A DNA stretch of 64,000 nucleotides, from the NCBI GenBank assembly GCA_019455065.1, contig JACFNC010000019.1:1-64000 (forward strand), in the 5' to 3' direction. This document shows positions 1 through 64,000 of the stretch, in pieces; positions within the stretch are counted from its first letter, which is position 1, and each line of letters starts with the position of its first letter. A program made the translations under genes and the position numbers. This DNA is from Rhodospirillales bacterium (GTDB taxonomy: Bacteria; Pseudomonadota; Alphaproteobacteria; Rhodospirillales; Magnetospirillaceae). Under the pieces are notes generated by a model that did no database searches, had not been told where the DNA came from, and saw only the letters and a list, made by a program, of their open reading frames with translations.

Positions 1-92
1 ACTACTTCGCCGGCAAGCTGGTCGACGTGCCCTACAACCAGAACGACCTGAACGCCGCCCTGGCCGCCCTGCCGAACGTCGCGGCGGAGTAG
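1..92 (+). CDS. C-terminal end of an unidentified protein (5' end outside window)
   Basis: An open frame enters from the left edge, with its first complete codon at position 3, and ends at TAG 90-92. About 29 C-terminal residues are visible, ending in DLNAALAALPNVAAE. The codon pattern is strongly GC at third positions, as in neighbouring genes, so it is probably the true end of a plus-strand gene. The fragment is too short to identify. A stem-loop follows it at 111-136, before the aminotransferase gene. Confidence 0.6.
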   Translation, partial: YFAGKLVDVPYNQNDLNAALAALPNVAAE

Positions 93-110
93 CGCCATTT
101 CCTTCCCCGT

Positions 111-136
111 CTCCCCTCTCGCTTGCGAGAGGGGAG
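111..136. repeat. Inverted repeat / stem-loop between genes
   Basis: CTCCCCTCTCG (111-121) and CGAGAGGGGAG (126-136) form an 11-bp perfect stem with a CTTG loop. There is no T-tract, so it is more like a dispersed intergenic palindrome than a canonical terminator. A second C/G-rich tract (CCCCTCCCTGATGGAGAGGGG) follows immediately. Confidence 0.6.
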
Positions 137-200
137 CCAGCCCCTCCCTGATGGAGAGGGGTGGGGGGAAGCTTTGCCCCCAGCCATGAGGAGCGAAGGC

Positions 201-1295
201 ATGACCATTCTCAGCCCGCGTCCAGGCGTTCTCGACATCAGTCCCTACCGCGCCGGCGACGGCGTTCTTCCCGGCTTCGAACGGCCTATCCGACTGGCCT
301 CGAACGAGGGCGCGCTGGGGCCGAGCCCGGCCGCTGCCGCGGTGCTCGCCGGTCTTGGCGACGACCTTCACCGCTACCCCGACGGCGGCGCCACCCGTCT
401 GCGCACGGCCATCGGCCGGCGGTTCGGCCTCGATCCCGAACGCATCGTCTGCGGCGCCGGCTCGGACCAGTTGATCGACCTGCTGTGCCGCGCCTATGCC
501 GGGCCCGGCGACGAGGTGCTCTACAGCGCCCACGGCTTCATGCTCTATCCCATCGTCGCCCGCGCCGCCGGCGCCACCCCGGTGGCGGCGCCGGAGACCG
601 ATCTGTGCGCCGACGTCGACGCGCTGCTGGCGCGGGTCACGCCACGCACCCGCATCCTGTTTCTCGCCAACCCCAACAACCCGACCGGGAGCTGCCTGCC
701 GCGTCAGGCGGTGCGGCGTTTGCGCGCCGGCCTGCCGGACGGTGTGCTGTTGGTTCTCGACGCGGCCTATGCGGAATACGTGGACTGGAGCGACTACACC
801 GCCGGCGCCGACCTGGTCGATGCCGGCGACAATGTGGTGATGACGCGCACGTTCTCGAAGCTGTACGCGCTGAGCGCCCTGCGCATCGGTTGGGCCTACT
901 GCCCGCCGGCCGTCGCCGACGTGCTCAACCGGGTGCGCGCACCCTTCAACGTCAACGCCGCCGGCCAGGCCGCGGCCATCGCCGCCCTGGGCGACGGACG
1001 CCATTTCGACCACACGCGGCTGCACACCCTGACCTGGCGCGAGTGGCTGGCCGAGCGCCTGCGCGACAAGGGGCTGAACGTGCCGCGAAGCCACGGCAAC
1101 TTCGTGCTCGCGGGTTTTCCCGCCGAACCCGGCCGCACCGCCCATGACGCCGACGACTTCCTGCGCGCTCACGGCATCATCGTGCGCCGACAGGATCCCT
1201 GCGGCCTGCGCGACTGGCTGCGGATTACCATCGGCACGGAGCAGGAGATGCGGGCGGTCGCGGACGGCCTGGCGCGGTTTCTGGACCGCCGCTGA
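201..1295 (+). CDS. hisC: Pyridoxal-phosphate aminotransferase, histidinol-phosphate aminotransferase-like
   Basis: A 364-residue fold-type I PLP aminotransferase of the HisC group. In this family the reaction is amino transfer between histidinol-phosphate (or an aromatic keto acid) and glutamate. Family marks seen are LASNEG near the N-terminus, NPNNPTG mid-protein, and TFSKLYALSALRIGW, where the lysine (about residue 220) should hold PLP. The ATG at 201 is chosen because AGGAG lies at 189-193; an in-frame ATG at 186 lacks a site. It stands alone between an unknown gene and the atp operon, away from other his genes. A role in aromatic amino acid or other transamination is therefore equally possible. 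Confidence 0.85.
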   Translation: MTILSPRPGVLDISPYRAGDGVLPGFERPIRLASNEGALGPSPAAAAVLAGLGDDLHRYPDGGATRLRTAIGRRFGLDPERIVCGAGSDQLIDLLCRAYAGPGDEVLYSAHGFMLYPIVARAAGATPVAAPETDLCADVDALLARVTPRTRILFLANPNNPTGSCLPRQAVRRLRAGLPDGVLLVLDAAYAEYVDWSDYTAGADLVDAGDNVVMTRTFSKLYALSALRIGWAYCPPAVADVLNRVRAPFNVNAAGQAAAIAALGDGRHFDHTRLHTLTWREWLAERLRDKGLNVPRSHGNFVLAGFPAEPGRTAHDADDFLRAHGIIVRRQDPCGLRDWLRITIGTEQEMRAVADGLARFLDRR

Positions 1296-1562
1296 CCCGG
1301 GACCGGCGCCCCTGCCCACTACCCTTCGGAGGGGGACGCGGGGTGCGCGACGCGCCCCCTGGGCGCGGCCCCGCGGAGTCCTGCAACAATTTGCCGCAGC
1401 GCAAAAATTCGGCACAGACTGGCCTTGCAACGGTCATGGGTATGTGATAGTTAACCCTCGCCGAAGGGGTAGGCGGCGCGCTGCGCGAAGTTTGTCTAGT
1501 AAAATCAATATGTTTTAGTTCACCATTAAAGCATATTACAATCTTCTTAAGGATAACCTCAG
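1296..1562. promoter_or_regulatory. Leader and probable promoter region of the atp operon
   Basis: This 267-bp gap becomes clearly AT-richer over its last 75 bases (about 1490-1560), in contrast to the GC-rich surroundings. That fits a promoter and untranslated leader for atpH. I could not fix a -35/-10 pair with confidence: TTGCAA at 1425-1430 and TTGTCT at 1492-1497 are only loose candidates. The atpH ribosome site AAGGA is at 1549-1553. Confidence 0.4.
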
Positions 1563-2117
1563 GTGGCTTCTGGAATCACCGGTCCAATAGCGGAGCGTTA
1601 CGCTGCGGCATTGTTTGAACTCGCCGAACAGCAAGGCGCTCTCGATCAGGTCGCGACCGATCTCAAGTCCCTGCGCACGATGGTCGGCGAGAGCGCCGAT
1701 CTTCAGCGCCTGATCCGCAGCCCGGTGCTCAGCCGCGCCGACCAGCAAAAGGGAATCGCCGCCATCGCCGCCAAGGCCGGCTTTGCCGAGCTGACCGGCC
1801 GCTTCCTCGGCCTCGTCGCCGCCAACCGCCGCCTGTTCGCCCTGCCCGGCATGATCGAGGCCTATCTCCGCCAGCTGGCCGGCCGCCGCGGCGAGGTCAC
1901 GGCCCACGTCAAGGCCGCCAGCCAACTCACCGAGAAGCAGCTCAACGCCCTTGTCGCCACCCTCAAGTCCGCCGTCGGCAGCAAGGTTGCCGTCGACGTC
2001 GACGTCGATCCCGGCCTCCTCGGCGGGCTGGTCGTCCAGGTGGGCTCGCGCATGGTCGACAACTCGCTGCGCACCAAGCTGCAACAATTGAAGCTCGCTA
2101 TGAAAGGGGTCGGATAA
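1563..2117 (+). CDS. atpH: F1 ATP synthase delta subunit
   Basis: A 184-residue delta (OSCP-type) subunit, which links the F1 head to the peripheral stalk. It matches the family in length, in the N-terminal helical domain ([15 protein letters not shown]), and in the C-terminal [20 protein letters not shown] motif. The start is GTG at 1563 with AAGGA 10 bases upstream. It is the first gene of atpHAGDC, and its TAA overlaps the atpA ATG by one base. The F0 genes are absent here, as usual in alphaproteobacteria, where F0 and F1 operons are separate. Confidence 0.95.
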
Positions 2118-3646
2118 TGGAAATCCGCGCAGCGGAAATCTCCGCCATCCTGAAGGATCAGATCGCCAATTTCGGGACCGAGGCGGAAGTCGCCGAGGTC
2201 GGGCAGGTGCTGTCGGTGGGCGACGGCATCGCGCGCGTTTACGGCCTCGACAAGGTGCAGGCCGGCGAGCTGGTCGAATTCCCCGGCGGCATCAAGGGTA
2301 TGGCGCTGAACCTCGAGACCGACAACGTCGGCATCGTGATCTTCGGCGACGACCGCACCATCAAGGAAGGCGACACCGTCAAGCGCACCGGCGCGATCGT
2401 CGACGTGCCGGTGGGCAAGGGCCTGCTGGGCCGCGTCGTCGACGCGCTGGGCAACCCGATCGACGGCAAGGGCCCGATCCAGTACGACAAGCGCTCGCGC
2501 GTCGAGGTCAAGGCCCCGGGCATCATTCCGCGCAAGTCGGTGCACGAGCCGATGTCGACCGGCCTGAAGGCCATCGACGCCCTGATCCCCGTCGGCCGCG
2601 GCCAGCGCGAGTTGATCATCGGCGACCGCCAGACCGGCAAGACCGCCATCATCCTCGACACCATCATCAACCAGAAGCGCTGGAACCAGGGCGACGACGA
2701 GAAGCAGAAGCTGTACTGCATCTACGTGGCCGTCGGACAGAAGCGCTCGACCGTCGCCCAGATCGTCAAGACCCTGACCGACCACGGCGCGATGGACTAT
2801 TCGATCGTCGTCGCCGCCACCGCGTCCGAGCCGGCCCCGCTGCAGTTCCTGGCCCCCTACACCGGCTGCGCGATGGGCGAGTTCTTCCGCGACAACGGCA
2901 TGCACGCGGTCATCTTCTACGACGATTTGTCGAAGCAGGCCGTCGCCTACCGCCAGATGTCGCTGCTGCTGCGCCGCCCGCCGGGCCGCGAAGCCTATCC
3001 TGGCGACGTGTTCTACCTGCACTCGCGCCTGCTCGAGCGCGCGGCCAAGATGAACGATGACAACGGCGCCGGCTCGCTGACCGCCCTGCCGGTGATCGAG
3101 ACCCAGGCCAACGACGTGTCGGCCTACATCCCGACCAACGTGATCTCGATCACCGACGGCCAGATCTTCCTCGAGACCGAACTGTTCTATCGCGGCATCC
3201 GGCCGGCGGTTAACGTCGGCCTGTCGGTCAGCCGCGTCGGTTCGGCCGCGCAGATCAAGGCGATGAAGCAGGTTGCCGGTACCATCAAGCTGGAACTGGC
3301 GCAGTACCGCGAAATGGCGGCCTTCGCCCAGTTCGCCTCGGACCTCGACCCGGCCACCCAGCGCCTGCTCAACCGCGGCGCCCGTCTGACCGAGCTGCTC
3401 AAGCAGCCGCAGTACCAGCCGATGCCGACCGAGGAGGAGGTGATCTCGATCTTCGCCGGCGTGCGCGGCTATCTGGACCGCATCGCGCTGGCCGACGTGA
3501 ACCGCTTCGAGGCGTCGCTGCTGTCGGAGATCCGCGCCAAGGGGCAGGACATCCTGGAGGCGATCCGCACCGAAAAGGCCATCTCGCCGGCGACCGAGGA
3601 GAAGCTGAAGACCTTCCTCGACAATTTCGCCAAGACGTTCGCCTGA
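2117..3646 (+). CDS. atpA: F1 ATP synthase alpha subunit
   Basis: A 509-residue alpha subunit, forming the non-catalytic nucleotide-binding half of the alpha3beta3 hexamer on the cytoplasmic face of the membrane. Seen: the beta-barrel N-terminus, the Walker A sequence GDRQTGKT near residue 170, [11 protein letters not shown] as the Walker B region, and the alpha-specific [21 protein letters not shown] segment. The ATG overlaps the last base of the atpH stop codon, implying translational coupling. Confidence 0.98.
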
Positions 3647-3667
3647 GACCCGGCGCGGTAACGGCCC

Positions 3668-5997
<2,330 letters not shown>

Positions 5998-6012
5998 GGA
6001 AAGGGCCGCAGG

Positions 6013-6432
6013 ATGGCTGAAACGGTCGAGTTCGAGCTGGTCTCTCCGGCCAAGCTCCTGATGTCGGAACAGGTCGAAATGGTCGTGATGCCGGGGACCG
6101 AGGGCAATTTCGCCTCGCAGCCCCGTCACGCGCCGATGATCTCGACCCTGCGCCCCGGCGTCATCGAGGTCTATGCCGACAACAAGGTTACGGAGCGCAT
6201 TTTCGTCGCCGGCGGCTTCGCCGAGATCAACGAGGAGCGCTGCACGGTGCTGGCCGAGGAGGCGATGCCGGTGGAGCAGATCGACGCCGCCGGCGTCGAG
6301 GCCCGCCTCAAGGCCGCCCAGCAGGCCCTGGACGACGCCGAGACCCCCGACCAGGCCAAGGCGGCCGAGACCGCGATGGCCGTCGCCCAGGCCATGCAGG
6401 CCGCCATCGGGGGCGCGAAGGCCGCGCATTAG
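6013..6432 (+). CDS. atpC: F1 ATP synthase epsilon subunit
   Basis: A 139-residue epsilon subunit, the central-stalk foot that can inhibit ATP hydrolysis. The N-terminal beta-sandwich reads VEFELVSPAKLLMSEQVEMVVMPGTEGNF, followed by FVAGGFAEINEERCTVLAEEA and a helical C-terminus rich in Ala/Asp. It is the last gene of the operon and is followed within 35 bp by a strong intrinsic terminator. Confidence 0.96.
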   Translation: MAETVEFELVSPAKLLMSEQVEMVVMPGTEGNFASQPRHAPMISTLRPGVIEVYADNKVTERIFVAGGFAEINEERCTVLAEEAMPVEQIDAAGVEARLKAAQQALDDAETPDQAKAAETAMAVAQAMQAAIGGAKAAH

Positions 6433-6465
6433 TTTCCTTGTCGCGGCTCCTCACATCCAATCGTG

Positions 6466-6497
6466 CCCCCCGGGTTTGACCCGGGGGTTCTTTTTTT
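6466..6497 (+). terminator. Intrinsic terminator of the atp operon
   Basis: CCCCCGGG (6467-6474) and CCCGGGGG (6480-6487) form an 8-bp stem with a TTTGA loop, followed directly by TTCTTTTTTT (6488-6497). It lies 34 bp after the atpC stop codon and is the clearest intrinsic terminator in the window. Confidence 0.93.
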
Positions 6498-6515
6498 GCT
6501 TTTCCCGGGTCGTGG

Positions 6516-6538
6516 ATGGCCGGGTCACGCCCGGCCAT
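6516..6538. repeat. Dispersed palindrome, ATGGCCGGG type
   Basis: ATGGCCGGG, loop TCACG, CCCGGCCAT: 9-bp arms around a 5-base loop. The same design recurs at 8695, 8743, 14497 and 14547, always between genes. This copy sits between the atp terminator and the convergent gene ending at 6564. Confidence 0.75.
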
Positions 6539-6563
6539 GACCGGGCGAAGTGCGACGAGCGCG

Positions 6564-8597
6564 TCAGCTCACCGGGCGTAGCAGCGTTTCGTAGGTGCGC
6601 AGGTCGGCGTCGGCGAGGCAGGCGCGGATGAGGTCGGCCCCCAGCGGGTCGAGATCGGGCGCGTCGAGATAGTCCGCGATCTCCTGCTTGAAGAAGTCCC
6701 CCAGCATCGCGGCACCCCGGTCGTAGGCCTCCGGCCCCACCTCGGGCTGGGTTTCGACGCGCAGGAACCAGCCGGGAATCTGTGCCCCCTCGACATGCAG
6801 CGAACGCAGCGAATGGCCGAGCAGCGGGCAGCGGGCGGGCGCGAGCTGGTCGGGACGGAACTTGGCGCCGCCGCGGCGGGCGAGATATTCGCGGGCGATC
6901 CACTGGCCGTTGAAGCCGACCTTCCAGGCGCCGATGTGCTGGTTGGGGATCAGCACGTAGCGGGTCCCGGGCGCCCCGCGCATCTGCTCGAGCAGCAGGT
7001 TGGCGTAGTCGACCTTGCGGTCGGTGGCGAACGGCCAGAACGACCCCACCCCTTCGCTGGCGATGCCGTCGCCGCCCAGGATGCTGGGATTGGCGTGGCC
7101 CCGCGGCGCCACCAGCCGCCACAGCCAGGCCAGGGCCGGCGGCAGCAGATGCAGAAGTCCGACGATCCCATAGGAGGGCGCCTCGCGCGTGCACGGCGGG
7201 GTGCGCACCCCGAAGCTGCGCACGTCGACTTCGACCGGGTCGCAGACGATCCCGGGAATCAGGCGGCGAGGCAGGATGACGCGCGGATTGGGGCAGCGCT
7301 TTCCCGGCGCGTCCTCGACATGCTCCCAGATCAGGCAGGTCGCGCGCTCCACCGCCTGAATGTTCAGAAAGATCAGCGGCTCGCGCGGGGCCACCGTGAT
7401 GCGTTCAAGATCGGGATTGACGCCGTATTGGTCGATATGGTCGACGCGCACGAACCAGGCGTTCTCGGCGTCGGTGACGCTGAGCTTGCGTTGGTCGGCC
7501 TGCATCGAGGGATGGCACAGGGCCATGTCGTCGGTCACCGGCTCCAGCGTGCAGCCCTGGGTCAGGGGCACGAAGCGGCGCTCGCCGCTGACGAGGTTCT
7601 GGCCCAGCGTGATGCGGCCGTCGGAGGCGCGGTGCGGGTATTCCAGCATCTCGCTCTTGCCGCCGCCGCTGGCCCCCTCGTGCATGACGGTCAAGGTGTT
7701 GTCGTAGGGCGTGACCACCCGCACCACCGAGGCGTGGGCGGTGACCCAGCCCTCGGCGCGGCCGAGTCCCAGCAGGATGCCGTAGACGCCCTTCTTGGCG
7801 CTGGGGCCGGGATAAAGGTTGAGCGCGAAGACCTCGTGCAGCCCGGCGCCTCGGTTGTGGACCACGACCTGGCGGCCGCCGCAATGACTGTGCCGGAAGG
7901 GCGGGGCGAGATAGAGCACGGCCTGAGGCGCGAAGTCGCCCTCGAGGTCATCGACGTCGAGCATGCCCTGAAGGTCGGCCAGCGCGGCGGCGAAAAAGGC
8001 GGCGTTGGCCGGGCCCACGAACAAGCAATCATGGCCGATGCGCCCGCTGCCGGCCGAGAACGGCACGACGATCAGCTCCTGCTGCGACAGCCAGTCGATG
8101 ATTGCCGTGCGCAACGTGGCGAAGGGATAGCCGAAGCGTTGGTCGAACCGCTCCTTATCCGTCGGAGCGTCGTCGGCGATGACCATGGTGTCGGGGTCGC
8201 GGCGACGGAGATAGGGGTCGGGATAATTGACGGCCACGCCGTTGCGGCAACGGGTGACCGTGGCCTCGACCACCCGGTTCCCGTCGGGCAGGTCATAGGC
8301 AACCTCGAATTCACCCCCCGTATCGCCGCCCAGCGCGAGATCGAGCAGTTCCTGGCGCGTGCGCGGCCACAGCACGCGAGGCGCGCGCTCCAGCATGGCG
8401 GCGAGATCCGGCAACGCCCCCAGCCAATCCGGCGACGGGGTTGCTGCTGCGCGGGGCTGGCGGATGTCCACGTAATCTTCACTCGATCGAGGCCAGGAAA
8501 AGAGCGCGCCCCGTGACCCTGCGATGAGGGCCGCCGGGCTGAACGGCGACGCGATAGCATAGGGAGGAGCCACGTCGACGGAGCGCGCTGAGGGCAA
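6564..8597 (-). CDS. Large P-loop protein resembling DUF4914 / PEP-carboxykinase-like kinases
   Basis: A 677-residue soluble protein with no membrane segment or signal. A glycine-rich loop, HEGASGGGKSEM (about residues 306-317), resembles the phosphate-binding loop of ATP-dependent PEP carboxykinases. The overall layout fits the uncharacterised DUF4914 family as I remember it. That assignment is tentative and no substrate can be named. The start is uncertain: the frame opens with TTG at 8597, GTG at 8573 is possible, and neither has a good ribosome site. It is convergent with the atp operon and divergent from a LysR regulator, which is a candidate regulator. Confidence 0.7.
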   Translation of the reverse strand: MPSARSVDVAPPYAIASPFSPAALIAGSRGALFSWPRSSEDYVDIRQPRAAATPSPDWLGALPDLAAMLERAPRVLWPRTRQELLDLALGGDTGGEFEVAYDLPDGNRVVEATVTRCRNGVAVNYPDPYLRRRDPDTMVIADDAPTDKERFDQRFGYPFATLRTAIIDWLSQQELIVVPFSAGSGRIGHDCLFVGPANAAFFAAALADLQGMLDVDDLEGDFAPQAVLYLAPPFRHSHCGGRQVVVHNRGAGLHEVFALNLYPGPSAKKGVYGILLGLGRAEGWVTAHASVVRVVTPYDNTLTVMHEGASGGGKSEMLEYPHRASDGRITLGQNLVSGERRFVPLTQGCTLEPVTDDMALCHPSMQADQRKLSVTDAENAWFVRVDHIDQYGVNPDLERITVAPREPLIFLNIQAVERATCLIWEHVEDAPGKRCPNPRVILPRRLIPGIVCDPVEVDVRSFGVRTPPCTREAPSYGIVGLLHLLPPALAWLWRLVAPRGHANPSILGGDGIASEGVGSFWPFATDRKVDYANLLLEQMRGAPGTRYVLIPNQHIGAWKVGFNGQWIAREYLARRGGAKFRPDQLAPARCPLLGHSLRSLHVEGAQIPGWFLRVETQPEVGPEAYDRGAAMLGDFFKQEIADYLDAPDLDPLGADLIRACLADADLRTYETLLRPVS

Positions 8598-8694
8598 TGT
8601 GGCATGAATGGACGATAATTAATAATCAAAGTATGTTATCGTTCGTATAGATGAATATCGATTGACTGAGCCTTGCCGCAGTTCCCCGTTCGTC

Positions 8695-8766
8695 ATGGCC
8701 CGGACTTGATCCGGCCATCCACGACAAGGGCCTCACATGGACGCCCGGGACGAGCCCGGGCATGAC
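8695..8766. repeat. Pair of dispersed palindromes
   Basis: Two copies of the intergenic palindrome family. One spans 8695-8718 (ATGGCC...GGCCAT with one extra C in the left arm). The other has arms GCCCGGG/CCCGGGC at 8743-8749 and 8755-8761. They fill most of the gap between the divergent DUF4914-like gene and the LysR gene, so little room is left for operators. Confidence 0.7.
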
Positions 8767-8832
8767 GAACCTAGGGGGTTACGCCACAGATCGGGCCCCG
8801 AGTGGCCTGCGCGGAATCCAAGGATCCATCCC

Positions 8833-9738
8833 ATGCGCCACGCCACCTTTCGCCAGCTTCGCGTGTTCGACGCCATCGCCCGTCACGGCAGCTTCAGCCG
8901 CGCCGCCGAGGAGATGCACCTGACCCAGCCCACCCTGTCCATGCAGGTGAAGAAGATCAGCGACTCGGTGGGGCTGCCGCTGTTCGAGCACATCGGCAAG
9001 CGGACCTATCTGACCGACGCCGGGCGGGCCCTGCATGAGATGTGCGGCGAGGTCTTCGACGCAGTGGCGCGCTTCGAGATGGCGGTCGCCGACCTGAAGG
9101 GGCTGAAGCGCGGGCGGCTCAGGCTGGCGGCGGTGACCACGGCGGAATTCTTTCTGCCCCGCCTGCTCGGCCCCTTCTGCCGCCGCTACCCGGAGATCGA
9201 GGTGGCGCTGGAGATCGGGAATCGCGAACAGGTGCTCGATCGGCTGCGGGTCAACGCCGACGATTTCTACGTCTTTGGCCAACCGCCGCAATCGGCCGAC
9301 GTCGAGGCGGTGCGGTTCCTGGACAATCCCCTGGTCGCCGTCGGCCCCGTGGGGCATCCCCTGGTCGGCGCCGGGCCGGTGCCGATCGCGCGGCTACTCA
9401 CCGAGCCGTTCCTGCTGCGCGAACGCGGATCGGGGACACGCATGTCCGTCGAAAAGTTCTTCGCCGACCATGGCAGGCATCCGGCGGTGCGCATGGAACT
9501 GGGCAGCAACGAGGCCGTCAAACAGGCGGTGCTGGGCGGGCTGGGGCTGGCGGTGCTGTCGCGGCACGCCATCGAGAACACCCCCGGTCTGGCCGTGATC
9601 GACGCCGAAGGCTTCCCGCTGGACCGGGACTGGTTCCTGTTGCGCCTGACCGACAAACGCATGTCGGTGGTGGCCAGCGCCTTCTGCGCGCATATCGCCG
9701 AGATGACGGGAACCCCGGCCCTCCTGCGCTGGATCTGA
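8833..9738 (+). CDS. LysR-family transcriptional regulator, CbbR-like
   Basis: A 301-residue LysR regulator. The N-terminal winged helix-turn-helix (residues 1-60, with HLTQPTLSMQVKKISD as recognition helix) is followed by GLPLFEHIGKRTYLTDAG and a two-lobe periplasmic-binding-like effector domain. The N-terminal wording is closest to CbbR, the activator of Calvin-cycle genes, but no cbb genes are in the window. ATG 8833 follows AAGG about 10 bases upstream. It is divergent from the DUF4914-like gene and ends 3 bp from the convergent mscL. LysR members usually act on a divergent neighbour, which makes the 677-residue protein a plausible target. Confidence 0.85.
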   Translation: MRHATFRQLRVFDAIARHGSFSRAAEEMHLTQPTLSMQVKKISDSVGLPLFEHIGKRTYLTDAGRALHEMCGEVFDAVARFEMAVADLKGLKRGRLRLAAVTTAEFFLPRLLGPFCRRYPEIEVALEIGNREQVLDRLRVNADDFYVFGQPPQSADVEAVRFLDNPLVAVGPVGHPLVGAGPVPIARLLTEPFLLRERGSGTRMSVEKFFADHGRHPAVRMELGSNEAVKQAVLGGLGLAVLSRHAIENTPGLAVIDAEGFPLDRDWFLLRLTDKRMSVVASAFCAHIAEMTGTPALLRWI

Positions 9739-9741
9739 GCC

Positions 9742-10161
9742 TTACGACCGGCCGGCGAGCAGGTCGCGAATCTCGGCGAGAAGGACCTGGTCACGGGTGG
9801 GCGCCGGCGGCGCCGCCGGTGCCGCGGCCTGCTGTCGGCGCATGCGGTTGACCGCGCGCACCAGCACGAAGATGGCGAAGGAGACGATCAGGAAATTGAT
9901 GACCGCATTGATGAAACGGCCGTAATTGATGGTCGCCGCACCCGCCGCCTCGGCCTCGGCCAAGCTCTGGTAGACGCCGCCCGACAGGTTGATGAAGTAG
10001 TTGGAAAAGTCGATGCCGCCCATGACGTAGCCGATGGGCGGCATGATGATGTCGGCAACCAGCGAATTGACGATCGCCGTGAAGGCGGCGCCGATGATGA
10101 TGCCGACCGCAAGGTCGATGACATTGCCGCGGCTGATGAACTCCTTGAACTCGGCCAGCAT
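9742..10161 (-). CDS. mscL: Large-conductance mechanosensitive channel
   Basis: A 139-residue MscL, an inner-membrane pore that opens under membrane tension during hypo-osmotic shock. Seen: the N-terminal amphipathic helix [22 protein letters not shown]1 [22 protein letters not shown], a periplasmic loop, TM2 [19 protein letters not shown], and a C-terminal bundle with an unusually Ala/Pro-rich linker. ATG 10161 is chosen over an upstream in-frame ATG because of the conserved MLxEFKEF start and the preceding GAGG. It lies downstream of asd on the same strand, 142 bp away. Confidence 0.96.
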
Positions 10162-10303
10162 GCGCCCTCGCCTCCCGGATGCGCCCACGACTACCCATTA
10201 TTAACAGGGTTTGCGGGGCGCCTCCAGGGCGCTTGTGACGGACGGCGATGGCAGACGGATAGCCCCTCCCGCCGCCCGTCCGGGTCGACATTTCAGACGC
10301 GCG

Positions 10304-11323
10304 TCACTTCTGAAGGTAGTCCTGGGCCAGTACCTCGGCGATCTGGACCGCGTTGAGGGCGGCGCCCTTGCGCAGGTTGTCGGAGACGCACCAGAAGCTC
10401 AGGCCGTTCCTGATCGTGGGATCGCGGCGCAGGCGGCTGACATACACCGCATCCTCACCGGCGCATTCGACTGGCGTGACATAGCCCTCGTTGGCGCGGT
10501 AGTCGATAACCGACACGCCCGGCGCCTTGCGCAGGATCTCGCGCGCCTCGTCCTCGTCGACCGGCTTTTCGAACTCGACGTTCACGGCCTCGGAATGCCC
10601 GATGAACACCGGCACCCGCACGCAGGTGGCGTGGACCGCCACGTCGGGATCGAGGATCTTCCTCGTCTCCGCCGTCATCTTCCACTCTTCCTTGGTCGCC
10701 CCGTCCTCCATGAAGACGTCGATGTGGGGAATGACGTTGAAGGCGATCTGCTTGGTGAACTTCTGCTTCTTGACCGGATCGTTGACGTAGATGGCGCGGG
10801 TCTGCTCGAACAGTTCGTCCATGCCCTCCTTGCCGGCACCCGAAACCGACTGGTAGGTCGCCACCACCACGCGCTTGATCTTGAAGCGGTCGTGCAGCGG
10901 CTTCAGCGCCACCACCATCTGGATGGTCGAGCAGTTGGGATTGGCGATGATGCCGCGCTTGGTGTAGCCGGCGATGGCCTTGGCGTTGACCTCGGGCACC
11001 ACCAGGGGGACGTCCGGATCCATGCGGAAGTGCGAGGTGTTGTCGACCACCACGCACCCCGCGGCGGCGGCGCGCGGGCTGTGAACGGCCGAGACCTTGG
11101 CGCCGGGCGACGACAGGGCGATATCGCACCCCTTGAAATCGTAGGTCGCGAGGTCCTTGACCTTCAGCACCTGGTCCTCGCCGAACGACACCTCCTTACC
11201 GACCGAACGTTCGGAGGCGAGGGCGACCACCTCGTCGACCGGGAACTGGCGGTCCGCCAGCGTCTGCAACATTTCGCGCCCGACGTTGCCGGTGGCGCCG
11301 ATGACCGCAACTCTGTAACCCAT
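10304..11323 (-). CDS. asd: Aspartate-semialdehyde dehydrogenase
   Basis: A 339-residue enzyme that makes aspartate semialdehyde from aspartyl-phosphate with NADPH, the branch point to Lys, Thr, Met, Ile and diaminopimelate. Seen: the dinucleotide motif AVIGATGNVGREM at the N-terminus, the catalytic-cysteine segment IIANPNCSTIQMVVALKPL, and HSEAVNVEFEKP near the C-terminus. The ATG at 11323 begins exactly at the Rossmann strand; an in-frame extension to 11386 would run into the terminator hairpin and is rejected. It is preceded by a leader peptide and terminator (11370-11547) that look like an amino-acid-responsive attenuator. Confidence 0.97.
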   Translation of the reverse strand: MGYRVAVIGATGNVGREMLQTLADRQFPVDEVVALASERSVGKEVSFGEDQVLKVKDLATYDFKGCDIALSSPGAKVSAVHSPRAAAAGCVVVDNTSHFRMDPDVPLVVPEVNAKAIAGYTKRGIIANPNCSTIQMVVALKPLHDRFKIKRVVVATYQSVSGAGKEGMDELFEQTRAIYVNDPVKKQKFTKQIAFNVIPHIDVFMEDGATKEEWKMTAETRKILDPDVAVHATCVRVPVFIGHSEAVNVEFEKPVDEDEAREILRKAPGVSVIDYRANEGYVTPVECAGEDAVYVSRLRRDPTIRNGLSFWCVSDNLRKGAALNAVQIAEVLAQDYLQK

Positions 11324-11369
11324 TGCTCTCACTCCATCTCCGAACCCTCGACCGGCGCCCGCCCCAACG

Positions 11370-11403
11370 AAAAGGGCCCGCGCCATTGTCCGCGGGCCCT
11401 TTT
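11370..11403 (-). terminator. Attenuator terminator in the asd leader
   Basis: On the minus strand AAAAGGGCCCGCG (11403-11391) and CGCGGGCCCTTTT (11382-11370) form a perfect 13-bp stem with an 8-base loop. It ends in TTTT, 46 bases before the asd ATG. The segment CGCGGGCT (11430-11423), just after the leader-peptide stop, can instead pair with GGCCCGCG in the left arm (11398-11391) and would abolish the terminator. No complete gene lies upstream on this strand for it to terminate except the leader peptide. Confidence 0.8.
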
Positions 11404-11430
11404 CGGTTGTCGACAGCCGACCAGCCCGCG

Positions 11431-11547
11431 CTACGTCACGGTTTTCTTCGTAGTCAGGGTCTTGGTCGTGATGATGACGGACGCCGCCCGCCCGGCCTCT
11501 CGGCCGGCGGCTCGCCTGGAAACGGGCATGGGGCCACGATTCGACAC
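11431..11547 (-). CDS. Thr/Lys/Ile-rich leader peptide of asd
   Basis: A 38-residue frame from GTG 11547 to TAG 11431-11433. Its start has an excellent ribosome site, GGAGGA with a 6-base spacer (11559-11554). The last 14 residues are IITTKTLTTKKTVT: seven Thr, three Lys and two Ile, all products of the pathway that asd feeds. An internal ATG (11529) lacks a site. The codon run ACGACCAAG contains CGACCA (11468-11463), which can pair with TGGTCG (11423-11418) after the stop. A ribosome stalled on Thr/Lys codons would free that segment for the antiterminator. This is the layout of classical leader-peptide attenuators (thrL, ilvL types). Confidence 0.82.
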   Translation of the reverse strand: MSNRGPMPVSRRAAGREAGRAASVIITTKTLTTKKTVT

Positions 11548-11719
11548 TGCGGTTCCTCCGTCGCGGCGCGAGGATTACCCCAAAGCGCCGCGACCTGGCA
11601 AGTGGATTCTACGGGATCGTGCAGGTAGGAGTGACGCGATTAAGGTACGCGAACCCGATGAGCGCCTCCGCCGAGCGGGCAGGCCACTATAGTGAGAGAT
11701 TGGAATAGGTATAACAAGG

Positions 11720-13000
11720 ATGCGGCACGTGTATGGACGGTCCGTGAGTGACGCCCCGATGACGTTCATCACCGAGGCCCGTCTGATCGGGTTGGTGCGC
11801 GCACTTTCCTTTGCTCGCTCGCTGTCGGACATCACCTCGACCGTCACCCAGGCGGCACGCTCCATGGTGGGCGCCGACGGTGTGACCTTCGTACTGCGCG
11901 ACGGCGACCGCTGCTATTACGCCGACGAGGACGCCATCGGCCCGCTTTGGAAGGGCCAGCGATTCCCCGCCAAGGCATGCATTTCCGGCTGGTGCATGAT
12001 GCATCGCGAGACCGTCGTGCTCGAGGACATTTACGACGACGCACGCATCCCCGCCGATGCCTATCGCCCCACCTTCGTACGCAGCCTCGCGATGGTGCCG
12101 GTGCGCCCCGAGAATCCGATCGCGGCGATCGGCGCCTACTGGCGGACAGAACATCGCGCGAGCGAAGCCGAACTGGCCATCCTGCAGGCCGTGGCGGACG
12201 CAACCTCGCTGGCCATCAGCAACGTCGAGCTCAGTCTCACCCAGGAGCGACTGGCTGCGGAAAAGGAGCAGGTGGAAAGGGCCGCGGCGGCCAAGGTGCG
12301 CTCGCTCGCGGCGGCCAGCCACGATCTCCGCCAGCCGCTCCAGGCCGCCCAGCTTTTTCTCGAAACCCTGCGCCGCCAATTGAAGGATCCGAGGGACCTC
12401 AAGGTCCTCGAACTGGCCGGGCTCGCGCTCCAGGGGGGAGACAATCTGGCCATGAAACTGCTCGAACTCGCTCGCCTGGATGCGGGCGAGTTTCGGCCGC
12501 ATTTCAGTAACTTCGCATTGGGCGGCCTCATCGCCCAAATCGCGGCCGAGGCAAGAGTGCGGGCCGACATCGAGGGAACCACGTTGCGTGCGGTGGGCAC
12601 CTCGGCCGTCGTCCGCAGCGATCCCGACCTCGTCGCCAGAATAGTCCGCAACCTGGTTTCCAACGCCCTGAAGTTCGCCCGGGGCCGACGGGTCCTCATC
12701 GGTTGCCGGCGCACGGCCGGGTTCGCCCGCGTCGAGGTTTGGGATGCCGGCATCGGGATCGCGGACGACAAGCTGGGCCAAATCTTCGACGAGTTCTACC
12801 GCACGGGAGAGGCACGCGACAGCGGCGCGCCGGGTTTGGGTATCGGCTTGGCGGTCGTCCGCAAGCTCGCCACCCTCGTCGGCTCGAACGTCACCGTGCG
12901 TTCGGTCGTCGGCAAGGGGTCGGTGTTCGCCTTCGACCTACCGCTCGCGCGATCGGGCCGGAACCCATTGCCCCCGGGGCCGTTACCTCTCGCAGAGTGA
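11720..13000 (+). CDS. Soluble GAF-domain sensor histidine kinase
   Basis: A 426-residue kinase without membrane segments. A GAF sensor domain (about 20-175) contains FPAKACISGWCMMHRETVVLEDIYDD and is followed by a short coiled coil. Then come HisKA with ASHDLRQPLQA (phospho-acceptor His near 201) and a HATPase domain with NLVSNALKFARG, WDAGIGI and GLGIGLAV boxes. There is no receiver domain and no response regulator next to it, so its partner is encoded elsewhere. The start is uncertain between ATG 11720 and in-frame GTG 11744. The stop is 14 bp before a Cys-rich small protein, probably the same transcript. Confidence 0.88.
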   Translation: MRHVYGRSVSDAPMTFITEARLIGLVRALSFARSLSDITSTVTQAARSMVGADGVTFVLRDGDRCYYADEDAIGPLWKGQRFPAKACISGWCMMHRETVVLEDIYDDARIPADAYRPTFVRSLAMVPVRPENPIAAIGAYWRTEHRASEAELAILQAVADATSLAISNVELSLTQERLAAEKEQVERAAAAKVRSLAAASHDLRQPLQAAQLFLETLRRQLKDPRDLKVLELAGLALQGGDNLAMKLLELARLDAGEFRPHFSNFALGGLIAQIAAEARVRADIEGTTLRAVGTSAVVRSDPDLVARIVRNLVSNALKFARGRRVLIGCRRTAGFARVEVWDAGIGIADDKLGQIFDEFYRTGEARDSGAPGLGIGLAVVRKLATLVGSNVTVRSVVGKGSVFAFDLPLARSGRNPLPPGPLPLAE

Positions 13001-13014
13001 CCGAGGAGGGAACC

Positions 13015-13248
13015 ATGCCCCGATGCGAGACCTGCGGCAACGATTACGACAAGGCTTTTCAGGTGGTGATGGCGGGAACGCCGCACACCTTCGACAGCTT
13101 CGAATGCGCCATCCACAAGCTGGCGCCCAACTGCGCCCATTGCGGCATGCGGATCATCGGCCACGGCGTCGAGACCGAGGGCAGGATGTTCTGCTGCGCC
13201 AACTGTGCGAGCGAAGAAGGCCGCAAGGGCCTGCGCGACCGGATGTGA
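13015..13248 (+). CDS. Small Cys-rich protein, probably zinc-binding
   Basis: A 77-residue protein with pairs C4-x2-C7, C31-x2-H34, C40-x2-C43 and C60C61-x2-C64, enough ligands for two metal sites. The FCCANC segment recalls the metal-binding segment of bacterial metallothioneins, but the whole is not a clear metallothionein. GAGGAGGG lies 4-11 bases before ATG 13015. It follows the GAF kinase gene closely and is convergent with leuB. The function is unknown; a metal-storage role or zinc-ribbon adaptor is inferred from the cysteines only. Confidence 0.75.
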   Translation: MPRCETCGNDYDKAFQVVMAGTPHTFDSFECAIHKLAPNCAHCGMRIIGHGVETEGRMFCCANCASEEGRKGLRDRM

Positions 13249-13275
13249 GGCGGGCCTGTTCCCGCGAGCCGAAGG

Positions 13276-13314
13276 CGAAGCAATCCAGGACACCGCCGAG
13301 ACTGGATTGCTTCG
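13276..13314. repeat. 13-bp inverted repeat between convergent genes
   Basis: CGAAGCAATCCAG (13276-13288) and CTGGATTGCTTCG (13302-13314) around a 13-base spacer. It lies between the convergent Cys-rich gene and leuB. There is no flanking T-run. The wording (GAAGCAATCC...GGATTGCTTCGTCGC) is that of a dispersed alphaproteobacterial palindrome, as I remember it. Confidence 0.7.
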
Positions 13315-13350
13315 TCGCGCCGCTCCTCGCAATTGGCGATGTCTTCGTGA

Positions 13351-14457
<1,107 letters not shown>

Positions 14458-14496
14458 GGTCTCTCCCCCAACTCAGCTTCCATTTCCATGATCGTC

Positions 14497-14569
14497 ATGC
14501 CCGGGCTTGACCCGGGCATCCACTGAGCGCCTCACCAAGAACGTGGATGGCCGGATCAAGTCCGGCCAT
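14497..14569. repeat. Two dispersed palindromes between leuB and leuD
   Basis: ATGCCCGGG-CTTGA-CCCGGGCAT (14497-14519) and ATGGCCGGA-TCAAG-TCCGGCCAT (14547-14569). Both have perfect 9-bp arms, and their loops are complementary to each other (CTTGA/TCAAG). In mRNA they would form two stable hairpins between leuD and leuB. Confidence 0.8.
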
Positions 14570-14600
14570 GACGCCTTCAGCAAACGATCGCCCCCTCCCC

Positions 14601-15212
14601 TTACGCCGCCAGCCAGGGCTGCGACTGCCGCATCCTCGTTTCGAACGCCTCGATCCTGTCGGCCTTCTGCAGGGTCAGCCCGATGTCGTCGAGGCCGTTC
14701 AGCAGGCAATGCTTGCGGAACGGGTCGACCTCGAAACGGATGCAGCCGCCGTCCGGCCCCGTGATCTCCTGCTTTTCCAGATCGACCGTCACGATGGCGT
14801 TGGCCCCGCGCCTGGCATCGTCCATCAGCTTGTCCACCTGCTCCTGCGGCAGGCGGATGGGCAAGATGCCGTTCTTGAAGCAGTTGTTGTAGAAGATGTC
14901 GGCGAAGCTGGGCGCGATGATGCAGCGGATGCCGAAATCCAGGAGCGCCCAGGGTGCATGCTCGCGCGACGAGCCACAGCCGAAATTCGCCCCCGCCACC
15001 AGGATGACTGCTTTCCGATAGGCCGGCTGATTGAGCACGAAGTCCGGCACCTCGCGGCCGTCCGGGGTGTAGCGCATCTCGTCGAACAGGTTGCGGCCGA
15101 GCCCGGTGCGCTTGATGGTCTTCAGGAACTGCTTTGGTATGATCATGTCGGTGTCGACATTGATGATCGGCAGCGGCGCCGCGACCCCGGTGAGCTTGGT
15201 GAACTTGTCCAT
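14601..15212 (-). CDS. leuD: 3-isopropylmalate dehydratase small subunit
   Basis: A 203-residue swivel-domain subunit of isopropylmalate isomerase, acting with LeuC. Seen: [17 protein letters not shown], the substrate loop [16 protein letters not shown] and [21 protein letters not shown]. Length and motifs are typical. The ATG is 12 bp downstream of the leuC stop codon, so the two subunits are cotranscribed. Confidence 0.97.
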
Positions 15213-15224
15213 CTCCCTGCTCCC

Positions 15225-16631
15225 TTAAGCCAGCTTGCGCCAGTCGGTCAGCCTGCCGGTGACGGCGGCGGCGGCGGCCATCTCGGGGCTGACCAGATGG
15301 GTACGACCGCCGCGTCCCTGCCGGCCCTCGAAATTGCGGTTCGAGGTCGAGGCCGAACGCTGCCCCGGCTTCAATTTGTCGGCGTTCATCGCCAGACACA
15401 TCGAACAACCCGGCTCGCGCCATTCGAAGCCGGCCTCGAGGAACACCTTGTCGAGGCCTTCCCGCTCGGCCTGCTCCTTGACCAGGCCGGAGCCGGGCAC
15501 GACCAGCGCCTGCACGCCGGTGGCCACCTTTCGCCCCTTGGCCACGGCGGCGGCGGCGCGCAGGTCCTCGATGCGTCCGTTGGTGCACGAGCCGATGAAC
15601 ACAACGTCGATCGCCACCTCGCCCAGCGGCGTGCCGGGGGTCAGGCCCATGTAGTCGAGAGAGCGTTCCATGGCCCGGCGCTTCGCCTCGTCCGGCTCGC
15701 GGGCTGGATCGGGAACCTTGGCGGTGATCGGCAGCACGTCCTGCGGGCTGGTGCCCCAGGTCACCTGCGGAACCAGGCTCGCGGCGTCGATGACGACCTC
15801 GGCGTCGAAGACGGCGCCTTCGTCGCTCTTCAGCGTCTTCCAGTAGTTGACCGCCGCCTCCCAGACCGCCCCCTTGGGGGCGCGAACGCGGCCCTTCAGG
15901 TATTCGAAGGTCGTCTCGTCGGGTGCGATGATGCCGGCGCGGGCCCCCGCCTCGATGGTCATGTTGCAGACCGTCATGCGGCCTTCCATCGACAGGTCGC
16001 GTATCGCCTTGCCCGCGTACTCGACCACGTAGCCGGTCCCGCCCGCGGTGCCGATGCGGCCGATGATGGCGAGCACGATGTCCTTGGCCGTCACGCCGGG
16101 GGGCAGGTCGCCGTCCACCGTGATGCGCATGTTCTTGGCCGGCTGCTGCACCAGGGTTTGGGTGGCCAGCACATGTTCGACCTCGGAGGTTCCGATGCCG
16201 AAGGCCAGGGCGCCGAAGGCGCCATGGGTGGCGGTGTGGGAATCGCCGCAGACGATGGTCGTGCCGGGCAGCGTGAAGCCCTGCTCGGGGCCGACGATGT
16301 GCACGATGCCCTGGCGCACGTCGTCCATCGCCAGATATTCGACGCCGAGGTCGCGGCAGTTTGCCTCCAGGGTTTCGACCTGGATGCGCGATTCCTCGTC
16401 GGCGATGCCCTTGGAGCGGTCGGTGGTGGGCACGTTGTGGTCGGCCACCGCCAGCGTGAGGTCCGGCCGCCGCACCTTGCGCCCCGCCGCGCGCAGGCCC
16501 TCGAAGGCCTGCGGGCTGGTCACCTCGTGGATGAGGTGGCGGTCGATGTAGATGAGGCAGGTGCCGTCATCCTGGACGTCGACCAGATGGGCGTCCCAGA
16601 TCTTGTCGAACAGGGTGCGGGGTTTCGCCAT
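15225..16631 (-). CDS. leuC: 3-isopropylmalate dehydratase large subunit
   Basis: A 468-residue aconitase-family subunit carrying a [4Fe-4S] cluster. Seen: the early [16 protein letters not shown] segment, [20 protein letters not shown], and the cluster ligands in [11 protein letters not shown] and [11 protein letters not shown]. It stands first of leuC-leuD-leuB. The 113-bp gap from rplS holds a large palindrome and no Leu-rich leader peptide, so I see no attenuator for this operon here. Confidence 0.97.
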
Positions 16632-16647
16632 GACGTGCTCCCAAGTT

Positions 16648-16735
16648 CATCCTTCGAGACGCCGGCTGCGCCGGCTCCTCAGGATGAGGCGCCCCTCATG
16701 CTGAGGAGGGCGCATAGCGCCCGTCTCGAAGAATG
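16648..16735. repeat. 88-bp nested inverted repeat between rplS and leuC
   Basis: Outer arms CATCCTTCGAGACG (16648-16661) and CGTCTCGAAGAATG (16722-16735) differ at one position. Inner arms CTCCTCAG (16675-16682) and CTGAGGAG (16701-16708) nest inside. This forms a long cruciform-capable unit, typical of a dispersed element seen between genes in many alphaproteobacteria. It nearly fills the gap. Confidence 0.8.
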
Positions 16736-16744
16736 CAGATCCCT

Positions 16745-17170
16745 CTACTTCCTCTCGGCCTTCTCGGCCGCGGCGGCCTCGCGCTCGGCGGCGGTCACCT
16801 TGCCGGAGAAGCCGGTGGTCTGCTCGGCGATGCGGGCCGACTTGCCGCGACGTTCGCGCAGGTAGTACAGCTTGGCCCGGCGCACGTCGCCACGGCGCAC
16901 CACCTCGATGGCGGCGATGTTGGGCGAGTACAGCGGGAACACGCGCTCGACGCCCTCGCCGTAGGAGATCTTGCGCACCGTGAACGACGAGTTCAGGCCG
17001 TCGTTCTTGCGGGCGATGCACACTCCCTCATAGGCCTGGACTCGCTCGCGCTGCCCTTCCACGACCTTGACCTTGACGTTCACCGTGTCGCCGGGGGCGA
17101 ACTGGGGAACCGGGCGGTCGGCGGTCAACTTCTCGATTTGCTCGCTCTCGAGCTGCTGGATGATGTTCAT
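16745..17170 (-). CDS. rplS: 50S ribosomal protein L19
   Basis: A 141-residue L19, located at the 30S-50S interface. Seen: [15 protein letters not shown] at the start, [31 protein letters not shown] in segments, [30 protein letters not shown], and an Ala/Lys-rich tail. The start at 17170 matches the family; an in-frame upstream ATG runs into trmD. It is the fourth gene of rpsP-rimM-trmD-rplS, in the usual order. Confidence 0.97.
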
Positions 17171-17172
17171 GT

Positions 17173-17880
17173 TCAACCCTCTTCGTCCTTCCTGGCGGCT
17201 TGGTGCCGGGCCCACAGGTCCGGCCGTCGCCGCCGCGTCACGTCTTCCGCCTGAGCCCTGCGCCAGGCGCGCACCTTCTCATGGTGGCCGGACAGCAGAA
17301 CCTCCGGCACCGCCCGGTCCCGCCATACCTGCGGCCGGGTGTAGTGGGGGTATTCGAGAATCCCCCACTCGAAACTTTCCTCCGCCAGCGACTCCTCCTT
17401 GCCGATCACTCCCGGCAGGAGTCGCACCACGGCGTCCATCAGCACCATCGCCGCCGGCTCGCCGCCCGACAGGACGTAGTCGCCGAGGCTGATCTCCTCC
17501 GCCTCGTGGGCGTCCAGCACGCGCTGGTCGACGCCCTCGAAGCGGCCGCACAAGATCGCCACCCCCTGCCCCGCCGCCAGCGCGCGAACCCGCGCCTGGG
17601 TCAGCAGGGCGCCGCGCGGCGTCAGATAGACGAGTGGCACGCCCTCGCGCCGGCCCGCCCGGATGGCGGCGTCGACCACGTCGGGCCGCATCACCATCCC
17701 CGGGCCGCCGCCGAACGGGGCGTCGTCGACGGACCGGTGTTTATCGCGCGCGAAGTCGCGAATGTCCACCGTTTCCAGCGTCCACACACCCTCGTGCAGA
17801 GCCCTGCCGGCAAGGCTGTGACCCAACGGTCCCGGAAACATCTCCGGGAAGATGGTCAGCACCGTCGCCGTCCAGCCCAT
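17173..17880 (-). CDS. trmD: tRNA (guanine-N1-)-methyltransferase
   Basis: A 235-residue SPOUT methyltransferase that makes m1G37 in tRNAs with G36, preventing +1 frameshifts. Seen: [23 protein letters not shown], the knot region [14 protein letters not shown] and [17 protein letters not shown], and the [22 protein letters not shown] motif. It overlaps the rimM stop by one base and ends 2 bp before the rplS ATG. Confidence 0.97.
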
Positions 17881-18404
17881 CAGCCCTCGTCCTCCGGCCG
17901 GACCTCGATCTCGGCCGGCACTTCCACCACCACCCGGCCGCCGGCGATGTCGACCAGCGGCACCCGCTCCCGCGTGAACGGAAGCATCATAGTCTCGCCC
18001 GACGGTCGCGCGATCTCGAGCACGTCGCCCGCCCCGAAATCGTGCACCGCGCTGACCCGACCGACCGTCCCGCCGTCCGCCGCGACCGCGGCGAGGCCGA
18101 TCAGGTCGGCATGGTAGAACTCGTCCTCGTCCGTCGTCGCCGGCAGCGCCGATCGCGGTACGTACAGACGCGTTCCCCGCAGCGCCTCGGCGGCATCGCG
18201 GTCGCCGACGCCGTCGACGGCCGCGGTTACCACCCCCTTGCCCACCGACAGCACCCGCAGACTGAAGCGGCGCCTGCCCTCGTCGTCCTCGACCGGACCG
18301 TAGGTGGCCACCGCACCGGGGTCGGCGGTGAAGCTCTTGATCCGCACCGCCCCGCGAACGCCATGCGCGCCGACGACGACGCCGACCAGCAGGCGGTCGG
18401 CCAT
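17880..18404 (-). CDS. rimM: 16S rRNA processing protein RimM
   Basis: A 174-residue 30S maturation factor that binds S19. Seen: [19 protein letters not shown] at the N-terminus, the central [21 protein letters not shown], and the PRC-barrel segment [12 protein letters not shown]...[17 protein letters not shown] with the terminal [13 protein letters not shown]. It is 4 bp downstream of rpsP. Confidence 0.95.
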
Positions 18405-18408
18405 CGCC

Positions 18409-18756
18409 TTATTCGGCCGCCGCTTCCTTGGCCGCCTGCTTCATGCGCTCCTGCGCCTTGGCTTTGGGCAGCGGCTTCTTGGTCTGCTCGGCGCGCGGCC
18501 GCGCCGCGATGTAGCCGGCGTCGGAGAAGAACTTGGCGCAGCGGTCGGTGGGCTGCGCGCCGACGCCCAACCAATGCTTGATCCGATCCTCCTTCAGCAC
18601 CAGGCGCTCGGCATGCTCCTTGGGAAGCATCGGGTTGTAGGTGCCCAGCTTCTCCAGGAACTTGCCGTCCCGCGGGCTGCGCGAGTCGGCGAGAACGATT
18701 TTGTAGAACGGGCGCTTCTTGGCGCCGGCGCGGGCGAGTCGGATCTTCAGAGACAT
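18409..18756 (-). CDS. rpsP: 30S ribosomal protein S16
   Basis: A 115-residue S16 starting [21 protein letters not shown], with [18 protein letters not shown] and the [16 protein letters not shown] segment. The C-terminal extension is Lys/Ala-rich, longer than the short enterobacterial form and common in alphaproteobacteria. It begins the ribosomal operon. The 170-bp gap to ffh holds two palindromes. Confidence 0.97.
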
Positions 18757-18817
18757 TGTCGGTGCGTTCCTTGTTGTCTGTCGAAAACGTTGTGGGATGC
18801 TACGGCCGGTGTCCGCC

Positions 18818-18880
18818 GCCCCCGCGAAGGCGGGGGCCCATAAACACCTGTGCCAAATTGATTCCCGCTTCCGCGGGAAT
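18818..18880. repeat. Two short palindromes between ffh and rpsP
   Basis: GCCCCCGC-GAAG-GCGGGGGC (18818-18837) and ATTCCCGC-TTCC-GCGGGAAT (18861-18880). Both have 8-bp arms and 4-base loops, and the second is followed by GACG. These represent a second palindrome family, distinct from the ATGCCCGGG type. Confidence 0.75.
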
Positions 18881-18926
18881 GACGACTCAAAGCGCTAAGA
18901 GTGGCACCATTCATCGGGACCATCCC

Positions 18927-20282
18927 TTACCCTCGGGGCGGAAGGAGGCCGGGAATGCCGTGTCGCATCAGGCCCTTCTTTCCCATCTTGCTGACCTTCT
19001 TCATCATGTCCGCCATCTGCTGATGCTGCTTGAGAAGGCGGTTGACGTCCTGCACCGTGGTCCCCGAGCCGGCGGCAATTCGCCGCTTGCGCGAGGCCTT
19101 GATTATGTCGGGGTTGCGCCGCTCCTTGGCGGTCATGGACAGGATGATCGCCTCCTGGCGGGCGACCGTCTTGTCGTCGATCTTGGCGTCGGCGATCTGC
19201 TGCTTGATCTTGCCGATGCCCGGCAGCATGCCGAGGATGCCCTTCATGTCGCCCATCTTGCGAATCTGGCGCATCTGGCCCAACAGGTCTTCGAGATCGA
19301 ACTGGCCCTTCTGCACCCTGGCGGCCAGCTTCTCCGCCTCGGCCTTCTCGATGGTCTCGGTGGCCTTCTCGACCAAGCTGACGACGTCGCCCATGCCCAG
19401 GATCCGCCCCGCCAGGCGGTCGGGATGGAAAACCTCGAGGGCGTCCAGCTTCTCGCCGGCGCCCAAAAACTTGATGGGGCGGCCGGTGACGTGGCGCATC
19501 GACAGCGCGGCGCCGCCGCGGGCATCACCATCGACGCGGGTCAGTACGATCCCGGTGACTCCCACCTTCTCGTTGAACTCGCGGGCCAGCGTGACGGCGT
19601 CCTGGCCGGTCATCGCGTCGGCGACCAGCAGCGTCTCGGCGGGATGGGTGACGTCGCGAACCTGCGCGACCTCGGCCATCAACGCCTGGTCGATGTGCAG
19701 CCGGCCGGCGGTGTCGAGCACCACCACGTCATAGCCCTCGCGGCGGCCGGTCTCCATGGCCCGCCGCGCGATGCCCACCGGCATCTCGCCGAACACCACC
19801 GGCAGCGTGGCGACGCCCGCCTGCTCGCCGAGAACCGCCAATTGGTGCTGGGCGGCGGGACGATAGACGTCGAGCGAAGCCAGCAGCACCTTCTTCTTGT
19901 CACGGGTCTTGAGGCGCAGGGCGATCTTGGCGCTGGTCGTCGTCTTGCCCGAACCCTGAAGGCCGATCATCAGGATGGCCACCGGCGCCGCCGCGGCGAG
20001 ATTGAGATCGACGCCCTCGCTGCCCAGGGTTTCGACCAGGGTGTCGTGGACGATCTTGACGACCATCTGGCCGGGGCTGACGCTGCGGATGACCTCCTGG
20101 CCGACCGCCCGGTCCCGGACCTTCGCGATGAAGTCCTTGACGACGGGCAGCGCGACGTCGGCCTCGAGCAGGGCAACGCGCACCTCGCGCAGCGCCTCGG
20201 CGACGTCGGCCTCGTTCAACGCGCCGCGCCGCTTGAGCCGCTCGAAGACCTCGCCCAACCGGCCGCTCAGGCTCTCGAACAT
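18927..20282 (-). CDS. ffh: Signal recognition particle protein Ffh
   Basis: A 451-residue SRP GTPase that binds 4.5S RNA and nascent signal sequences and hands them to FtsY. Seen: the N domain (MFESLSGRLGEVFERLKRRG), G1 GLQGSGKTTTSAKIAL, G3 DTAGRLHID, TRVDGDARGGAALS, and a Met-rich M domain with MRQIRKMGDMKGILGMLPG. ATG 20282 follows GGAAGGG. A short upstream in-frame start (20306) has no such site. Confidence 0.97.
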   Translation of the reverse strand: MFESLSGRLGEVFERLKRRGALNEADVAEALREVRVALLEADVALPVVKDFIAKVRDRAVGQEVIRSVSPGQMVVKIVHDTLVETLGSEGVDLNLAAAAPVAILMIGLQGSGKTTTSAKIALRLKTRDKKKVLLASLDVYRPAAQHQLAVLGEQAGVATLPVVFGEMPVGIARRAMETGRREGYDVVVLDTAGRLHIDQALMAEVAQVRDVTHPAETLLVADAMTGQDAVTLAREFNEKVGVTGIVLTRVDGDARGGAALSMRHVTGRPIKFLGAGEKLDALEVFHPDRLAGRILGMGDVVSLVEKATETIEKAEAEKLAARVQKGQFDLEDLLGQMRQIRKMGDMKGILGMLPGIGKIKQQIADAKIDDKTVARQEAIILSMTAKERRNPDIIKASRKRRIAAGSGTTVQDVNRLLKQHQQMADMMKKVSKMGKKGLMRHGIPGLLPPRG

Positions 20283-20436
20283 CGATCCCTTCCGTCCAAA
20301 CACCAAAGCGCCGGTACGCGAACCCTCGCGGACCGGCGAACCTCCTCGGAGGCCAACGCCCTCTCAGCGGACTGAGAAAGCAGGGTTGTAAGCCCCGCCA
20401 CCACCGCTGTCAAGAAACCCGTCTCGTCCGCGCCGT

Positions 20437-20793
20437 TCAGCCGCGCGCCGCATTGCGCCGGCGGAGATTGAGGAGATGGATGATGCCGGCCACCAGTTCC
20501 AGATCCTCCTCGGGCAGCCGCCGGACGGCGCGCAGCACCATCTCCAGATAGTCGCCAAGGCCGTTGTCGGACACCCCGTTTCCATGGTCGGCGACCAGTT
20601 CCTGAATGGGGACCCCGAGGTTGTGGGCGATGCGATCGAGGGTCAACAACCCCGGTAGCGTCTTGCCGCGCTCGATGTTGGACACGGTCTCGACGGTCTT
20701 GCCGCAGCGGCGCGCAAGCTCCGCCTGCGTCAATCCCCGCTGATCACGGACGAGCTTGATTTTCTTGCCGATCGTATGCGCCAAACCATTCAT
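20437..20793 (-). CDS. XRE-family helix-turn-helix regulator
   Basis: A 118-residue protein. Residues 6-62 form a Cro/C1-type helix-turn-helix: IGKKIKLVRDQRGLTQAELARRCGKTVETVSNIERGKTLP. The C-terminal half (about 75-118) is a short Leu/Arg-rich helical region, possibly for dimerisation. It is divergent from the NIT-domain kinase gene (21084), across a 290-bp AT-rich gap. The target is unknown. Confidence 0.82.
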   Translation of the reverse strand: MNGLAHTIGKKIKLVRDQRGLTQAELARRCGKTVETVSNIERGKTLPGLLTLDRIAHNLGVPIQELVADHGNGVSDNGLGDYLEMVLRAVRRLPEEDLELVAGIIHLLNLRRRNAARG

Positions 20794-21083
20794 GCCCGTA
20801 TTTTCACGGCGGGTACGGCAGATGGCTATTGATGCGATATTTCAAGGGTCTGCCAAACTGATTATGCGGGGTACCGGGGCCAACTTGCGGCTATTGTTTA
20901 CTTTGGATTGCTTTATTTTCTTAGGTACTCTGGTTACGGTCCCCGCCTGTCGCCCATGGATTTTTGCAGTTGAAGGTCGAAAAAAAGGAGCGATAATCGG
21001 TTGAAGGTATGCTTCGGGCTTGCCTGGACAACTGGGGGTCCGTTTCGGGACAATATTACCATCGGGTTATTGGGGGAACCGGC

Positions 21084-23219
21084 ATGAGCTTGCTGCGAAG
21101 GCAGGGAGCGACGGCATTGCTGCTGCTGCCCGGCGGCCTGCTGCTTGTCCTCGCCGGCTGGCTGTTCCTCGAAAAGCCTGGCTTCATCCGGCATTCGCTC
21201 GTCCTGGTCGAGATCGCCGAGGTGATGAAGCAGACCCAGGGACTGGTCAGCGAACTACAGAACGAGCGTGGCCGGACCGCCCAGTTCCTGAGCAGCGGAG
21301 ACGGGCGCTACCGAGAGGCCCTGGAAAGCCAGTGGCACCGGACCGACATTCGGCGCGCAGCCTATCTGCAGGCGGCGCGCAATCTTGCCGGCCAGTATCC
21401 CGAGGTCAGCGCCTTCCCCACCCGCGCCGAGACCTTCTCCGCCACCATCGACCGCCTGCGGGAGGCCGCACGGCGCTCGCAGCCCACCTTGACGGTGGTG
21501 GAAGAGTACTCCGGGGCCATCGCCGCCATCCAGTCGGCCGTGACGGACCTGCCGCGCGACACCAGCCTCGGCTTCCGCCTCGCAACCTACTGGCAACTTG
21601 GGCGCATAAAGGAATCCCTTGGTCAGCAACGGGCGATCGGATCCATAGGCTTCGTGGAGGGCCGGTTCACCTTCCCGGTGATCGCAACGCTCTTGGAACA
21701 ACGCGGCCGTCACGATGCTTTCGTCGAGGCCTTCCTTGCCCACACCGGCGGCGAATTGCGGCATATCTACGAGAGCGAAATCGCGGTTTCCAACGGTGCG
21801 CTAAAGGCCTATTTCGACGAGGCGGTCGCCTCGGCCGAGACGTCACAACGCATACTGTCCGATCCTGACGGCTGGTTCAGCCTGCTTTCCCAGCGGATGG
21901 AAAAGTTGCGCTCGGTCGAGCATGAACTCGTCACCGAGATCGACCGCATCGCCCAGAGCCAACTGGCCGACACCATCGTGACCCTCGTGGCCGCCGTTCT
22001 CGGCGTGGTGATCATTCAACTGCTTCTGCTGACTCGCCTCTTCCGCAGCGAATCTTCGGCGCGGATCGCCGAGAAGAGGCTGGCGCGCGTCATCGACAAC
22101 ATCTCCGAAGGTTTCGCGCTGTGGGACGCGGCGGATCGGCTGGTGCTCTGCAACCGCTACTTCCGCGAGATATGCCAGGCGACGGCGTGCCAGACCATGG
22201 ACCGCGTCCTGCATCCCGGCACCCCCTTCGCCGACCTCATAGAGGCCTGCGCCAAGAACCGGCCTTACGAGACCCCGGACGAAACCCGGCAGTGGGTCGA
22301 ACGCCGCCTCGCCACGCATCGGACGCCCGGAGGCCCACAAGAAATACGGCTTGGCGAGCATTTCTGGGTCCGGGTCAGCGAACACAAGGCCGAGGACGGA
22401 TCGACGGTGGCGGTCTATTCGGACATCACCGACATGAAGCAACGCGAGGCAGCGCTGCGCGAGGCGCGGCACGCGGCCGACCTCGCCAACCGGGCCAAGA
22501 CCGAATTCCTGGCCAACATGAGCCACGAATTTCGCACCCCGTTGAACGCGATCATCGGCTTTTCCGAGATCATGCGCGAAGAGATGATGGGACCGCTCGA
22601 AAACCTCCATTACAAGCGCTATGCGGGCGACATCCGCGATGCCGGATCGCGCCTTCTGCAACTGGTCGAGGACGTTCTCGACATGGCGCGCATGGAGAAC
22701 GGCACGGTCGCTCTGCGCGAGGAGCCGGTGGACCTTCGCGCGGCCATGCAGTCGGCGCTCACCGTCATCGGCGAACGGGCGGCGCAGCGGCAGATAGGCA
22801 TTGCCGTGCAAATCGACCCCGCCCTGCCGGGGCTGCGCGCCGACGCGGGGCGCCTCAAGCAGGTGTTCGTCAACCTGCTGTCCAACGCCGTCAAGTTCAC
22901 GCCCGAGCGCGGTGCCATCGTGGTGGCGGCGGAGCGCGACGAAGTCGGCGGCCTCCGCGTCACGGTAAGCGACACGGGCATCGGCATCCCGCCGGACACC
23001 GTCGCCAAGGTGCTCGCCCCGTTCGGGCAGGCCGACAGCGGGCTCGCCCGCCGGTTCGACGGCGCGGGATTGGGCCTGCCCCTCTGCAAGAGCATCATGG
23101 ATTTGCATCAGGGGACCCTGGAGATCGCCGGTTGCGAGGGCGGCGGCACCGCCGTCACTTTGCGTTTTCCCGCCGAAAGGCTGGTCGCCAGCCCCGCGCC
23201 GGAACCGCTGCCCGCCTAG
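21084..23219 (+). CDS. Membrane NIT-domain sensor histidine kinase
   Basis: A 711-residue kinase. TM1 spans about 10-32. A periplasmic NIT (nitrate/nitrite-sensing-like) domain of about 40-290 contains [18 protein letters not shown] and is followed by TM2 ([19 protein letters not shown]). A PAS domain (about 345-450), HisKA with [17 protein letters not shown] (His about 481) and a HATPase domain ([29 protein letters not shown]) complete it. ATG 21084 has GGGGG upstream. No receiver or response regulator gene is adjacent. NIT domains sense nitrate or nitrite in known members; here the ligand is inferred only. Confidence 0.9.
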
Positions 23220-23298
23220 AAACGACCCGGGTGCGGCGGCGCCCGTCGGCGAACGCGTGTATGGACTCCCACCCCTTGCCGACCATATAAACCCGCAC

Positions 23299-24147
23299 AT
23301 GACCACCGCCCTGGGCCAAGGCCGGCCTTTCCTGAAAATGCACGGCCTTGGCAACGACTTCGTTGTATTCGACGCGCGCCGGGATCCCCTCGTCCTCGAC
23401 GACGCCGCGGCGCGCGCCATCGCCGACCGCCATGCCGGCGTAGGGTGCGATCAGCTTGTGGTCATCGAGCCCGCGCGCGATCCCGCCGCCGACGCCTTCA
23501 TGGTCATTCGTAACGCCGATGGCGGCGAGGTGTCGGCCTGCGGCAACGCCACCCGCTGCGTCGCCTGGATGCTGATGCGGGAGAGCGGCCGCGACGCGGC
23601 GGTGATCCAGACCCGCGCCGGCCTGCTGCGCGCGCGGGCGGCCGGCGGCGACGCGGTGACAGTGGACATGGGCCCTGCCCTCCTCGAATGGCGGGACATA
23701 CCCCTGGCCGAACCGCGCGACACGCTGCACCTCGACATCGCCGCCGAATGCCTCAACGACCCGGTGGCCGTCGGCATGGGCAATCCGCACATGGTGTTCT
23801 TCGTCGCCGACGCCGAGGCGGTGGACCTTGCCCGCCTTGGACCGCCGCTCGAGCGTCATCCCCTGTTCCCCGAGCGGGCGAACGTCGAGGTCGCCCAGAT
23901 CCTTAAGCCGGAGCGCATTCGCATGCGGGTGTGGGAGCGCGGCGCCGGCATCACCCGGGCCTGCGGTACCGGCGCCTGCGCCACCCTGGTCGCCGCCGCC
24001 CGCCGCGGCCTCAGCGGCCGCCGCGCCGAGATCGTGCTGGACGGCGGCAGCCTGACGATCGAATGGCGGCCGGACGGCCGCGTGTCGATGACCGGCCCGG
24101 TCGCGTTGAGCTTTGCGGGCACCCTCGGCGACGGTTTCCCGGTATGA
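23299..24147 (+). CDS. dapF: Diaminopimelate epimerase
   Basis: A 282-residue cofactor-free epimerase converting LL- to meso-diaminopimelate for peptidoglycan and lysine. Both active-site cysteine segments are present: [12 protein letters not shown] and [29 protein letters not shown] marks the N-terminus. The start is taken as ATG 23299, leaving a normal family length; GTG 23257 in frame is less likely. No clear ribosome site is visible for either. Its TGA overlaps the mtaB ATG (ATGA). Confidence 0.96.
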
Positions 24148-25394
24148 CCTCCGAGCCCGAGATCGTCACCTTCGGCTGCCGGCTCAATACCTACGAGTCC
24201 GAAGTCATGCGCGGTCACGCGCGTGCCGCCGGGCTGACCGACACCGTGATCGTCAACACCTGCGCGGTAACCAAGGAGGCCGAACGCCAGGCGCGGCAGG
24301 CCATCCGCCGCCTGCGTCGGCAGCGCCCCTCGGCCCGCATCATCGTGACCGGTTGCGCGGCGCAGATCGATCCCGGCGCCTTCGCCCGCATGGCCGAGGT
24401 CGACCAGGTGCTGGGCAACGCCGAGAAGATGCGTGCCGAGACCTTCGCGAGCCCCGCCCAAGAGCGCATCGTCGTCGACGACATCATGCAGGTCCGCGAA
24501 ACCGCCGGCCATCTGGTCAGCGGCTTCGAGGGGCGAAGCCGCGCCTTCGTCGAGGTGCAGCAGGGCTGCGACCATCGCTGCACGTTCTGCATCATTCCCT
24601 TCGGCCGCGGCCCCAACCGCAGCGTGCCGATCGGCGGTATCGTGGCGCAGGTGCGCGAACTCGTCGCCGCCGGCTACCGCGAGGTCGTTCTGACCGGAGT
24701 CGACATCGCCAGTTATGGTCGCGACCTGCCCGGGCGTCCGGCCCTGGCGCAGATGATCCGCCGGCTCTTGGCCCAGGTCCCGGAATTGGAACGGCTGCGG
24801 CTGTCGTCGCTCGACCCCGTCGAGGTGGATGACGAACTCATCGCCCTGATCGGCGCCGAGCCCCGCCTGATGCCGCACGTCCATCTGTCGGTGCAGGCCG
24901 GCGACGACCTGATTCTCAAGCGCATGAAGCGGCGCCACCTCGGCGCCCAGGTGCTCGACGTGGTGCGGCGTATTCGCGAGCTGCGGCCCGACGTCGCGTT
25001 CGGCGCCGATTTCATCGCCGGCTTTCCCACCGAAACCGAGGCGATGTTCGCGAACAGCCTGCGCCTCGCGCAGGAATGCGGGTTCACCCATCTGCACGTG
25101 TTCCCGTTCTCGCCGCGGCCCGGCACCCCGGCGGCCCGCATGCCGCAGGTGCCGGCGGAAACGGCGCGCGAACGGGCGGCAAGGCTGCGCGCCGCCGGCG
25201 ATGCGATGATGGCGGCGCTGCTTGCGCGCCGGGTTGGCGGCGCGGCGCGTGTCCTGGTCGAACAGGCGGCGCTGGGCCGCAGCGAGGACTTCCTGCCGGT
25301 ACGGCTCGACCGGCCGCTGCCGCCGGGCAGCGTGGCCAATGTGCGACTGATGGGCATCGAGGACATGGAACTGGTTGGAGAGGTGGCCGCGTGA
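24144..25394 (+). CDS. mtaB: tRNA t6A37 methylthiotransferase MtaB
   Basis: A 416-residue radical-SAM enzyme that adds a methylthio group to t6A37 of tRNA. The order is an N-terminal MTTase domain ([29 protein letters not shown]), then the radical-SAM CxxxCxxC in [18 protein letters not shown], then a TRAM-like end. It overlaps dapF by four bases and ftsY by four bases, giving the conserved dapF-mtaB-ftsY string. Confidence 0.95.
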
Positions 25395-26599
25395 CCGAAG
25401 GCGAGGACAACGGCGGCGAGGCGAGGCGGAAGGGATGGCTGGGCCGGCTTTTCCGCCGCGGCGACGAAACCGAGACGCAACAGACTCCGCGTCCCACACC
25501 CGAGCCAGAACCGGAGATCGAGCCGGAGCCGCCGCCGACCATCGAGCCCCCGGAGCCCGACATCCAGCCGGAGGAAATCCCCGAGATCGTTCCCGAGGAA
25601 CCGCCGGAATACGCGCCGGAAACTCCCCCCGAGATCGAGCCGCCACAGATCCCCGAGGCGGTGGCCAAGCCGCTGGACAACCGCGGCTGGTTCGCACGCC
25701 TGCGGAGCGGACTGTCGCGCTCGTCCAACCGCCTTACCCAGGGCATCGCCGACCTGTTCACCAAACGCCGCCTGGACGACGAGGCGCTGGAGGAACTGGA
25801 GGAACTGCTGATCACCGCCGATCTCGGCGTGGCCACCGCCGGGCGGGTGGTGAAGCGCTTGGCACGCAGCCGCTTCAACCAGGAGGTCTCGCCCGACGAG
25901 ATCAAGGCCGCCTTGGCCGACGAGATCGCCGAGGTCCTGGAACCCGTGGCCCAGCCCCTGGACATCGACCCGGCGCGCAAGCCGCATGTGGTGCTGGTGG
26001 TGGGCGTCAACGGCAGCGGCAAGACCACGACCATCGGCAAGCTCGCCAAGCAGTTCCGTGACCAGGGCCTGTCGGTCAGCCTGGCCGCTGGCGACACCTT
26101 CCGCGCCGCGGCGGTCGAACAGCTGAAGGTTTGGGGCGAACGCACGAACTGCCCGGTGATCGCCCGCGACCAGGGCGCCGACGCCGCCGGCCTCGCCTTC
26201 GACGCCCTGCGCGACGCGCAGCGCCGGGGCGACGACGTGCTGCTGATCGACACCGCCGGCCGCCTGCAGAACAAGGAAGGGCTGATGGCCGAGTTGCAGA
26301 AGATCTTGCGCGTGTTGCGCAAGCAGGACGCCGAGGCCCCGCACAGCGTGGTGCTGGTGCTCGACGCCACAGTGGGACAGAACGCCCATAGCCAGGTCGA
26401 GGCGTTCAAGGAGATGACCGAGGTGAGCGGGCTGGTGGTCACCAAGCTCGACGGCACCGCGCGCGGCGGCGTTCTTGTGGCGCTGGCGGACCGCTTCCAC
26501 CTGCCGGTGCACGCCATCGGCATCGGCGAGGGAGTCGAGGACCTGCGCCCCTTCGAGGCCGCCGCCTTCGCGCGCAGCCTGGTGGGACAAAGGCAATAG
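25391..26599 (+). CDS. ftsY: Signal recognition particle receptor FtsY
   Basis: A 402-residue SRP receptor GTPase at the inner membrane. After a basic start (RRKGWLGRLFRRG) comes an acidic, proline-rich A domain of about 60 residues made of P-E-x and I/E-P-P units. The N and G domains follow, with GVNGSGKTTTIGKLA, DTFRAAAVEQL, DTAGRLQNKEGLM and TKLDGTARGG. The start is GTG 25391, overlapping the mtaB TGA (GTGA). Confidence 0.96.
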   Translation: MTEGEDNGGEARRKGWLGRLFRRGDETETQQTPRPTPEPEPEIEPEPPPTIEPPEPDIQPEEIPEIVPEEPPEYAPETPPEIEPPQIPEAVAKPLDNRGWFARLRSGLSRSSNRLTQGIADLFTKRRLDDEALEELEELLITADLGVATAGRVVKRLARSRFNQEVSPDEIKAALADEIAEVLEPVAQPLDIDPARKPHVVLVVGVNGSGKTTTIGKLAKQFRDQGLSVSLAAGDTFRAAAVEQLKVWGERTNCPVIARDQGADAAGLAFDALRDAQRRGDDVLLIDTAGRLQNKEGLMAELQKILRVLRKQDAEAPHSVVLVLDATVGQNAHSQVEAFKEMTEVSGLVVTKLDGTARGGVLVALADRFHLPVHAIGIGEGVEDLRPFEAAAFARSLVGQRQ

Positions 26600-26611
26600 G
26601 TCCGGCCAAGC

Positions 26612-28672
26612 TCACGGCGTGGCGGGGCCCGTGCGCGCCAGCAGGCGGGCGTTGAGGGCGACGATGACGGTGCTGGCCGACATCAGGGCGGCGCCGACGG
26701 CGGGCGACAGCACGATGCCCCAGGGATAGGCGATGCCCGCCGCCAGCGGCAGGGCGACGGCGTTGTAGCCGGTGGCCCACAGCAGGTTCTGCACCATCTT
26801 GGCGTAGGTGGCACGGGCCAGCCGCAGGATCGCGAACACGTCCATCGGGTCGCTGCGCACCAGCACCACGTCGGCGGAGGCGGCGGCGACGTCGGTGCCG
26901 GCGCCGATGGCGATGCCGAGGTCGGCCTCCAGCAGCGCCGGCGCGTCGTTGACGCCGTCGCCGATCATCGCCACCCGCGATCCCGCCGCCTTCACCTCGC
27001 GCACCTTGCGGGCCTTGTCCTGCGGCAGCACCTCGGCGAAGAAGTCGTCGAGGCCGAGTTCGCCGGCCACCGTCTCGGCGACGGCCTTGGCGTCGCCCGT
27101 CAGCATCATCGACCGGATGCCCATTTCCCGCAGCCGCCGCACCGCCTCGGCCGACTGCGGACGGACCACGTCGGCCAGGGCGATGGCGCCCGCCGGCCGG
27201 TCGTCCAGCAGCAGGTACACCACCGTCTTGCCCTGCGCGGCCAGCCGGCCGACGTTCGCGTCGCCGACGGTGAGCCCGGCGTCGCGCAGATAGCCCGGGC
27301 TCACGACCTTGACGTCGCGCCCGTCGACGCGCGCCTCGGCGCCGCGGCCGGGAATGTTGCGGAAGCCTTCGACCCCCGGCACATCGAGGCCACGCTCGCT
27401 GGCGGCGGCGACGACCCCCTGGGCGATCGGGTGCTCGGACTGGCTTTCCAGCGCCGCCGCCCAGCGCAGCACCTCGTCGGGGGCAAGACCGCCGAAAGGC
27501 ACGGCGTCGGTCACCCCGAAGCGACCTTCGGTCAGGGTGCCCGTCTTGTCGAAGATCACGGTGTCCAGCGCGCGGGCGCGCTCGAAGGCGGCGCGGTTGC
27601 GGATGAGCAGGCCGTTGCGGGCGGTCAGCGTGGTGCTCACCGCCACCACCAGCGGCACCGCCAGCCCCAGCGCGTGGGGACAGGCGATGACCATGACCGT
27701 GACCATCCGTTCGAGGGCGAAGTCGAAGGCGGCGCCCGACAGCAGCCAGGCGCCCAGGGTCACCGCGCCGCCCGTCACCGCGACATAGGTCAGCCATTGC
27801 GCGGCGCGGTCGGCCAGGTCCTGCGATCGCGACCGCGTGGCCTGCGCCTCGCGCACCATGTCGACGACCTGGGCCAGATAGGTCTGGTCTCCGGTCTTGC
27901 GGACCTCCACGGTGACGGCGCCCTCGCCGTTGATGGCGCCGCCGACCACCTCCTGGCCTTCGTCGCGCTCGACCGGCCGCGACTCGCCGGTGAGCAGGGA
28001 CTGGTCAAAGCTCGACCGGCCCTTCACGATGACGCCGTCGATCGGCACCTTCTGGCCCGGCCGCACGAGCACCCGGTCGCCGGGCGCGAGCGACGCCACC
28101 GGCACCTCCTCGGTCTCCCCGTCCGGCCGCACGCGCTCCGCCGTGGCGGGCAACAGCCGCACCAGCTGTTCGAGGGCCGTCGCGGCGCCCATCACCGAGC
28201 GCATCTCGATCCAGTGGCCGAGCAGCATGACATCGATCAGGGTCGCCAGTTCCCAATACAGGACCTCGCCGCGCAGGCCGAGGACGACCGCGGTCGAGAA
28301 CGCATAGGCGACCAGGATGGCGAGGCCGATCAGGGTCATCATGCCCGGCCGCCGCGCCCGCAGTTCGCGCAGCATGCCGACCAGGAACGGCCAGCCGCCG
28401 TAGACGAACACCACCGACGACAGGCCGAAGAGCACCCAGGGCGAGCCTGGAAACGCCAAAGCGTCCGCCAGGCCCAGCCAGTGCTGGATCATCGGCGACA
28501 GGAGCAGGATGGGCGGGGTAAGGGCCAGCGACACCCAGAGGCGGCGCCGGAAATCGGCGATCATCGCCGCGTGATGGTAACCGTGCCCGGCGGCCCCGGA
28601 ATGACCGTGGCGGGCGACGTTTGTCGCCTCGGGGGTGGCCGCCGAAGCGTGGTGGCGGTGGGCCTCCGCCAC
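26612..28672 (-). CDS. CopB-type heavy-metal P1B ATPase (CPH motif)
   Basis: A 686-residue copper/heavy-metal exporting ATPase. The N-terminus is His-rich (HRHH, HGHS, HGYHH) rather than carrying a CxxC metal-binding domain. The transport motif is CPH in VIACPHALGLAVP, as in CopB-type pumps, not the CPC of CopA. DKTGTLT, the TGES loop and GDGVNDAPAL are present. GTG 28672 is chosen because GGGAGG lies 8-13 bases upstream and the frame then begins one base after the SHOCT stop codon. It is cotranscribed with the two small secreted or membrane genes upstream. Confidence 0.9.
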   Translation of the reverse strand: MAEAHRHHASAATPEATNVARHGHSGAAGHGYHHAAMIADFRRRLWVSLALTPPILLLSPMIQHWLGLADALAFPGSPWVLFGLSSVVFVYGGWPFLVGMLRELRARRPGMMTLIGLAILVAYAFSTAVVLGLRGEVLYWELATLIDVMLLGHWIEMRSVMGAATALEQLVRLLPATAERVRPDGETEEVPVASLAPGDRVLVRPGQKVPIDGVIVKGRSSFDQSLLTGESRPVERDEGQEVVGGAINGEGAVTVEVRKTGDQTYLAQVVDMVREAQATRSRSQDLADRAAQWLTYVAVTGGAVTLGAWLLSGAAFDFALERMVTVMVIACPHALGLAVPLVVAVSTTLTARNGLLIRNRAAFERARALDTVIFDKTGTLTEGRFGVTDAVPFGGLAPDEVLRWAAALESQSEHPIAQGVVAAASERGLDVPGVEGFRNIPGRGAEARVDGRDVKVVSPGYLRDAGLTVGDANVGRLAAQGKTVVYLLLDDRPAGAIALADVVRPQSAEAVRRLREMGIRSMMLTGDAKAVAETVAGELGLDDFFAEVLPQDKARKVREVKAAGSRVAMIGDGVNDAPALLEADLGIAIGAGTDVAAASADVVLVRSDPMDVFAILRLARATYAKMVQNLLWATGYNAVALPLAAGIAYPWGIVLSPAVGAALMSASTVIVALNARLLARTGPATP

Positions 28673-28673
28673 C

Positions 28674-29030
28674 TCAGCGCCTCCCACGTTCCCGGCCGAG
28701 GAGCAGACGGCGGCGTTCCTCGAACTCCTCGGCGCCGATCTCGCCGCGGGCGAATCGCTCCTCGAGCACGTCGAGGGCGGCCGGCCGATCGCTTCCGGCC
28801 CTCTCCGGGGTGCTTCTGGACAGCCACCGGACCAGCAGGACGATGAGCAGGATGACGGCACCCCAGAAGAGAATCATCGCGGTTCCGCCGAACAGCATGT
28901 GGCCCCAACTCCAGCCGTCCCAGTCCATATGCCAGCCGTAGCGGCGGTCCGCGTATGGCTGGGCCCAGGCCGAGGGGGCGCCGGCCAGGGTGGCCGCCGC
29001 TGCCGCGGTGATGCGGCGTGCGGATGGCAT
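28674..29030 (-). CDS. Membrane protein with C-terminal SHOCT domain
   Basis: A 118-residue protein: a signal-like N-terminus (MPSARRITAAAAATLAGAPSAWAQ), a Trp/His/Gly-rich stretch, one membrane helix (AMILFWGAVILLIVLLVRWL), and a SHOCT motif at about 86-112 (LEERFARGEIGAEEFEERRRLLL). SHOCT is a short oligomerisation-type domain. It lies between the Met-rich protein and the copper ATPase. The His/Trp/Met segment outside the membrane could meet metal, but that is inference. Confidence 0.85.
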   Translation of the reverse strand: MPSARRITAAAAATLAGAPSAWAQPYADRRYGWHMDWDGWSWGHMLFGGTAMILFWGAVILLIVLLVRWLSRSTPERAGSDRPAALDVLEERFARGEIGAEEFEERRRLLLGRERGRR

Positions 29031-29044
29031 GGCCACGGCGCGGC

Positions 29045-29533
29045 TCAGTCGATCCGGCGGGAAGCCCCGGTGGCGCGGTCGACGGCGAAGCGGTCGACCA
29101 GGGTGCCCTCCTTGGTCACGATCTCGGCCGTGATCGTGTTGGCGTCCGCCTCGGCGACCTTGCCCACCTGGAGGCGGGGATTGCCCATCCAGGCGAGCTG
29201 GCGCTCCAGCCGCTGGCGGACGTCTTCGGGCTTCAGATCGAGGGCGGCCGGCTGTCCGCCCGAGCCCCAGCACGGCGCGCCCTGGCCCATCATGCCCGGG
29301 CCCATGCCGGGGCCCATCCCCATCATGCCTGGTCCCATCATCATGCCCGGGCCGCCCCAGCCCGGCCCCATCATTCCCGGCCCCATCATTCCCGGCCCCA
29401 TCATGCCGTGGCCCATCATGCCGCCATCCCATCCGGAGCCCCAGCCGCCGCGGGGGTCATGGGCGAAGGCATTTGCGGACGCGAGAACCGCGAACGATGC
29501 AGCGGCGGCAATCCTGATCGTCGTTCCAACCAT
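29045..29533 (-). CDS. Secreted Met/Gly-rich protein, probable copper binder
   Basis: A 162-residue protein with a signal peptide (to about residue 24, SANAFA). A low-complexity region of about 30-85 is built from GMMGPG-type repeats with some 20 Met, with tandem repetition visible in the DNA at about 29285-29425. A folded-looking C-terminus (DVRQRLERQLAWMGNPRLQVGKV) follows. Met-rich motifs bind Cu(I) in CopA/PcoE-like proteins. Position as first gene before a CopB-type ATPase supports a periplasmic copper role, which is an inference. Confidence 0.85.
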   Translation of the reverse strand: MVGTTIRIAAAASFAVLASANAFAHDPRGGWGSGWDGGMMGHGMMGPGMMGPGMMGPGWGGPGMMMGPGMMGMGPGMGPGMMGQGAPCWGSGGQPAALDLKPEDVRQRLERQLAWMGNPRLQVGKVAEADANTITAEIVTKEGTLVDRFAVDRATGASRRID

Positions 29534-29642
29534 CCTCTGGCCTCCCTGACAGTGTGGCGCAGTGGCGCTTCCCGCCTTGCTAGAACAAGGGGTGTCAGCG
29601 GGCCGTAATCAAGCGGATGTTTGAGAAGCTCCCGGGATGGCG

Positions 29643-30875
29643 TCAGGTCCAGTCGCGGCGCCGCGAGATGACGTAGGATTCATCCCAGAACCACAGCCCG
29701 CCGTGCTTCTGCAGCACCTCTTGTGTCGCCTTGAGATAGGCGCGGCCGCCGATTGCTTCGGACAACCGCTGGTCCTCGATCTGGGCGACGTAGACGGCGG
29801 CGTTCCAGGCCGCGAACAGGGCGGAGGTGCCGATCGAGGCGCCGATCTCGCTGGGCAGGGTGTGCAGGTCATAACGGAACAGCGAGCGCGCGTCGGAATA
29901 AGCGGTGAAGTTGAGGTCGCGTCCGTCGCTCTTCAGTTCCGTCTTCACGGCCTTGAGCAGCGCATGCCGGTCGCCGACGAAGGGGTTCTCGCCCGGCCAG
30001 ACCTTCTGGACGATCTCGAGGCCGGGGTCGTTGCCCTTGGAGTGGATGGCGATCAGGCGCCCGCCCGGGGCCAGGCTGCGCGCCAGGGGCGCGATCACCT
30101 TGCGGGCCTTGAATTCCACCGGCGCGCGGGCGCGGTAGGGCTGCGAGGCGATCACCATGTCGTATTCGGCGCGCCCGGCGCCGCGGCGCGGCCGGATGTG
30201 ATCCAGGAGGAACTTGCAGTCGTCGCGGTAGATGACGAGGACGATCGGCTTCTCATAGATCGGGTTGCCGGTCTTGGGGCTGGCTTTCGAGCGCCAGTGT
30301 TCGGCCAGGAACGGTTGCAGCTCGGTGATCTGCTGGTCGAACTCGTAGGCGGTGTTGCCGCTCAGGCGCAACTCGTGCCAGACCATGCTGCTGGCGGCGG
30401 TGACCGAGTTGGGGGTCAGCCAGGGGGCCTCGGAGTAGTAGAGGTTGGTCATGACCAGCATGGTCGCCGGGTGCTCCATGAAGCGGTCCGGCATCTTCTC
30501 CAGAGTCAGGCGCACGTCCTCGAGGCTGATCTCCTTGCCCACGATGTAGAAGGGCATGTGCGCAAAGCGGCTGTGGGCGGCGCGCATGACCCTGGTCAGC
30601 ACGGTACCGTCCCCCATTCCCGCGTCGAAAATGCGCAGGGCCGGCGGCTGCGGGTGAAGGTTGCCCAATTCCATGCAGACGCGCTGGGCGATCACCCACT
30701 TCTCGCTGCAGGTGTTCACGAACATCAAGTATTTCTGGCGGTTGTCGAAGAAGCGGAAGGCGCGCTCGCGGTCCGGTCCGTCCTTCGTCGGCCAGTCAGG
30801 CTGTGCCCCGGTGGCCTCGAACACTAGGCGATCGGCCTGTTCGGCCGCCACCTGGACCTCCATGTCGTCGGTCAT
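29643..30875 (-). CDS. SAM-dependent methyltransferase-like protein
   Basis: A 410-residue soluble protein. The central IFDAGMGDGTVLTRVMR segment is a class I methyltransferase SAM-binding motif, and LAPGGRLIAIHSKGND is the later post-motif strand. Substrate unknown. ATG 30875 is chosen because GGAGG lies 8 bases upstream; the open frame extends in frame to 30992 without a comparable site. It is convergent to nothing; the next gene downstream (29533) is on the same strand but 109 bp away. Confidence 0.75.
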   Translation of the reverse strand: MTDDMEVQVAAEQADRLVFEATGAQPDWPTKDGPDRERAFRFFDNRQKYLMFVNTCSEKWVIAQRVCMELGNLHPQPPALRIFDAGMGDGTVLTRVMRAAHSRFAHMPFYIVGKEISLEDVRLTLEKMPDRFMEHPATMLVMTNLYYSEAPWLTPNSVTAASSMVWHELRLSGNTAYEFDQQITELQPFLAEHWRSKASPKTGNPIYEKPIVLVIYRDDCKFLLDHIRPRRGAGRAEYDMVIASQPYRARAPVEFKARKVIAPLARSLAPGGRLIAIHSKGNDPGLEIVQKVWPGENPFVGDRHALLKAVKTELKSDGRDLNFTAYSDARSLFRYDLHTLPSEIGASIGTSALFAAWNAAVYVAQIEDQRLSEAIGGRAYLKATQEVLQKHGGLWFWDESYVISRRRDWT

Positions 30876-31083
30876 GCCGTCCTCCGCCCCGCTTTTCGCG
30901 GCGCGAGATACGTCGAGCCAGATGACCATGATATCGCCTTCGGCGCGAAAAACCACTGCGCTATAGGTAATGGCCGCCGAGATCATTTCCACGCATCAGT
31001 AAAGATCAGCAGATTACTATGAATTAGTATTATTGCGATTAGCGGAAAGCGGGCGCGGATTGACCGCCGAGCGGGCAACAAAT

Positions 31084-31107
31084 ATATTCAAACAAATCTT
31101 TGAATAT
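31084..31107. promoter_or_regulatory. Perfect AT-rich palindrome before the TauE-like gene
   Basis: ATATTCAAA (31084-31092), six bases, TTTGAATAT (31099-31107): a perfect 9-bp inverted repeat ending 13 bases before ATG 31121. Its AT-rich composition and TTCAA/TTGAA core suit an ArsR/SmtB-type repressor site. No ArsR gene is nearby, so the regulator would be distant. Confidence 0.55.
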
Positions 31108-31120
31108 CGCCCGAGGCAAC

Positions 31121-31909
31121 ATGTCCGTGTTCGCCGTGGCCGCCAGCCTTGCCACCGGCCTGATGCTCGGGCTGTTCGGCAGCGGGGGCTCGATCATCAC
31201 CTTGCCCGCGCTGATGTATCTGCTGGGCGTCGAAGCCAAGCCGGCGATCGCGATGAGCCTCGGCATCGTCGCGGCCACCGCCGCCATCGGCGCCGGCGAC
31301 CATTGGCGCAAAGGCAACGTCAATCTCGGCGTCGCCGGCGTTTTCGCCATATTCGGCGCGGTCGGAACCTATGCCGGGGCGCGCCTGGGCGTGGTTACGC
31401 CGGCGGCCGTCCAGCTTGGCCTGTTCGCCCTGGTCATGTACGCCGCCGCGTGGCGCATGTTGCGTCCGTCACCCGTGCCCGCGCGTACCGCGGCCGCGCA
31501 GATCCACGGCGACGGGACGATTGCCGCCCTGGGCGGACTTCCGGTCGGACGGATCGGTCATGTCGCGTTGCATGGTTTGCTGGTCGGCGCGCTCACCGGC
31601 CTGGTTGGGGTCGGTGGCGGCTTCATGATCGTGCCCGCACTGGTCCTGCTTTCGGGCCTGCCGATGAAACAGGCCGTGGGAACCTCCCTCGCGGTGGTGG
31701 CGGCGAAGTCCGTCGTCGGCTTCGTGGGCTATGTCGACGCGGTTGCCGTCGACTATGTCCTGATGACAACGTTCACCGCCATCGCGGTGTGCGGCGGCTT
31801 CGTCGGCAGCTACCTCGCCGGCCGTCTGCCGGCCGACTTGATCAAGCGCGGCTTCGCCTGGTTCCTGGTGGCGATAGCCACGCTCATCATCGTCGAACAG
31901 GCGTGGTGA
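31121..31909 (+). CDS. TauE/SafE-family permease (sulfite/sulfonate exporter type)
   Basis: A 262-residue membrane protein with about 7-8 hydrophobic helices. The family repeats are GLMLGLFGSGGSIITLPALMYL and its second copy GALTGLVGVGGGFMIVPALVLL. Members export sulfite, sulfonates or other organic anions; the substrate here is unproven. ATG 31121 has GAGG at 31113-31116, and an in-frame TTG at 31100 would fall inside the palindrome. The downstream small gene is 7 bp away. A rhodanese and an MBL hydrolase a few kb away hint at a sulfur-handling neighbourhood. Confidence 0.88.
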   Translation: MSVFAVAASLATGLMLGLFGSGGSIITLPALMYLLGVEAKPAIAMSLGIVAATAAIGAGDHWRKGNVNLGVAGVFAIFGAVGTYAGARLGVVTPAAVQLGLFALVMYAAAWRMLRPSPVPARTAAAQIHGDGTIAALGGLPVGRIGHVALHGLLVGALTGLVGVGGGFMIVPALVLLSGLPMKQAVGTSLAVVAAKSVVGFVGYVDAVAVDYVLMTTFTAIAVCGGFVGSYLAGRLPADLIKRGFAWFLVAIATLIIVEQAW

Positions 31910-31916
31910 CTTCGCG

Positions 31917-32228
31917 ATGGCGTTCGATATTATCGTTTGCTCCAACCAGCCGCCGGGGAAACGGTGCATGCTCTACACGGCTTACGCGGCCGAATTGAGC
32001 GGGAGCCTCGGCGGCATCCTGTCGTCGATCCATTTTCCGAACAAGGGCGAGCAACCGGCGCCTCCGGCCCTTATCGTCGGCGGTACGGTACTCCAGCCCT
32101 CCGATGACATGACCGTCTCGCCAAACGACCTGATTCGCATGGTCGTGAGTCTCGAACCCGCCATGAATGTGCGCGAACTCCGTGCCCGACTTGAGCGAAT
32201 CGGGCAGCCGGCGGCCCACACTCCCTGA
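31917..32228 (+). CDS. Small protein of unknown function
   Basis: A 103-residue soluble protein, not recognised. It has two cysteines (C8 and C17), a ALIVGGTVLQPSDDM central segment and a helical charged C-terminus (VRELRARLERIG). It starts 7 bp after the TauE-like gene and is probably cotranslated with it. A small redox or persulfide-handling role would suit the neighbour but is guesswork. Its stop is 2 bp from the convergent SDR gene. Confidence 0.65.
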   Translation: MAFDIIVCSNQPPGKRCMLYTAYAAELSGSLGGILSSIHFPNKGEQPAPPALIVGGTVLQPSDDMTVSPNDLIRMVVSLEPAMNVRELRARLERIGQPAAHTP

Positions 32229-32230
32229 CT

Positions 32231-33001
32231 TCACTGGGCGGTATATCCGCCGTCGATTACCAGCTCGGTACCGGTTACGAACTTGGATTCGTCGGAAGCC
32301 AGATATACCACGCCGTAGGCAATGTCGTCGGGCTCGCCCACATGGCCCACCGGGTGGAGGGCGTCCAAGGCCTTGCGGCCGGCCTCGAGGTCTCCCTTCG
32401 ATTTCAAATAGTTCTCGACCATCGGTGTCCAAATGTAGCCGGGATGAATCGAATTGACCCGGATCCCGTATCCGGCCTTGGCGCAGTGCAGGGCCGCCGA
32501 CTTGGTCAGCAACCGCACCCCGCCCTTGCTGGCGTTATAGGCGGCGAGGGTTGGGTCGCCGATGATGCCCTCGATCGAGGACAGATTGATGATGGATCCG
32601 CCGCCGCGTCCCTTCATGGCGCGGATGGCCGCGCGGGTGCCCAGGAACACGCCGTCCAGGTTGATCGACATCAGCCAGCGCCACTTCTCGAGGGTGGTCT
32701 CCTCGACCGTGCCGTCGAGGGCCACCCCCGCGTTGTTGACCAAGGCGTCCAGGCGGCCGTATTCGGCGAGCGTGCGGTCGATGACCTGCTGCCAGTCGCT
32801 TTCGCTGGCCACGTCGTGGCGCACGAACATGGCCTTTCCGCCCGTCCCTCCGACCTCCCGGGCGAGTTCCTGGCCTTCGTCCTCGCGAATATCCGTTATC
32901 GCCACGCCGGCCCCTTCGCGGGCCAGCATCGTGACCATCGCCTTCCCCAATCCCAGGGCGCCGCCCGTGACGATCACGACCTTGCCGTCGACCCGTGCCA
33001 T
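32231..33001 (-). CDS. Short-chain dehydrogenase/reductase
   Basis: A 256-residue classical SDR oxidoreductase. Seen: TGGALGLGKAM (cofactor glycine motif), NNAG, the catalytic Ser in INLSSIEG, YNASK (Tyr and Lys), and PGYIWTPM. The Asp after the second strand (ITDIRE) favours NAD(H). Substrate unknown. ATG 33001 is preceded by GAAGGAGGAAGGAGC-like purines, a strong ribosome site. Confidence 0.92.
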   Translation of the reverse strand: MARVDGKVVIVTGGALGLGKAMVTMLAREGAGVAITDIREDEGQELAREVGGTGGKAMFVRHDVASESDWQQVIDRTLAEYGRLDALVNNAGVALDGTVEETTLEKWRWLMSINLDGVFLGTRAAIRAMKGRGGGSIINLSSIEGIIGDPTLAAYNASKGGVRLLTKSAALHCAKAGYGIRVNSIHPGYIWTPMVENYLKSKGDLEAGRKALDALHPVGHVGEPDDIAYGVVYLASDESKFVTGTELVIDGGYTAQ

Positions 33002-33095
33002 GCCGTTGCTCCTTCCTCCTTCTTCTCTGAGGGGAATGTCGGAACGGCTTCCGCCGCTTCAACCGCAAGGCATGGTCAAGGCGGGTTGCGCCGCC

Positions 33096-33230
33096 TTATT
33101 CGCGCTCCGGCGCAGACGGGCCCTTCGGCCGCCGTGTGCACAGGCCGTAGAGTTCGCAGAGGATGAAGTAGAGCGCGAAGGTGAGCAGCGGCACGAAAAC
33201 GATGTAGAAGACGGGATTCCAGACGTCCAT
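33096..33230 (-). CDS. 44-residue single-pass membrane protein
   Basis: ATG 33230 to TAA 33096-33098, with AGGGGGA about 8 bases upstream of the ATG. The protein begins MDVWNPVFYIVFVPLLTFAL, has one membrane helix of about 20 residues, and ends in a basic/proline tail (CTRRPKGPSAPERE). Two cysteines flank the cytoplasmic end of the helix. It stands alone between the SDR gene and the DUF4142 gene. Function unknown. The strong ribosome site and the membrane helix argue it is real. Confidence 0.65.
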   Translation of the reverse strand: MDVWNPVFYIVFVPLLTFALYFILCELYGLCTRRPKGPSAPERE

Positions 33231-33351
33231 GGCGATATCCCCCTGACCGCGCTTCATGCTAGCAGGTCGCCACGACGCCGCATACCCGGTCGCGGCAGGG
33301 GGAGGCCGCGGGTCGCCGCGCCGATCAGCGGATCGGCGCGGTCGGATCGCG

Positions 33352-33930
33352 TCAACGGGATTGGCCGGACGCTTCCTCGGGCATGACGGCCATTTCCTGC
33401 GCCATCGACTCCGCCAGCGTCAGATGCTCCTGGAGGACCGGCAACGTATCGGTGGCATATTTCTTGAGGTCGGCATCCTCGCTCGAGTCGGCCATCGCCC
33501 GATACATGGCAACGTCCTTGCGGTGATCCTCGACCATGAGGCGCGCATACTGGCGGTCGAATTCCTCGCCGTTCAGCGCGGACAGTCGCTGTATGGTCTC
33601 GCGTTCCTCGGGGCCGGGTTCGGTGGGCGTCTTTATGCCCTTCTTCTCGGCCATCGCCGTCAGCGCCTCGTTGGCGCGCGAATGATCCTCGATCATCCGC
33701 TGGCCGAACTCCTTGACTTCCGGCCGCGAACCCTTTTCCTGGGCCAGTTCGCCCATCGCGACCTCGGCGAGGTTGCCGCTTGCCGCCTTGTGGGTGAACT
33801 GTTCGTAATCGAGTTCGACGAGTTCCTCCGGCTGCTCGCGCGCCGGACTGGCGGGACCGCTGGCGCTCTGTGCGAAGGCGGCGATGGGTACGAGAGAGCC
33901 CGCCAGCAGGGCGATGGCGAAACGTCGCAT
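33352..33930 (-). CDS. Secreted DUF4142 protein
   Basis: A 192-residue protein with a signal peptide (ALLAGSLVPIAAFAQ). The helical, ferritin-like-bundle DUF4142 region carries the family wording: DYEQFTHKAASGNLAEVAMGELA, KEFGQRMIEDHSRANEAL, FDRQYARLMVEDHRKDVAMY and LPVLQEHLTLAESM. The function of the family is not established; members are often stress-induced. ATG 33930 has GGAGGG 5-10 bases upstream. It is divergent from the gene at 34151. Confidence 0.9.
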   Translation of the reverse strand: MRRFAIALLAGSLVPIAAFAQSASGPASPAREQPEELVELDYEQFTHKAASGNLAEVAMGELAQEKGSRPEVKEFGQRMIEDHSRANEALTAMAEKKGIKTPTEPGPEERETIQRLSALNGEEFDRQYARLMVEDHRKDVAMYRAMADSSEDADLKKYATDTLPVLQEHLTLAESMAQEMAVMPEEASGQSR

Positions 33931-34048
33931 GTTTCCCTCCGTGTGGTGGTGGCATCGCATCTCCAACGCCGGCCGGCCTCCGCGCGTTTCCGTCACAGGA
34001 GCACTACCGCGACAGAGAGTTCGGGGCGACACGGTCAGGGCGAAGGCG

Positions 34049-34105
34049 ATGGTTCGCCCGTCCCACGCGCCCCCCTTCACGGCCGCCGCCGTTGTGCTAT
34101 CGTGA
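34049..34105 (+). CDS. Possible 18-residue leader peptide
   Basis: ATG 34049 to TGA 34103-34105, reading MVRPSHAPPFTAAAVVLS, with GAAGG just upstream. Its stop is 4 bases before a hairpin with seven T residues (34110-34138). The order short peptide, terminator, gene (34151) is that of an attenuator, but the codon run (AAAVVL) is not strongly biased and the downstream gene has no known pathway. Weak call. Confidence 0.25.
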   Translation: MVRPSHAPPFTAAAVVLS

Positions 34106-34109
34106 TGGC

Positions 34110-34138
34110 GACCCGGCCCCCGTGCCGGTCCTTTTTTT
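34110..34138 (+). terminator. Intrinsic terminator just upstream of the 34151 gene
   Basis: GACCCGGC and GCCGGTC pair (34110-34117 with 34124-34130) as a 7-bp stem with one bulged C and a 6-base loop. CTTTTTTT (34131-34138) follows. It sits 12 bases before a plus-strand ATG, and no complete plus-strand gene precedes it. It must therefore end a short transcript, either a small RNA or an attenuated leader. Confidence 0.7.
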
Positions 34139-34150
34139 GTGGGTGAAGGG

Positions 34151-34453
34151 ATGTCGGTTGCGTGGTTGTCCCGTGAACGGACGCAAGCCGAGGTAGCCGC
34201 CGCCAGGGCGGCGTGGAAGCAGTATCAGACCCTGCCGGCCGCCGACCGCGACGGCTTTCTGGCCGATCTTGTGAACCGCGGTCAGAGCGGCGTTCTGGCC
34301 GCCATCAGCGCTTTCCTGCGCAACGAAGGTTTCGCCCGCTACAACCGGCCCTGCCCGGCCGGCGTCGCGCCCGAGGCGTGGCGGCAAGAGGCCGCCGACT
34401 ACCTCAGGCAGTCGGATCAGGTGGCCACGCTGGCCGAGCGGGTGGCCGGCTGA
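34151..34453 (+). CDS. Small soluble protein of unknown function
   Basis: A 100-residue helical protein starting MSVAWLSRERTQAEVAAARAAWKQYQ, with one Cys and no known motif. Not recognised. The ATG at 34151 is chosen by codon pattern; GTG 34139 in frame is an alternative directly after the T-run of the terminator. The rhodanese gene follows 145 bp downstream across a strong stem-loop. Confidence 0.6.
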   Translation: MSVAWLSRERTQAEVAAARAAWKQYQTLPAADRDGFLADLVNRGQSGVLAAISAFLRNEGFARYNRPCPAGVAPEAWRQEAADYLRQSDQVATLAERVAG

Positions 34454-34470
34454 TTTCGGACGACCGAGGG

Positions 34471-34499
34471 GGCTATGCCGCCGCACAGGCGGCGTAGCC
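34471..34499. repeat. 12-bp stem-loop between small gene and rhodanese
   Basis: GGCTATGCCGCC (34471-34482), loop GCACA, GGCGGCGTAGCC (34488-34499). All 12 positions pair, with one G-T wobble. There is no T-run. It could be an mRNA-stabilising or processing hairpin in the rhodanese leader. Confidence 0.65.
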
Positions 34500-34598
34500 G
34501 CTTGCCCGCCGCCGCCACCGAGCCAAAGCTAAAAGGAAACGTGTTTTCTTTGCGCAGGGCCTCGCCCGCGGGCGCGGCCCGTTCGGTGGGAGGTAAGC

Positions 34599-35447
34599 AT
34601 GGCAGACTACGCGCATCCCGAAGCCATCGTCGGAACCGACTGGGTGGCGCAGCACCGCGGCGATGCCAACCTGCGGCTCGTCGAGGTCGACGTCGACACG
34701 GCGGCCTACGGCGAGGGGCATATCCCGGGCGCCCTCGCCTGGAACTGGACCACGCAGCTTTGCGACACGGTGCAACGCGACATCCTGTCCAAGGACAAGT
34801 TCGAAGCCTTGATGGAGCAGTCGGGCATCGGCAATGACACCACCGTGGTGCTGTATGGCGACAACAACAACTGGTTTGGCGCCTGGGCGTTATGGCAGAT
34901 GAAGATTTACGGCCATCGCGACGTGCGGCTGATGAACGGCGGTCGCAAGAAGTGGCTGGAGGAGGGCCGCGAAATAACCCGCGACGTGCCCTCTTATCCG
35001 CGTGCCGGTTATCGGGCAGAGAAGTCGGACTTGTCGATCCGGGCCTTCAAGCCCGAGGTCGACGACGCAGTGCGCAGGCGCACCGCCGGTCTGGTTGACG
35101 TGCGCAGCCCCGACGAATTCACCGGCCGCATCGTCGCCCCGCCCGGACTGCCAGAGACGGCGCAGCGCGGCGGCCATATTCCCGGCGCCAAGAACATCCC
35201 CTGGGCATCGGCCTGCAATGACGACGGCACGTTCAAGTCGGTGGACGCGTTGCGGCGGCTGTACGAGGAACAAGGCATCACCCCCGACCGGCCGGCCATC
35301 GCCTATTGCCGCATCGGCGAGCGGTCGAGCCACACCTGGTTCGTCCTCAAGTACCTGTTGGGCTATGAGGACGTGAAGAACTACGACGGGTCGTGGACTG
35401 AATGGGGCAATCTGGTCGGCGCCCCGGTCGAAAAGCAGGCGGCGTGA
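34599..35447 (+). CDS. Rhodanese-type thiosulfate/3-mercaptopyruvate sulfurtransferase
   Basis: A 282-residue two-domain sulfurtransferase that moves sulfane sulfur to cyanide or a thiol. The N-terminal domain is inactive; the C-terminal one carries the catalytic loop YCRIGERSSHTWFVL with the active Cys, after HIPGAKNIPWA. The CRIGERS loop resembles thiosulfate sulfurtransferases more than the CGSGVTA loop of SseA. GGGAGG lies 6 bases before ATG 34599. The following gene overlaps its ribosome region. Confidence 0.93.
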   Translation: MADYAHPEAIVGTDWVAQHRGDANLRLVEVDVDTAAYGEGHIPGALAWNWTTQLCDTVQRDILSKDKFEALMEQSGIGNDTTVVLYGDNNNWFGAWALWQMKIYGHRDVRLMNGGRKKWLEEGREITRDVPSYPRAGYRAEKSDLSIRAFKPEVDDAVRRRTAGLVDVRSPDEFTGRIVAPPGLPETAQRGGHIPGAKNIPWASACNDDGTFKSVDALRRLYEEQGITPDRPAIAYCRIGERSSHTWFVLKYLLGYEDVKNYDGSWTEWGNLVGAPVEKQAA

Positions 35448-35458
35448 CGGAGGGGGTG

Positions 35459-35683
35459 ATGGATAGGGCCCAGGATTATCGGCGTCGGCGGGAGACGGTC
35501 GGCGAGTGGCCCATCGCGGTGACGTCCTACCGGATCGGCGATGAATACTACTGCGCGGTGGACAACGTCAGCCCCGGCGCCTGCCTGTGCCGCGCCACGG
35601 CCGGCACCCGCGAGGAGGCCGAGGAGCAGGCGCTGCGCAAGGCGCGCGAGATGGTGGCGCGGACGCGGACACTACCGACCTAG
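35459..35683 (+). CDS. Small conserved-looking protein after rhodanese
   Basis: A 74-residue acidic/basic protein, starting MDRAQDYRRRRETVGEWPIAV, with three cysteines (YYCAVDNVSPGACLCRA) and an amphipathic C-terminal helix (EEAEEQALRKAREMV). Not recognised. ATG 35459 has GGAGG at 35449-35453. GTG 35444, overlapping the rhodanese stop, is an alternative. Cotranscription with the rhodanese is likely. Confidence 0.65.
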   Translation: MDRAQDYRRRRETVGEWPIAVTSYRIGDEYYCAVDNVSPGACLCRATAGTREEAEEQALRKAREMVARTRTLPT

Positions 35684-35688
35684 GCGTT

Positions 35689-36306
35689 CTATCGGGGCCG
35701 CGCCGACCCTTCGTAGAGAAAGCTCACCAGGCGCGGCCCCCGTGTCCGATAGCCCGTCTCCAGGTGGTCGAGACGGAAACCGGCACCCTCGATCAGCCGG
35801 TCGATCGGCCGGTTGAGGTGGCAATTGCCCGCACAGCGCCGCCACAGCGGCGTCAACCGATCCTGCCAGGCGCGCACGGCGGCGTCGGGCGCACGGCCGT
35901 GCTCGATGAACAACAGCCGGCCGCCCGGCCGCAATACCCGCCGCATCTCGCCGAGGGCCCGTGCGGCGTCGGGGATGCTGCACAGGGTCCAGGTGGTGAC
36001 CACGGTGTCGATACTGGCGGCGTCGAGCGGGATGTCCTCAGCCGAGGCGGGCAGAAGCCGAACCGGGCGGGCAAGCCGGCGTGCTCGTTCCCCAGCCATC
36101 CGCAGCAGCGCGGGGGACGGCTCGAGGCCGAAGATTTCGGTGGTGCCCGGGCCATAGAAGGGGAGATTGAGGCCCGACCCCATGCCGACTTCGAGCACGC
36201 GGCCCTCGGCGGCCGGCACCAGTCGGGCGCGCATCTCGCCGAACTGCTTCTGGCGCATGGTCAGCGCGATCAGCCGCGGCAGCACCCAATCCTGGTAGAT
36301 TCCCAT
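35689..36306 (-). CDS. Class I SAM-dependent methyltransferase
   Basis: A 205-residue methyltransferase of the UbiE/Methyltransf_11 style. Seen: GRVLEVGMGSGLNLPFY (SAM motif I), FGLEPSPALLRMA (motif with acidic residue), TWTLCSIPDAARALGEMRRVLRPGGRLLFIEHG. It is often called phospholipid or thiol methyltransferase in annotation, but the substrate cannot be read. It ends 5 bp from the convergent small gene and is preceded by the MBL hydrolase gene on the same strand. Confidence 0.85.
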   Translation of the reverse strand: MGIYQDWVLPRLIALTMRQKQFGEMRARLVPAAEGRVLEVGMGSGLNLPFYGPGTTEIFGLEPSPALLRMAGERARRLARPVRLLPASAEDIPLDAASIDTVVTTWTLCSIPDAARALGEMRRVLRPGGRLLFIEHGRAPDAAVRAWQDRLTPLWRRCAGNCHLNRPIDRLIEGAGFRLDHLETGYRTRGPRLVSFLYEGSARPR

Positions 36307-36332
36307 GCCGGCGCCGGCTCCTAGCGAGACAA

Positions 36333-37001
36333 CTAGAACAGGCCGCCCTGAGCCGCCACGCGCTGCCACCAGCCTTGGGCCTCGGCCACCGTCCATTCCG
36401 GCCCATGGCCGCTGAACAGCACCGCCTCTTCCGGCAGCATGCCGAGCAGGCGCGTGATCGACTCGACCAGGGCGCGGCCGTCGCCGCCCGGCAAGTCGGT
36501 TCGCCCGACACCGTAGTTGAACAGGGTGTCGCCGGTCAGCACGAAGCCACCGAAGTCGTAGCAGACCCCGCCGGGGGTGTGGCCGGGCGTTTCGATGACA
36601 CGCATCGGAATTTCGCCCGCCTCCAGGGTCGGCGCCTCGACGAACCAGGTGCATTGGGGCGGCGTCAGCCGCATGCCCATCAGGGAACTCGCCATGTTGG
36701 CGGCGCGCTCGATCACCGGGCGTTCCTTCTCATGCGCATGGCAGGGCAGCTTCAGAGCCTCCTGCAGGCCGGCGGCGCCGGAAATGTGGTCGGGATGCCC
36801 GTGCGTCAACAGGATCGCCTTGGGCACGCCCCCGTCGGCCTGCGCGGCGGCAAGGATGTCGGCCGGGCGGGCACCCGGATCGACGATGAGCACCGCGCCG
36901 CTCGGCAAGTGGCGCACCAGGTCGCAGTTCTGATGCCACGGCGGGTCGCTGACCACGACCTCGAGGGCAAGGTCACCGAAGACGAGGCGGCTGTCCGGCA
37001 T
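36333..37001 (-). CDS. Metallo-beta-lactamase-fold hydrolase, glyoxalase II-like
   Basis: A 222-residue MBL-fold protein. The metal motif THGHPDH (HxHxDH), ETPGHTPGG and LTGDTLFNYGVGRTDLPGGD are those of the glyoxalase II/persulfide-dioxygenase branch; SGHGPEW ends the set. The substrate is not readable: hydroxyacylglutathione hydrolysis or persulfide oxidation are the family options. ATG 37001 follows AGGGAG. It lies 26 bp upstream of the methyltransferase gene, in the same operon, and near a rhodanese. Confidence 0.9.
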   Translation of the reverse strand: MPDSRLVFGDLALEVVVSDPPWHQNCDLVRHLPSGAVLIVDPGARPADILAAAQADGGVPKAILLTHGHPDHISGAAGLQEALKLPCHAHEKERPVIERAANMASSLMGMRLTPPQCTWFVEAPTLEAGEIPMRVIETPGHTPGGVCYDFGGFVLTGDTLFNYGVGRTDLPGGDGRALVESITRLLGMLPEEAVLFSGHGPEWTVAEAQGWWQRVAAQGGLF

Positions 37002-37169
37002 CACGGGCTCCCTGTAGCAAGGCGCCGCCATTATCGCGATGCGGGCCGGCGGCGCAAGCCCGGGAGCGGGACCGCCAGGTGGCAGACGGCTTCAAGGTGT
37101 AATAAAGGCCGCGTTCGCGGGCCCCTTACGCGGCGTCAGGGCGGGCCGCAGGCGAAGCACCGATCGCCG

Positions 37170-39887
37170 CTAAACCTGGCCGTGGCAATGCTTGAATTTC
37201 TTTCCGGAGCCACATGGGCAGGGCGCGTTGCGGGGGGTGCCGCCCCAGGTCGCCGGGTCGGCCGGGTCGACGGGGCCTATTCGCCGGGGTTGCATTCCGG
37301 CCGAACCGGCATCGACGGGGTCCGCCGCGGTGCCGGCCAGAGCCGGATCCTGGCGGGTTTCATGCATTTCGCCGGGGCCCTGCGGCTCCGGGATCTGCTC
37401 GTCTCCGCCGTCGATTCGCAGCTCGATGTGGCACAGCACGCCGGTCACCCGCTCGCGCAACTGGCCCAGCATCTCGTCGAACATGTTGAAGGCTTCGCGC
37501 TTGTATTCGTTCAGCGGGTCGCGCTGGCCATAAGCGCGAAGGCCGATGCCGTGGCGCAGATGGTCGAGATGCAGCAGGTGTTCCTTCCAGGACTGATCGA
37601 GGATCTGCAACAGCAGGCTCTTCTCGACCATGCGCATGATTTCGGGGCCGTAGTTGGCCGCCTTCTGCGCCATCTTCTGATCGGCGGCGACGGTGATGCG
37701 CTGCTTGATTTCCTGGTCGGCGATGCCCTCTTCCTTGGCCCAGTCGGCGATCGGCAGATCAAGCCCCAGGATTCGCAGGCATTCCTCGTGCAGGCCGTGG
37801 ACGTCCCACTGCTCGGCATAGGCCTTCTCGGGAATGCAGCGGGCGACCATGGCGTCGATCACCTCGTGGCGCATGTCGAGGACCGTCTGCGACACCTCGG
37901 TCGCCTGCATCAGGTCCTTGCGCTGCTCGTAGATGACCTTCCGCTGGTCGTTCATCACGTCGTCGAACTTCAGCAAGTTCTTGCGGATATCGAAGTTGCG
38001 CGCTTCGACCTTCTGCTGCGCCTTCTCCAGAGCCTTGTTGATCCAGGGATGGATGATCGCCTCGCCCTCTTTCAGCCCAAGCTTTTGCAGCATGCCGTCC
38101 ATGCGGTTGGTGCCGAAGATGCGCATCAGGTCGTCTTCGAGGGAGAGGAAGAATTTCGAGCCGCCGGGATCGCCCTGCCGACCCGAGCGGCCGCGCAGCT
38201 GGTTGTCGATGCGCCGGCTCTCATGGCGCTCGGTGCCGACCACGTACAGGCCGCCGGCCGCGAGGGCGACCTGCTTGGCGGCCGCCACCTCGGCCCGGAT
38301 CTCGTCCCCCCTGCGGGCGCGTGCGCCATCGTCGGTGATCGACGACAGCTCCTGCTTCAGGCGCATGTCGAGGTTGCCGCCGAGTTGGATGTCGGTTCCG
38401 CGGCCGGCCATATTGGTGGCGATGGTCACCGCGCCGGGCACGCCCGCCTGGGCGACGATAAACGCCTCCTGCTCGTGATAGCGGGCGTTGAGGACGTGGT
38501 GCGGAACCTTCTTCGCCTTGAGCATTTCCGACAATTGTTCGGACTTCTCGATGCTCACCGTGCCCACCAGCACCGGCTGCTGGCGCGTACGGCAGTCTTC
38601 GATCAAGGCGACGATGGCCTCATGCTTCTCGCGCGCGGTGCGATAGACCTCGTCATCCTGGTCCTGGCGGGAGACCGGCACGTTGGTGGGAATCTCGACG
38701 ACCTCGAGCTTGTAGATCTCGGCGAACTCGCCGGCCTCGGTCATCGCCGTACCGGTCATGCCGGCCAGCTTGGGATAGAGGCGGAAGTAGTTCTGGAAGG
38801 TTATCGAGGCCAGGGTCTGGTTCTCGTTCTGGATCGTCACCCCTTCCTTCGCCTCGAGCGCCTGGTGCAGGCCTTCGGAATAGCGACGGCCCTCCATCAT
38901 GCGGCCGGTGAACTCGTCGATGATGACGACCTTGTCGTCCTTGACGATGTAATCGACGTCGCGGGTGAACAGCTTGTGGGCGCGCAGAGCCTGGTTGGCG
39001 TGATGGACCAGCGAGATGTTGTGGATGTCGTACATGTTGCCCTGCGTCAGCAGGCCGGCCTCGCGCAATAGCTGCTCCATATGCTCGGCGCCCGCTTCCG
39101 TCAGGGTCACCGCGCGGGCCTTCTCGTCCTTCTCGAAATCCTCGGGCGTGAGGCTCGAAATCAGCTGGTCGACCCGGGTGTAGAGCTCGGAGTTGTCCTC
39201 GGTGGGGCCAGAGATGATCAGCGGCGTGCGGGCTTCATCGACCAGGATTGAGTCGACCTCGTCGACGATCGCGTAGTGGAACGGCCGCTGGACCATCTCC
39301 TCGAGGCGGAACTTCATGTTGTCCCGGAGATAATCGAAGCCGAGTTCGTTGTTGGTGCCGTAGGTGATGTCGCAGGCATAGGCCTGCTGGCGCTGCAGGT
39401 CGTCGAGGCCATGCACGATGACACCGACCGAGAGGCCCAGGAAGCGATAGATCTGGCCCATCCACTCCGAGTCGCGCTTGGCCAGGTAGTCGTTGACCGT
39501 GACCACGTGCACGCCGTTGCCGGACAGGGCGTTGAGATACACCGGCAAGGTGGCCACCAGGGTCTTGCCTTCGCCGGTCTTCATCTCGGCGATCATGCCC
39601 CGGTGCAGCACCATTCCGCCCAGGAGCTGGACGTCGAAATGGCGCTGGCCGAGCGTGCGCTTGGCGGCCTCGCGCACCGTGGCGAAGGCGTCGACCAGCA
39701 AATCGTCCGGCGTCTCGCCGTCGATCAGCCGGCGGCGGAAGAGATCGGTCCTGGCGCGCAGTTCGTCGTCGCTGAGGGCGGCCACATCCGCTTCGGCGGC
39801 GTTGATCGCCTCCACCTGGTTGCGCAGGGTTTTCAGGAATCGGTCATTGGCGGTGCCGAAGAGCCGCCGGGCGATGGCGCCGAACAT
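37170..39887 (-). CDS. secA: Preprotein translocase ATPase SecA
   Basis: A 905-residue motor of the Sec pathway. Seen: the Walker A motif in [47 protein letters not shown], and a C-terminal SecB/zinc-binding tail [14 protein letters not shown] that supplies Cys/His ligands. The linker before it (around 830-885) is Pro/Gly/Asp-rich. ATG 39887 follows GAGGA. It is divergent from the parvulin gene; no SecM-like leader was found. Confidence 0.98.
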
Positions 39888-40197
39888 TCAATGTCCTCAG
39901 CTTGGAGCGGTCCGAAAAGGCCTTTTTCGTCGACGGTCACACACATAGAGCCCGGTGCGCCCCGTGTCAACGACGGCCCCGGCCGCCGGCGGGAATGCCG
40001 CTCGGGAGGCGTGTCGGCGGCCAGCCCCGTTTCCCTTCGACGCCTGCCCCGGCCCCGGCGATGCGTGCCTTTCGAGTGACCCCGCGCAAGCAGGGTTAGT
40101 CGGCCGATGCCTGCTCTTGTGCGCGGGCCAGGGTTGTGCATTATGCCATGGCGGGCGCCCAGCCCGTGCCGTTCGCTCGCTGAGAGGATATTTCACC
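39888..40197. other. Divergent intergenic region between secA and the parvulin gene
   Basis: 310 bp without a convincing gene. It holds a loop-free palindrome CGAAAAGGCCTTTTTCG near the secA side (about 39914-39930) and GC-rich sequence otherwise. Both promoters should be here, but I could not assign them. Confidence 0.5.
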
Positions 40198-41064
40198 ATG
40201 TCATTCCTTCGTGCGCGCACCGCCGCGCTCGCCGTTTTGATCGCGCTCGGGGCCGCGCCGCTGCCGTTGCAGGCGGCCGACAACGACCCCGTGGTCGCCG
40301 TCGTCAACGGAAAGCAGATTCGCAAGTCGGCGTTGGTCGATCTCCAGCAGCAGTTGCCGCAGCTCCGGCAGGTGCCGTTGGAAATGGTTTACGAACAGCT
40401 GCTCGACCATCTCATCAATAGCGAGATCGTCACCGCCGAGGCGCGCAAGCAGAAGCTGCAGGACGATCCCAAGGTGAAGGAGCGGATGCGCCAGATCGAG
40501 GCGCAACTCATGCAGCAAGCCTATCTCAGCCGGCGCATCGAGAAGGAGGTCACGCCCGAACTCGTGAAGAAGCGCTACGACGAATTCGTCAAGGCCAACC
40601 CGCCGCAGGAGGAGGTGCGCGCCCGCCATATCCTGCTCGAGGACGAAGCGGCGGCCAAGGCGGTCATCGACGATATCCAGAAGGGCGCCAGCTTCGAGGA
40701 CGTGGCCAAGGAGAAATCCAAGGGGCCGTCGGCCGAGACCGGGGGCGACCTCGGGTTCTTCACGAAGGACGACATGGTGCCGGAGTTCGCCCAGGCGGCC
40801 TTCGCCATGAAGGCGGGCGAGGTCAGCAAAACCCCGGTCAAGACGCAGTTCGGCTGGCACGTGATCAAGGTCGAGGAACGCCGCATGGGCCAGCCGCCGA
40901 AGCTCGAGGAGCTTGAGGAGCAGCTCAGGGGCGAGGCATCGGAGGAGGTCGTCGCCGACATTCTGCAGAACCTGCGCGCCAAGGCCCAGGTGAAGCGCTT
41001 CCAGATCGACGGCAGTCCGCTCGCCGAGGCGGAACCGGCCGACGGTAAGCCGAAGGCCAAGTGA
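40198..41064 (+). CDS. Periplasmic parvulin-type peptidylprolyl isomerase
   Basis: A 288-residue exported PpiC/SurA-like protein. It has a signal peptide (AALAVLIALGAAPLPLQA) and an N-terminal chaperone domain with long helices (40-140). A rotamase domain (about 145-235) reads RARHILLEDEAAAKAV, GASFEDVAKEKSKGPSAETGGDLGFF and TQFGWHVIKVE, followed by a charged tail. GAGAGGA precedes ATG 40198 by 10 bases. argJ begins 4 bp after its stop codon. Confidence 0.93.
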   Translation: MSFLRARTAALAVLIALGAAPLPLQAADNDPVVAVVNGKQIRKSALVDLQQQLPQLRQVPLEMVYEQLLDHLINSEIVTAEARKQKLQDDPKVKERMRQIEAQLMQQAYLSRRIEKEVTPELVKKRYDEFVKANPPQEEVRARHILLEDEAAAKAVIDDIQKGASFEDVAKEKSKGPSAETGGDLGFFTKDDMVPEFAQAAFAMKAGEVSKTPVKTQFGWHVIKVEERRMGQPPKLEELEEQLRGEASEEVVADILQNLRAKAQVKRFQIDGSPLAEAEPADGKPKAK

Positions 41065-41068
41065 CGCC

Positions 41069-42298
41069 ATGACCGCCGTCTCGCCGCTTGCGCCCGCGAC
41101 CCTGCCGGCGCTGCCGGTGGTCGCCGGCGTGCGCCTGGCGGCCCTGAACTGCGGAATCCGCTACAAGGGACGTCCGGACCTGATGGTCGCCGAACTGGCG
41201 CCCGGCACGACGGTGGCCGGGGTGTTCACCCGGTCGCTCACCGCCTCGGCGCCGGTGCTGTGGTGCCGCAAGGTGGTGGCCGGCGGGCGTGGGCGCGTGG
41301 TGGTGTGCAACTCGGGCAACGCCAACGCCTTCACCGGCAGCGTCGGCGAAGCCGCCGTGCGGCGCACGGTCGACCGGGCGGCGACGGTGATGGGCTGTAC
41401 GCCCGAGGAGGTGCTGGTTGCGTCGACCGGCACCATCGGCCAGCCGCTTCCCGACCACAAGATCACCGAAAATCTCGCCGCCGCCGCGGCGCGGCTGGAC
41501 GCCGGGGCGTGGGCCGACGCGGCGCGCGCCATCATGACCACCGACACCTTTCCCAAGGCGGCCACCCGCACCGCGGTCATCGATGGCGTGACGGTGACCA
41601 TCAACGGCATCGCCAAGGGCTCGGGGATGATCGCCCCCGACATGGCGACCATGCTGTCTTTCGTGTTCACCGACGCCGCCATCGGGCCGCGCGCCCTGCA
41701 GGCCTTGCTGGCCAAGGGGGCCGAAACCTCGTTCAATTCGATCACCGTCGACAGCGACACCTCGACCAGCGACTCGCTGCTGTTGTTCGCCACCGGCGCC
41801 GCCGGCAACGCTCCGATCGAGGACGCCGGCGATCCCCGGCTGCGCGATTTCCGCCGCAAGCTCGACACCCTGCTGCTCGAGCTCGCCCATCAGGTGGTGC
41901 GCGACGGCGAGGGGGCGAGCAAGTTCGTCACCATCACCGTCACCGGCGCCGCAAGCCGCCGGGCGGCGAAGCGCATCGGCATGGCCATCGCCAACTCGCC
42001 GCTGGTCAAGACCGCCATCGCCGGCGAGGATGCCAACTGGGGCCGCATCGTGATGGCGGTGGGCAAGGCCGGCGAGCGGGCAGAGCGGGACCGCCTGGGC
42101 ATCCGCATCGGCGGCGTCCAGGTGGCTGCCGGCGGCGAGGTGGTGCCGGGATATGACGAAGCTCCGGTCACCGCCCATATGAAGGGACAGGACATCCTCG
42201 TCGAGGTGGACGTCGGCGTCGGCCGCGGCCGCGCCACCGTGTGGACCTGCGACCTCACCCATGGCTACATTGACATCAATGGGTCCTACCGCACCTGA
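41069..42298 (+). CDS. argJ: Bifunctional ornithine acetyltransferase / N-acetylglutamate synthase
   Basis: A 409-residue ArgJ of arginine synthesis that recycles the acetyl group from N-acetylornithine to glutamate. The self-cleavage site is visible as KGSGMIAPDMATMLSFVFTDA, with the nucleophilic Thr at ATML. VCNSGNANAFTG, SFNSITVDSDTSTSD and the terminal DLTHGYIDINGSYRT are diagnostic. It runs in one operon with the parvulin gene and the GNAT-Nudix gene. Confidence 0.97.
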   Translation: MTAVSPLAPATLPALPVVAGVRLAALNCGIRYKGRPDLMVAELAPGTTVAGVFTRSLTASAPVLWCRKVVAGGRGRVVVCNSGNANAFTGSVGEAAVRRTVDRAATVMGCTPEEVLVASTGTIGQPLPDHKITENLAAAAARLDAGAWADAARAIMTTDTFPKAATRTAVIDGVTVTINGIAKGSGMIAPDMATMLSFVFTDAAIGPRALQALLAKGAETSFNSITVDSDTSTSDSLLLFATGAAGNAPIEDAGDPRLRDFRRKLDTLLLELAHQVVRDGEGASKFVTITVTGAASRRAAKRIGMAIANSPLVKTAIAGEDANWGRIVMAVGKAGERAERDRLGIRIGGVQVAAGGEVVPGYDEAPVTAHMKGQDILVEVDVGVGRGRATVWTCDLTHGYIDINGSYRT

Positions 42299-43271
42299 AC
42301 CCGGGTGTTTCGGCGCCGATGTCGGGTGGAGCGGAGCCCCCCTCGACACGGCGCGGCTGAGATTGCGGGCGCCCCGCCTCGAGGACGCCGAGGCGGTGGC
42401 GCGCGGCGCGGGCGAGTGGGACGTGGCCCGCTTCACCGCCAACATTCCCCATCCGCTCGACGCCGGCATGGTGGCGCCGTTCCTCGCCGATCTCGGCCGC
42501 AAGGCGGCGAACGGCGAAGCCTATGTGATGCTGATGGAACGCCGTCTCGATCGCGAGGTGATCGGCGCCATCGGCTTCGAGCATAAGGACGGCGGCGCCG
42601 AGATCGGCTATTGGGTGGCCAAGCCGCACTGGGGTTCGGGTTATGCCACCGAGGCGGCGCGGCGCCTGCTGCGCCTGATCTTTCGCAATTTCGACATCGG
42701 GTGGGTGGCGGCCGAGGTGCTGCCCGAGAATGTCGCCTCGATCCGCGTGCTGGAAAAACTGGGGTTCGCGGCGGAGGGCGAGGTCGCGCGCGAACTGCCG
42801 GCCCGGGGGCGTAGCGCCACCCTCATGCGCTATCGCCTGACGCGGGCAACCTGGGCGGCGCGCGAAGCGGCCAAGCCCATGGTGCTGGTGGCAGCGGTGG
42901 CGATGGTCGACGTCGATGGCCGCGTTCTGCTCGCCGAGCGGCCGGCCGGCAAGATGATGGCCGGCCTGTGGGAGTTCCCGGGCGGCAAGGTGCATGCCGG
43001 CGAAACCCCCGAGGCGGCCCTGATCCGCGAGGTGCACGAGGAGCTTTCCGTGGACGTGCGCGAAAGCTGCCTCGCCCCTCTGGCCTTCGCCTCGCACGAC
43101 TACGATACCTTTCATCTGCTCATGCCGCTGTATGTCTGCCGCACCTGGAAGGGAGAGATCAGGGCGACCGAGGGGCAGGCCCTGGCATGGGTGCGCCCGG
43201 CCCGCCTCGCCGACTATCCGATGCCGCCGGCCGACGTTCCCCTGACCGCCATTCTTCGCGACTGGCTGTAG
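42261..43271 (+). CDS. GNAT acetyltransferase - Nudix (MutT-like) fusion protein
   Basis: A fusion of up to 336 residues. The N-terminal GNAT domain (about 25-190) resembles RimJ/RimL-type acetyltransferases: DTARLRLRAPRLEDAEAVA, EIGYWVAKPHWGSGYATEAARRLL and NVASIRVLEKLGF. The C-terminal Nudix domain (about 205-336) has a complete Nudix box, GGKVHAGETPEAALIREVHEEL, with WEFPGGK before it as in MutT. It could remove oxidised nucleotides while acetylating a protein or antibiotic; the pairing is known in annotation of related bacteria. The start overlaps argJ by 38 bases (ATG 42261) or begins at ATG 42279. Confidence 0.92.
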   Translation: MATLTSMGPTAPEPGCFGADVGWSGAPLDTARLRLRAPRLEDAEAVARGAGEWDVARFTANIPHPLDAGMVAPFLADLGRKAANGEAYVMLMERRLDREVIGAIGFEHKDGGAEIGYWVAKPHWGSGYATEAARRLLRLIFRNFDIGWVAAEVLPENVASIRVLEKLGFAAEGEVARELPARGRSATLMRYRLTRATWAAREAAKPMVLVAAVAMVDVDGRVLLAERPAGKMMAGLWEFPGGKVHAGETPEAALIREVHEELSVDVRESCLAPLAFASHDYDTFHLLMPLYVCRTWKGEIRATEGQALAWVRPARLADYPMPPADVPLTAILRDWL

Positions 43272-43284
43272 CACGGAGGCGAGG

Positions 43285-44040
43285 ATGGCCGAGACCCGGG
43301 AAGTCACCGCCGCCGTCCTGGTCATCGGCAACGAGATATTGTCGGGGCGAACGCGCGACGCCAATCTCCAGTTTCTGGCGACGGGGCTGGGCGAGGTGGG
43401 CGTGCGGCTGCGCGAGGCGCGGGTCGTCAGCGACGACCACGCGGCCATCGTCGCCGCCGTCAACGCCCTGCGCGCCACCTATGACTACGTGTTCACCACG
43501 GGTGGCATCGGCCCCACACATGACGACATCACGTCGGCCGCAGTCGCCGCCGCCTTCGGGCTGCCGCTGGTGCGCCATCCCGGGGCCGAAACGCGGCTGC
43601 GCGGGCACTACCGGCCCGAGGACGTCAACGCGGCGCGGCTGCGCATGGCCGAGATGCCCGAGGGCGCGGACCTGATCGACAACCCGATCAGCCTGGCCCC
43701 CGGCTACCGCATCGGCAACGTCTTCGTCCTGGCCGGGGTGCCACGGGTGATGCAGGCGATGTTCGACGGCATCAAGCACCGGCTGGCCGGCGGTCCGCCG
43801 GTGCTGTCGCGCAGCCTGCCGCTGTTCGTGCCCGAGGGCGCGGTGGCCGCTGGGCTTGCCGAGGTGCAGACGCGGCACCGGGGGGTCGACATCGGCAGCT
43901 ATCCGTTCTTCCGCCACGAACGCTTCGGCACCGTGATCGTGGCGCGCGGCACCGACGCCGACGCCATCGCCGACGCCATCGCCGACGTCCGGGCCCTCGC
44001 CCTGTCGCTCGGGGCCGAAATCGGCGACGAGGCGAGCTGA
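43285..44040 (+). CDS. CinA-like molybdopterin-binding-domain protein
   Basis: A 251-residue protein of the CinA/MoCF-biosynthesis group (COG1058). It reads TAAVLVIGNEILSGRTRDANLQFLATGL, then VFTTGGIGPTHDDITSAAVAAAFG and LAGVPRVMQAMFDG. It has only the N-terminal domain; the nicotinamide-nucleotide amidase domain of full CinA is absent. Role unclear (possibly a nucleotide pyrophosphatase). It follows the GNAT-Nudix gene by 13 bp. Confidence 0.9.
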   Translation: MAETREVTAAVLVIGNEILSGRTRDANLQFLATGLGEVGVRLREARVVSDDHAAIVAAVNALRATYDYVFTTGGIGPTHDDITSAAVAAAFGLPLVRHPGAETRLRGHYRPEDVNAARLRMAEMPEGADLIDNPISLAPGYRIGNVFVLAGVPRVMQAMFDGIKHRLAGGPPVLSRSLPLFVPEGAVAAGLAEVQTRHRGVDIGSYPFFRHERFGTVIVARGTDADAIADAIADVRALALSLGAEIGDEAS

Positions 44041-44046
44041 GATCGC

Positions 44047-44289
44047 GTGCAGAAGTTCGAACGCGAGGCCCTTCTTTTCCTCCTCCTCCACCTGGCCTAC
44101 GGGACGGTGGGGGGCTTCCTGTTCGGCGCCCTCGTCCTGTGGCTCGACCTCGCCGGCCTGCGCACGCTGGCGTTCAACTCGGGCGAGCCGTGGCTGGTGC
44201 TGGGAATGCTGTTCTTCGGGCTGTTCGTCACCTTCGGCAGCGTCGGCATGGCCGTCGGCATCATGAGCCTGGGCCGCGACGAGAACTAA
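44047..44289 (+). CDS. Small membrane protein of unknown function
   Basis: An 80-residue protein with two membrane helices (AYGTVGGFLFGALVLWLDLAG and LVLGMLFFGLFVTFGSVGMAVG) and a charged cytoplasmic start (QKFEREALLF). The start is GTG 44047, 6 bp after the CinA-like stop codon, so it is the last gene of that transcript. Not recognised. Confidence 0.7.
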   Translation: MQKFEREALLFLLLHLAYGTVGGFLFGALVLWLDLAGLRTLAFNSGEPWLVLGMLFFGLFVTFGSVGMAVGIMSLGRDEN

Positions 44290-44336
44290 CGGCCCCTTGC
44301 CGGGCTGGCCCCGCGGCGCTAGCGTGCGCGTTCCGT

Positions 44337-44420
44337 GCCCGCTTGACGGAATGGTAGACGTAGCGGACTTAAAATCCGCGGCCCTACGGCGTGGGGGTTC
44401 GAGTCCCCCAGCGGGCACCA
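44337..44420 (+). tRNA. tRNA-Leu (anticodon TAA)
   Basis: Acceptor arms GCCCGCT (44337-44343) and AGCGGGC (44410-44416), discriminator A and an encoded CCA (44418-44420). The anticodon arm is GCGGA-CTTAAAA-TCCGC with anticodon TAA at 44370-44372. The T-arm is GGGGGTTCGAGTCCCCC. A short variable arm (GGCCCTACGGCGT region) fits the class II leucine tRNA. The gene is 84 bases long. Confidence 0.97.
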
Positions 44421-44549
44421 TTGGTTATTCGAACTTTGTATCCATTGTTACAATCCCGACATACGCCGGACACGCGGGCGTGCCAGCGTCGACGGAGGAA
44501 CCGGGGCGTGCGCGGTCCGCGGCCGCGATGAGGGTCGAGGTGCGATTGG

Positions 44550-45827
44550 ATGGCTGTCGTGCATGAAGAAGAGCGGAACTCCGAGGTTGCGGCCGTCCTC
44601 GCCAAGGCCAGGACGCGTTCGCGGGCGGCCGTAGTCCGGCGCGTCCTGCTGGCGGTGGGTGCCGTCGGCCTCGTCGCGCTCGGCCTTTACGCCTCGGGAA
44701 TGTTCGGCGGCGCGCGGGCGACGGTGCGATACGTCACCGCGCCGGCCACCGTGGCCGATCTGACCGTGATGGTGACGGCGACCGGGTCGGTGCAGCCGAC
44801 CAACAAGGTCGAGATTTCGAGCGAGCTGTCGGGCACCATCCGCCGCGTGCTGGTGGACTACAACTCGACGGTCGCGGTCGGCCAGACGTTGGCCGAATTG
44901 GATACCGACAAGCTGGTGGCCAGCGCGGAGCGGTCGCGGGCAAGGCTCGCGGCCGCGCGCGCGAAGGTGAGCGAGGCCGAGGCGACGGTCGCCGAGCGGC
45001 AGAGCGACTACGACCGCAGGAGCGAGCTGTATCAACGCAAGGTCATCTCGGTCCATGACTTCGAGGCCGCCGCCGCCGCCCTCCGGCGGGCCACGGCCGC
45101 GCTCGAGACCGCGCGCGCCGAAGTCGGCAGCGCCCAGGCTGACCTTCGGCTCGACGAGACGAACCTAGCCAAGGCCGCCATCAAGTCGCCGATCAACGGA
45201 ATCGTGCTGTCACGCAACGTGGAACCGGGGCAAACCGTCGCCTCGACGCTCCAGGCCCCCGTCCTGTTCGCGATCGCCGAGGATCTGAGAAAAATGGAAA
45301 TCCAGGTCGACGTCGATGAGGCCGACATCGGCAAGGTGAGGGAGGGCCAGCGGGCCACCTTCGCTGTCGACGCCTATCCCGACCGGATTTTCGAGGCCGA
45401 GATCCGCACCTTGCGCTTCGGGTCCGAGACGGTGCAGGGCGTGGTCACCTACAAAGCCGTGTTGACCACCGACAATTCGGACATGCTGCTGCGTCCGGGA
45501 ATGACGGCGACCGCCGAAATCGTCGTGGAGGAGGTTCGCGAAGCATTGACCGTTCCCAACGCGGCCCTGCGTTTCACGCCGACGACCGACACCGCCAAAC
45601 CAAGCGGCGGCTTCCTGCGCGGCTTGCTGCCGGGCCCGCCGCGGTTCCGCCAGGCCAGCCGGCCCGATCAAGGCGCAGAGCGCGCGGTCTGGGCACTCCG
45701 CGACGGCCAGCCGGTGCGCGTGCCCGTCACGATCGGCGCGACCGATGGCCGGCGCACCGAAGTTCGCTCGGGCGAGGTGGCGGCTGGCCAGCCGGTGATC
45801 GTCGACCAGATCTCCGCCGCGCGGTGA
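44550..45827 (+). CDS. MacA-type periplasmic adaptor (membrane fusion protein)
   Basis: A 425-residue adaptor. One membrane anchor (about 32-52, RRVLLAVGAVGLVALGLYASG) precedes the lipoyl/barrel-sandwich half (VTATGSVQPTNKVEISSELSGTI). A helical hairpin of Ala/Arg/Glu repeats (about 125-205), the second lipoyl half (AAIKSPINGIVLSRNVEPGQTV) and beta-barrel domains (LRKMEIQVDVDEADIGKVREGQ) follow. It heads the operon adaptor-ATPase-permease. The exported substrate (macrolide, siderophore, peptide or lipid) cannot be told, and no TolC-like gene is present. Confidence 0.92.
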   Translation: MAVVHEEERNSEVAAVLAKARTRSRAAVVRRVLLAVGAVGLVALGLYASGMFGGARATVRYVTAPATVADLTVMVTATGSVQPTNKVEISSELSGTIRRVLVDYNSTVAVGQTLAELDTDKLVASAERSRARLAAARAKVSEAEATVAERQSDYDRRSELYQRKVISVHDFEAAAAALRRATAALETARAEVGSAQADLRLDETNLAKAAIKSPINGIVLSRNVEPGQTVASTLQAPVLFAIAEDLRKMEIQVDVDEADIGKVREGQRATFAVDAYPDRIFEAEIRTLRFGSETVQGVVTYKAVLTTDNSDMLLRPGMTATAEIVVEEVREALTVPNAALRFTPTTDTAKPSGGFLRGLLPGPPRFRQASRPDQGAERAVWALRDGQPVRVPVTIGATDGRRTEVRSGEVAAGQPVIVDQISAAR

Positions 45828-45834
45828 GGCCGCG

Positions 45835-46550
<716 letters not shown>

Positions 46551-46551
<1 letters not shown>

Positions 46552-47756
46552 TGCTGTACGAGACCCTGAAGCTCGCTTTGCAGGCCATCTGGCGCAACGC
46601 CTTGCGTTCCTTCCTCACCGTGCTCGGCATCGTCATCGGCGTCGGCGCCGTGATCGCCATGGTAACCATCGGCAACGGCACCACAGCCAAGGTGACCGCC
46701 GACCTCGCGCGCCTCGGCGCCAACGTGCTCGTGGTGCGGCCGGGACAGTTCGGGCCCGGGCGCGCCAGCGCCCAGGCGAAGCCCTTCAACATTCGCGACA
46801 TCGAGGCGCTGCGCACGCAGCTTACCGGGGTACGCGCGGTGGCGCCGGTGTCGACCCGGGCGGTGACGACGATCTACGGCGTCGGCAACCGCACCACCCC
46901 GGTTACCGGCACCGACAACGACTACTTCATCACCCAGGCCTGGACCGTCGAGGCGGGACGCGAATTCCTCGACAGCGAGGTGCGTGGCGGTCGCGCCGTC
47001 TGCATCATCGGGACCACGGTGCGCAAGGAACTGTTTGGCGGGGCGGAGTTTCTCGAACGCACGATCCGCGTCAACAGGGTGCCCTGCGAGGTGGTCGGGC
47101 TTCTGGCCAGCCGGGGGCAGACCAGCTTCGGGACCGACCAGGATGACGTGATCCTGATGCCCATGCGGGCATTCCAGCGGCGGATTGCCGGCAACACAGA
47201 CATTCCGACCATCCTGGTTTCCGCCGCCGACGGCTTCGATACCGCCAAGGTCCAGGCGGACATCGAGCGCCTGATGCGCGAGCGGCGCAACATCGGCCGC
47301 GGCGAGGAGGACGACTTTTCGGTGCGCGACCTCAAACAGATCGCCGAGGCGCAGACGGCGACCACCACGATGCTGACCGGACTGCTGGGTGCGGTGGCCG
47401 CGGTGAGCCTTCTCGTCGGGGGCATCGGCATCATGAACATCATGCTGGTGTCGGTCACCGAGCGTACCCGCGAAATCGGGATTCGGCTGGCGATCGGCGC
47501 GCTCGAGGGGCAGGTTCTGACCCAGTTCCTGGTCGAGGCCGTGGTGTTGTCGGTGCTGGGTGGCATCGTCGGCATCGCCGTCGGCCTGGGACTGGCGTGG
47601 GCGGCGACCACGGTGCTTGGGGTGCCGTTCCTGATCGACCCCTTCATCATCGCGCTTTCCTTCGCCTTCTCGGCGGTCGTCGGGGTTCTGTTCGGCTATT
47701 TCCCGGCGCGGCGGGCGGCGCGCCTCGACCCCATCGAGGCGCTTCGTCACGAGTGA
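46551..47756 (+). CDS. MacB-type ABC transporter permease
   Basis: A 401-residue permease with an N-terminal membrane helix ([22 protein letters not shown]) and a periplasmic MacB core domain (about 45-270, containing [22 protein letters not shown]). Three C-terminal helices form the FtsX domain ([26 protein letters not shown], then [18 protein letters not shown]-like coupling segment, ending [17 protein letters not shown]). It translates coupled with the ATPase. Confidence 0.94.
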
Positions 47757-47762
47757 AAATAA

Positions 47763-47790
47763 GCGGAGCGCCCCGGCTGGAGCGCTCCGC
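47763..47790 (+). terminator. Stem-loop after the MacAB operon
   Basis: GCGGAGCGC (47763-47771) and GCGCTCCGC (47782-47790) form a 9-bp stem with a 10-base loop, 7 bp after the permease stop codon. There is no T-tract, so it may be a weak or Rho-assisted terminator. Confidence 0.5.
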
Positions 47791-47949
47791 CCGCCGCATC
47801 CCGGAACTCCCGGCCATCTGGTTCCGGAATGCATCCCTGCCACGTGGGAACGGCGACCGCCCTCCGAAATCTCCCTCAAAGGAATAGTACCGCCGGGCGC
47901 CGCGGGTTCGCATTCGCCAGCAAACCCGGGGCGAACGGAGTAGGCGCGG

Positions 47950-50625
47950 TCAGGCCCCCTGCCCCCGCACCAGCTTGTAGACCTCCATCGCCGCCACCAG
48001 GGTCAAAGCCGTGGCCCCGGTGATCGCCCAGGTCGACAGCTCGACGGGAGCGATTCCGAGCACGCCGCTCAACCCCGGCAGATGCATGGCGGCGATGTGA
48101 ATTCCCTGGGCGCCCAGCACCGCCAGCACCAGGAACAGGTTGTGCCGCAGCGGCACGCGGAAGGTGGAGCGGGTCTCGGAGCGGCAGTTGAAGACGTGCA
48201 CGTTCTCGAACATGACCATGAGCAGGAGCAGGGCGTTGCGCGCCTCGGTCTCCGACCAGCCGCTGGCCAGCCACCATTGGTACGAGGCGAATGCCATGCC
48301 GCCGATGAACAGCCCCGACAGGGCGGTCTGCTCGATCATCCGTTGATCGAAGATGGGCTGTCGGGGAGGCCTGGGCCGGCGCGCCAGGATGCCTGGCTCG
48401 CCCCGCTCGAAGGCGAGCCCGATATGCTGGAGGCCGTTGGTCACGAGGTTCAGCCACAAGAGTTGAATGGCGAACAGCGGCAACGGCAGGCCGACGGCGA
48501 CGGCCAGGGCGAACAGGATGATCTCGGAGGCGCCGGTGCTGACCAGCAGGTAGATCACCTTGCGCACGTTGTCATAGGCGATGCGGCCTTCCTCGATGCC
48601 GGCGACGATCGAAGCGAAATTGTCGTCGGTCAGGATCAGGTCGGCGGCGCCGCGGGCGACGTCGGTGCCGTCGCGCCCCATCGCGATGCCGATGTTGGCC
48701 GCCCGCAGGGCCGGGGCGTCGTTGACCCCGTCGCCGGTGACCGCCACGAAATGGCCGCCGCGTTGCAGCGACTGCGTGATGAGAAGCTTCTGGATGGGTT
48801 CGACGCGCGCGAAAACCTTCGCCTCGGACGCAACCGCGTCGACTTCGGCGGCGTCAATGGCGACGTCGGCCAGGGCGGTGCCCGTAACCACCTGACCGGG
48901 GTCGTCGGCGAGCGCCAGTTCCCGGGCGATGGCGAGCGCGGTGGCGGGGTGGTCGCCCGTGACCATGCGGACGTCGACGCCGGCTTGGCGGCAGCGGACG
49001 ACGGCGTCCTGCGCCTCGGGCCGCAGCGGGTCGATCAGCCCGGCGAGGCCCAGGAAGCGAAACCCGCGCAGGGCTTCGTGGGCGCGCGCCGCATCCACCA
49101 CTCCCGGCAGCCGCCCTTCGGCCGCGGCCAGAACGCGGTAGCCCTGCGCCGCCAGATCCGCGGCAGTCGCAAGCACGGCGGCCTGGTCGACGCCCGAGCA
49201 CATCGGAACAACCGCTTCGGCAGCGCCCTTGACGAAGCAACGCACCCCCTCGCCGTCGCGGTGGAAGCTGGCCGCGTAACGCCTTTCCGACGCGAAGGGA
49301 ATGGTTCCGACCTCCGGCAGTTCGGCGTTCAGAAGGTCACGTTCCAGTCCGAACTTGCCGGCCAGGGCAAGGAAGGACACGTCCACCGTGTCGCCAACGT
49401 GGTGCCAGCCGTCGTCGGCCCGGAACAGGGAGGCCTCGTTGCATAGCATTCCGGCGATCGCCAGCTTCCGCGCCCTCTCCGCGACCGGCGGCGCCAGCGG
49501 CGAGCCGTCGGGCATCGTGACGCTGCCAACCGGCGCGTAGCCCTCGCCCTCGACCGCCAGGGCGATGTCGTCGGTCAGCAGCAGGCGGGTGATCGTCAGT
49601 TCGTTGCAGGTCAGCGTTCCCGTCTTGTCGCTGGCGATCAGGGTGCAGGCCCCCAGTCCCTCGACCGCCGGCAGCGAGCGCACGATGACGTTGCGCTTCG
49701 CCATGCGGGCGGTGGCGACCGACAGTGCCACGGTGATCGCAACCGGCAATCCCTCGGGAATGGCCGACACCGCCAGCGCGACGGCGACGAAGAAGATCTC
49801 GATCAAGGCAGTGCCGCGCAGCCACTCGATGGCGGCCACGAGCGCTACGGCGATGACCGTGAGCAGGCCGATGGCCCGCGTGAAGCGTTCGAGCCGCGCG
49901 ACCAGCGGCGTCGGCGCTCCGGTGCCCGCCGTCAGGGCGTGCGCTATGCGGCCGATTTCGGTATGGGCGCCGGTCTGGGTGACGGCCGCCTCGCCGCGTC
50001 CGCTGACCACGGTCGAGCCCGCATGGACCATGGTCAGGCGTTCGGCCACCGGAGTGGCTTCCTCGAGCTCGGCATCGGGGTCCTTGTCCACGGGCAGCGA
50101 CTCGCCGGTGAGCAGGGATTCGTCGATTTTGAGGTCGACCGCGCGCAGGAGACGCATGTCGGCCGGCACCAACTGGCCGGCTTCGATCAACGCCAGATCG
50201 CCGGGCACCAGTTCGCGACTGTCGCACTCGATCAGGCGGCCGTCGCGGCGGACCTGCACCCGATTGACGATCATCGAGCCCAATGCCTCGGCGCTGCTTT
50301 CCGCCTTCCATTCCTGGACGGCGCCGATGACGGCGTTGATCTGCAGCACCGCGAAGATGAACACCGCGTCGGTGCCCTCGCCGATGGCCAGCGAGACCGC
50401 CGCCGCCGCGAGGAGCAGATAGATCAGCGGGCTCCGGAACTGACGAAGATAGACCACGAGCATTCCCGGCCGTTTGGCCTTGGGCAGTTCGTTGGGGCCG
50501 AAGCGCCGCTGCCGCTCCTCCACTTCCGCCGCCGTCAGGCCACGGCGCCGGGTCGCCAGAACGTCGAGCGCCTGGTCGGCGGAAACCGCATGCCAAAGCC
50601 GATGACCCAGTTGACCCGCTGCCAT
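47950..50625 (-). CDS. P2-type cation-transporting ATPase
   Basis: An 891-residue P-type ATPase. N-terminal cation-ATPase domain (about 1-75, GLTAAEVEERQRRFGPNELP), TGES actuator loop, VSAIPEGLPVAIT in TM4 (the PEGLP motif of SERCA/PMR1-like pumps), DKTGTLT, GDGVNDAPALRAANIGIAMG, and 4 C-terminal helices. The PEGLP motif favours Ca2+ or Mn2+-type (or Na+/K+) transport over heavy metals. Its family includes 900-residue bacterial calcium ATPases. It faces the MacAB operon across 193 bp and is divergent from the GNAT gene. Confidence 0.93.
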   Translation of the reverse strand: MAAGQLGHRLWHAVSADQALDVLATRRRGLTAAEVEERQRRFGPNELPKAKRPGMLVVYLRQFRSPLIYLLLAAAAVSLAIGEGTDAVFIFAVLQINAVIGAVQEWKAESSAEALGSMIVNRVQVRRDGRLIECDSRELVPGDLALIEAGQLVPADMRLLRAVDLKIDESLLTGESLPVDKDPDAELEEATPVAERLTMVHAGSTVVSGRGEAAVTQTGAHTEIGRIAHALTAGTGAPTPLVARLERFTRAIGLLTVIAVALVAAIEWLRGTALIEIFFVAVALAVSAIPEGLPVAITVALSVATARMAKRNVIVRSLPAVEGLGACTLIASDKTGTLTCNELTITRLLLTDDIALAVEGEGYAPVGSVTMPDGSPLAPPVAERARKLAIAGMLCNEASLFRADDGWHHVGDTVDVSFLALAGKFGLERDLLNAELPEVGTIPFASERRYAASFHRDGEGVRCFVKGAAEAVVPMCSGVDQAAVLATAADLAAQGYRVLAAAEGRLPGVVDAARAHEALRGFRFLGLAGLIDPLRPEAQDAVVRCRQAGVDVRMVTGDHPATALAIARELALADDPGQVVTGTALADVAIDAAEVDAVASEAKVFARVEPIQKLLITQSLQRGGHFVAVTGDGVNDAPALRAANIGIAMGRDGTDVARGAADLILTDDNFASIVAGIEEGRIAYDNVRKVIYLLVSTGASEIILFALAVAVGLPLPLFAIQLLWLNLVTNGLQHIGLAFERGEPGILARRPRPPRQPIFDQRMIEQTALSGLFIGGMAFASYQWWLASGWSETEARNALLLLMVMFENVHVFNCRSETRSTFRVPLRHNLFLVLAVLGAQGIHIAAMHLPGLSGVLGIAPVELSTWAITGATALTLVAAMEVYKLVRGQGA

Positions 50626-50705
50626 CTTTTTCCCTTGTCGCCAGATCGGTGTTGCGGAAACCCGGGCGCGCTGTCAAGGAATGCTGGTTGCGTTCGGAGT
50701 GAGCG

Positions 50706-51116
50706 ATGACAGTACCCATCCGGACCGCTCGCCCCGGCGAGCATCAACGCGTGCTGGGTTTTCTTCAGTCGACCGGCCTGCCATGGATGGACGTCGGTGA
50801 CACGACCGTGTTCCTGGTCGCAGCAAGGGACTGCGAAACGCTGGCCGGGGTCGTCGGCCTCGATACCGAGGCGGGCCTGTTGCGCTCGTTGGCGGTTGGT
50901 GAAGTTGCCCGGGGGCAGGGTCTCGGCCGCCGGCTGGTGGCCGCCGCCGAGGCCGAGGCCCGCGCCAGCGGGATGAAGCGCCTCCATCTCTTGACCACCG
51001 ACGCACGCGGATTCTTCGAGTCATGCGGATATGTAGCGGTTCTCGCGACGAGGCCCCGCCCGCCATTGCGGCCACCGCGCAGTTCCGCACCCTCTGCCCA
51101 TCGTCGGCCACGCTGA
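50706..51116 (+). CDS. GNAT N-acetyltransferase, ArsN2-like
   Basis: A 136-residue GNAT. The wording FLVAARDCETLAGVVGLDTEAGLLRSLAVGEVARGQGLGRRLVAAAEAEARASGM followed by LHLLTTDARGFFESCGY matches the ArsN2-type acetyltransferases that occur in arsenic islands (shown here only in parts). No ars genes lie nearby, so an arsenic function is not supported by context. The C-terminal tail after about residue 118 is Arg/Pro-rich and looks unstructured. It starts 80 bp from the divergent ATPase. Confidence 0.82.
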   Translation: MTVPIRTARPGEHQRVLGFLQSTGLPWMDVGDTTVFLVAARDCETLAGVVGLDTEAGLLRSLAVGEVARGQGLGRRLVAAAEAEARASGMKRLHLLTTDARGFFESCGYVAVLATRPRPPLRPPRSSAPSAHRRPR

Positions 51117-51185
51117 TGGCCAAGGACCTCGGCTGACGGCCATTTCGGTTGACGGACGGCGGCCGTCATGCGATTGGCCCGTGCG

Positions 51186-52211
51186 ATGAAGGTATCCGAC
51201 TTCGATTTCGAACTGCCGCGCGCTTGCATCGCCGAACGGCCGGCGGAACCGCGCGACGCGGCGCGGTTGCTCCATGTCGCCGAGGACCTGCGCGATCTGG
51301 CGGTCGCCGACCTGCCGATGCTGCTGCGCCCGGGCGACCTGATGGTGTTCAACGACACCCGCGTGATCCCGGCCCGTCTGAGGGGGCGACGCGGCGCGGC
51401 GGGCATCGAGGTCACCTTGCACGAACCGGCCGGCGAGGACGCCTGGAAGGCGTTCGCCCGCCCCGCCAAGAAGCTGCGGGAAGGCGACGTGGTGGTCTTT
51501 GCGGACGATTTCCGGGCCGAGGTGACGGCCAAGGGCGCGGGCGGCGAGGTGACGCTCGCCTTCGAGGCCGGTGCCGGCGGCCTCATGGAGGCGCTGCGGC
51601 GCCACGGAGCGATGCCCTTGCCGCCCTACATCAAGCGGGAAGACGACGTGCGCGACCTGGCCGACTACCAGACCATGTTCGCCCGCCACGAGGGGGCGGT
51701 CGCGGCGCCCACCGCCGGACTGCATTACACGCCCCGCCTGATGGCGGCGCTGGAGGAGCGCGGCGTCCGCCACGTCACCGTCACCCTGCATGTCGGGGCC
51801 GGGACGTTCCTTCCGGTCAAGGTCGAGGAGGTGGGCGAGCACCGCATGCACGCCGAGCGCGGGGTGGTGGGCGCCGAGGCGGCGGCCGCGGTGAACGCGG
51901 CGCGGGCCGCCGGCCGGCGCGTCGTGGCCGTGGGCACCACCAGCCTGCGGCTGCTCGAATCGGCGGCCGACGAGGGTGGCGCGCTGCGGCCGTTTGCCGG
52001 CGCCACCGACATCTTCATCACCCCGGGCTACCGTTTCCGCGTGGTCGACGTGCTGATGACCAATTTCCACCTGCCGCGCTCGACCCTGTTCATGCTGGTC
52101 TGCGCCTTCGCCGGCACCCAGCGGATGAAGGCGGCGTACGAGCACGCCAAGGCCGCCGGCTACCGGTTCTATTCCTACGGCGACGCCTGCCTGCTGGAGC
52201 GGCAAGGATGA
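51186..52211 (+). CDS. queA: S-adenosylmethionine:tRNA ribosyltransferase-isomerase
   Basis: A 341-residue enzyme that adds the epoxycyclopentanediol to preQ1 in tRNA using SAM. Seen: [60 protein letters not shown] and [28 protein letters not shown] in segments. ATG 51186 matches the family start better than 51168. Its TGA overlaps the tgt ATG by four bases. Confidence 0.97.
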
Positions 52212-53335
52212 GCGGATTCGGTTTCGAGTTGTTGGGCGGCGACCGCGCCGCCCGCCTGGGGCGTCTGACCACGGCGCACGGCGTGATCCACACGCCGGCC
52301 TTCATGCCGGTCGGCACCGCCGGCACGGTGAAGGCCATGACCCCGGAATCGGTGGCCGCCACCGGCGCCGAGATCGTGCTCGGCAACACATACCATCTGA
52401 TGCTGCGCCCGGGGGCGGAGCGGGTGGCGCGGCTGGGCGGGCTGCACGCCTTCATGAACTGGCCGGGGCCGATCCTCACCGATTCCGGCGGATTCCAGGT
52501 GATGAGCCTGGCGAAACTGCGCAAGCTCGACGAGAACGGCGTCACCTTCCAGTCGCATCTCGACGGCAGCCGGCACCTGCTGACGCCGGAGCGGTCGATG
52601 GAGATCCAGCACCTTCTCGACGCCGACGTCAGCATGGCCTTCGACGAATGCACCCCCTTCCCGGCCACGGCCGAGCAGGCGGCCCGGTCGATGCAACTGT
52701 CCATGCGCTGGGCGCGGCGCTCGAAGGACGCCTTCGTCGCGCGCCCGGGCTACGGCTTGTTCGGCATCGTCCAGGGCGGCGTTCATGCCGATCTGCGCGC
52801 GGAATCGGCGGCCGCGCTCACGACCATCGGCTTCGACGGCTACGCCGTCGGCGGGCTGGCGGTGGGCGAAGGGCAGGAGACGATGTTCCAGGTCTTGGAC
52901 GCCACCGTGCCGCTGCTGCCGGCCGACCGGCCGCGCTATCTGATGGGGGTGGGCAAGCCCGACGACCTCGTCGGCGCGGTGCTGCGCGGCATCGACATGT
53001 TCGACTGCGTCATTCCCACGCGCTCGGGACGCACCGGCCAAGCCTTCACCCGGCGCGGCCCGGTCAACATCCGCAACGCCCGGCACATGGACGATCCCCG
53101 CCCCCTCGACGAGGCATGTTCCTGCCCGGCTTGCAGCCGCTATTCGCGTGCCTATCTGCATCATCTCGCCCGCGCCGACGAGGTGCTGGGGCTGATGCTG
53201 ATGACGTGGCACAATCTGCATTATTACCAGGACCTGATGCGGTCCCTGCGCCACGCCATTGCCGAGGGCCGCGCACAAGACTTCGCCGCGGCCTTCGCCG
53301 CCGATCAGGCCCTGGGCGACATCGAGCCACTATGA
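52208..53335 (+). CDS. tgt: tRNA-guanine transglycosylase
   Basis: A 375-residue enzyme that exchanges G34 for preQ1 in tRNAs with GUN anticodons. Seen: [22 protein letters not shown], the nucleophile segment [25 protein letters not shown], and the zinc ligands in [17 protein letters not shown]. Second gene of queA-tgt-queF. The queF ATG lies 14 bp after its stop codon. Confidence 0.98.
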
Positions 53336-53348
53336 CGGACGCCGACCC

Positions 53349-53801
53349 ATGACCGACCACCTGACCCAGCTCGGCCGCCCGGCGGCCATCCCCGAGACTC
53401 CCGAACGGGCGGTGCTGGAGACGGTCGCCAATCCCCACCCGGGCGAGGTTTATCTGGTGCGTTTCGTGGCGCCGGAGTTCACCTCGCTGTGTCCGATCAC
53501 CGGACAGCCGGACTTCGCCCATCTGGTCATCGACTACGCGCCGGACCAGCGGTTGGTGGAGAGCAAGTCGCTGAAGATCTTCCTCGCCTCGTACCGCAAT
53601 CATGGCGCCTTTCACGAGGACTGCACCATCGGGGTGGCGAAACGCGTGGTGGCGGCGGCGGCGCCGCGCTGGCTGCGCATCGGCGGCTACTGGTATCCGC
53701 GCGGCGGCATCCCGATCGACGTCTTCTGGCAGACCGGCGAGCCGCCGGCCGGGCTGTGGCTGCCCGACCAGGGGGTGCCGCCCTATCGCGGGCGCGGCTG
53801 A
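53349..53801 (+). CDS. queF: preQ0 reductase (NADPH-dependent 7-cyano-7-deazaguanine reductase)
   Basis: A 150-residue short-type QueF that reduces preQ0 to preQ1, upstream of Tgt in the pathway. The catalytic Cys is in [16 protein letters not shown], the conserved Glu/Ser follow in [23 protein letters not shown], and [17 protein letters not shown] closes. It lacks the extra N-terminal domain of the long form. It ends 7 bp from the convergent yhhQ-type transporter gene. Confidence 0.96.
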
Positions 53802-53808
53802 GGGCGGC

Positions 53809-54288
53809 TCAGGAGGCGGTCCGGCGGCGCAGCAGCCACCACACGGCGAGCGCGCCCAGCATCTTGCTCAGCGTCATGGTGGCGATGCCGGCCACCGAGG
53901 CGTGGCCGATCAGGGTCAGGAAGACGGCGCTGTCGATGGGCGTGCCGAACAGGCTGGAGGCGAGGATGCGGTCGGCCAGCGGCCGGCGGGTGAAGGAGTA
54001 CACCGCCCAGTCGGCCAGTTCGCTGACCAGGAAGGCGGCGGCGCTGGCCACCGCCACCATCGGGTCGGCCATGAGGTACGACAGCGCCGCGCCGACCAGC
54101 ATGGCCAGCAGCACCCGGTGGCCGACCTCGCGCTGGGCGAAGTCGCGGGCCACGAACACGAACCCGACCAGCAGCGACATCGGGGGCCACATCGTCCCGT
54201 CGGGCAGCCGAACGAGCGGAACCTCCGAAAAGCCGTAGTTCACGGCGACGATCAGGGCGATATACAGGGCGGTGAACGAAAAGCGCAT
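53809..54288 (-). CDS. yhhQ: Queuosine-precursor transporter (VUT/YhhQ family)
   Basis: A 159-residue membrane protein with 5-6 helices. Family wording: LLVGFVFVARDFAQREVGH, YLMADPMVAVASAAAFLVSELADWAVYSFTRR, and LASSLFGTPIDSAVFL (segments shorter than the whole). E. coli YhhQ imports preQ0/preQ1. Lying between queF and queG, it makes salvage of precursor likely. ATG 54288 is chosen; the frame extends upstream into the divergent queG start. Confidence 0.9.
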   Translation of the reverse strand: MRFSFTALYIALIVAVNYGFSEVPLVRLPDGTMWPPMSLLVGFVFVARDFAQREVGHRVLLAMLVGAALSYLMADPMVAVASAAAFLVSELADWAVYSFTRRPLADRILASSLFGTPIDSAVFLTLIGHASVAGIATMTLSKMLGALAVWWLLRRRTAS

Positions 54289-54310
54289 GTCTCGCAAGCC
54301 AAGGGAACCG

Positions 54311-55471
54311 GTGCCTTCACATAGCACAACGTCGGCGCCCGCCACAAACGATGAAGATCCGGCTGGCATCCGGGCTGCCGTTGCCGAGCGGGCGCGTGAA
54401 TTCGGCTTCGATGCCGTCGCCTTCGCCGCGGCCGACGGGGATGCCCGCAGCGTGCGCGATCTGCGGGCCTATCTCGAAGCCGGCTGCCACGGCGACATGG
54501 CATGGATGGCGGAGACCGAAGCGCGGCGCGCCACCCCGCAGGGCCTCTGGCCCGAGGCCCGCTCGGTGATCATGCTCGGCAGCAATTACGGGCCCCCGGA
54601 CGATCCCTTGGCCGGCCACGCCCGCAACGACCGGGGCACGGTCAGCGTCTACGCCCGCAACAAGGACTATCACGATACGGTCAAGAAACGCCTGAAGCGC
54701 CTGGCCCGCTGGCTGATCGAGACCCACGGCGGCGAGGTCAAGGTGTTCGTCGACACGGCACCGGTGATGGAAAAACCGCTGGCGGCGCGCGCCGGGTTGG
54801 GCTGGCAGGGCAAGCACACCAACCTCGTGTCGCGGCGATACGGATCGTGGCTGTTCCTATCCGAGATCTACACAACCCTCGTTTTGCCGCCTGACCAACC
54901 CCACGCCGATCGCTGCGGCGCCTGCCGCAGCTGCCTCGACGCCTGTCCGACCGGGGCCCTGACCGGCCCCTACCGCATCGAGCCGCGCCGCTGCATCTCC
55001 TACCTCACCATCGAGCACAAGGGGCATGTGCCGGCCGAGTTGCGCCGGCGCATGGGCAACCGGATTTACGGATGCGACGATTGTTTGGCCGTCTGTCCGT
55101 GGAACAAGTTCGCGGTGCCGACGCGCGAGGAGGACTATTTGCCGCGGGCCGAGCTGCTGGCGCCACGGCTCGCCGACCTTGCGGACCTCGATGATCCGGG
55201 TTTCCGCCAGGTGTTCGCCGGATCGCCAATCAAGCGGGTTGGTCGCGACCGCTTCGTGCGAAACGTATTGATCGCATTGGGCAACAGTGGCGACCACACC
55301 CTGGCCGGGGTGGCCGAGCGGCGCCTGGCGGACGATTCTCCTCTGGTCAGGGCCATGGCCGTGTGGGCGCTGCGGCGCCTCGCCCCGGAGCGGGCCGCCG
55401 GCCTGGAGGCAGACGCGCGTGCCCGGGAAACCGATCCTGACGTCCGGCGGGAATGGGAAGCGGCGCCCTAG
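54311..55471 (+). CDS. queG: Epoxyqueuosine reductase QueG
   Basis: A 386-residue cobalamin- and Fe-S-dependent enzyme, the last step of queuosine synthesis. Two [4Fe-4S] motifs are clear: CGACRSCLDACPTGAL (about residues 203-218) and CDDCLAVCPWNKF. MEKPLAARAGLGWQGKHTNL and the HEAT-like C-terminus (ADDSPLVRAMAVWALRRLAPE) fit. The start is uncertain: GTG 54311 follows AAGGGA, while ATGs at 54272 and 54287 would overlap the divergent yhhQ start. Confidence 0.94.
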   Translation: MPSHSTTSAPATNDEDPAGIRAAVAERAREFGFDAVAFAAADGDARSVRDLRAYLEAGCHGDMAWMAETEARRATPQGLWPEARSVIMLGSNYGPPDDPLAGHARNDRGTVSVYARNKDYHDTVKKRLKRLARWLIETHGGEVKVFVDTAPVMEKPLAARAGLGWQGKHTNLVSRRYGSWLFLSEIYTTLVLPPDQPHADRCGACRSCLDACPTGALTGPYRIEPRRCISYLTIEHKGHVPAELRRRMGNRIYGCDDCLAVCPWNKFAVPTREEDYLPRAELLAPRLADLADLDDPGFRQVFAGSPIKRVGRDRFVRNVLIALGNSGDHTLAGVAERRLADDSPLVRAMAVWALRRLAPERAAGLEADARARETDPDVRREWEAAP

Positions 55472-55548
55472 GCGTACTCCGGGCGCAAACGCTCGCGCGC
55501 TTTTCGGGCGCGCCCCTCGAACATCAATCCACGTCCGGCTACCGCGCC

Positions 55549-55941
55549 TCAGCTTTCCGCAGCCAAGGCCCGTGCCAACTGACTCAACGCGTCCTGGTGC
55601 TTCTCGTTCGAAATCGACGAGAAGTTTCTGGCGAGTTCCAAACACATCCGCTGCCGGGCGGTGAGATCGACGCTGCGTTGGCTTTCCAGCCCTTCGAAGA
55701 AGTAGCTGACGGGAACGCCAAGTACCTGCGCGATTTCATACAGTCGGCCAGCGGAGATGCGATTTATCCCTCGCTCATATTTGTGAGCCTGCTGGTAGGT
55801 GACGCCGATCAGATCGGCCATCTGCTGCTGGCTGAGGCCCAGCATGATGCGCCGTTCGCGGATCCGGGCTCCGACATGCCTGTCGGTGTCGTTGGCCCGG
55901 TTGAGGGGCTGTGTTGCCGTGGTGTCCAGTTTCTTGTTCAT
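55549..55941 (-). CDS. XRE-family regulator
   Basis: A 130-residue regulator. Cro/C1-type helix-turn-helix at about 22-78: VGARIRERRIMLGLSQQQMADLIGVTYQQAHKYERGINRIS (long form of this motif with TYQQAHKYE recognition helix), then AQVLGVPVSYFFEG and an acidic/helical tail. This wording is widespread and single-copy-like in alphaproteobacteria. It is convergent with queG and borders a 360-bp AT-richer gap that may contain its own promoter. Confidence 0.88.
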   Translation of the reverse strand: MNKKLDTTATQPLNRANDTDRHVGARIRERRIMLGLSQQQMADLIGVTYQQAHKYERGINRISAGRLYEIAQVLGVPVSYFFEGLESQRSVDLTARQRMCLELARNFSSISNEKHQDALSQLARALAAES

Positions 55942-56300
55942 AACCTACGTTGATTCGCTGCTGGGACGTTCATGAGAAGCAACGGTACGGGAACCTCTGT
56001 CATTTTTCCCGTTTGGATATTCTCATTCGGCTGATGAAGCAACCTAATAAACGCCGCGCCTTTCGAAAAATTCCTCAATTTGTCCTTTGTGGTTTCTTTG
56101 CAAAAACCTAAATGATTATTTGTTAATAAATTCCACTACCTCAAACAACCGTAGGGTGATCCCCACCTCGTCCTTCCGCGAACCGCCCGAGGGCGCGGCT
56201 TTCTCGAATGGTGGGGTGTCGAAACAACATATAGGGCACGCAACCTCAGATGCGATCCCCCTGCGACTTAATATGACTTAAGTTCGTTCGCGCCCCGCGT
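55942..56300. other. AT-richer gene-poor gap upstream of the XRE regulator
   Basis: About 360 bp, noticeably poorer in GC than the rest of the window. It includes A/T-rich runs around 56060-56150 (TTTGTTAATAAATT) and CTTAATATGACTTAA at about 56267-56281. No frame here looks coding. It probably holds the XRE promoter. The TTAA-N6-TTAA element near 56270 is close to but not the CtrA spacing (N7). Confidence 0.5.
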
Positions 56301-56639
56301 TCAAGCGCGCAGGTCGACCGCGTGACCGCTGGAAGACCGAGGCGGGATGACCTCATGCCGGGGCGGCGTGGGACGCGCCATCCGGTCGGCGGCGCCGTAG
56401 GCCGCGACGGCCGCGCGGCGGTCGAAACCGGACGTGTCGCGGTCCTGGGCAAGGAGATGGGCCACGATCAGCGCGGCCGCATGGCCCGCCGACGGCGCGG
56501 GGTTGCGAATGGGGATGGGGTCGTCGATGGAGGCTGCGTCGAGGCGAGCGACAGGCTTCGCGCGTCCGACCAGCGACGCGTTCGGCGAGGGACGGGCGCC
56601 TGCACGCGGCGCCGAGGCTATGAGACCGAGTTCCGCCAA
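56301..56639 (-). CDS. Hypothetical 112-residue protein
   Basis: An open frame with TTG 56639 as the likely start, reading MAELGLIASAPRAGARPS and ending SSSGHAVDLRA. The middle contains PAPSAGHAAALIVAHLLAQDRD. No domain is recognised. Third-position GC is high in this frame and a GGGAAA stretch precedes it, but evidence is thin. It could be chance in GC-rich DNA. Confidence 0.4.
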   Translation of the reverse strand: MAELGLIASAPRAGARPSPNASLVGRAKPVARLDAASIDDPIPIRNPAPSAGHAAALIVAHLLAQDRDTSGFDRRAAVAAYGAADRMARPTPPRHEVIPPRSSSGHAVDLRA

Positions 56640-56777
56640 GGGTTTCCCGCGCCGATCCGCAACCTTGCGACGGCCCCTGTCCGCGGCACGTGACGCGGGA
56701 CGGGCTACACAGCCTAGCCCGGTGGCCGCCGCGCGGCGAGGGGAAAAAAGGATGTCCGGCGGCGCTTCTCCGAGCGC

Positions 56778-57395
56778 TTACGCCTTGGGCTTGCCGCCTT
56801 TGCCTCCGCTCAACTGGTCGAGCTGCTCCTGCATGGCGTTCAGCCTGGCTTGCAGTTCGTCAAGCGGCGACGGTCTCGCGGCGGGGCGCTCCTGCTGCGC
56901 CGGGTTCGCGTTTCCGCCCTGTGCGGGGTTGTTGTAGAAGGGCGAGAACATCTTCATGGCGCTTTCGAAGAAGGCCATGTTCTGCTTGCCCATCTCCTCG
57001 AACGGATTGAACGGGAACAGGCCGTCCAGGGCATGTTGCATGTATTGGCGCATCTGTTCTTCGTTGCGGGCGAAGGACTGCATGCTGTAGTCGAGATAGC
57101 GTGGAACCAGCCCGCCCAACGAGTCGCCGTAAAAGGTGATGAGGTGGCGGAGGAAGCTGATCGGCAGCAGGTTCTGCCCCTTGGCCTCTTCCTCGACGAT
57201 GATCTGGGTGAGCACCGAGCGCGTGATGTCCTCGCCGGTCTTCGCGTCGTAGACGACGAAATCGGTTCCCTCCTTGACCATCTGGCACAGGTGGTCGAGG
57301 GTGACGTAGCTGCTCGTGGCGGTGTTGTACAGCCGGCGATTCGCGTATTTCTTGATCGTGATCGGGGCCGCCGTGGCGTCGGTGTTGTCGGGCAT
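56778..57395 (-). CDS. phaR: Polyhydroxyalkanoate synthesis repressor PhaR
   Basis: A 205-residue PhaR. The DNA-binding PHB_acc_N domain is at the start (ITIKKYANRRLYNTATSSYVTLDHL, residues 12-36) with VKEGTDFVVYDAKTGEDITRSVLTQIIVEEE, followed by two PHB_acc repeats (LRHLITFYGDSLGGLVPRYLDYSM) and a Gln/Pro tail. It binds granule PHB and represses phasin and pha genes in known members. ATG 57395 is chosen by the family start. It is divergent from the phaC operon. Confidence 0.95.
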   Translation of the reverse strand: MPDNTDATAAPITIKKYANRRLYNTATSSYVTLDHLCQMVKEGTDFVVYDAKTGEDITRSVLTQIIVEEEAKGQNLLPISFLRHLITFYGDSLGGLVPRYLDYSMQSFARNEEQMRQYMQHALDGLFPFNPFEEMGKQNMAFFESAMKMFSPFYNNPAQGGNANPAQQERPAARPSPLDELQARLNAMQEQLDQLSGGKGGKPKA

Positions 57396-57459
57396 CCCGC
57401 TATTTCGCTTCCAGCTCGGGGGAAGATGAACGCTTATATCAGATTTTTGTCGCAACTTA

Positions 57460-57492
57460 CGCGGCGCAACAAGATTTTTTTGCAGCGGCGAA
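57460..57492. promoter_or_regulatory. Candidate PhaR operators between phaR and the phaC operon
   Basis: CGCGGCGCAACA (57460-57471) and TGCAGCGGCGAA (57481-57492) each agree at 10 of 12 positions with TGCRNYGCASMA, the PhaR site I recall for Paracoccus. They are direct repeats 21 bases apart, about two helical turns, in the divergent promoter region. GC-rich DNA can give chance matches. Confidence 0.4.
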
Positions 57493-57546
57493 AGTCCCCA
57501 TCGGCCGGCTGGCCATCGCCTACCACCTTGGGGTATGATTCCCTGC

Positions 57547-57924
57547 ATGCCCAAGGCCCCCGATCTCGAAGAACTGGCTCGCCGCTACCTCGACCTGTGG
57601 CAGGACCAGATGGCGGCCGTCGCCGCCGATCCGATGGTGGCCGAGGCATTGGCCAACGCGATCGCCTTTGCCAGCCGCGTCGTCACCGGCGCACCCGCCG
57701 GGGGTGCTGATGCCGGACGCGATTCCCAAGGGCCTGATGCGGGGAAGGCCGGCGCCGCGCCTGGGCCCGAGGCCCCTCGGGCTGCATCTGGCCAACCAGC
57801 TGTCGATCCTGCTGAATTCGCGCGCCGGCTTGCCGCCCTTGAAGGCCGGATCGCCGCCCTGGAATCTTCCCGCTCAGCCGGCGGCCGCACAACTACGCGA
57901 CGAACTGGCCGGCGTCGATCCTGA
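57547..57924 (+). CDS. Small PHA-locus protein (PhaE-like/PHA synthase-associated)
   Basis: A 125-residue protein, MPKAPDLEELARRYLDLWQD, with a helical N-terminus, an Ala/Pro/Gly linker, and a coiled-coil-like PAEFARRLAALEGRIAALE segment before an Arg-rich tail. This is the shape of the small synthase-associated proteins next to phaC in alphaproteobacteria. Its last 215 bp lie inside phaC in another frame (57710-57924). Both translations look real. Confidence 0.7.
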   Translation: MPKAPDLEELARRYLDLWQDQMAAVAADPMVAEALANAIAFASRVVTGAPAGGADAGRDSQGPDAGKAGAAPGPEAPRAASGQPAVDPAEFARRLAALEGRIAALESSRSAGGRTTTRRTGRRRS

Positions 57925-58957
57925 GGGCTTCGCCGCGGCCCTCGACGCCGAGAGCCGGCGGCGCATCGCCACCTTCCTGCACGGCATCCGGCTGTATCGC
58001 GCGCACCCCTATCGCCGGCCGCCATCCGAGGCGCCGGTGGCGTGGAGGGCCGGCACGACGAAGGTGTTGCGGTACGGCGGCGAGGGCGGCGCGCCCGTGC
58101 TGCTGGTGCCTTCCCTGGTGAACCGCGCCTACATTCTCGACCTCAGCGAGCGGCGCAGCCTGGCGCGATATCTCGCCGGACGCGGGCTGCGCCCTTATCT
58201 CGTCGACTGGGACGAGCCGGGCGAAGTCGAGGCGGGCTACGATCTCGGCGACTACATCGCGCGCCTGGAAAGCGCCCTCGAGGCGGTGGCGGCGGAAAAC
58301 CGGCGCGGCGTCGGCGTCGTCGGGTACTGCATGGGCGGGCTGCTCGCGCTGGCCTTGGCGGCGCGGCGGCCGGACAAGGTGGCGGCGCTGGCGCTTCTGG
58401 CGACGCCCTGGGACTTTCACGCCGGCGGCAATCACGCGCTGGTGATCCGGGCCATGGCGCCGCAGCTTTCGGCCGCCATTGCCGCGGTGGGCCATCTGCC
58501 CGTGGACGTGTTGCAGGCGTTTTTCACCAGCGTCGACCCCACCCTGGCCGATCGCAAATACCGCGGCTTTGCCGCCCTTTCCCCGCGCAGCCGCCGCGCC
58601 GAGGATTTCGTAGTCCTCGAGGACTGGGTGAACGACGGCGTTCCGCTGGCGGCGCGCGTCGCCACCGATTGCCTGTTCGGCTGGTACGGAGCCAACCAGC
58701 CGGCATGCGGCGAATGGCGCGTTGGCGGCACGCCGGTGCGCCCCGAGGACGTACGGGCCCCGGCCCTTGTCCTCGTTCCCGAGAAGGACCGCTTGGTGCC
58801 GCCGCAATCCGCGCTGGCCATCGCCCGAACGCTGCCTGCGGCCAGGCATCGCCTGCTGCCTGTCGGACATATCGGAATGATCAGCGGGCGCCGCGCCAGG
58901 ACTCTCGTTTATGGCCCATTATCCAAATGGTTAGGAGCATGTTGCAGTGCAACATAG
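57710..58957 (+). CDS. phaC: PhaC-like poly(3-hydroxyalkanoate) polymerase
   Basis: A 415-residue alpha/beta-hydrolase polymerase of the short (class III-like) type. The lipase-like box is GYCMGG with the catalytic Cys, and VLLVPSLVNRAYILDL, LVDWDEPGE, LATPWDFHAGG and LVPEKDRLVPP with GHIGMISG mark the Asp and His. It is shorter than class I synthases (about 600). ATG 57710 has GGGGG 5 bases upstream. A perfect palindrome covers the end of the gene. Confidence 0.88.
   Translation: MPDAIPKGLMRGRPAPRLGPRPLGLHLANQLSILLNSRAGLPPLKAGSPPWNLPAQPAAAQLRDELAGVDPEGFAAALDAESRRRIATFLHGIRLYRAHPYRRPPSEAPVAWRAGTTKVLRYGGEGGAPVLLVPSLVNRAYILDLSERRSLARYLAGRGLRPYLVDWDEPGEVEAGYDLGDYIARLESALEAVAAENRRGVGVVGYCMGGLLALALAARRPDKVAALALLATPWDFHAGGNHALVIRAMAPQLSAAIAAVGHLPVDVLQAFFTSVDPTLADRKYRGFAALSPRSRRAEDFVVLEDWVNDGVPLAARVATDCLFGWYGANQPACGEWRVGGTPVRPEDVRAPALVLVPEKDRLVPPQSALAIARTLPAARHRLLPVGHIGMISGRRARTLVYGPLSKWLGACCSAT
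58939..58955. promoter_or_regulatory. 17-bp perfect palindrome, candidate PhaR site
   Basis: ATGTTGCA-G-TGCAACAT, in the last codons of phaC, about 105 bp upstream of phaA. The core TGCAGTGCAACA matches TGCRNYGCASMA at 11 of 12 positions (my recollection of the PhaR site). It could make phaAB separately controllable by PhaR. Confidence 0.45.
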
Positions 58958-59058
58958 GACTTGCGCCGCTGGTGCTCGTGGGATAAGAACCCACATCAGT
59001 TCCCACACCCTCCCTCGGTCGCCGTTTGCGGCCGCATCAGTCTCATAGGAGTGTAGGC

Positions 59059-60228
59059 ATGGCCATCGTCATCGCAGCCGCCACCCGCACCGCCATCGGT
59101 GCTTTCAACGGAAGCCTGAGCTCGCTTCCGGCCGCCGCCCTTGGCGCGGTCGTCATCAAGGAGGTGCTGCGCCGCGCCGGCATCGAGCCCGGCGAGGTCT
59201 CGGAGGTGGTGATGGGCCAGGTTCTGACCGGCGGCGCGGGGCAGAACCCGGCGCGACAGGCCGCGATCGAGGCAGGCCTGCCGGTGGAAACCACGGCCTA
59301 CGTCGTCAATCAGGTCTGCGGCTCGGGCCTGCGCACGGTGGCTTTGGGCAGCCAGGCCATCGCCGCCGGCGACGCCACCATCGTGGTGGCCGGCGGCCAG
59401 GAGAGCATGAGCCTTTCGCCCCACTGCGCCTATCTGCGCAGCGGCGTCAAGATGGGCGACATGCAGATGGTCGACACCATGATCAAGGACGGCCTGTGGG
59501 ATGCCTTCAACGGATATCACATGGGCAACACCGCCGAGAACGTCGCCGGCCGATGGCAGATCACCCGCGACCAGCAGGACGTCTTCGCCGCCGCCTCGCA
59601 GCAGAAGGCCGAGGCGGCCATCAAGACCGGCCGCTTCAAGGACGAAATCGTCCCGGTGACGATCACGGTGCGCAAGGAAGAAAAGGTGTTCGACACCGAC
59701 GAGCATCCGCGCAGCGGCACCACCGCCGACGCGCTGGCCAAGCTGCGCCCCGCCTTCGCCGAGGACGGGACGGTGACGGCTGGCAACGCCTCGGGCATCA
59801 ATGACGGCGGAGCGGCGGTGCTGCTGATGTCGGAAAAAGAGGCCGAGCGCCGCGGCATCGAACCGCTGGCCCGCATCGCCTCGTGGGCGACGGCCGGCGT
59901 CGACCCGGCGGTCATGGGCAGCGGCCCCATCCCGGCCAGCCGCGCCGCGCTCGCCAAGGCAGGATGGAAGCCCGACGACCTCGATCTGGTGGAGGCCAAC
60001 GAAGCCTTCGCGGCCCAGGCCTGCGCGGTCAACAAGGACATGGGGTGGGACCCGGCGAAGGTGAACGTCAACGGCGGCGCCATCGCCCTCGGCCATCCCA
60101 TCGGCGCCTCCGGCAACCGGGTGCTGGTCACCCTTCTGCACGAGATGAGGAAGCGCGATGCAAAGCGCGGCCTTGCCACCTTGTGCATCGGGGGCGGCAT
60201 GGGCATCGCCATGTGCGTCGAGCGTTAA
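59059..60228 (+). CDS. phaA: Acetyl-CoA C-acetyltransferase (beta-ketothiolase)
   Basis: A 389-residue thiolase condensing two acetyl-CoA into acetoacetyl-CoA, the first step of PHB synthesis. Seen: [21 protein letters not shown], the acyl-Cys segment [21 protein letters not shown], the His motif [17 protein letters not shown] and the final Cys in [14 protein letters not shown] 59059 follows AGGAG (10 bases). It is followed 131 bp later by phaB. Confidence 0.97.
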
Positions 60229-60359
60229 AGCGGATCCTGCCTCGGCGGGCTCGGCGATCCGCCCGAAGGGGGGCTTTAGCTTGGCTCGCACCCGAAGGTG
60301 CGGCCTCCGTAGTGATAACCATGCCGGCGGCGGCCGGCGCATAATTGGAGGAGAATGCT

Positions 60360-61082
60360 ATGGGGCGTGTAGCACTTGTCACCGGCGGGACCCGGGGCAT
60401 CGGCAGGGCCATCTCGCTTGCACTCAAGAACGCCGGCTATAGGGTTGTGGCGAACTATTTCGGCAACGTCGAGGCGGCCCGCCAGTTCACCGAGGAGACC
60501 GGCATTCCGACCTACCGTTTCGACGTGGCCAGCTTCCAGGAGTGCGAGAAGGCCATCGGCAAGATCGCCCAGGAAGTGGGGCCGGTCGAGATCGTCGTCA
60601 ACAACGCCGGCATCACCCGCGACGCCACCCTGCACCGCATGAGCCACGAGCAGTGGGACGAGGTCATCCGCACCAACCTCACCTCCTGCTTCAACGTCTG
60701 TCGCTGCGTGATCGACTCGATGCGCGACCGCGGTTTCGGCCGCATCGTCAATATCGGCTCGATCAACGGGCAGGCCGGCCAGTACGGCCAGGTCAACTAC
60801 GCCGCCGCCAAGTCGGGCATCCACGGCTTCACCAAGGCGCTCGCGCAGGAGGGCGCGGCCAAGGGAATCACCGTGAACGCCATCGCCCCCGGCTATGTCG
60901 ACACCGACATGGTGCGCGCCGTGCCGCACGCGGTGCTCGAGAAGATCATCGCCAAGATCCCGGCCGGGCGTCTCGGCCACGCCGAGGATATCGCGCGCGG
61001 CGTGCTGTTCCTGGTTGCCGACGACGCCGACTTCGTTACCGGCTCGACCATCTCGATCAACGGCGGCCAGCACATGTACTGA
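60360..61082 (+). CDS. phaB: Acetoacetyl-CoA reductase
   Basis: A 240-residue SDR that reduces acetoacetyl-CoA to (R)-3-hydroxybutyryl-CoA with NADPH. Seen: VTGGTRGIGRAIS, NNAGITRDATLHRMSHEQWDEVI, NIGSINGQAGQYGQVNYAAAKSG with catalytic Ser/Tyr/Lys and PGYVDTDMVRAVP. GGAGGAG lies 8-14 bases before ATG 60360. It completes phaC-phaA-phaB. A strong stem-loop follows at 61105. Confidence 0.97.
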   Translation: MGRVALVTGGTRGIGRAISLALKNAGYRVVANYFGNVEAARQFTEETGIPTYRFDVASFQECEKAIGKIAQEVGPVEIVVNNAGITRDATLHRMSHEQWDEVIRTNLTSCFNVCRCVIDSMRDRGFGRIVNIGSINGQAGQYGQVNYAAAKSGIHGFTKALAQEGAAKGITVNAIAPGYVDTDMVRAVPHAVLEKIIAKIPAGRLGHAEDIARGVLFLVADDADFVTGSTISINGGQHMY

Positions 61083-61104
61083 GCGCCGCCGGCGCGCACA
61101 ACCG

Positions 61105-61127
61105 GCCCCCGGGGCAATCCCGGGGGC
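61105..61127 (+). terminator. Stem-loop after phaB
   Basis: GCCCCCGGG (61105-61113), loop GCAAT, CCCGGGGGC (61119-61127): a 9-bp GC-only stem 22 bp after the phaB stop codon. There is no T-tract, so the terminator call is tentative. Confidence 0.5.
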
Positions 61128-61296
61128 ATAGCGGGCGCGAGCAGCGCTCGGACCTCATCTGATCGGTCGGGCCGGACCCGCCTTTTCCGGACCGCTTCCC
61201 TCTCCGCCGTCAGCGGCCGAACCCTTCATGGGCGGCCAACTACACGTAATAGTTACAAAATGCCGTTAGTAATGAGGATGTTCGCGAGAAGTACTT

Positions 61297-61313
61297 GCGC
61301 GTTAAGAACGCGC
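61297..61313. promoter_or_regulatory. Palindrome before the decarboxylase-like gene
   Basis: GCGCGTT-AAG-AACGCGC: perfect 7-bp arms with a 3-base centre, ending 13 bases before ATG 61327. It is in an otherwise AT-richer stretch (61240-61330), the right place for an operator. Confidence 0.45.
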
Positions 61314-61326
61314 TATCGTACAATAT

Positions 61327-62529
61327 ATGCACGTAAAAGATGCAGCGCGGTTATGTGGGATGCGGACGTTCGAATGCGACACCGGGATTATCGAGGCGAT
61401 TGCCGAGACCGCGCGCAGCCGACCCGAACAATCGTTCTACCTGCTGCATGAGGCCCGCTTGCGCGCCAGGGCGCGGCTGCTGGTCGATCTCTTTCTTCCC
61501 GGTTACGAACAAAGACGCGTGGCCTATGCGGTAAAGGCCAATCCGACGCCACGCATCCTGGACATTCTGCTCGAGGAGGGAATCACCGCCTTCGACTGCG
61601 CCTCGCTTCGCGAAATTGAACTGGTGCGCCAGTTGGACGTCGCGGCCGAAATTCTCTTCAACAATCCGATCAAGAAGCGCGGCGACATACGGCGGGCGCA
61701 GCGGCTCGGGGTTCGTCATTACACCGTCCAGTCGACGTCGGAATTCGCGAAACTCCGCGACTGCGTTGGCGACGCCCCGACCGAGGTGGCGGTGCGTCTG
61801 GCGGTGGCCAACCCGCATGCCGTGATCGACCTGTCCGAGAAGTTCGGGGCGCCGCCGGCCAGGTTCCGCTCGTTGCTGGCCGAGGTCGCCGCGCATGCAC
61901 CGGCTGCGGCGGGGCTGTCCTTTCACGTCGGTTCGCAATGCCGCGATTTGCGGGCCTTCGCCGATGCGGCGCGGCTGGCGGGCGAACTCGCGGATGGCGT
62001 GAGCGTGCCCCTCGCCTTCGCGAATGTGGGCGGGGGGTTGCCCGTCAATTACGCGCCTGACGACCGCTATCGCATCGAAGACTACTTCGCGGCGATCAAC
62101 CGAGCCGTCGCCGACCACCTCCTGCCGCGTCTGCGCGACGGCGGCAAGGTCATCGTCGAACCCGGCCGGGCCCTGGTCGCCGACTCGGTTTATCTGGCCG
62201 TGCCGGTGTTGGGAGTCGAGGGACGGGCCCGGCGCCGGGTTTACATCGACGACGGCATCTGGACGTCGTTCATCAACGTGGCCCTGTTCCGCTGGCCCTT
62301 CCGCTTCGACGTGGTCGGCCGCGATCTTCGGCCGCTCCGCGAGGAAACCGCTCCGGCGGTGCTGTATGGCCGCACCTGCGATTCGACCGACCGCATCGGC
62401 GAGGTCGGACTGCCGGAGGATCTCGCGGAGGGCGACCTCATCGTCTTCCACGATTTCGGGGCCTACCGCGGCGCACTCGCCACATCGTTCAACGGCTTCG
62501 AGCCGCCGCGCTACGTGTCGCTGCCATGA
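61327..62529 (+). CDS. Ornithine-decarboxylase-like PLP decarboxylase (fold type III)
   Basis: A 400-residue alanine-racemase-fold decarboxylase of the ODC/DAPDC/CANSDC class. Seen: the PLP Lys in VAYAVKANPTPRIL, LSFHVGSQCRDL, EPGRALVADS, and the second-subunit motif CDSTDRI, preceded by DDGIWTSF, which resembles the ODC DDGVYGSF. The tail FHDFGAYRGALATSFNGF is standard. The sequence is divergent from normal alphaproteobacterial ODC, so the substrate is open. ATG 61327 or in-frame ATG 61360 may be the start; neither has a strong site. It overlaps the next gene by four bases. Confidence 0.88.
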   Translation: MHVKDAARLCGMRTFECDTGIIEAIAETARSRPEQSFYLLHEARLRARARLLVDLFLPGYEQRRVAYAVKANPTPRILDILLEEGITAFDCASLREIELVRQLDVAAEILFNNPIKKRGDIRRAQRLGVRHYTVQSTSEFAKLRDCVGDAPTEVAVRLAVANPHAVIDLSEKFGAPPARFRSLLAEVAAHAPAAAGLSFHVGSQCRDLRAFADAARLAGELADGVSVPLAFANVGGGLPVNYAPDDRYRIEDYFAAINRAVADHLLPRLRDGGKVIVEPGRALVADSVYLAVPVLGVEGRARRRVYIDDGIWTSFINVALFRWPFRFDVVGRDLRPLREETAPAVLYGRTCDSTDRIGEVGLPEDLAEGDLIVFHDFGAYRGALATSFNGFEPPRYVSLP

Positions 62530-63386
62530 GCGGCAACCTTCGGCATCGGCCGTCCGTCGCGGCTCCAACGTCCAGGCATGAGGAACCCCGCCTCAGGGTC
62601 CTGGCCGGCGCCGAACTCGACGATGCCGTCATCGACGAGGCGGCCGCGTTCTTCCGCTTCACCTTCGCCAACGCCTTCGGCGAGCTCTACGTCAGGCAAT
62701 CGACCGGCGAACTGCTGTCGGCGTCGACCGCGGCCGACGCCTACCTGCCCCTCGACGTCATCGACACGTGTCCCTCGGGCCTTCGGCTTCGGGACGAGGT
62801 GCTGCCGAAGGTGTTCGATCCCGACACCACGCGCGCCATGCTGGCCCGCAAGCTGCGTGCGCACGACAGCGCGTTGGTCCTTCTCGAAGGCGGGGGCGCG
62901 GTCGAGGGTTTGACCTTCGCCTACCGCGCCCGCCTTGACGCGGTGTTCGCCAATGAATGGGCCTACCCGTGGGCGTATGTCGCACCAAGTCATCGCCTGC
63001 CGGAACTCACGAGGCCTCTCGGGCGCCTGCTCGACGCCCTGGAGAGGGCGGGTTTCCGGAGTATGGCCCCCGACACCCCGGTTCTCTGCTGGAACTGCGT
63101 GGCCACCGCGCCCGAGGCGCGGTCGCTGGCCAACTTCCTGGCCCTGGCGGGGGCGCTGTTCCGGCGGATGCGGCATGCCGCCGACCTCCTGGTGATCGGC
63201 GAGACGGTGGTCGGCAGCACCGCCCATGAGCTCTTCCGCGCGGTCGGAGCGGCGGAGATCGAGGACGTCCTCGATCCTCCGTTGGTCCTCGTCTGCACCC
63301 GGGTGGCCAACGCCGCGGCCAAGTACACCCTGCCGATGCGGGAGTTCATCCCGCTCCTCCGCGCAGCGCGCGCCGCCCGCCACTAG
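62526..63386 (+). CDS. Unrecognised 286-residue protein, acetyltransferase-like in parts
   Basis: A soluble protein starting inside the decarboxylase stop codon (ATGA). Its first 20 residues are polar, followed by LRVLAGAELDDAVIDEAAAFFRFTFANAFGELYV in segments, a LVLLEGGGAVEGLTFAYRARL strand pattern and YAVAPSH-like APSHRLPELTR. A GNAT-type acyltransferase fold is a possible reading, but no motif is complete. Cysteines are at about residues 79, 195 and 263. Coupling with the decarboxylase suggests it acts on the same substrate or product. Confidence 0.7.
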   Translation: MSGNLRHRPSVAAPTSRHEEPRLRVLAGAELDDAVIDEAAAFFRFTFANAFGELYVRQSTGELLSASTAADAYLPLDVIDTCPSGLRLRDEVLPKVFDPDTTRAMLARKLRAHDSALVLLEGGGAVEGLTFAYRARLDAVFANEWAYPWAYVAPSHRLPELTRPLGRLLDALERAGFRSMAPDTPVLCWNCVATAPEARSLANFLALAGALFRRMRHAADLLVIGETVVGSTAHELFRAVGAAEIEDVLDPPLVLVCTRVANAAAKYTLPMREFIPLLRAARAARH

Positions 63387-63427
63387 AGGGACGCCCTCGG
63401 GGCTTGGGGCGCCAGCCCGGGTGGTGG

Positions 63428-63446
63428 TATAATTTTCGCTAATACC
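63428..63446 (+). promoter_or_regulatory. -10-like box and inverted repeat before the LuxR-type gene
   Basis: TATAAT at 63428-63433 is a perfect -10 hexamer ending 13 bases before ATG 63447. GGTAT (63426-63430) and ATACC (63442-63446) form an inverted repeat around it. No ribosome site is visible, so the message may be nearly leaderless and self-controlled. Confidence 0.45.
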
Positions 63447-64000
63447 ATGAGCCAGGTCGCAACCCTCCTCCTCGATTTCTTGGAACGCCTGCGGGCAACC
63501 GCCACGCTGGACGAGGCGTGGCAGGTATACATGGGCGAAATTCGCAAGTATGGCGCCACCCATGCCGGGTACGGGGTGACGACGGGCGCCACGGATTTTC
63601 CCGACGGCGCCATCCGCTACTACGACTATCGCGAAGATTTCCTGCGCCGCTACGACGAGGCCGGGCATTTCGTCAACGACAGCAGCGTCGCTCACTGCGT
63701 GCTCGGCCGGAAGGAGCCCCTGATCTCCACCGATCCCAGGTTCCTGCCGTCGCTGACCCCGGCTCAGTTGCAGGTGGCGCATGAATCCTTCGACTTCGGC
63801 ATCCGCCACTTCGTCACCTTCACCCTTGGGGAGGGCGCGGCGCTGGGCGGGGTCAATATCGCGTTCACCGACTCCTCGACCAGGGAATTTCACGAGGCGT
63901 TGGGACAGCATGGCGACCTCCTTCGCCTGATTTCCGTGCTTTTCCATCACGTGATCACCACGGGCTCCCACCTCGCGTCCGAGATGAACCTGACGCCGCG
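63447..64000 (+). CDS. LuxR-type regulator, 3' end beyond window
   Basis: The frame from ATG 63447 stays open to the window edge, 184 complete codons. The N-terminal half fits an autoinducer-binding-like domain of LuxR regulators: FVNDSSVAHCVLGRKEPL occupies the place of the D-P...P-W ligand motif, but the Pro and Trp that hold acyl-homoserine lactones are absent. The last visible residues, SEMNLTP, look like the entry to a LuxR helix-turn-helix (LTPREREVL type), which would lie beyond 64000. Probably a solo LuxR with another ligand. It follows the unknown gene by 60 bp. Confidence 0.75.
   Translation, partial: MSQVATLLLDFLERLRATATLDEAWQVYMGEIRKYGATHAGYGVTTGATDFPDGAIRYYDYREDFLRRYDEAGHFVNDSSVAHCVLGRKEPLISTDPRFLPSLTPAQLQVAHESFDFGIRHFVTFTLGEGAALGGVNIAFTDSSTREFHEALGQHGDLLRLISVLFHHVITTGSHLASEMNLTP

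Follow-up and report, generated by a model that had tools for sequence, protein, structure and literature searches.

Known threonine attenuators use threonine and isoleucine codons and act on thrABC, the enterobacterial thrL leader carrying isoleucine as its second residue. Asd makes the precursor shared by lysine, threonine, methionine, isoleucine and the diaminopimelate of the cell wall.

Among Alphaproteobacteria, passages of PMC4117421 describe leader-peptide attenuation of ilvIH and ilvBN in Caulobacter, with isoleucine and valine codons. For the tryptophan leader trpL of S. meliloti, passages of PMC10117765 and PMC7298713 report that the peptide and the sRNA also act in trans. The same passages of PMC10117765 describe SEP5, a translated S. 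meliloti sORF that has six Thr codons and three Lys codons toward its 3' end and lies within the 5' UTR of what the authors name an aspartate dehydrogenase gene; they propose it as a possible leader peptide, conserved only in Sinorhizobium. We infer that this downstream gene is asd. The available passages of PMC2965389, PMC1273637 and PMC4117421 do not mention an asd leader (in the last one, "asd" stands for anti-Shine-Dalgarno), and a search of titles and abstracts, largely outside the subscription literature, found none besides that of PMC10117765.

We analyzed a 64,000-nucleotide stretch of a Rhodospirillales genome (hereafter the window), in which the sequence upstream of asd very probably forms a conserved Thr/Lys leader-peptide attenuator working by classical ribosome stalling. 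Toward asd, the minus strand shows in order a promoter-like stretch, GGAGGA, a GTG frame, arm 2, a terminator hairpin and asd itself (Table 1). The letters agree with the original prediction of a 38-codon frame preceded by GGAGGA six bases before GTG 11547, and with its count of 12 Thr, Lys or Ile residues in the 14-residue tail IITTKTLTTKKTVT, which are 7 Thr, 3 Lys and 2 Ile. When the sequence is aligned with those of four family members, the GTG faces an ATG in all of them. The promoter-like stretch is kept in near relatives; a consensus promoter scan did not call it, and we treat it as putative.

Table 1. Features of the asd leader and its surroundings in the window
Feature	Position	Strand	Remarks
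Putative -35 box TTGCCA	11596..11601	-	CTTGCC invariant in the focal sequence and four aligned family members
Putative -10 box GGTAAT	11574..11579	-	16-nt spacer to -35; invariant in the same five-sequence alignment
Expected transcription start	~11567	-	Deduced from the putative promoter boxes
Shine-Dalgarno GGAGGA	11554..11559	-	Six bases ahead of GTG 11547; CGACGGA aligned in four relatives
Leader peptide ORF	11431..11547	-	GTG start, 38 codons and TAG; tail IITTKTLTTKKTVT; Thr/Lys tail conserved
Arm 1 CGACCA	11463..11468	-	Within the Thr/Lys codons; pairs with TGGTCG (fold, helix search)
Arm 2 CGCGGGCTGGTCG	11418..11430	-	Abuts the leader stop; pairs with arm 1 through its 3' part and with arm 3 through its 5' part
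Arm 3 GGCCCGCG	11391..11398	-	Lies in the left arm of the terminator; alternative partner for arm 2
Predicted terminator hairpin 3:4	11368..11405	-	15-bp stem, 8-nt loop, TTTT inside the 3' arm
RF00506 Thr_leader, sub-threshold match	11367..11474	-	47.5 bits, gathering 55
asd, aspartate-semialdehyde dehydrogenase (asd_B type)	10304..11323	-	ATG 11323; NF011456 528.3 bits (cut-off 223); TIGR01296 474.9 bits (cut-off 324.2)

The gene upstream, at 11720-13000, runs in the opposite orientation, and no obvious minus-strand gene ends at the leader. This gene resembles a sensor histidine kinase and separates asd from leuB (13351-14457), while in several relatives, as seen by eye, a leuB-like C-terminus ends within a few hundred bases upstream of asd. 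The N-terminal half of the leader frame contains a GC-rich self-complementary stretch on the minus strand (window 11482-11511), predicted to form a hairpin, which could pause RNA polymerase.

To evaluate the Thr/Lys tail we used 60 asd upstream regions, namely the focal one and those of 59 relatives of the order (asd was matched in all but one of 61 genomes). A short frame with at least 7 Thr/Lys in its last 14 codons precedes asd in 37 of the 60 genomes. The distribution is bimodal, with 7 to 11 Thr/Lys in these 37 and 0 to 5 in the other 23; the family of the focal genome contributes 29 of its 36 genomes and the rest of the order 8 of 24. Only one of 6000 dinucleotide shuffles of the same regions reached 7 of 14, and none of 5000 shuffles of the focal region exceeded 6, where the real tail has 10. 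The leader is therefore far beyond chance. Relatives with asd and no Thr/Lys frame, which the original prediction had named as evidence against itself, were in part found as well, being the 23 genomes just mentioned and, at the class level, 63 of 68 asd upstream regions.

For the comparison of leaders we collected 39 frames with at least 5 Thr/Lys ending upstream of -90, from which L032, L042 and L045 had been removed by hand; 37 of the 39 have at least 7 Thr/Lys, and L014 and L060 have 5. L019, a fragment of G010 with its upstream part cut, was dropped and substituted by L061. L041 and L042 were counted as lacking a leader and are possible weak leaders, with matches of a model built from these leaders (R1, see below) at asd of G037 and G048 (E 1.9e-5 and 4.4e-5).

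Every one of the 39 leaders has at least three Thr and one Lys in its last 14 codons. Thr makes up 42.7% of the tail residues versus 3.9% in the rest of the peptides, and Lys 15.4% versus 2.0%. The two Lys codons are about equally used in the tails (44 AAA, 40 AAG), whereas the pooled asd genes have 78 AAA against 756 AAG (pseudocount of 1 each); since asd genes prefer AAG, it seems that the Lys residue rather than one codon is kept. Across 51 related pairs the tail shows a pN/pS of 0.56, indicating modest purifying selection. Thr and Lys are thus well supported by these comparisons as the control residues. The original prediction had the attenuator tuned to Thr, Lys and Ile, of which the first two held in all 39 leaders; Ile, present in 15 of the 39 tails, is not enriched (3.1% of tail residues versus 2.8% elsewhere), and we rejected it as a third signal.

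Turning to the RNA, the arms can be arranged in two ways, either as 1:2 plus 3:4 or as 2:3 alone. Within arm 2, CGCGGGCT occupies 11430-11423 and TGGTCG 11423-11418; folding and a helix search gave the predicted pairing of the former segment with the terminator left arm and of TGGTCG with CGACCA, the 5' part CGCGGGC of arm 2 meeting GCCCGCG in helix 2:3. The minimum free energy structure of 11570-11340 (-117.6 kcal/mol, z -2.29; one of 200 shuffles equally stable) contains both 1:2 and 3:4. The terminator stem is formed by CGAAAAGGGCCCGCG and CGCGGGCCCTTTTCG (11405-11391 and 11382-11368), and the hairpin ends 44 nt before the asd start, leaving the ribosome site of asd uncovered in the focal sequence. 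A hairpin before asd had been foreseen as a 13-bp terminator ending in TTTT; the hairpin is there, but its stem has 15 bp and the TTTT lies inside its 3' arm. Our strict terminator scan, which requires at least 5 T in 8 bases, gave no site in 10200-12000, the T-run being short. The leaders collected from the order have terminator arms with a short T-run after them, and both the sequence and the position of their hairpin arms are conserved.

Helix 2:3 is better than in shuffled sequences for the focal leader (p 0.037) and, at p<0.05, for 25 of the 39 leaders, the remaining 14 not passing; in L012, L018 and L038 the script had picked a hairpin other than the aligned terminator. On alignment A1, which omits L005, L007, L013, L023, L028 and L049, 98.3% of the cells of this helix are paired, against 20-48% after sliding. 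Since the arms show little variation, none of its seven pairs changed on both sides in A1, and column shuffles paired as often (500 of 500). For helix 1:2, the overlap with the control codons is present in the layout and the pairing in the fold and helix search; only 3 of 39 leaders beat synonymous-codon randomization at p<0.05 (focal p 0.75), since any ACC-rich (Thr) tail pairs with a GGU-rich arm. The stop codon lies 0-5 nt ahead of arm 2 in 37 of the 39 leaders, and in the other two, L014 and L039, arm 2 by eye already starts on the final base of that codon.

Linked changes of the arms appear among the more divergent leaders. L060 has AACTGGC:GCCAGTT in helix 1:2 versus AACCGGC:GCCGGTT elsewhere, a silent change in a Thr codon, and in L049 arms 2 and 3 read TCGCGAGG:CCTCGCGG. 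L140, L146 and L157, from another family, show GCGGCC/GGCCGC/GCGGCC as arms 2/3/4 versus GCGGGCC/GGCCCGC/GCGGGCC, and L233 combines an arm 2 GCGGCCC with an arm 3 GGGGCCGC (both by eye). Such linked changes occur at these loci, but not inside helix 2:3 of A1 (0 of 7 pairs). In the sequences compared, they make the strongest case for the importance of the pairings. What is observed here comprises the parts and their conservation, the bias of the tails toward Thr and Lys, and pairings that exclude each other.

We consider, with a probability of about 0.87, that these parts make up a ribosome-mediated transcription attenuator of asd reading the charging of tRNA-Thr and tRNA-Lys. At the locus, codons for end-products of the asd pathway are clustered in a short frame that looks translated, antiterminator (2:3) and terminator (3:4) are predicted as mutually exclusive pairings, and the stop codon is sited so that a terminating ribosome would mask arm 2. 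We infer a promoter, stalling, termination and a response to Thr and Lys, which would work as follows. Transcription would start at ~11567, and translation of the leader at GTG 11547. Under a shortage of Thr-tRNA or of Lys-tRNA, the ribosome would stall in the ACC/ACG/AAG/AAA codons and cover arm 1, so that arm 2 would be free to pair with arm 3, no terminator would form and asd would be transcribed. With both Thr and Lys plentiful, it would reach the TAG abutting arm 2 and mask this arm, 3:4 would form and transcription would stop. When the leader is not translated, 1:2 would form and 3:4 would terminate (superattenuation).

We next consider what else could account for the locus. Threonine alone could be the signal, as in thrL, the Lys codons being kept for AAA/AAG in the mRNA or for RNA pairing. 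Thr certainly dominates the tails over Lys, seven of the 39 leaders have just one Lys among their last 14 codons (L007, L008, L017, L018, L046, L060 and L061), and the Rfam family that the locus resembles is the threonine leader. However, no tail among the 39 is devoid of Lys, a distant family has up to 4 Lys in 14 (L137 and L138, e.g. ETKTKTKKTTV), and the even use of AAA and AAG departs from the AAG-heavy asd genes; we regard this explanation as unlikely. Dual sensing fits an enzyme such as Asd, which supplies the lysine branch as well as the threonine branch, and we lean slightly toward a two-input branch-point sensor shared by several families of Alphaproteobacteria, in which a shortage of either Lys or Thr would suffice and whose RNA arms would have been re-invented or have drifted together.

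The leader and its hairpins might instead control the translation of asd or the access of Rho, with no intrinsic terminator involved. The short T-run would agree with this, and L206 and L239, whose Thr/Lys leaders showed no terminator in the scan, are possible versions of this type, the scan having missed the hairpin of L215 too; yet the focal terminator ends 44 nt before asd and spares its ribosome site, and the leaders of the order carry terminator arms with short T-runs, making such control improbable. That the frame encodes a functional small protein with an accidental Thr/Lys-rich end is still harder to sustain: the frame is uninterrupted and preceded by a good ribosome site, and passages of PMC10117765 report a Western band for SEP5-SPA in S. 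meliloti, but it is the tail that relatives keep, their N-terminal parts differing in sequence as well as in length, and the stop is locked to arm 2. GC-rich terminators are common and three weak R1 matches elsewhere (L141, L288 and L289) resemble plain gene-end terminators, so a chance frame beside an ordinary terminator was considered as well; the single shuffle in 6000 reaching 7 of 14, the finding of all 24 matches of an RNA-only pattern at asd (see below) and the opposite direction of the neighbor at 11720-13000, with no obvious minus-strand gene end here, leave it hardly any probability.

The occurrence of the Thr/Lys attenuator was explored with an RNA-only pattern built from arm 2 and the terminator, without peptide information, and scanned over 84,980 species. 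All of its 24 matches lie 46-89 nt upstream of asd, and each has, ahead of arm 2, a frame in whose 14-residue tail 7 to 10 residues are Thr or Lys. Their titles name Magnetospirillum, Paramagnetospirillum, Phaeospirillum, Telmatospirillum, Rhodospirillales, Rhodospirillaceae, proteobacterial MAGs and one Stygiobacter-labelled MAG; the set overlaps with our order-level genomes, many apparently being common to both.

At the class level, 5 of 68 asd upstream regions have at least 7 Thr/Lys (L157, L206, L215, L233 and L239), in a non-random sample, as it consists of the 68 top scorers among 97 other genomes with a match. L168 and L242 have no short frame at all, the latter being cut by the contig end. 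L215 was negative in the terminator scan, yet its fold shows a terminator-like hairpin. As 33 of the 39 leaders served to train model R1, most of its matches among the order-level genomes are not independent. The model matched 18 of 289 class genomes at E<=0.001; besides the focal genome and G009, 6 of 16 matches sit before asd with a leader (L137, L138, L139, L140, L142 and L146), two of them being the same places as L215 and L157. Of the other ten we read one, L141, which is a gene-end terminator, and by eye the weak matches in G050 and G023 (L288 and L289) follow the stop of a long frame; matches with E ~1e-5 or worse thus need checking. The class-level leaders come from six families outside the order (f27, f60, f63, f130, f146 and f173), and some more distant Alphaproteobacteria keep the layout with the pairing arms changed together. 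The leader thus occurs in several families, but is patchy and not universal.

The patchiness extends to close relatives, as G026 (L011) and G030 (L009) have no leader and belong to the same genus as the leader-bearing G013 and G022. By eye, L009 keeps a terminator GGCCCGCGG...GCGGGCCTTTTTT with a palindromic insertion-like sequence upstream and no Thr/Lys-rich frame, likely a loss of the leader. In L011, also by eye, very little separates a promoter-like stretch CTTGCC...GGGTAAT from half of a terminator-like structure and a T-run, and the leader frame seems to have been deleted. In the 200 bases nearest to asd, L022 (G023) has a long near-perfect inverted repeat that separates the attenuator from the gene and looks like a small inserted element; the leader stop is moved by it to -237.

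Other genes of the pathway showed no Thr/Lys leader in the regions read, the best counts being 5 of 14 before hom (22 of 23 loci readable), 3 before lysC (12 loci), 4 before dapA (12 loci, one without a frame) and 4 before thrC (13 loci); these regions were cut by distance from the domain match and some are short, so leaders elsewhere could be missed. In the focal genome, RF00506 and R1 each match only at the asd leader at E<=0.01 (66 of 153 and 89 of 2890 first-look candidates scored). The leader DNA found no match in a plasmid collection. A weak match of RcsR1 (RF02552) in L060 (31 bits, gathering 60) was dropped as chance; none of 385 class genomes reaches the cut-off of this family, and none of its five weak matches falls in the focal genome's own family.

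Compared with the known systems, the asd leader is most readily set beside enterobacterial thrL. RF00506 aligns with it from end to end (E 5.5e-7), both have a Thr-rich leader peptide and a terminator before an aspartate-family gene, and the consensus arms GCGGGC / GCCCGC / GCGGGC are like those found here. The score stays below the gathering threshold at the focal locus, none of 41 genomes reaches the cut-off, and no Rfam 15 family reached threshold at the focal locus or at the five relatives' loci searched; the asd leader would work like a thr attenuator and is not a member of RF00506 by the gathering rule. It differs from thrL in having Lys instead of Ile as the second residue, and in preceding asd and not thrABC (thrA or hom).

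As a probable alphaproteobacterial attenuator answering more than one amino acid it is similar to the Caulobacter ilv leaders described in the passages of PMC4117421, which differ in their branched-chain residues and ilv genes. With S. meliloti trpL (rnTrpL), as portrayed in the passages cited above, it has in common a leader peptide within an alphaproteobacterial attenuator, and by analogy the terminated leader RNA or the peptide may also act in trans. SEP5 is alike by description, the passages of PMC10117765 giving no hairpins or attenuation. The kind of control is therefore known, as thr-type attenuation with one printed hint in a rhizobium, and what is new is the Thr/Lys variant at asd. 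A brief suggestion made for one Sinorhizobium sORF becomes a feature seen in several alphaproteobacterial families, and if Lys and Thr are read together, one RNA switch would set a branch-point gene by two of its products.
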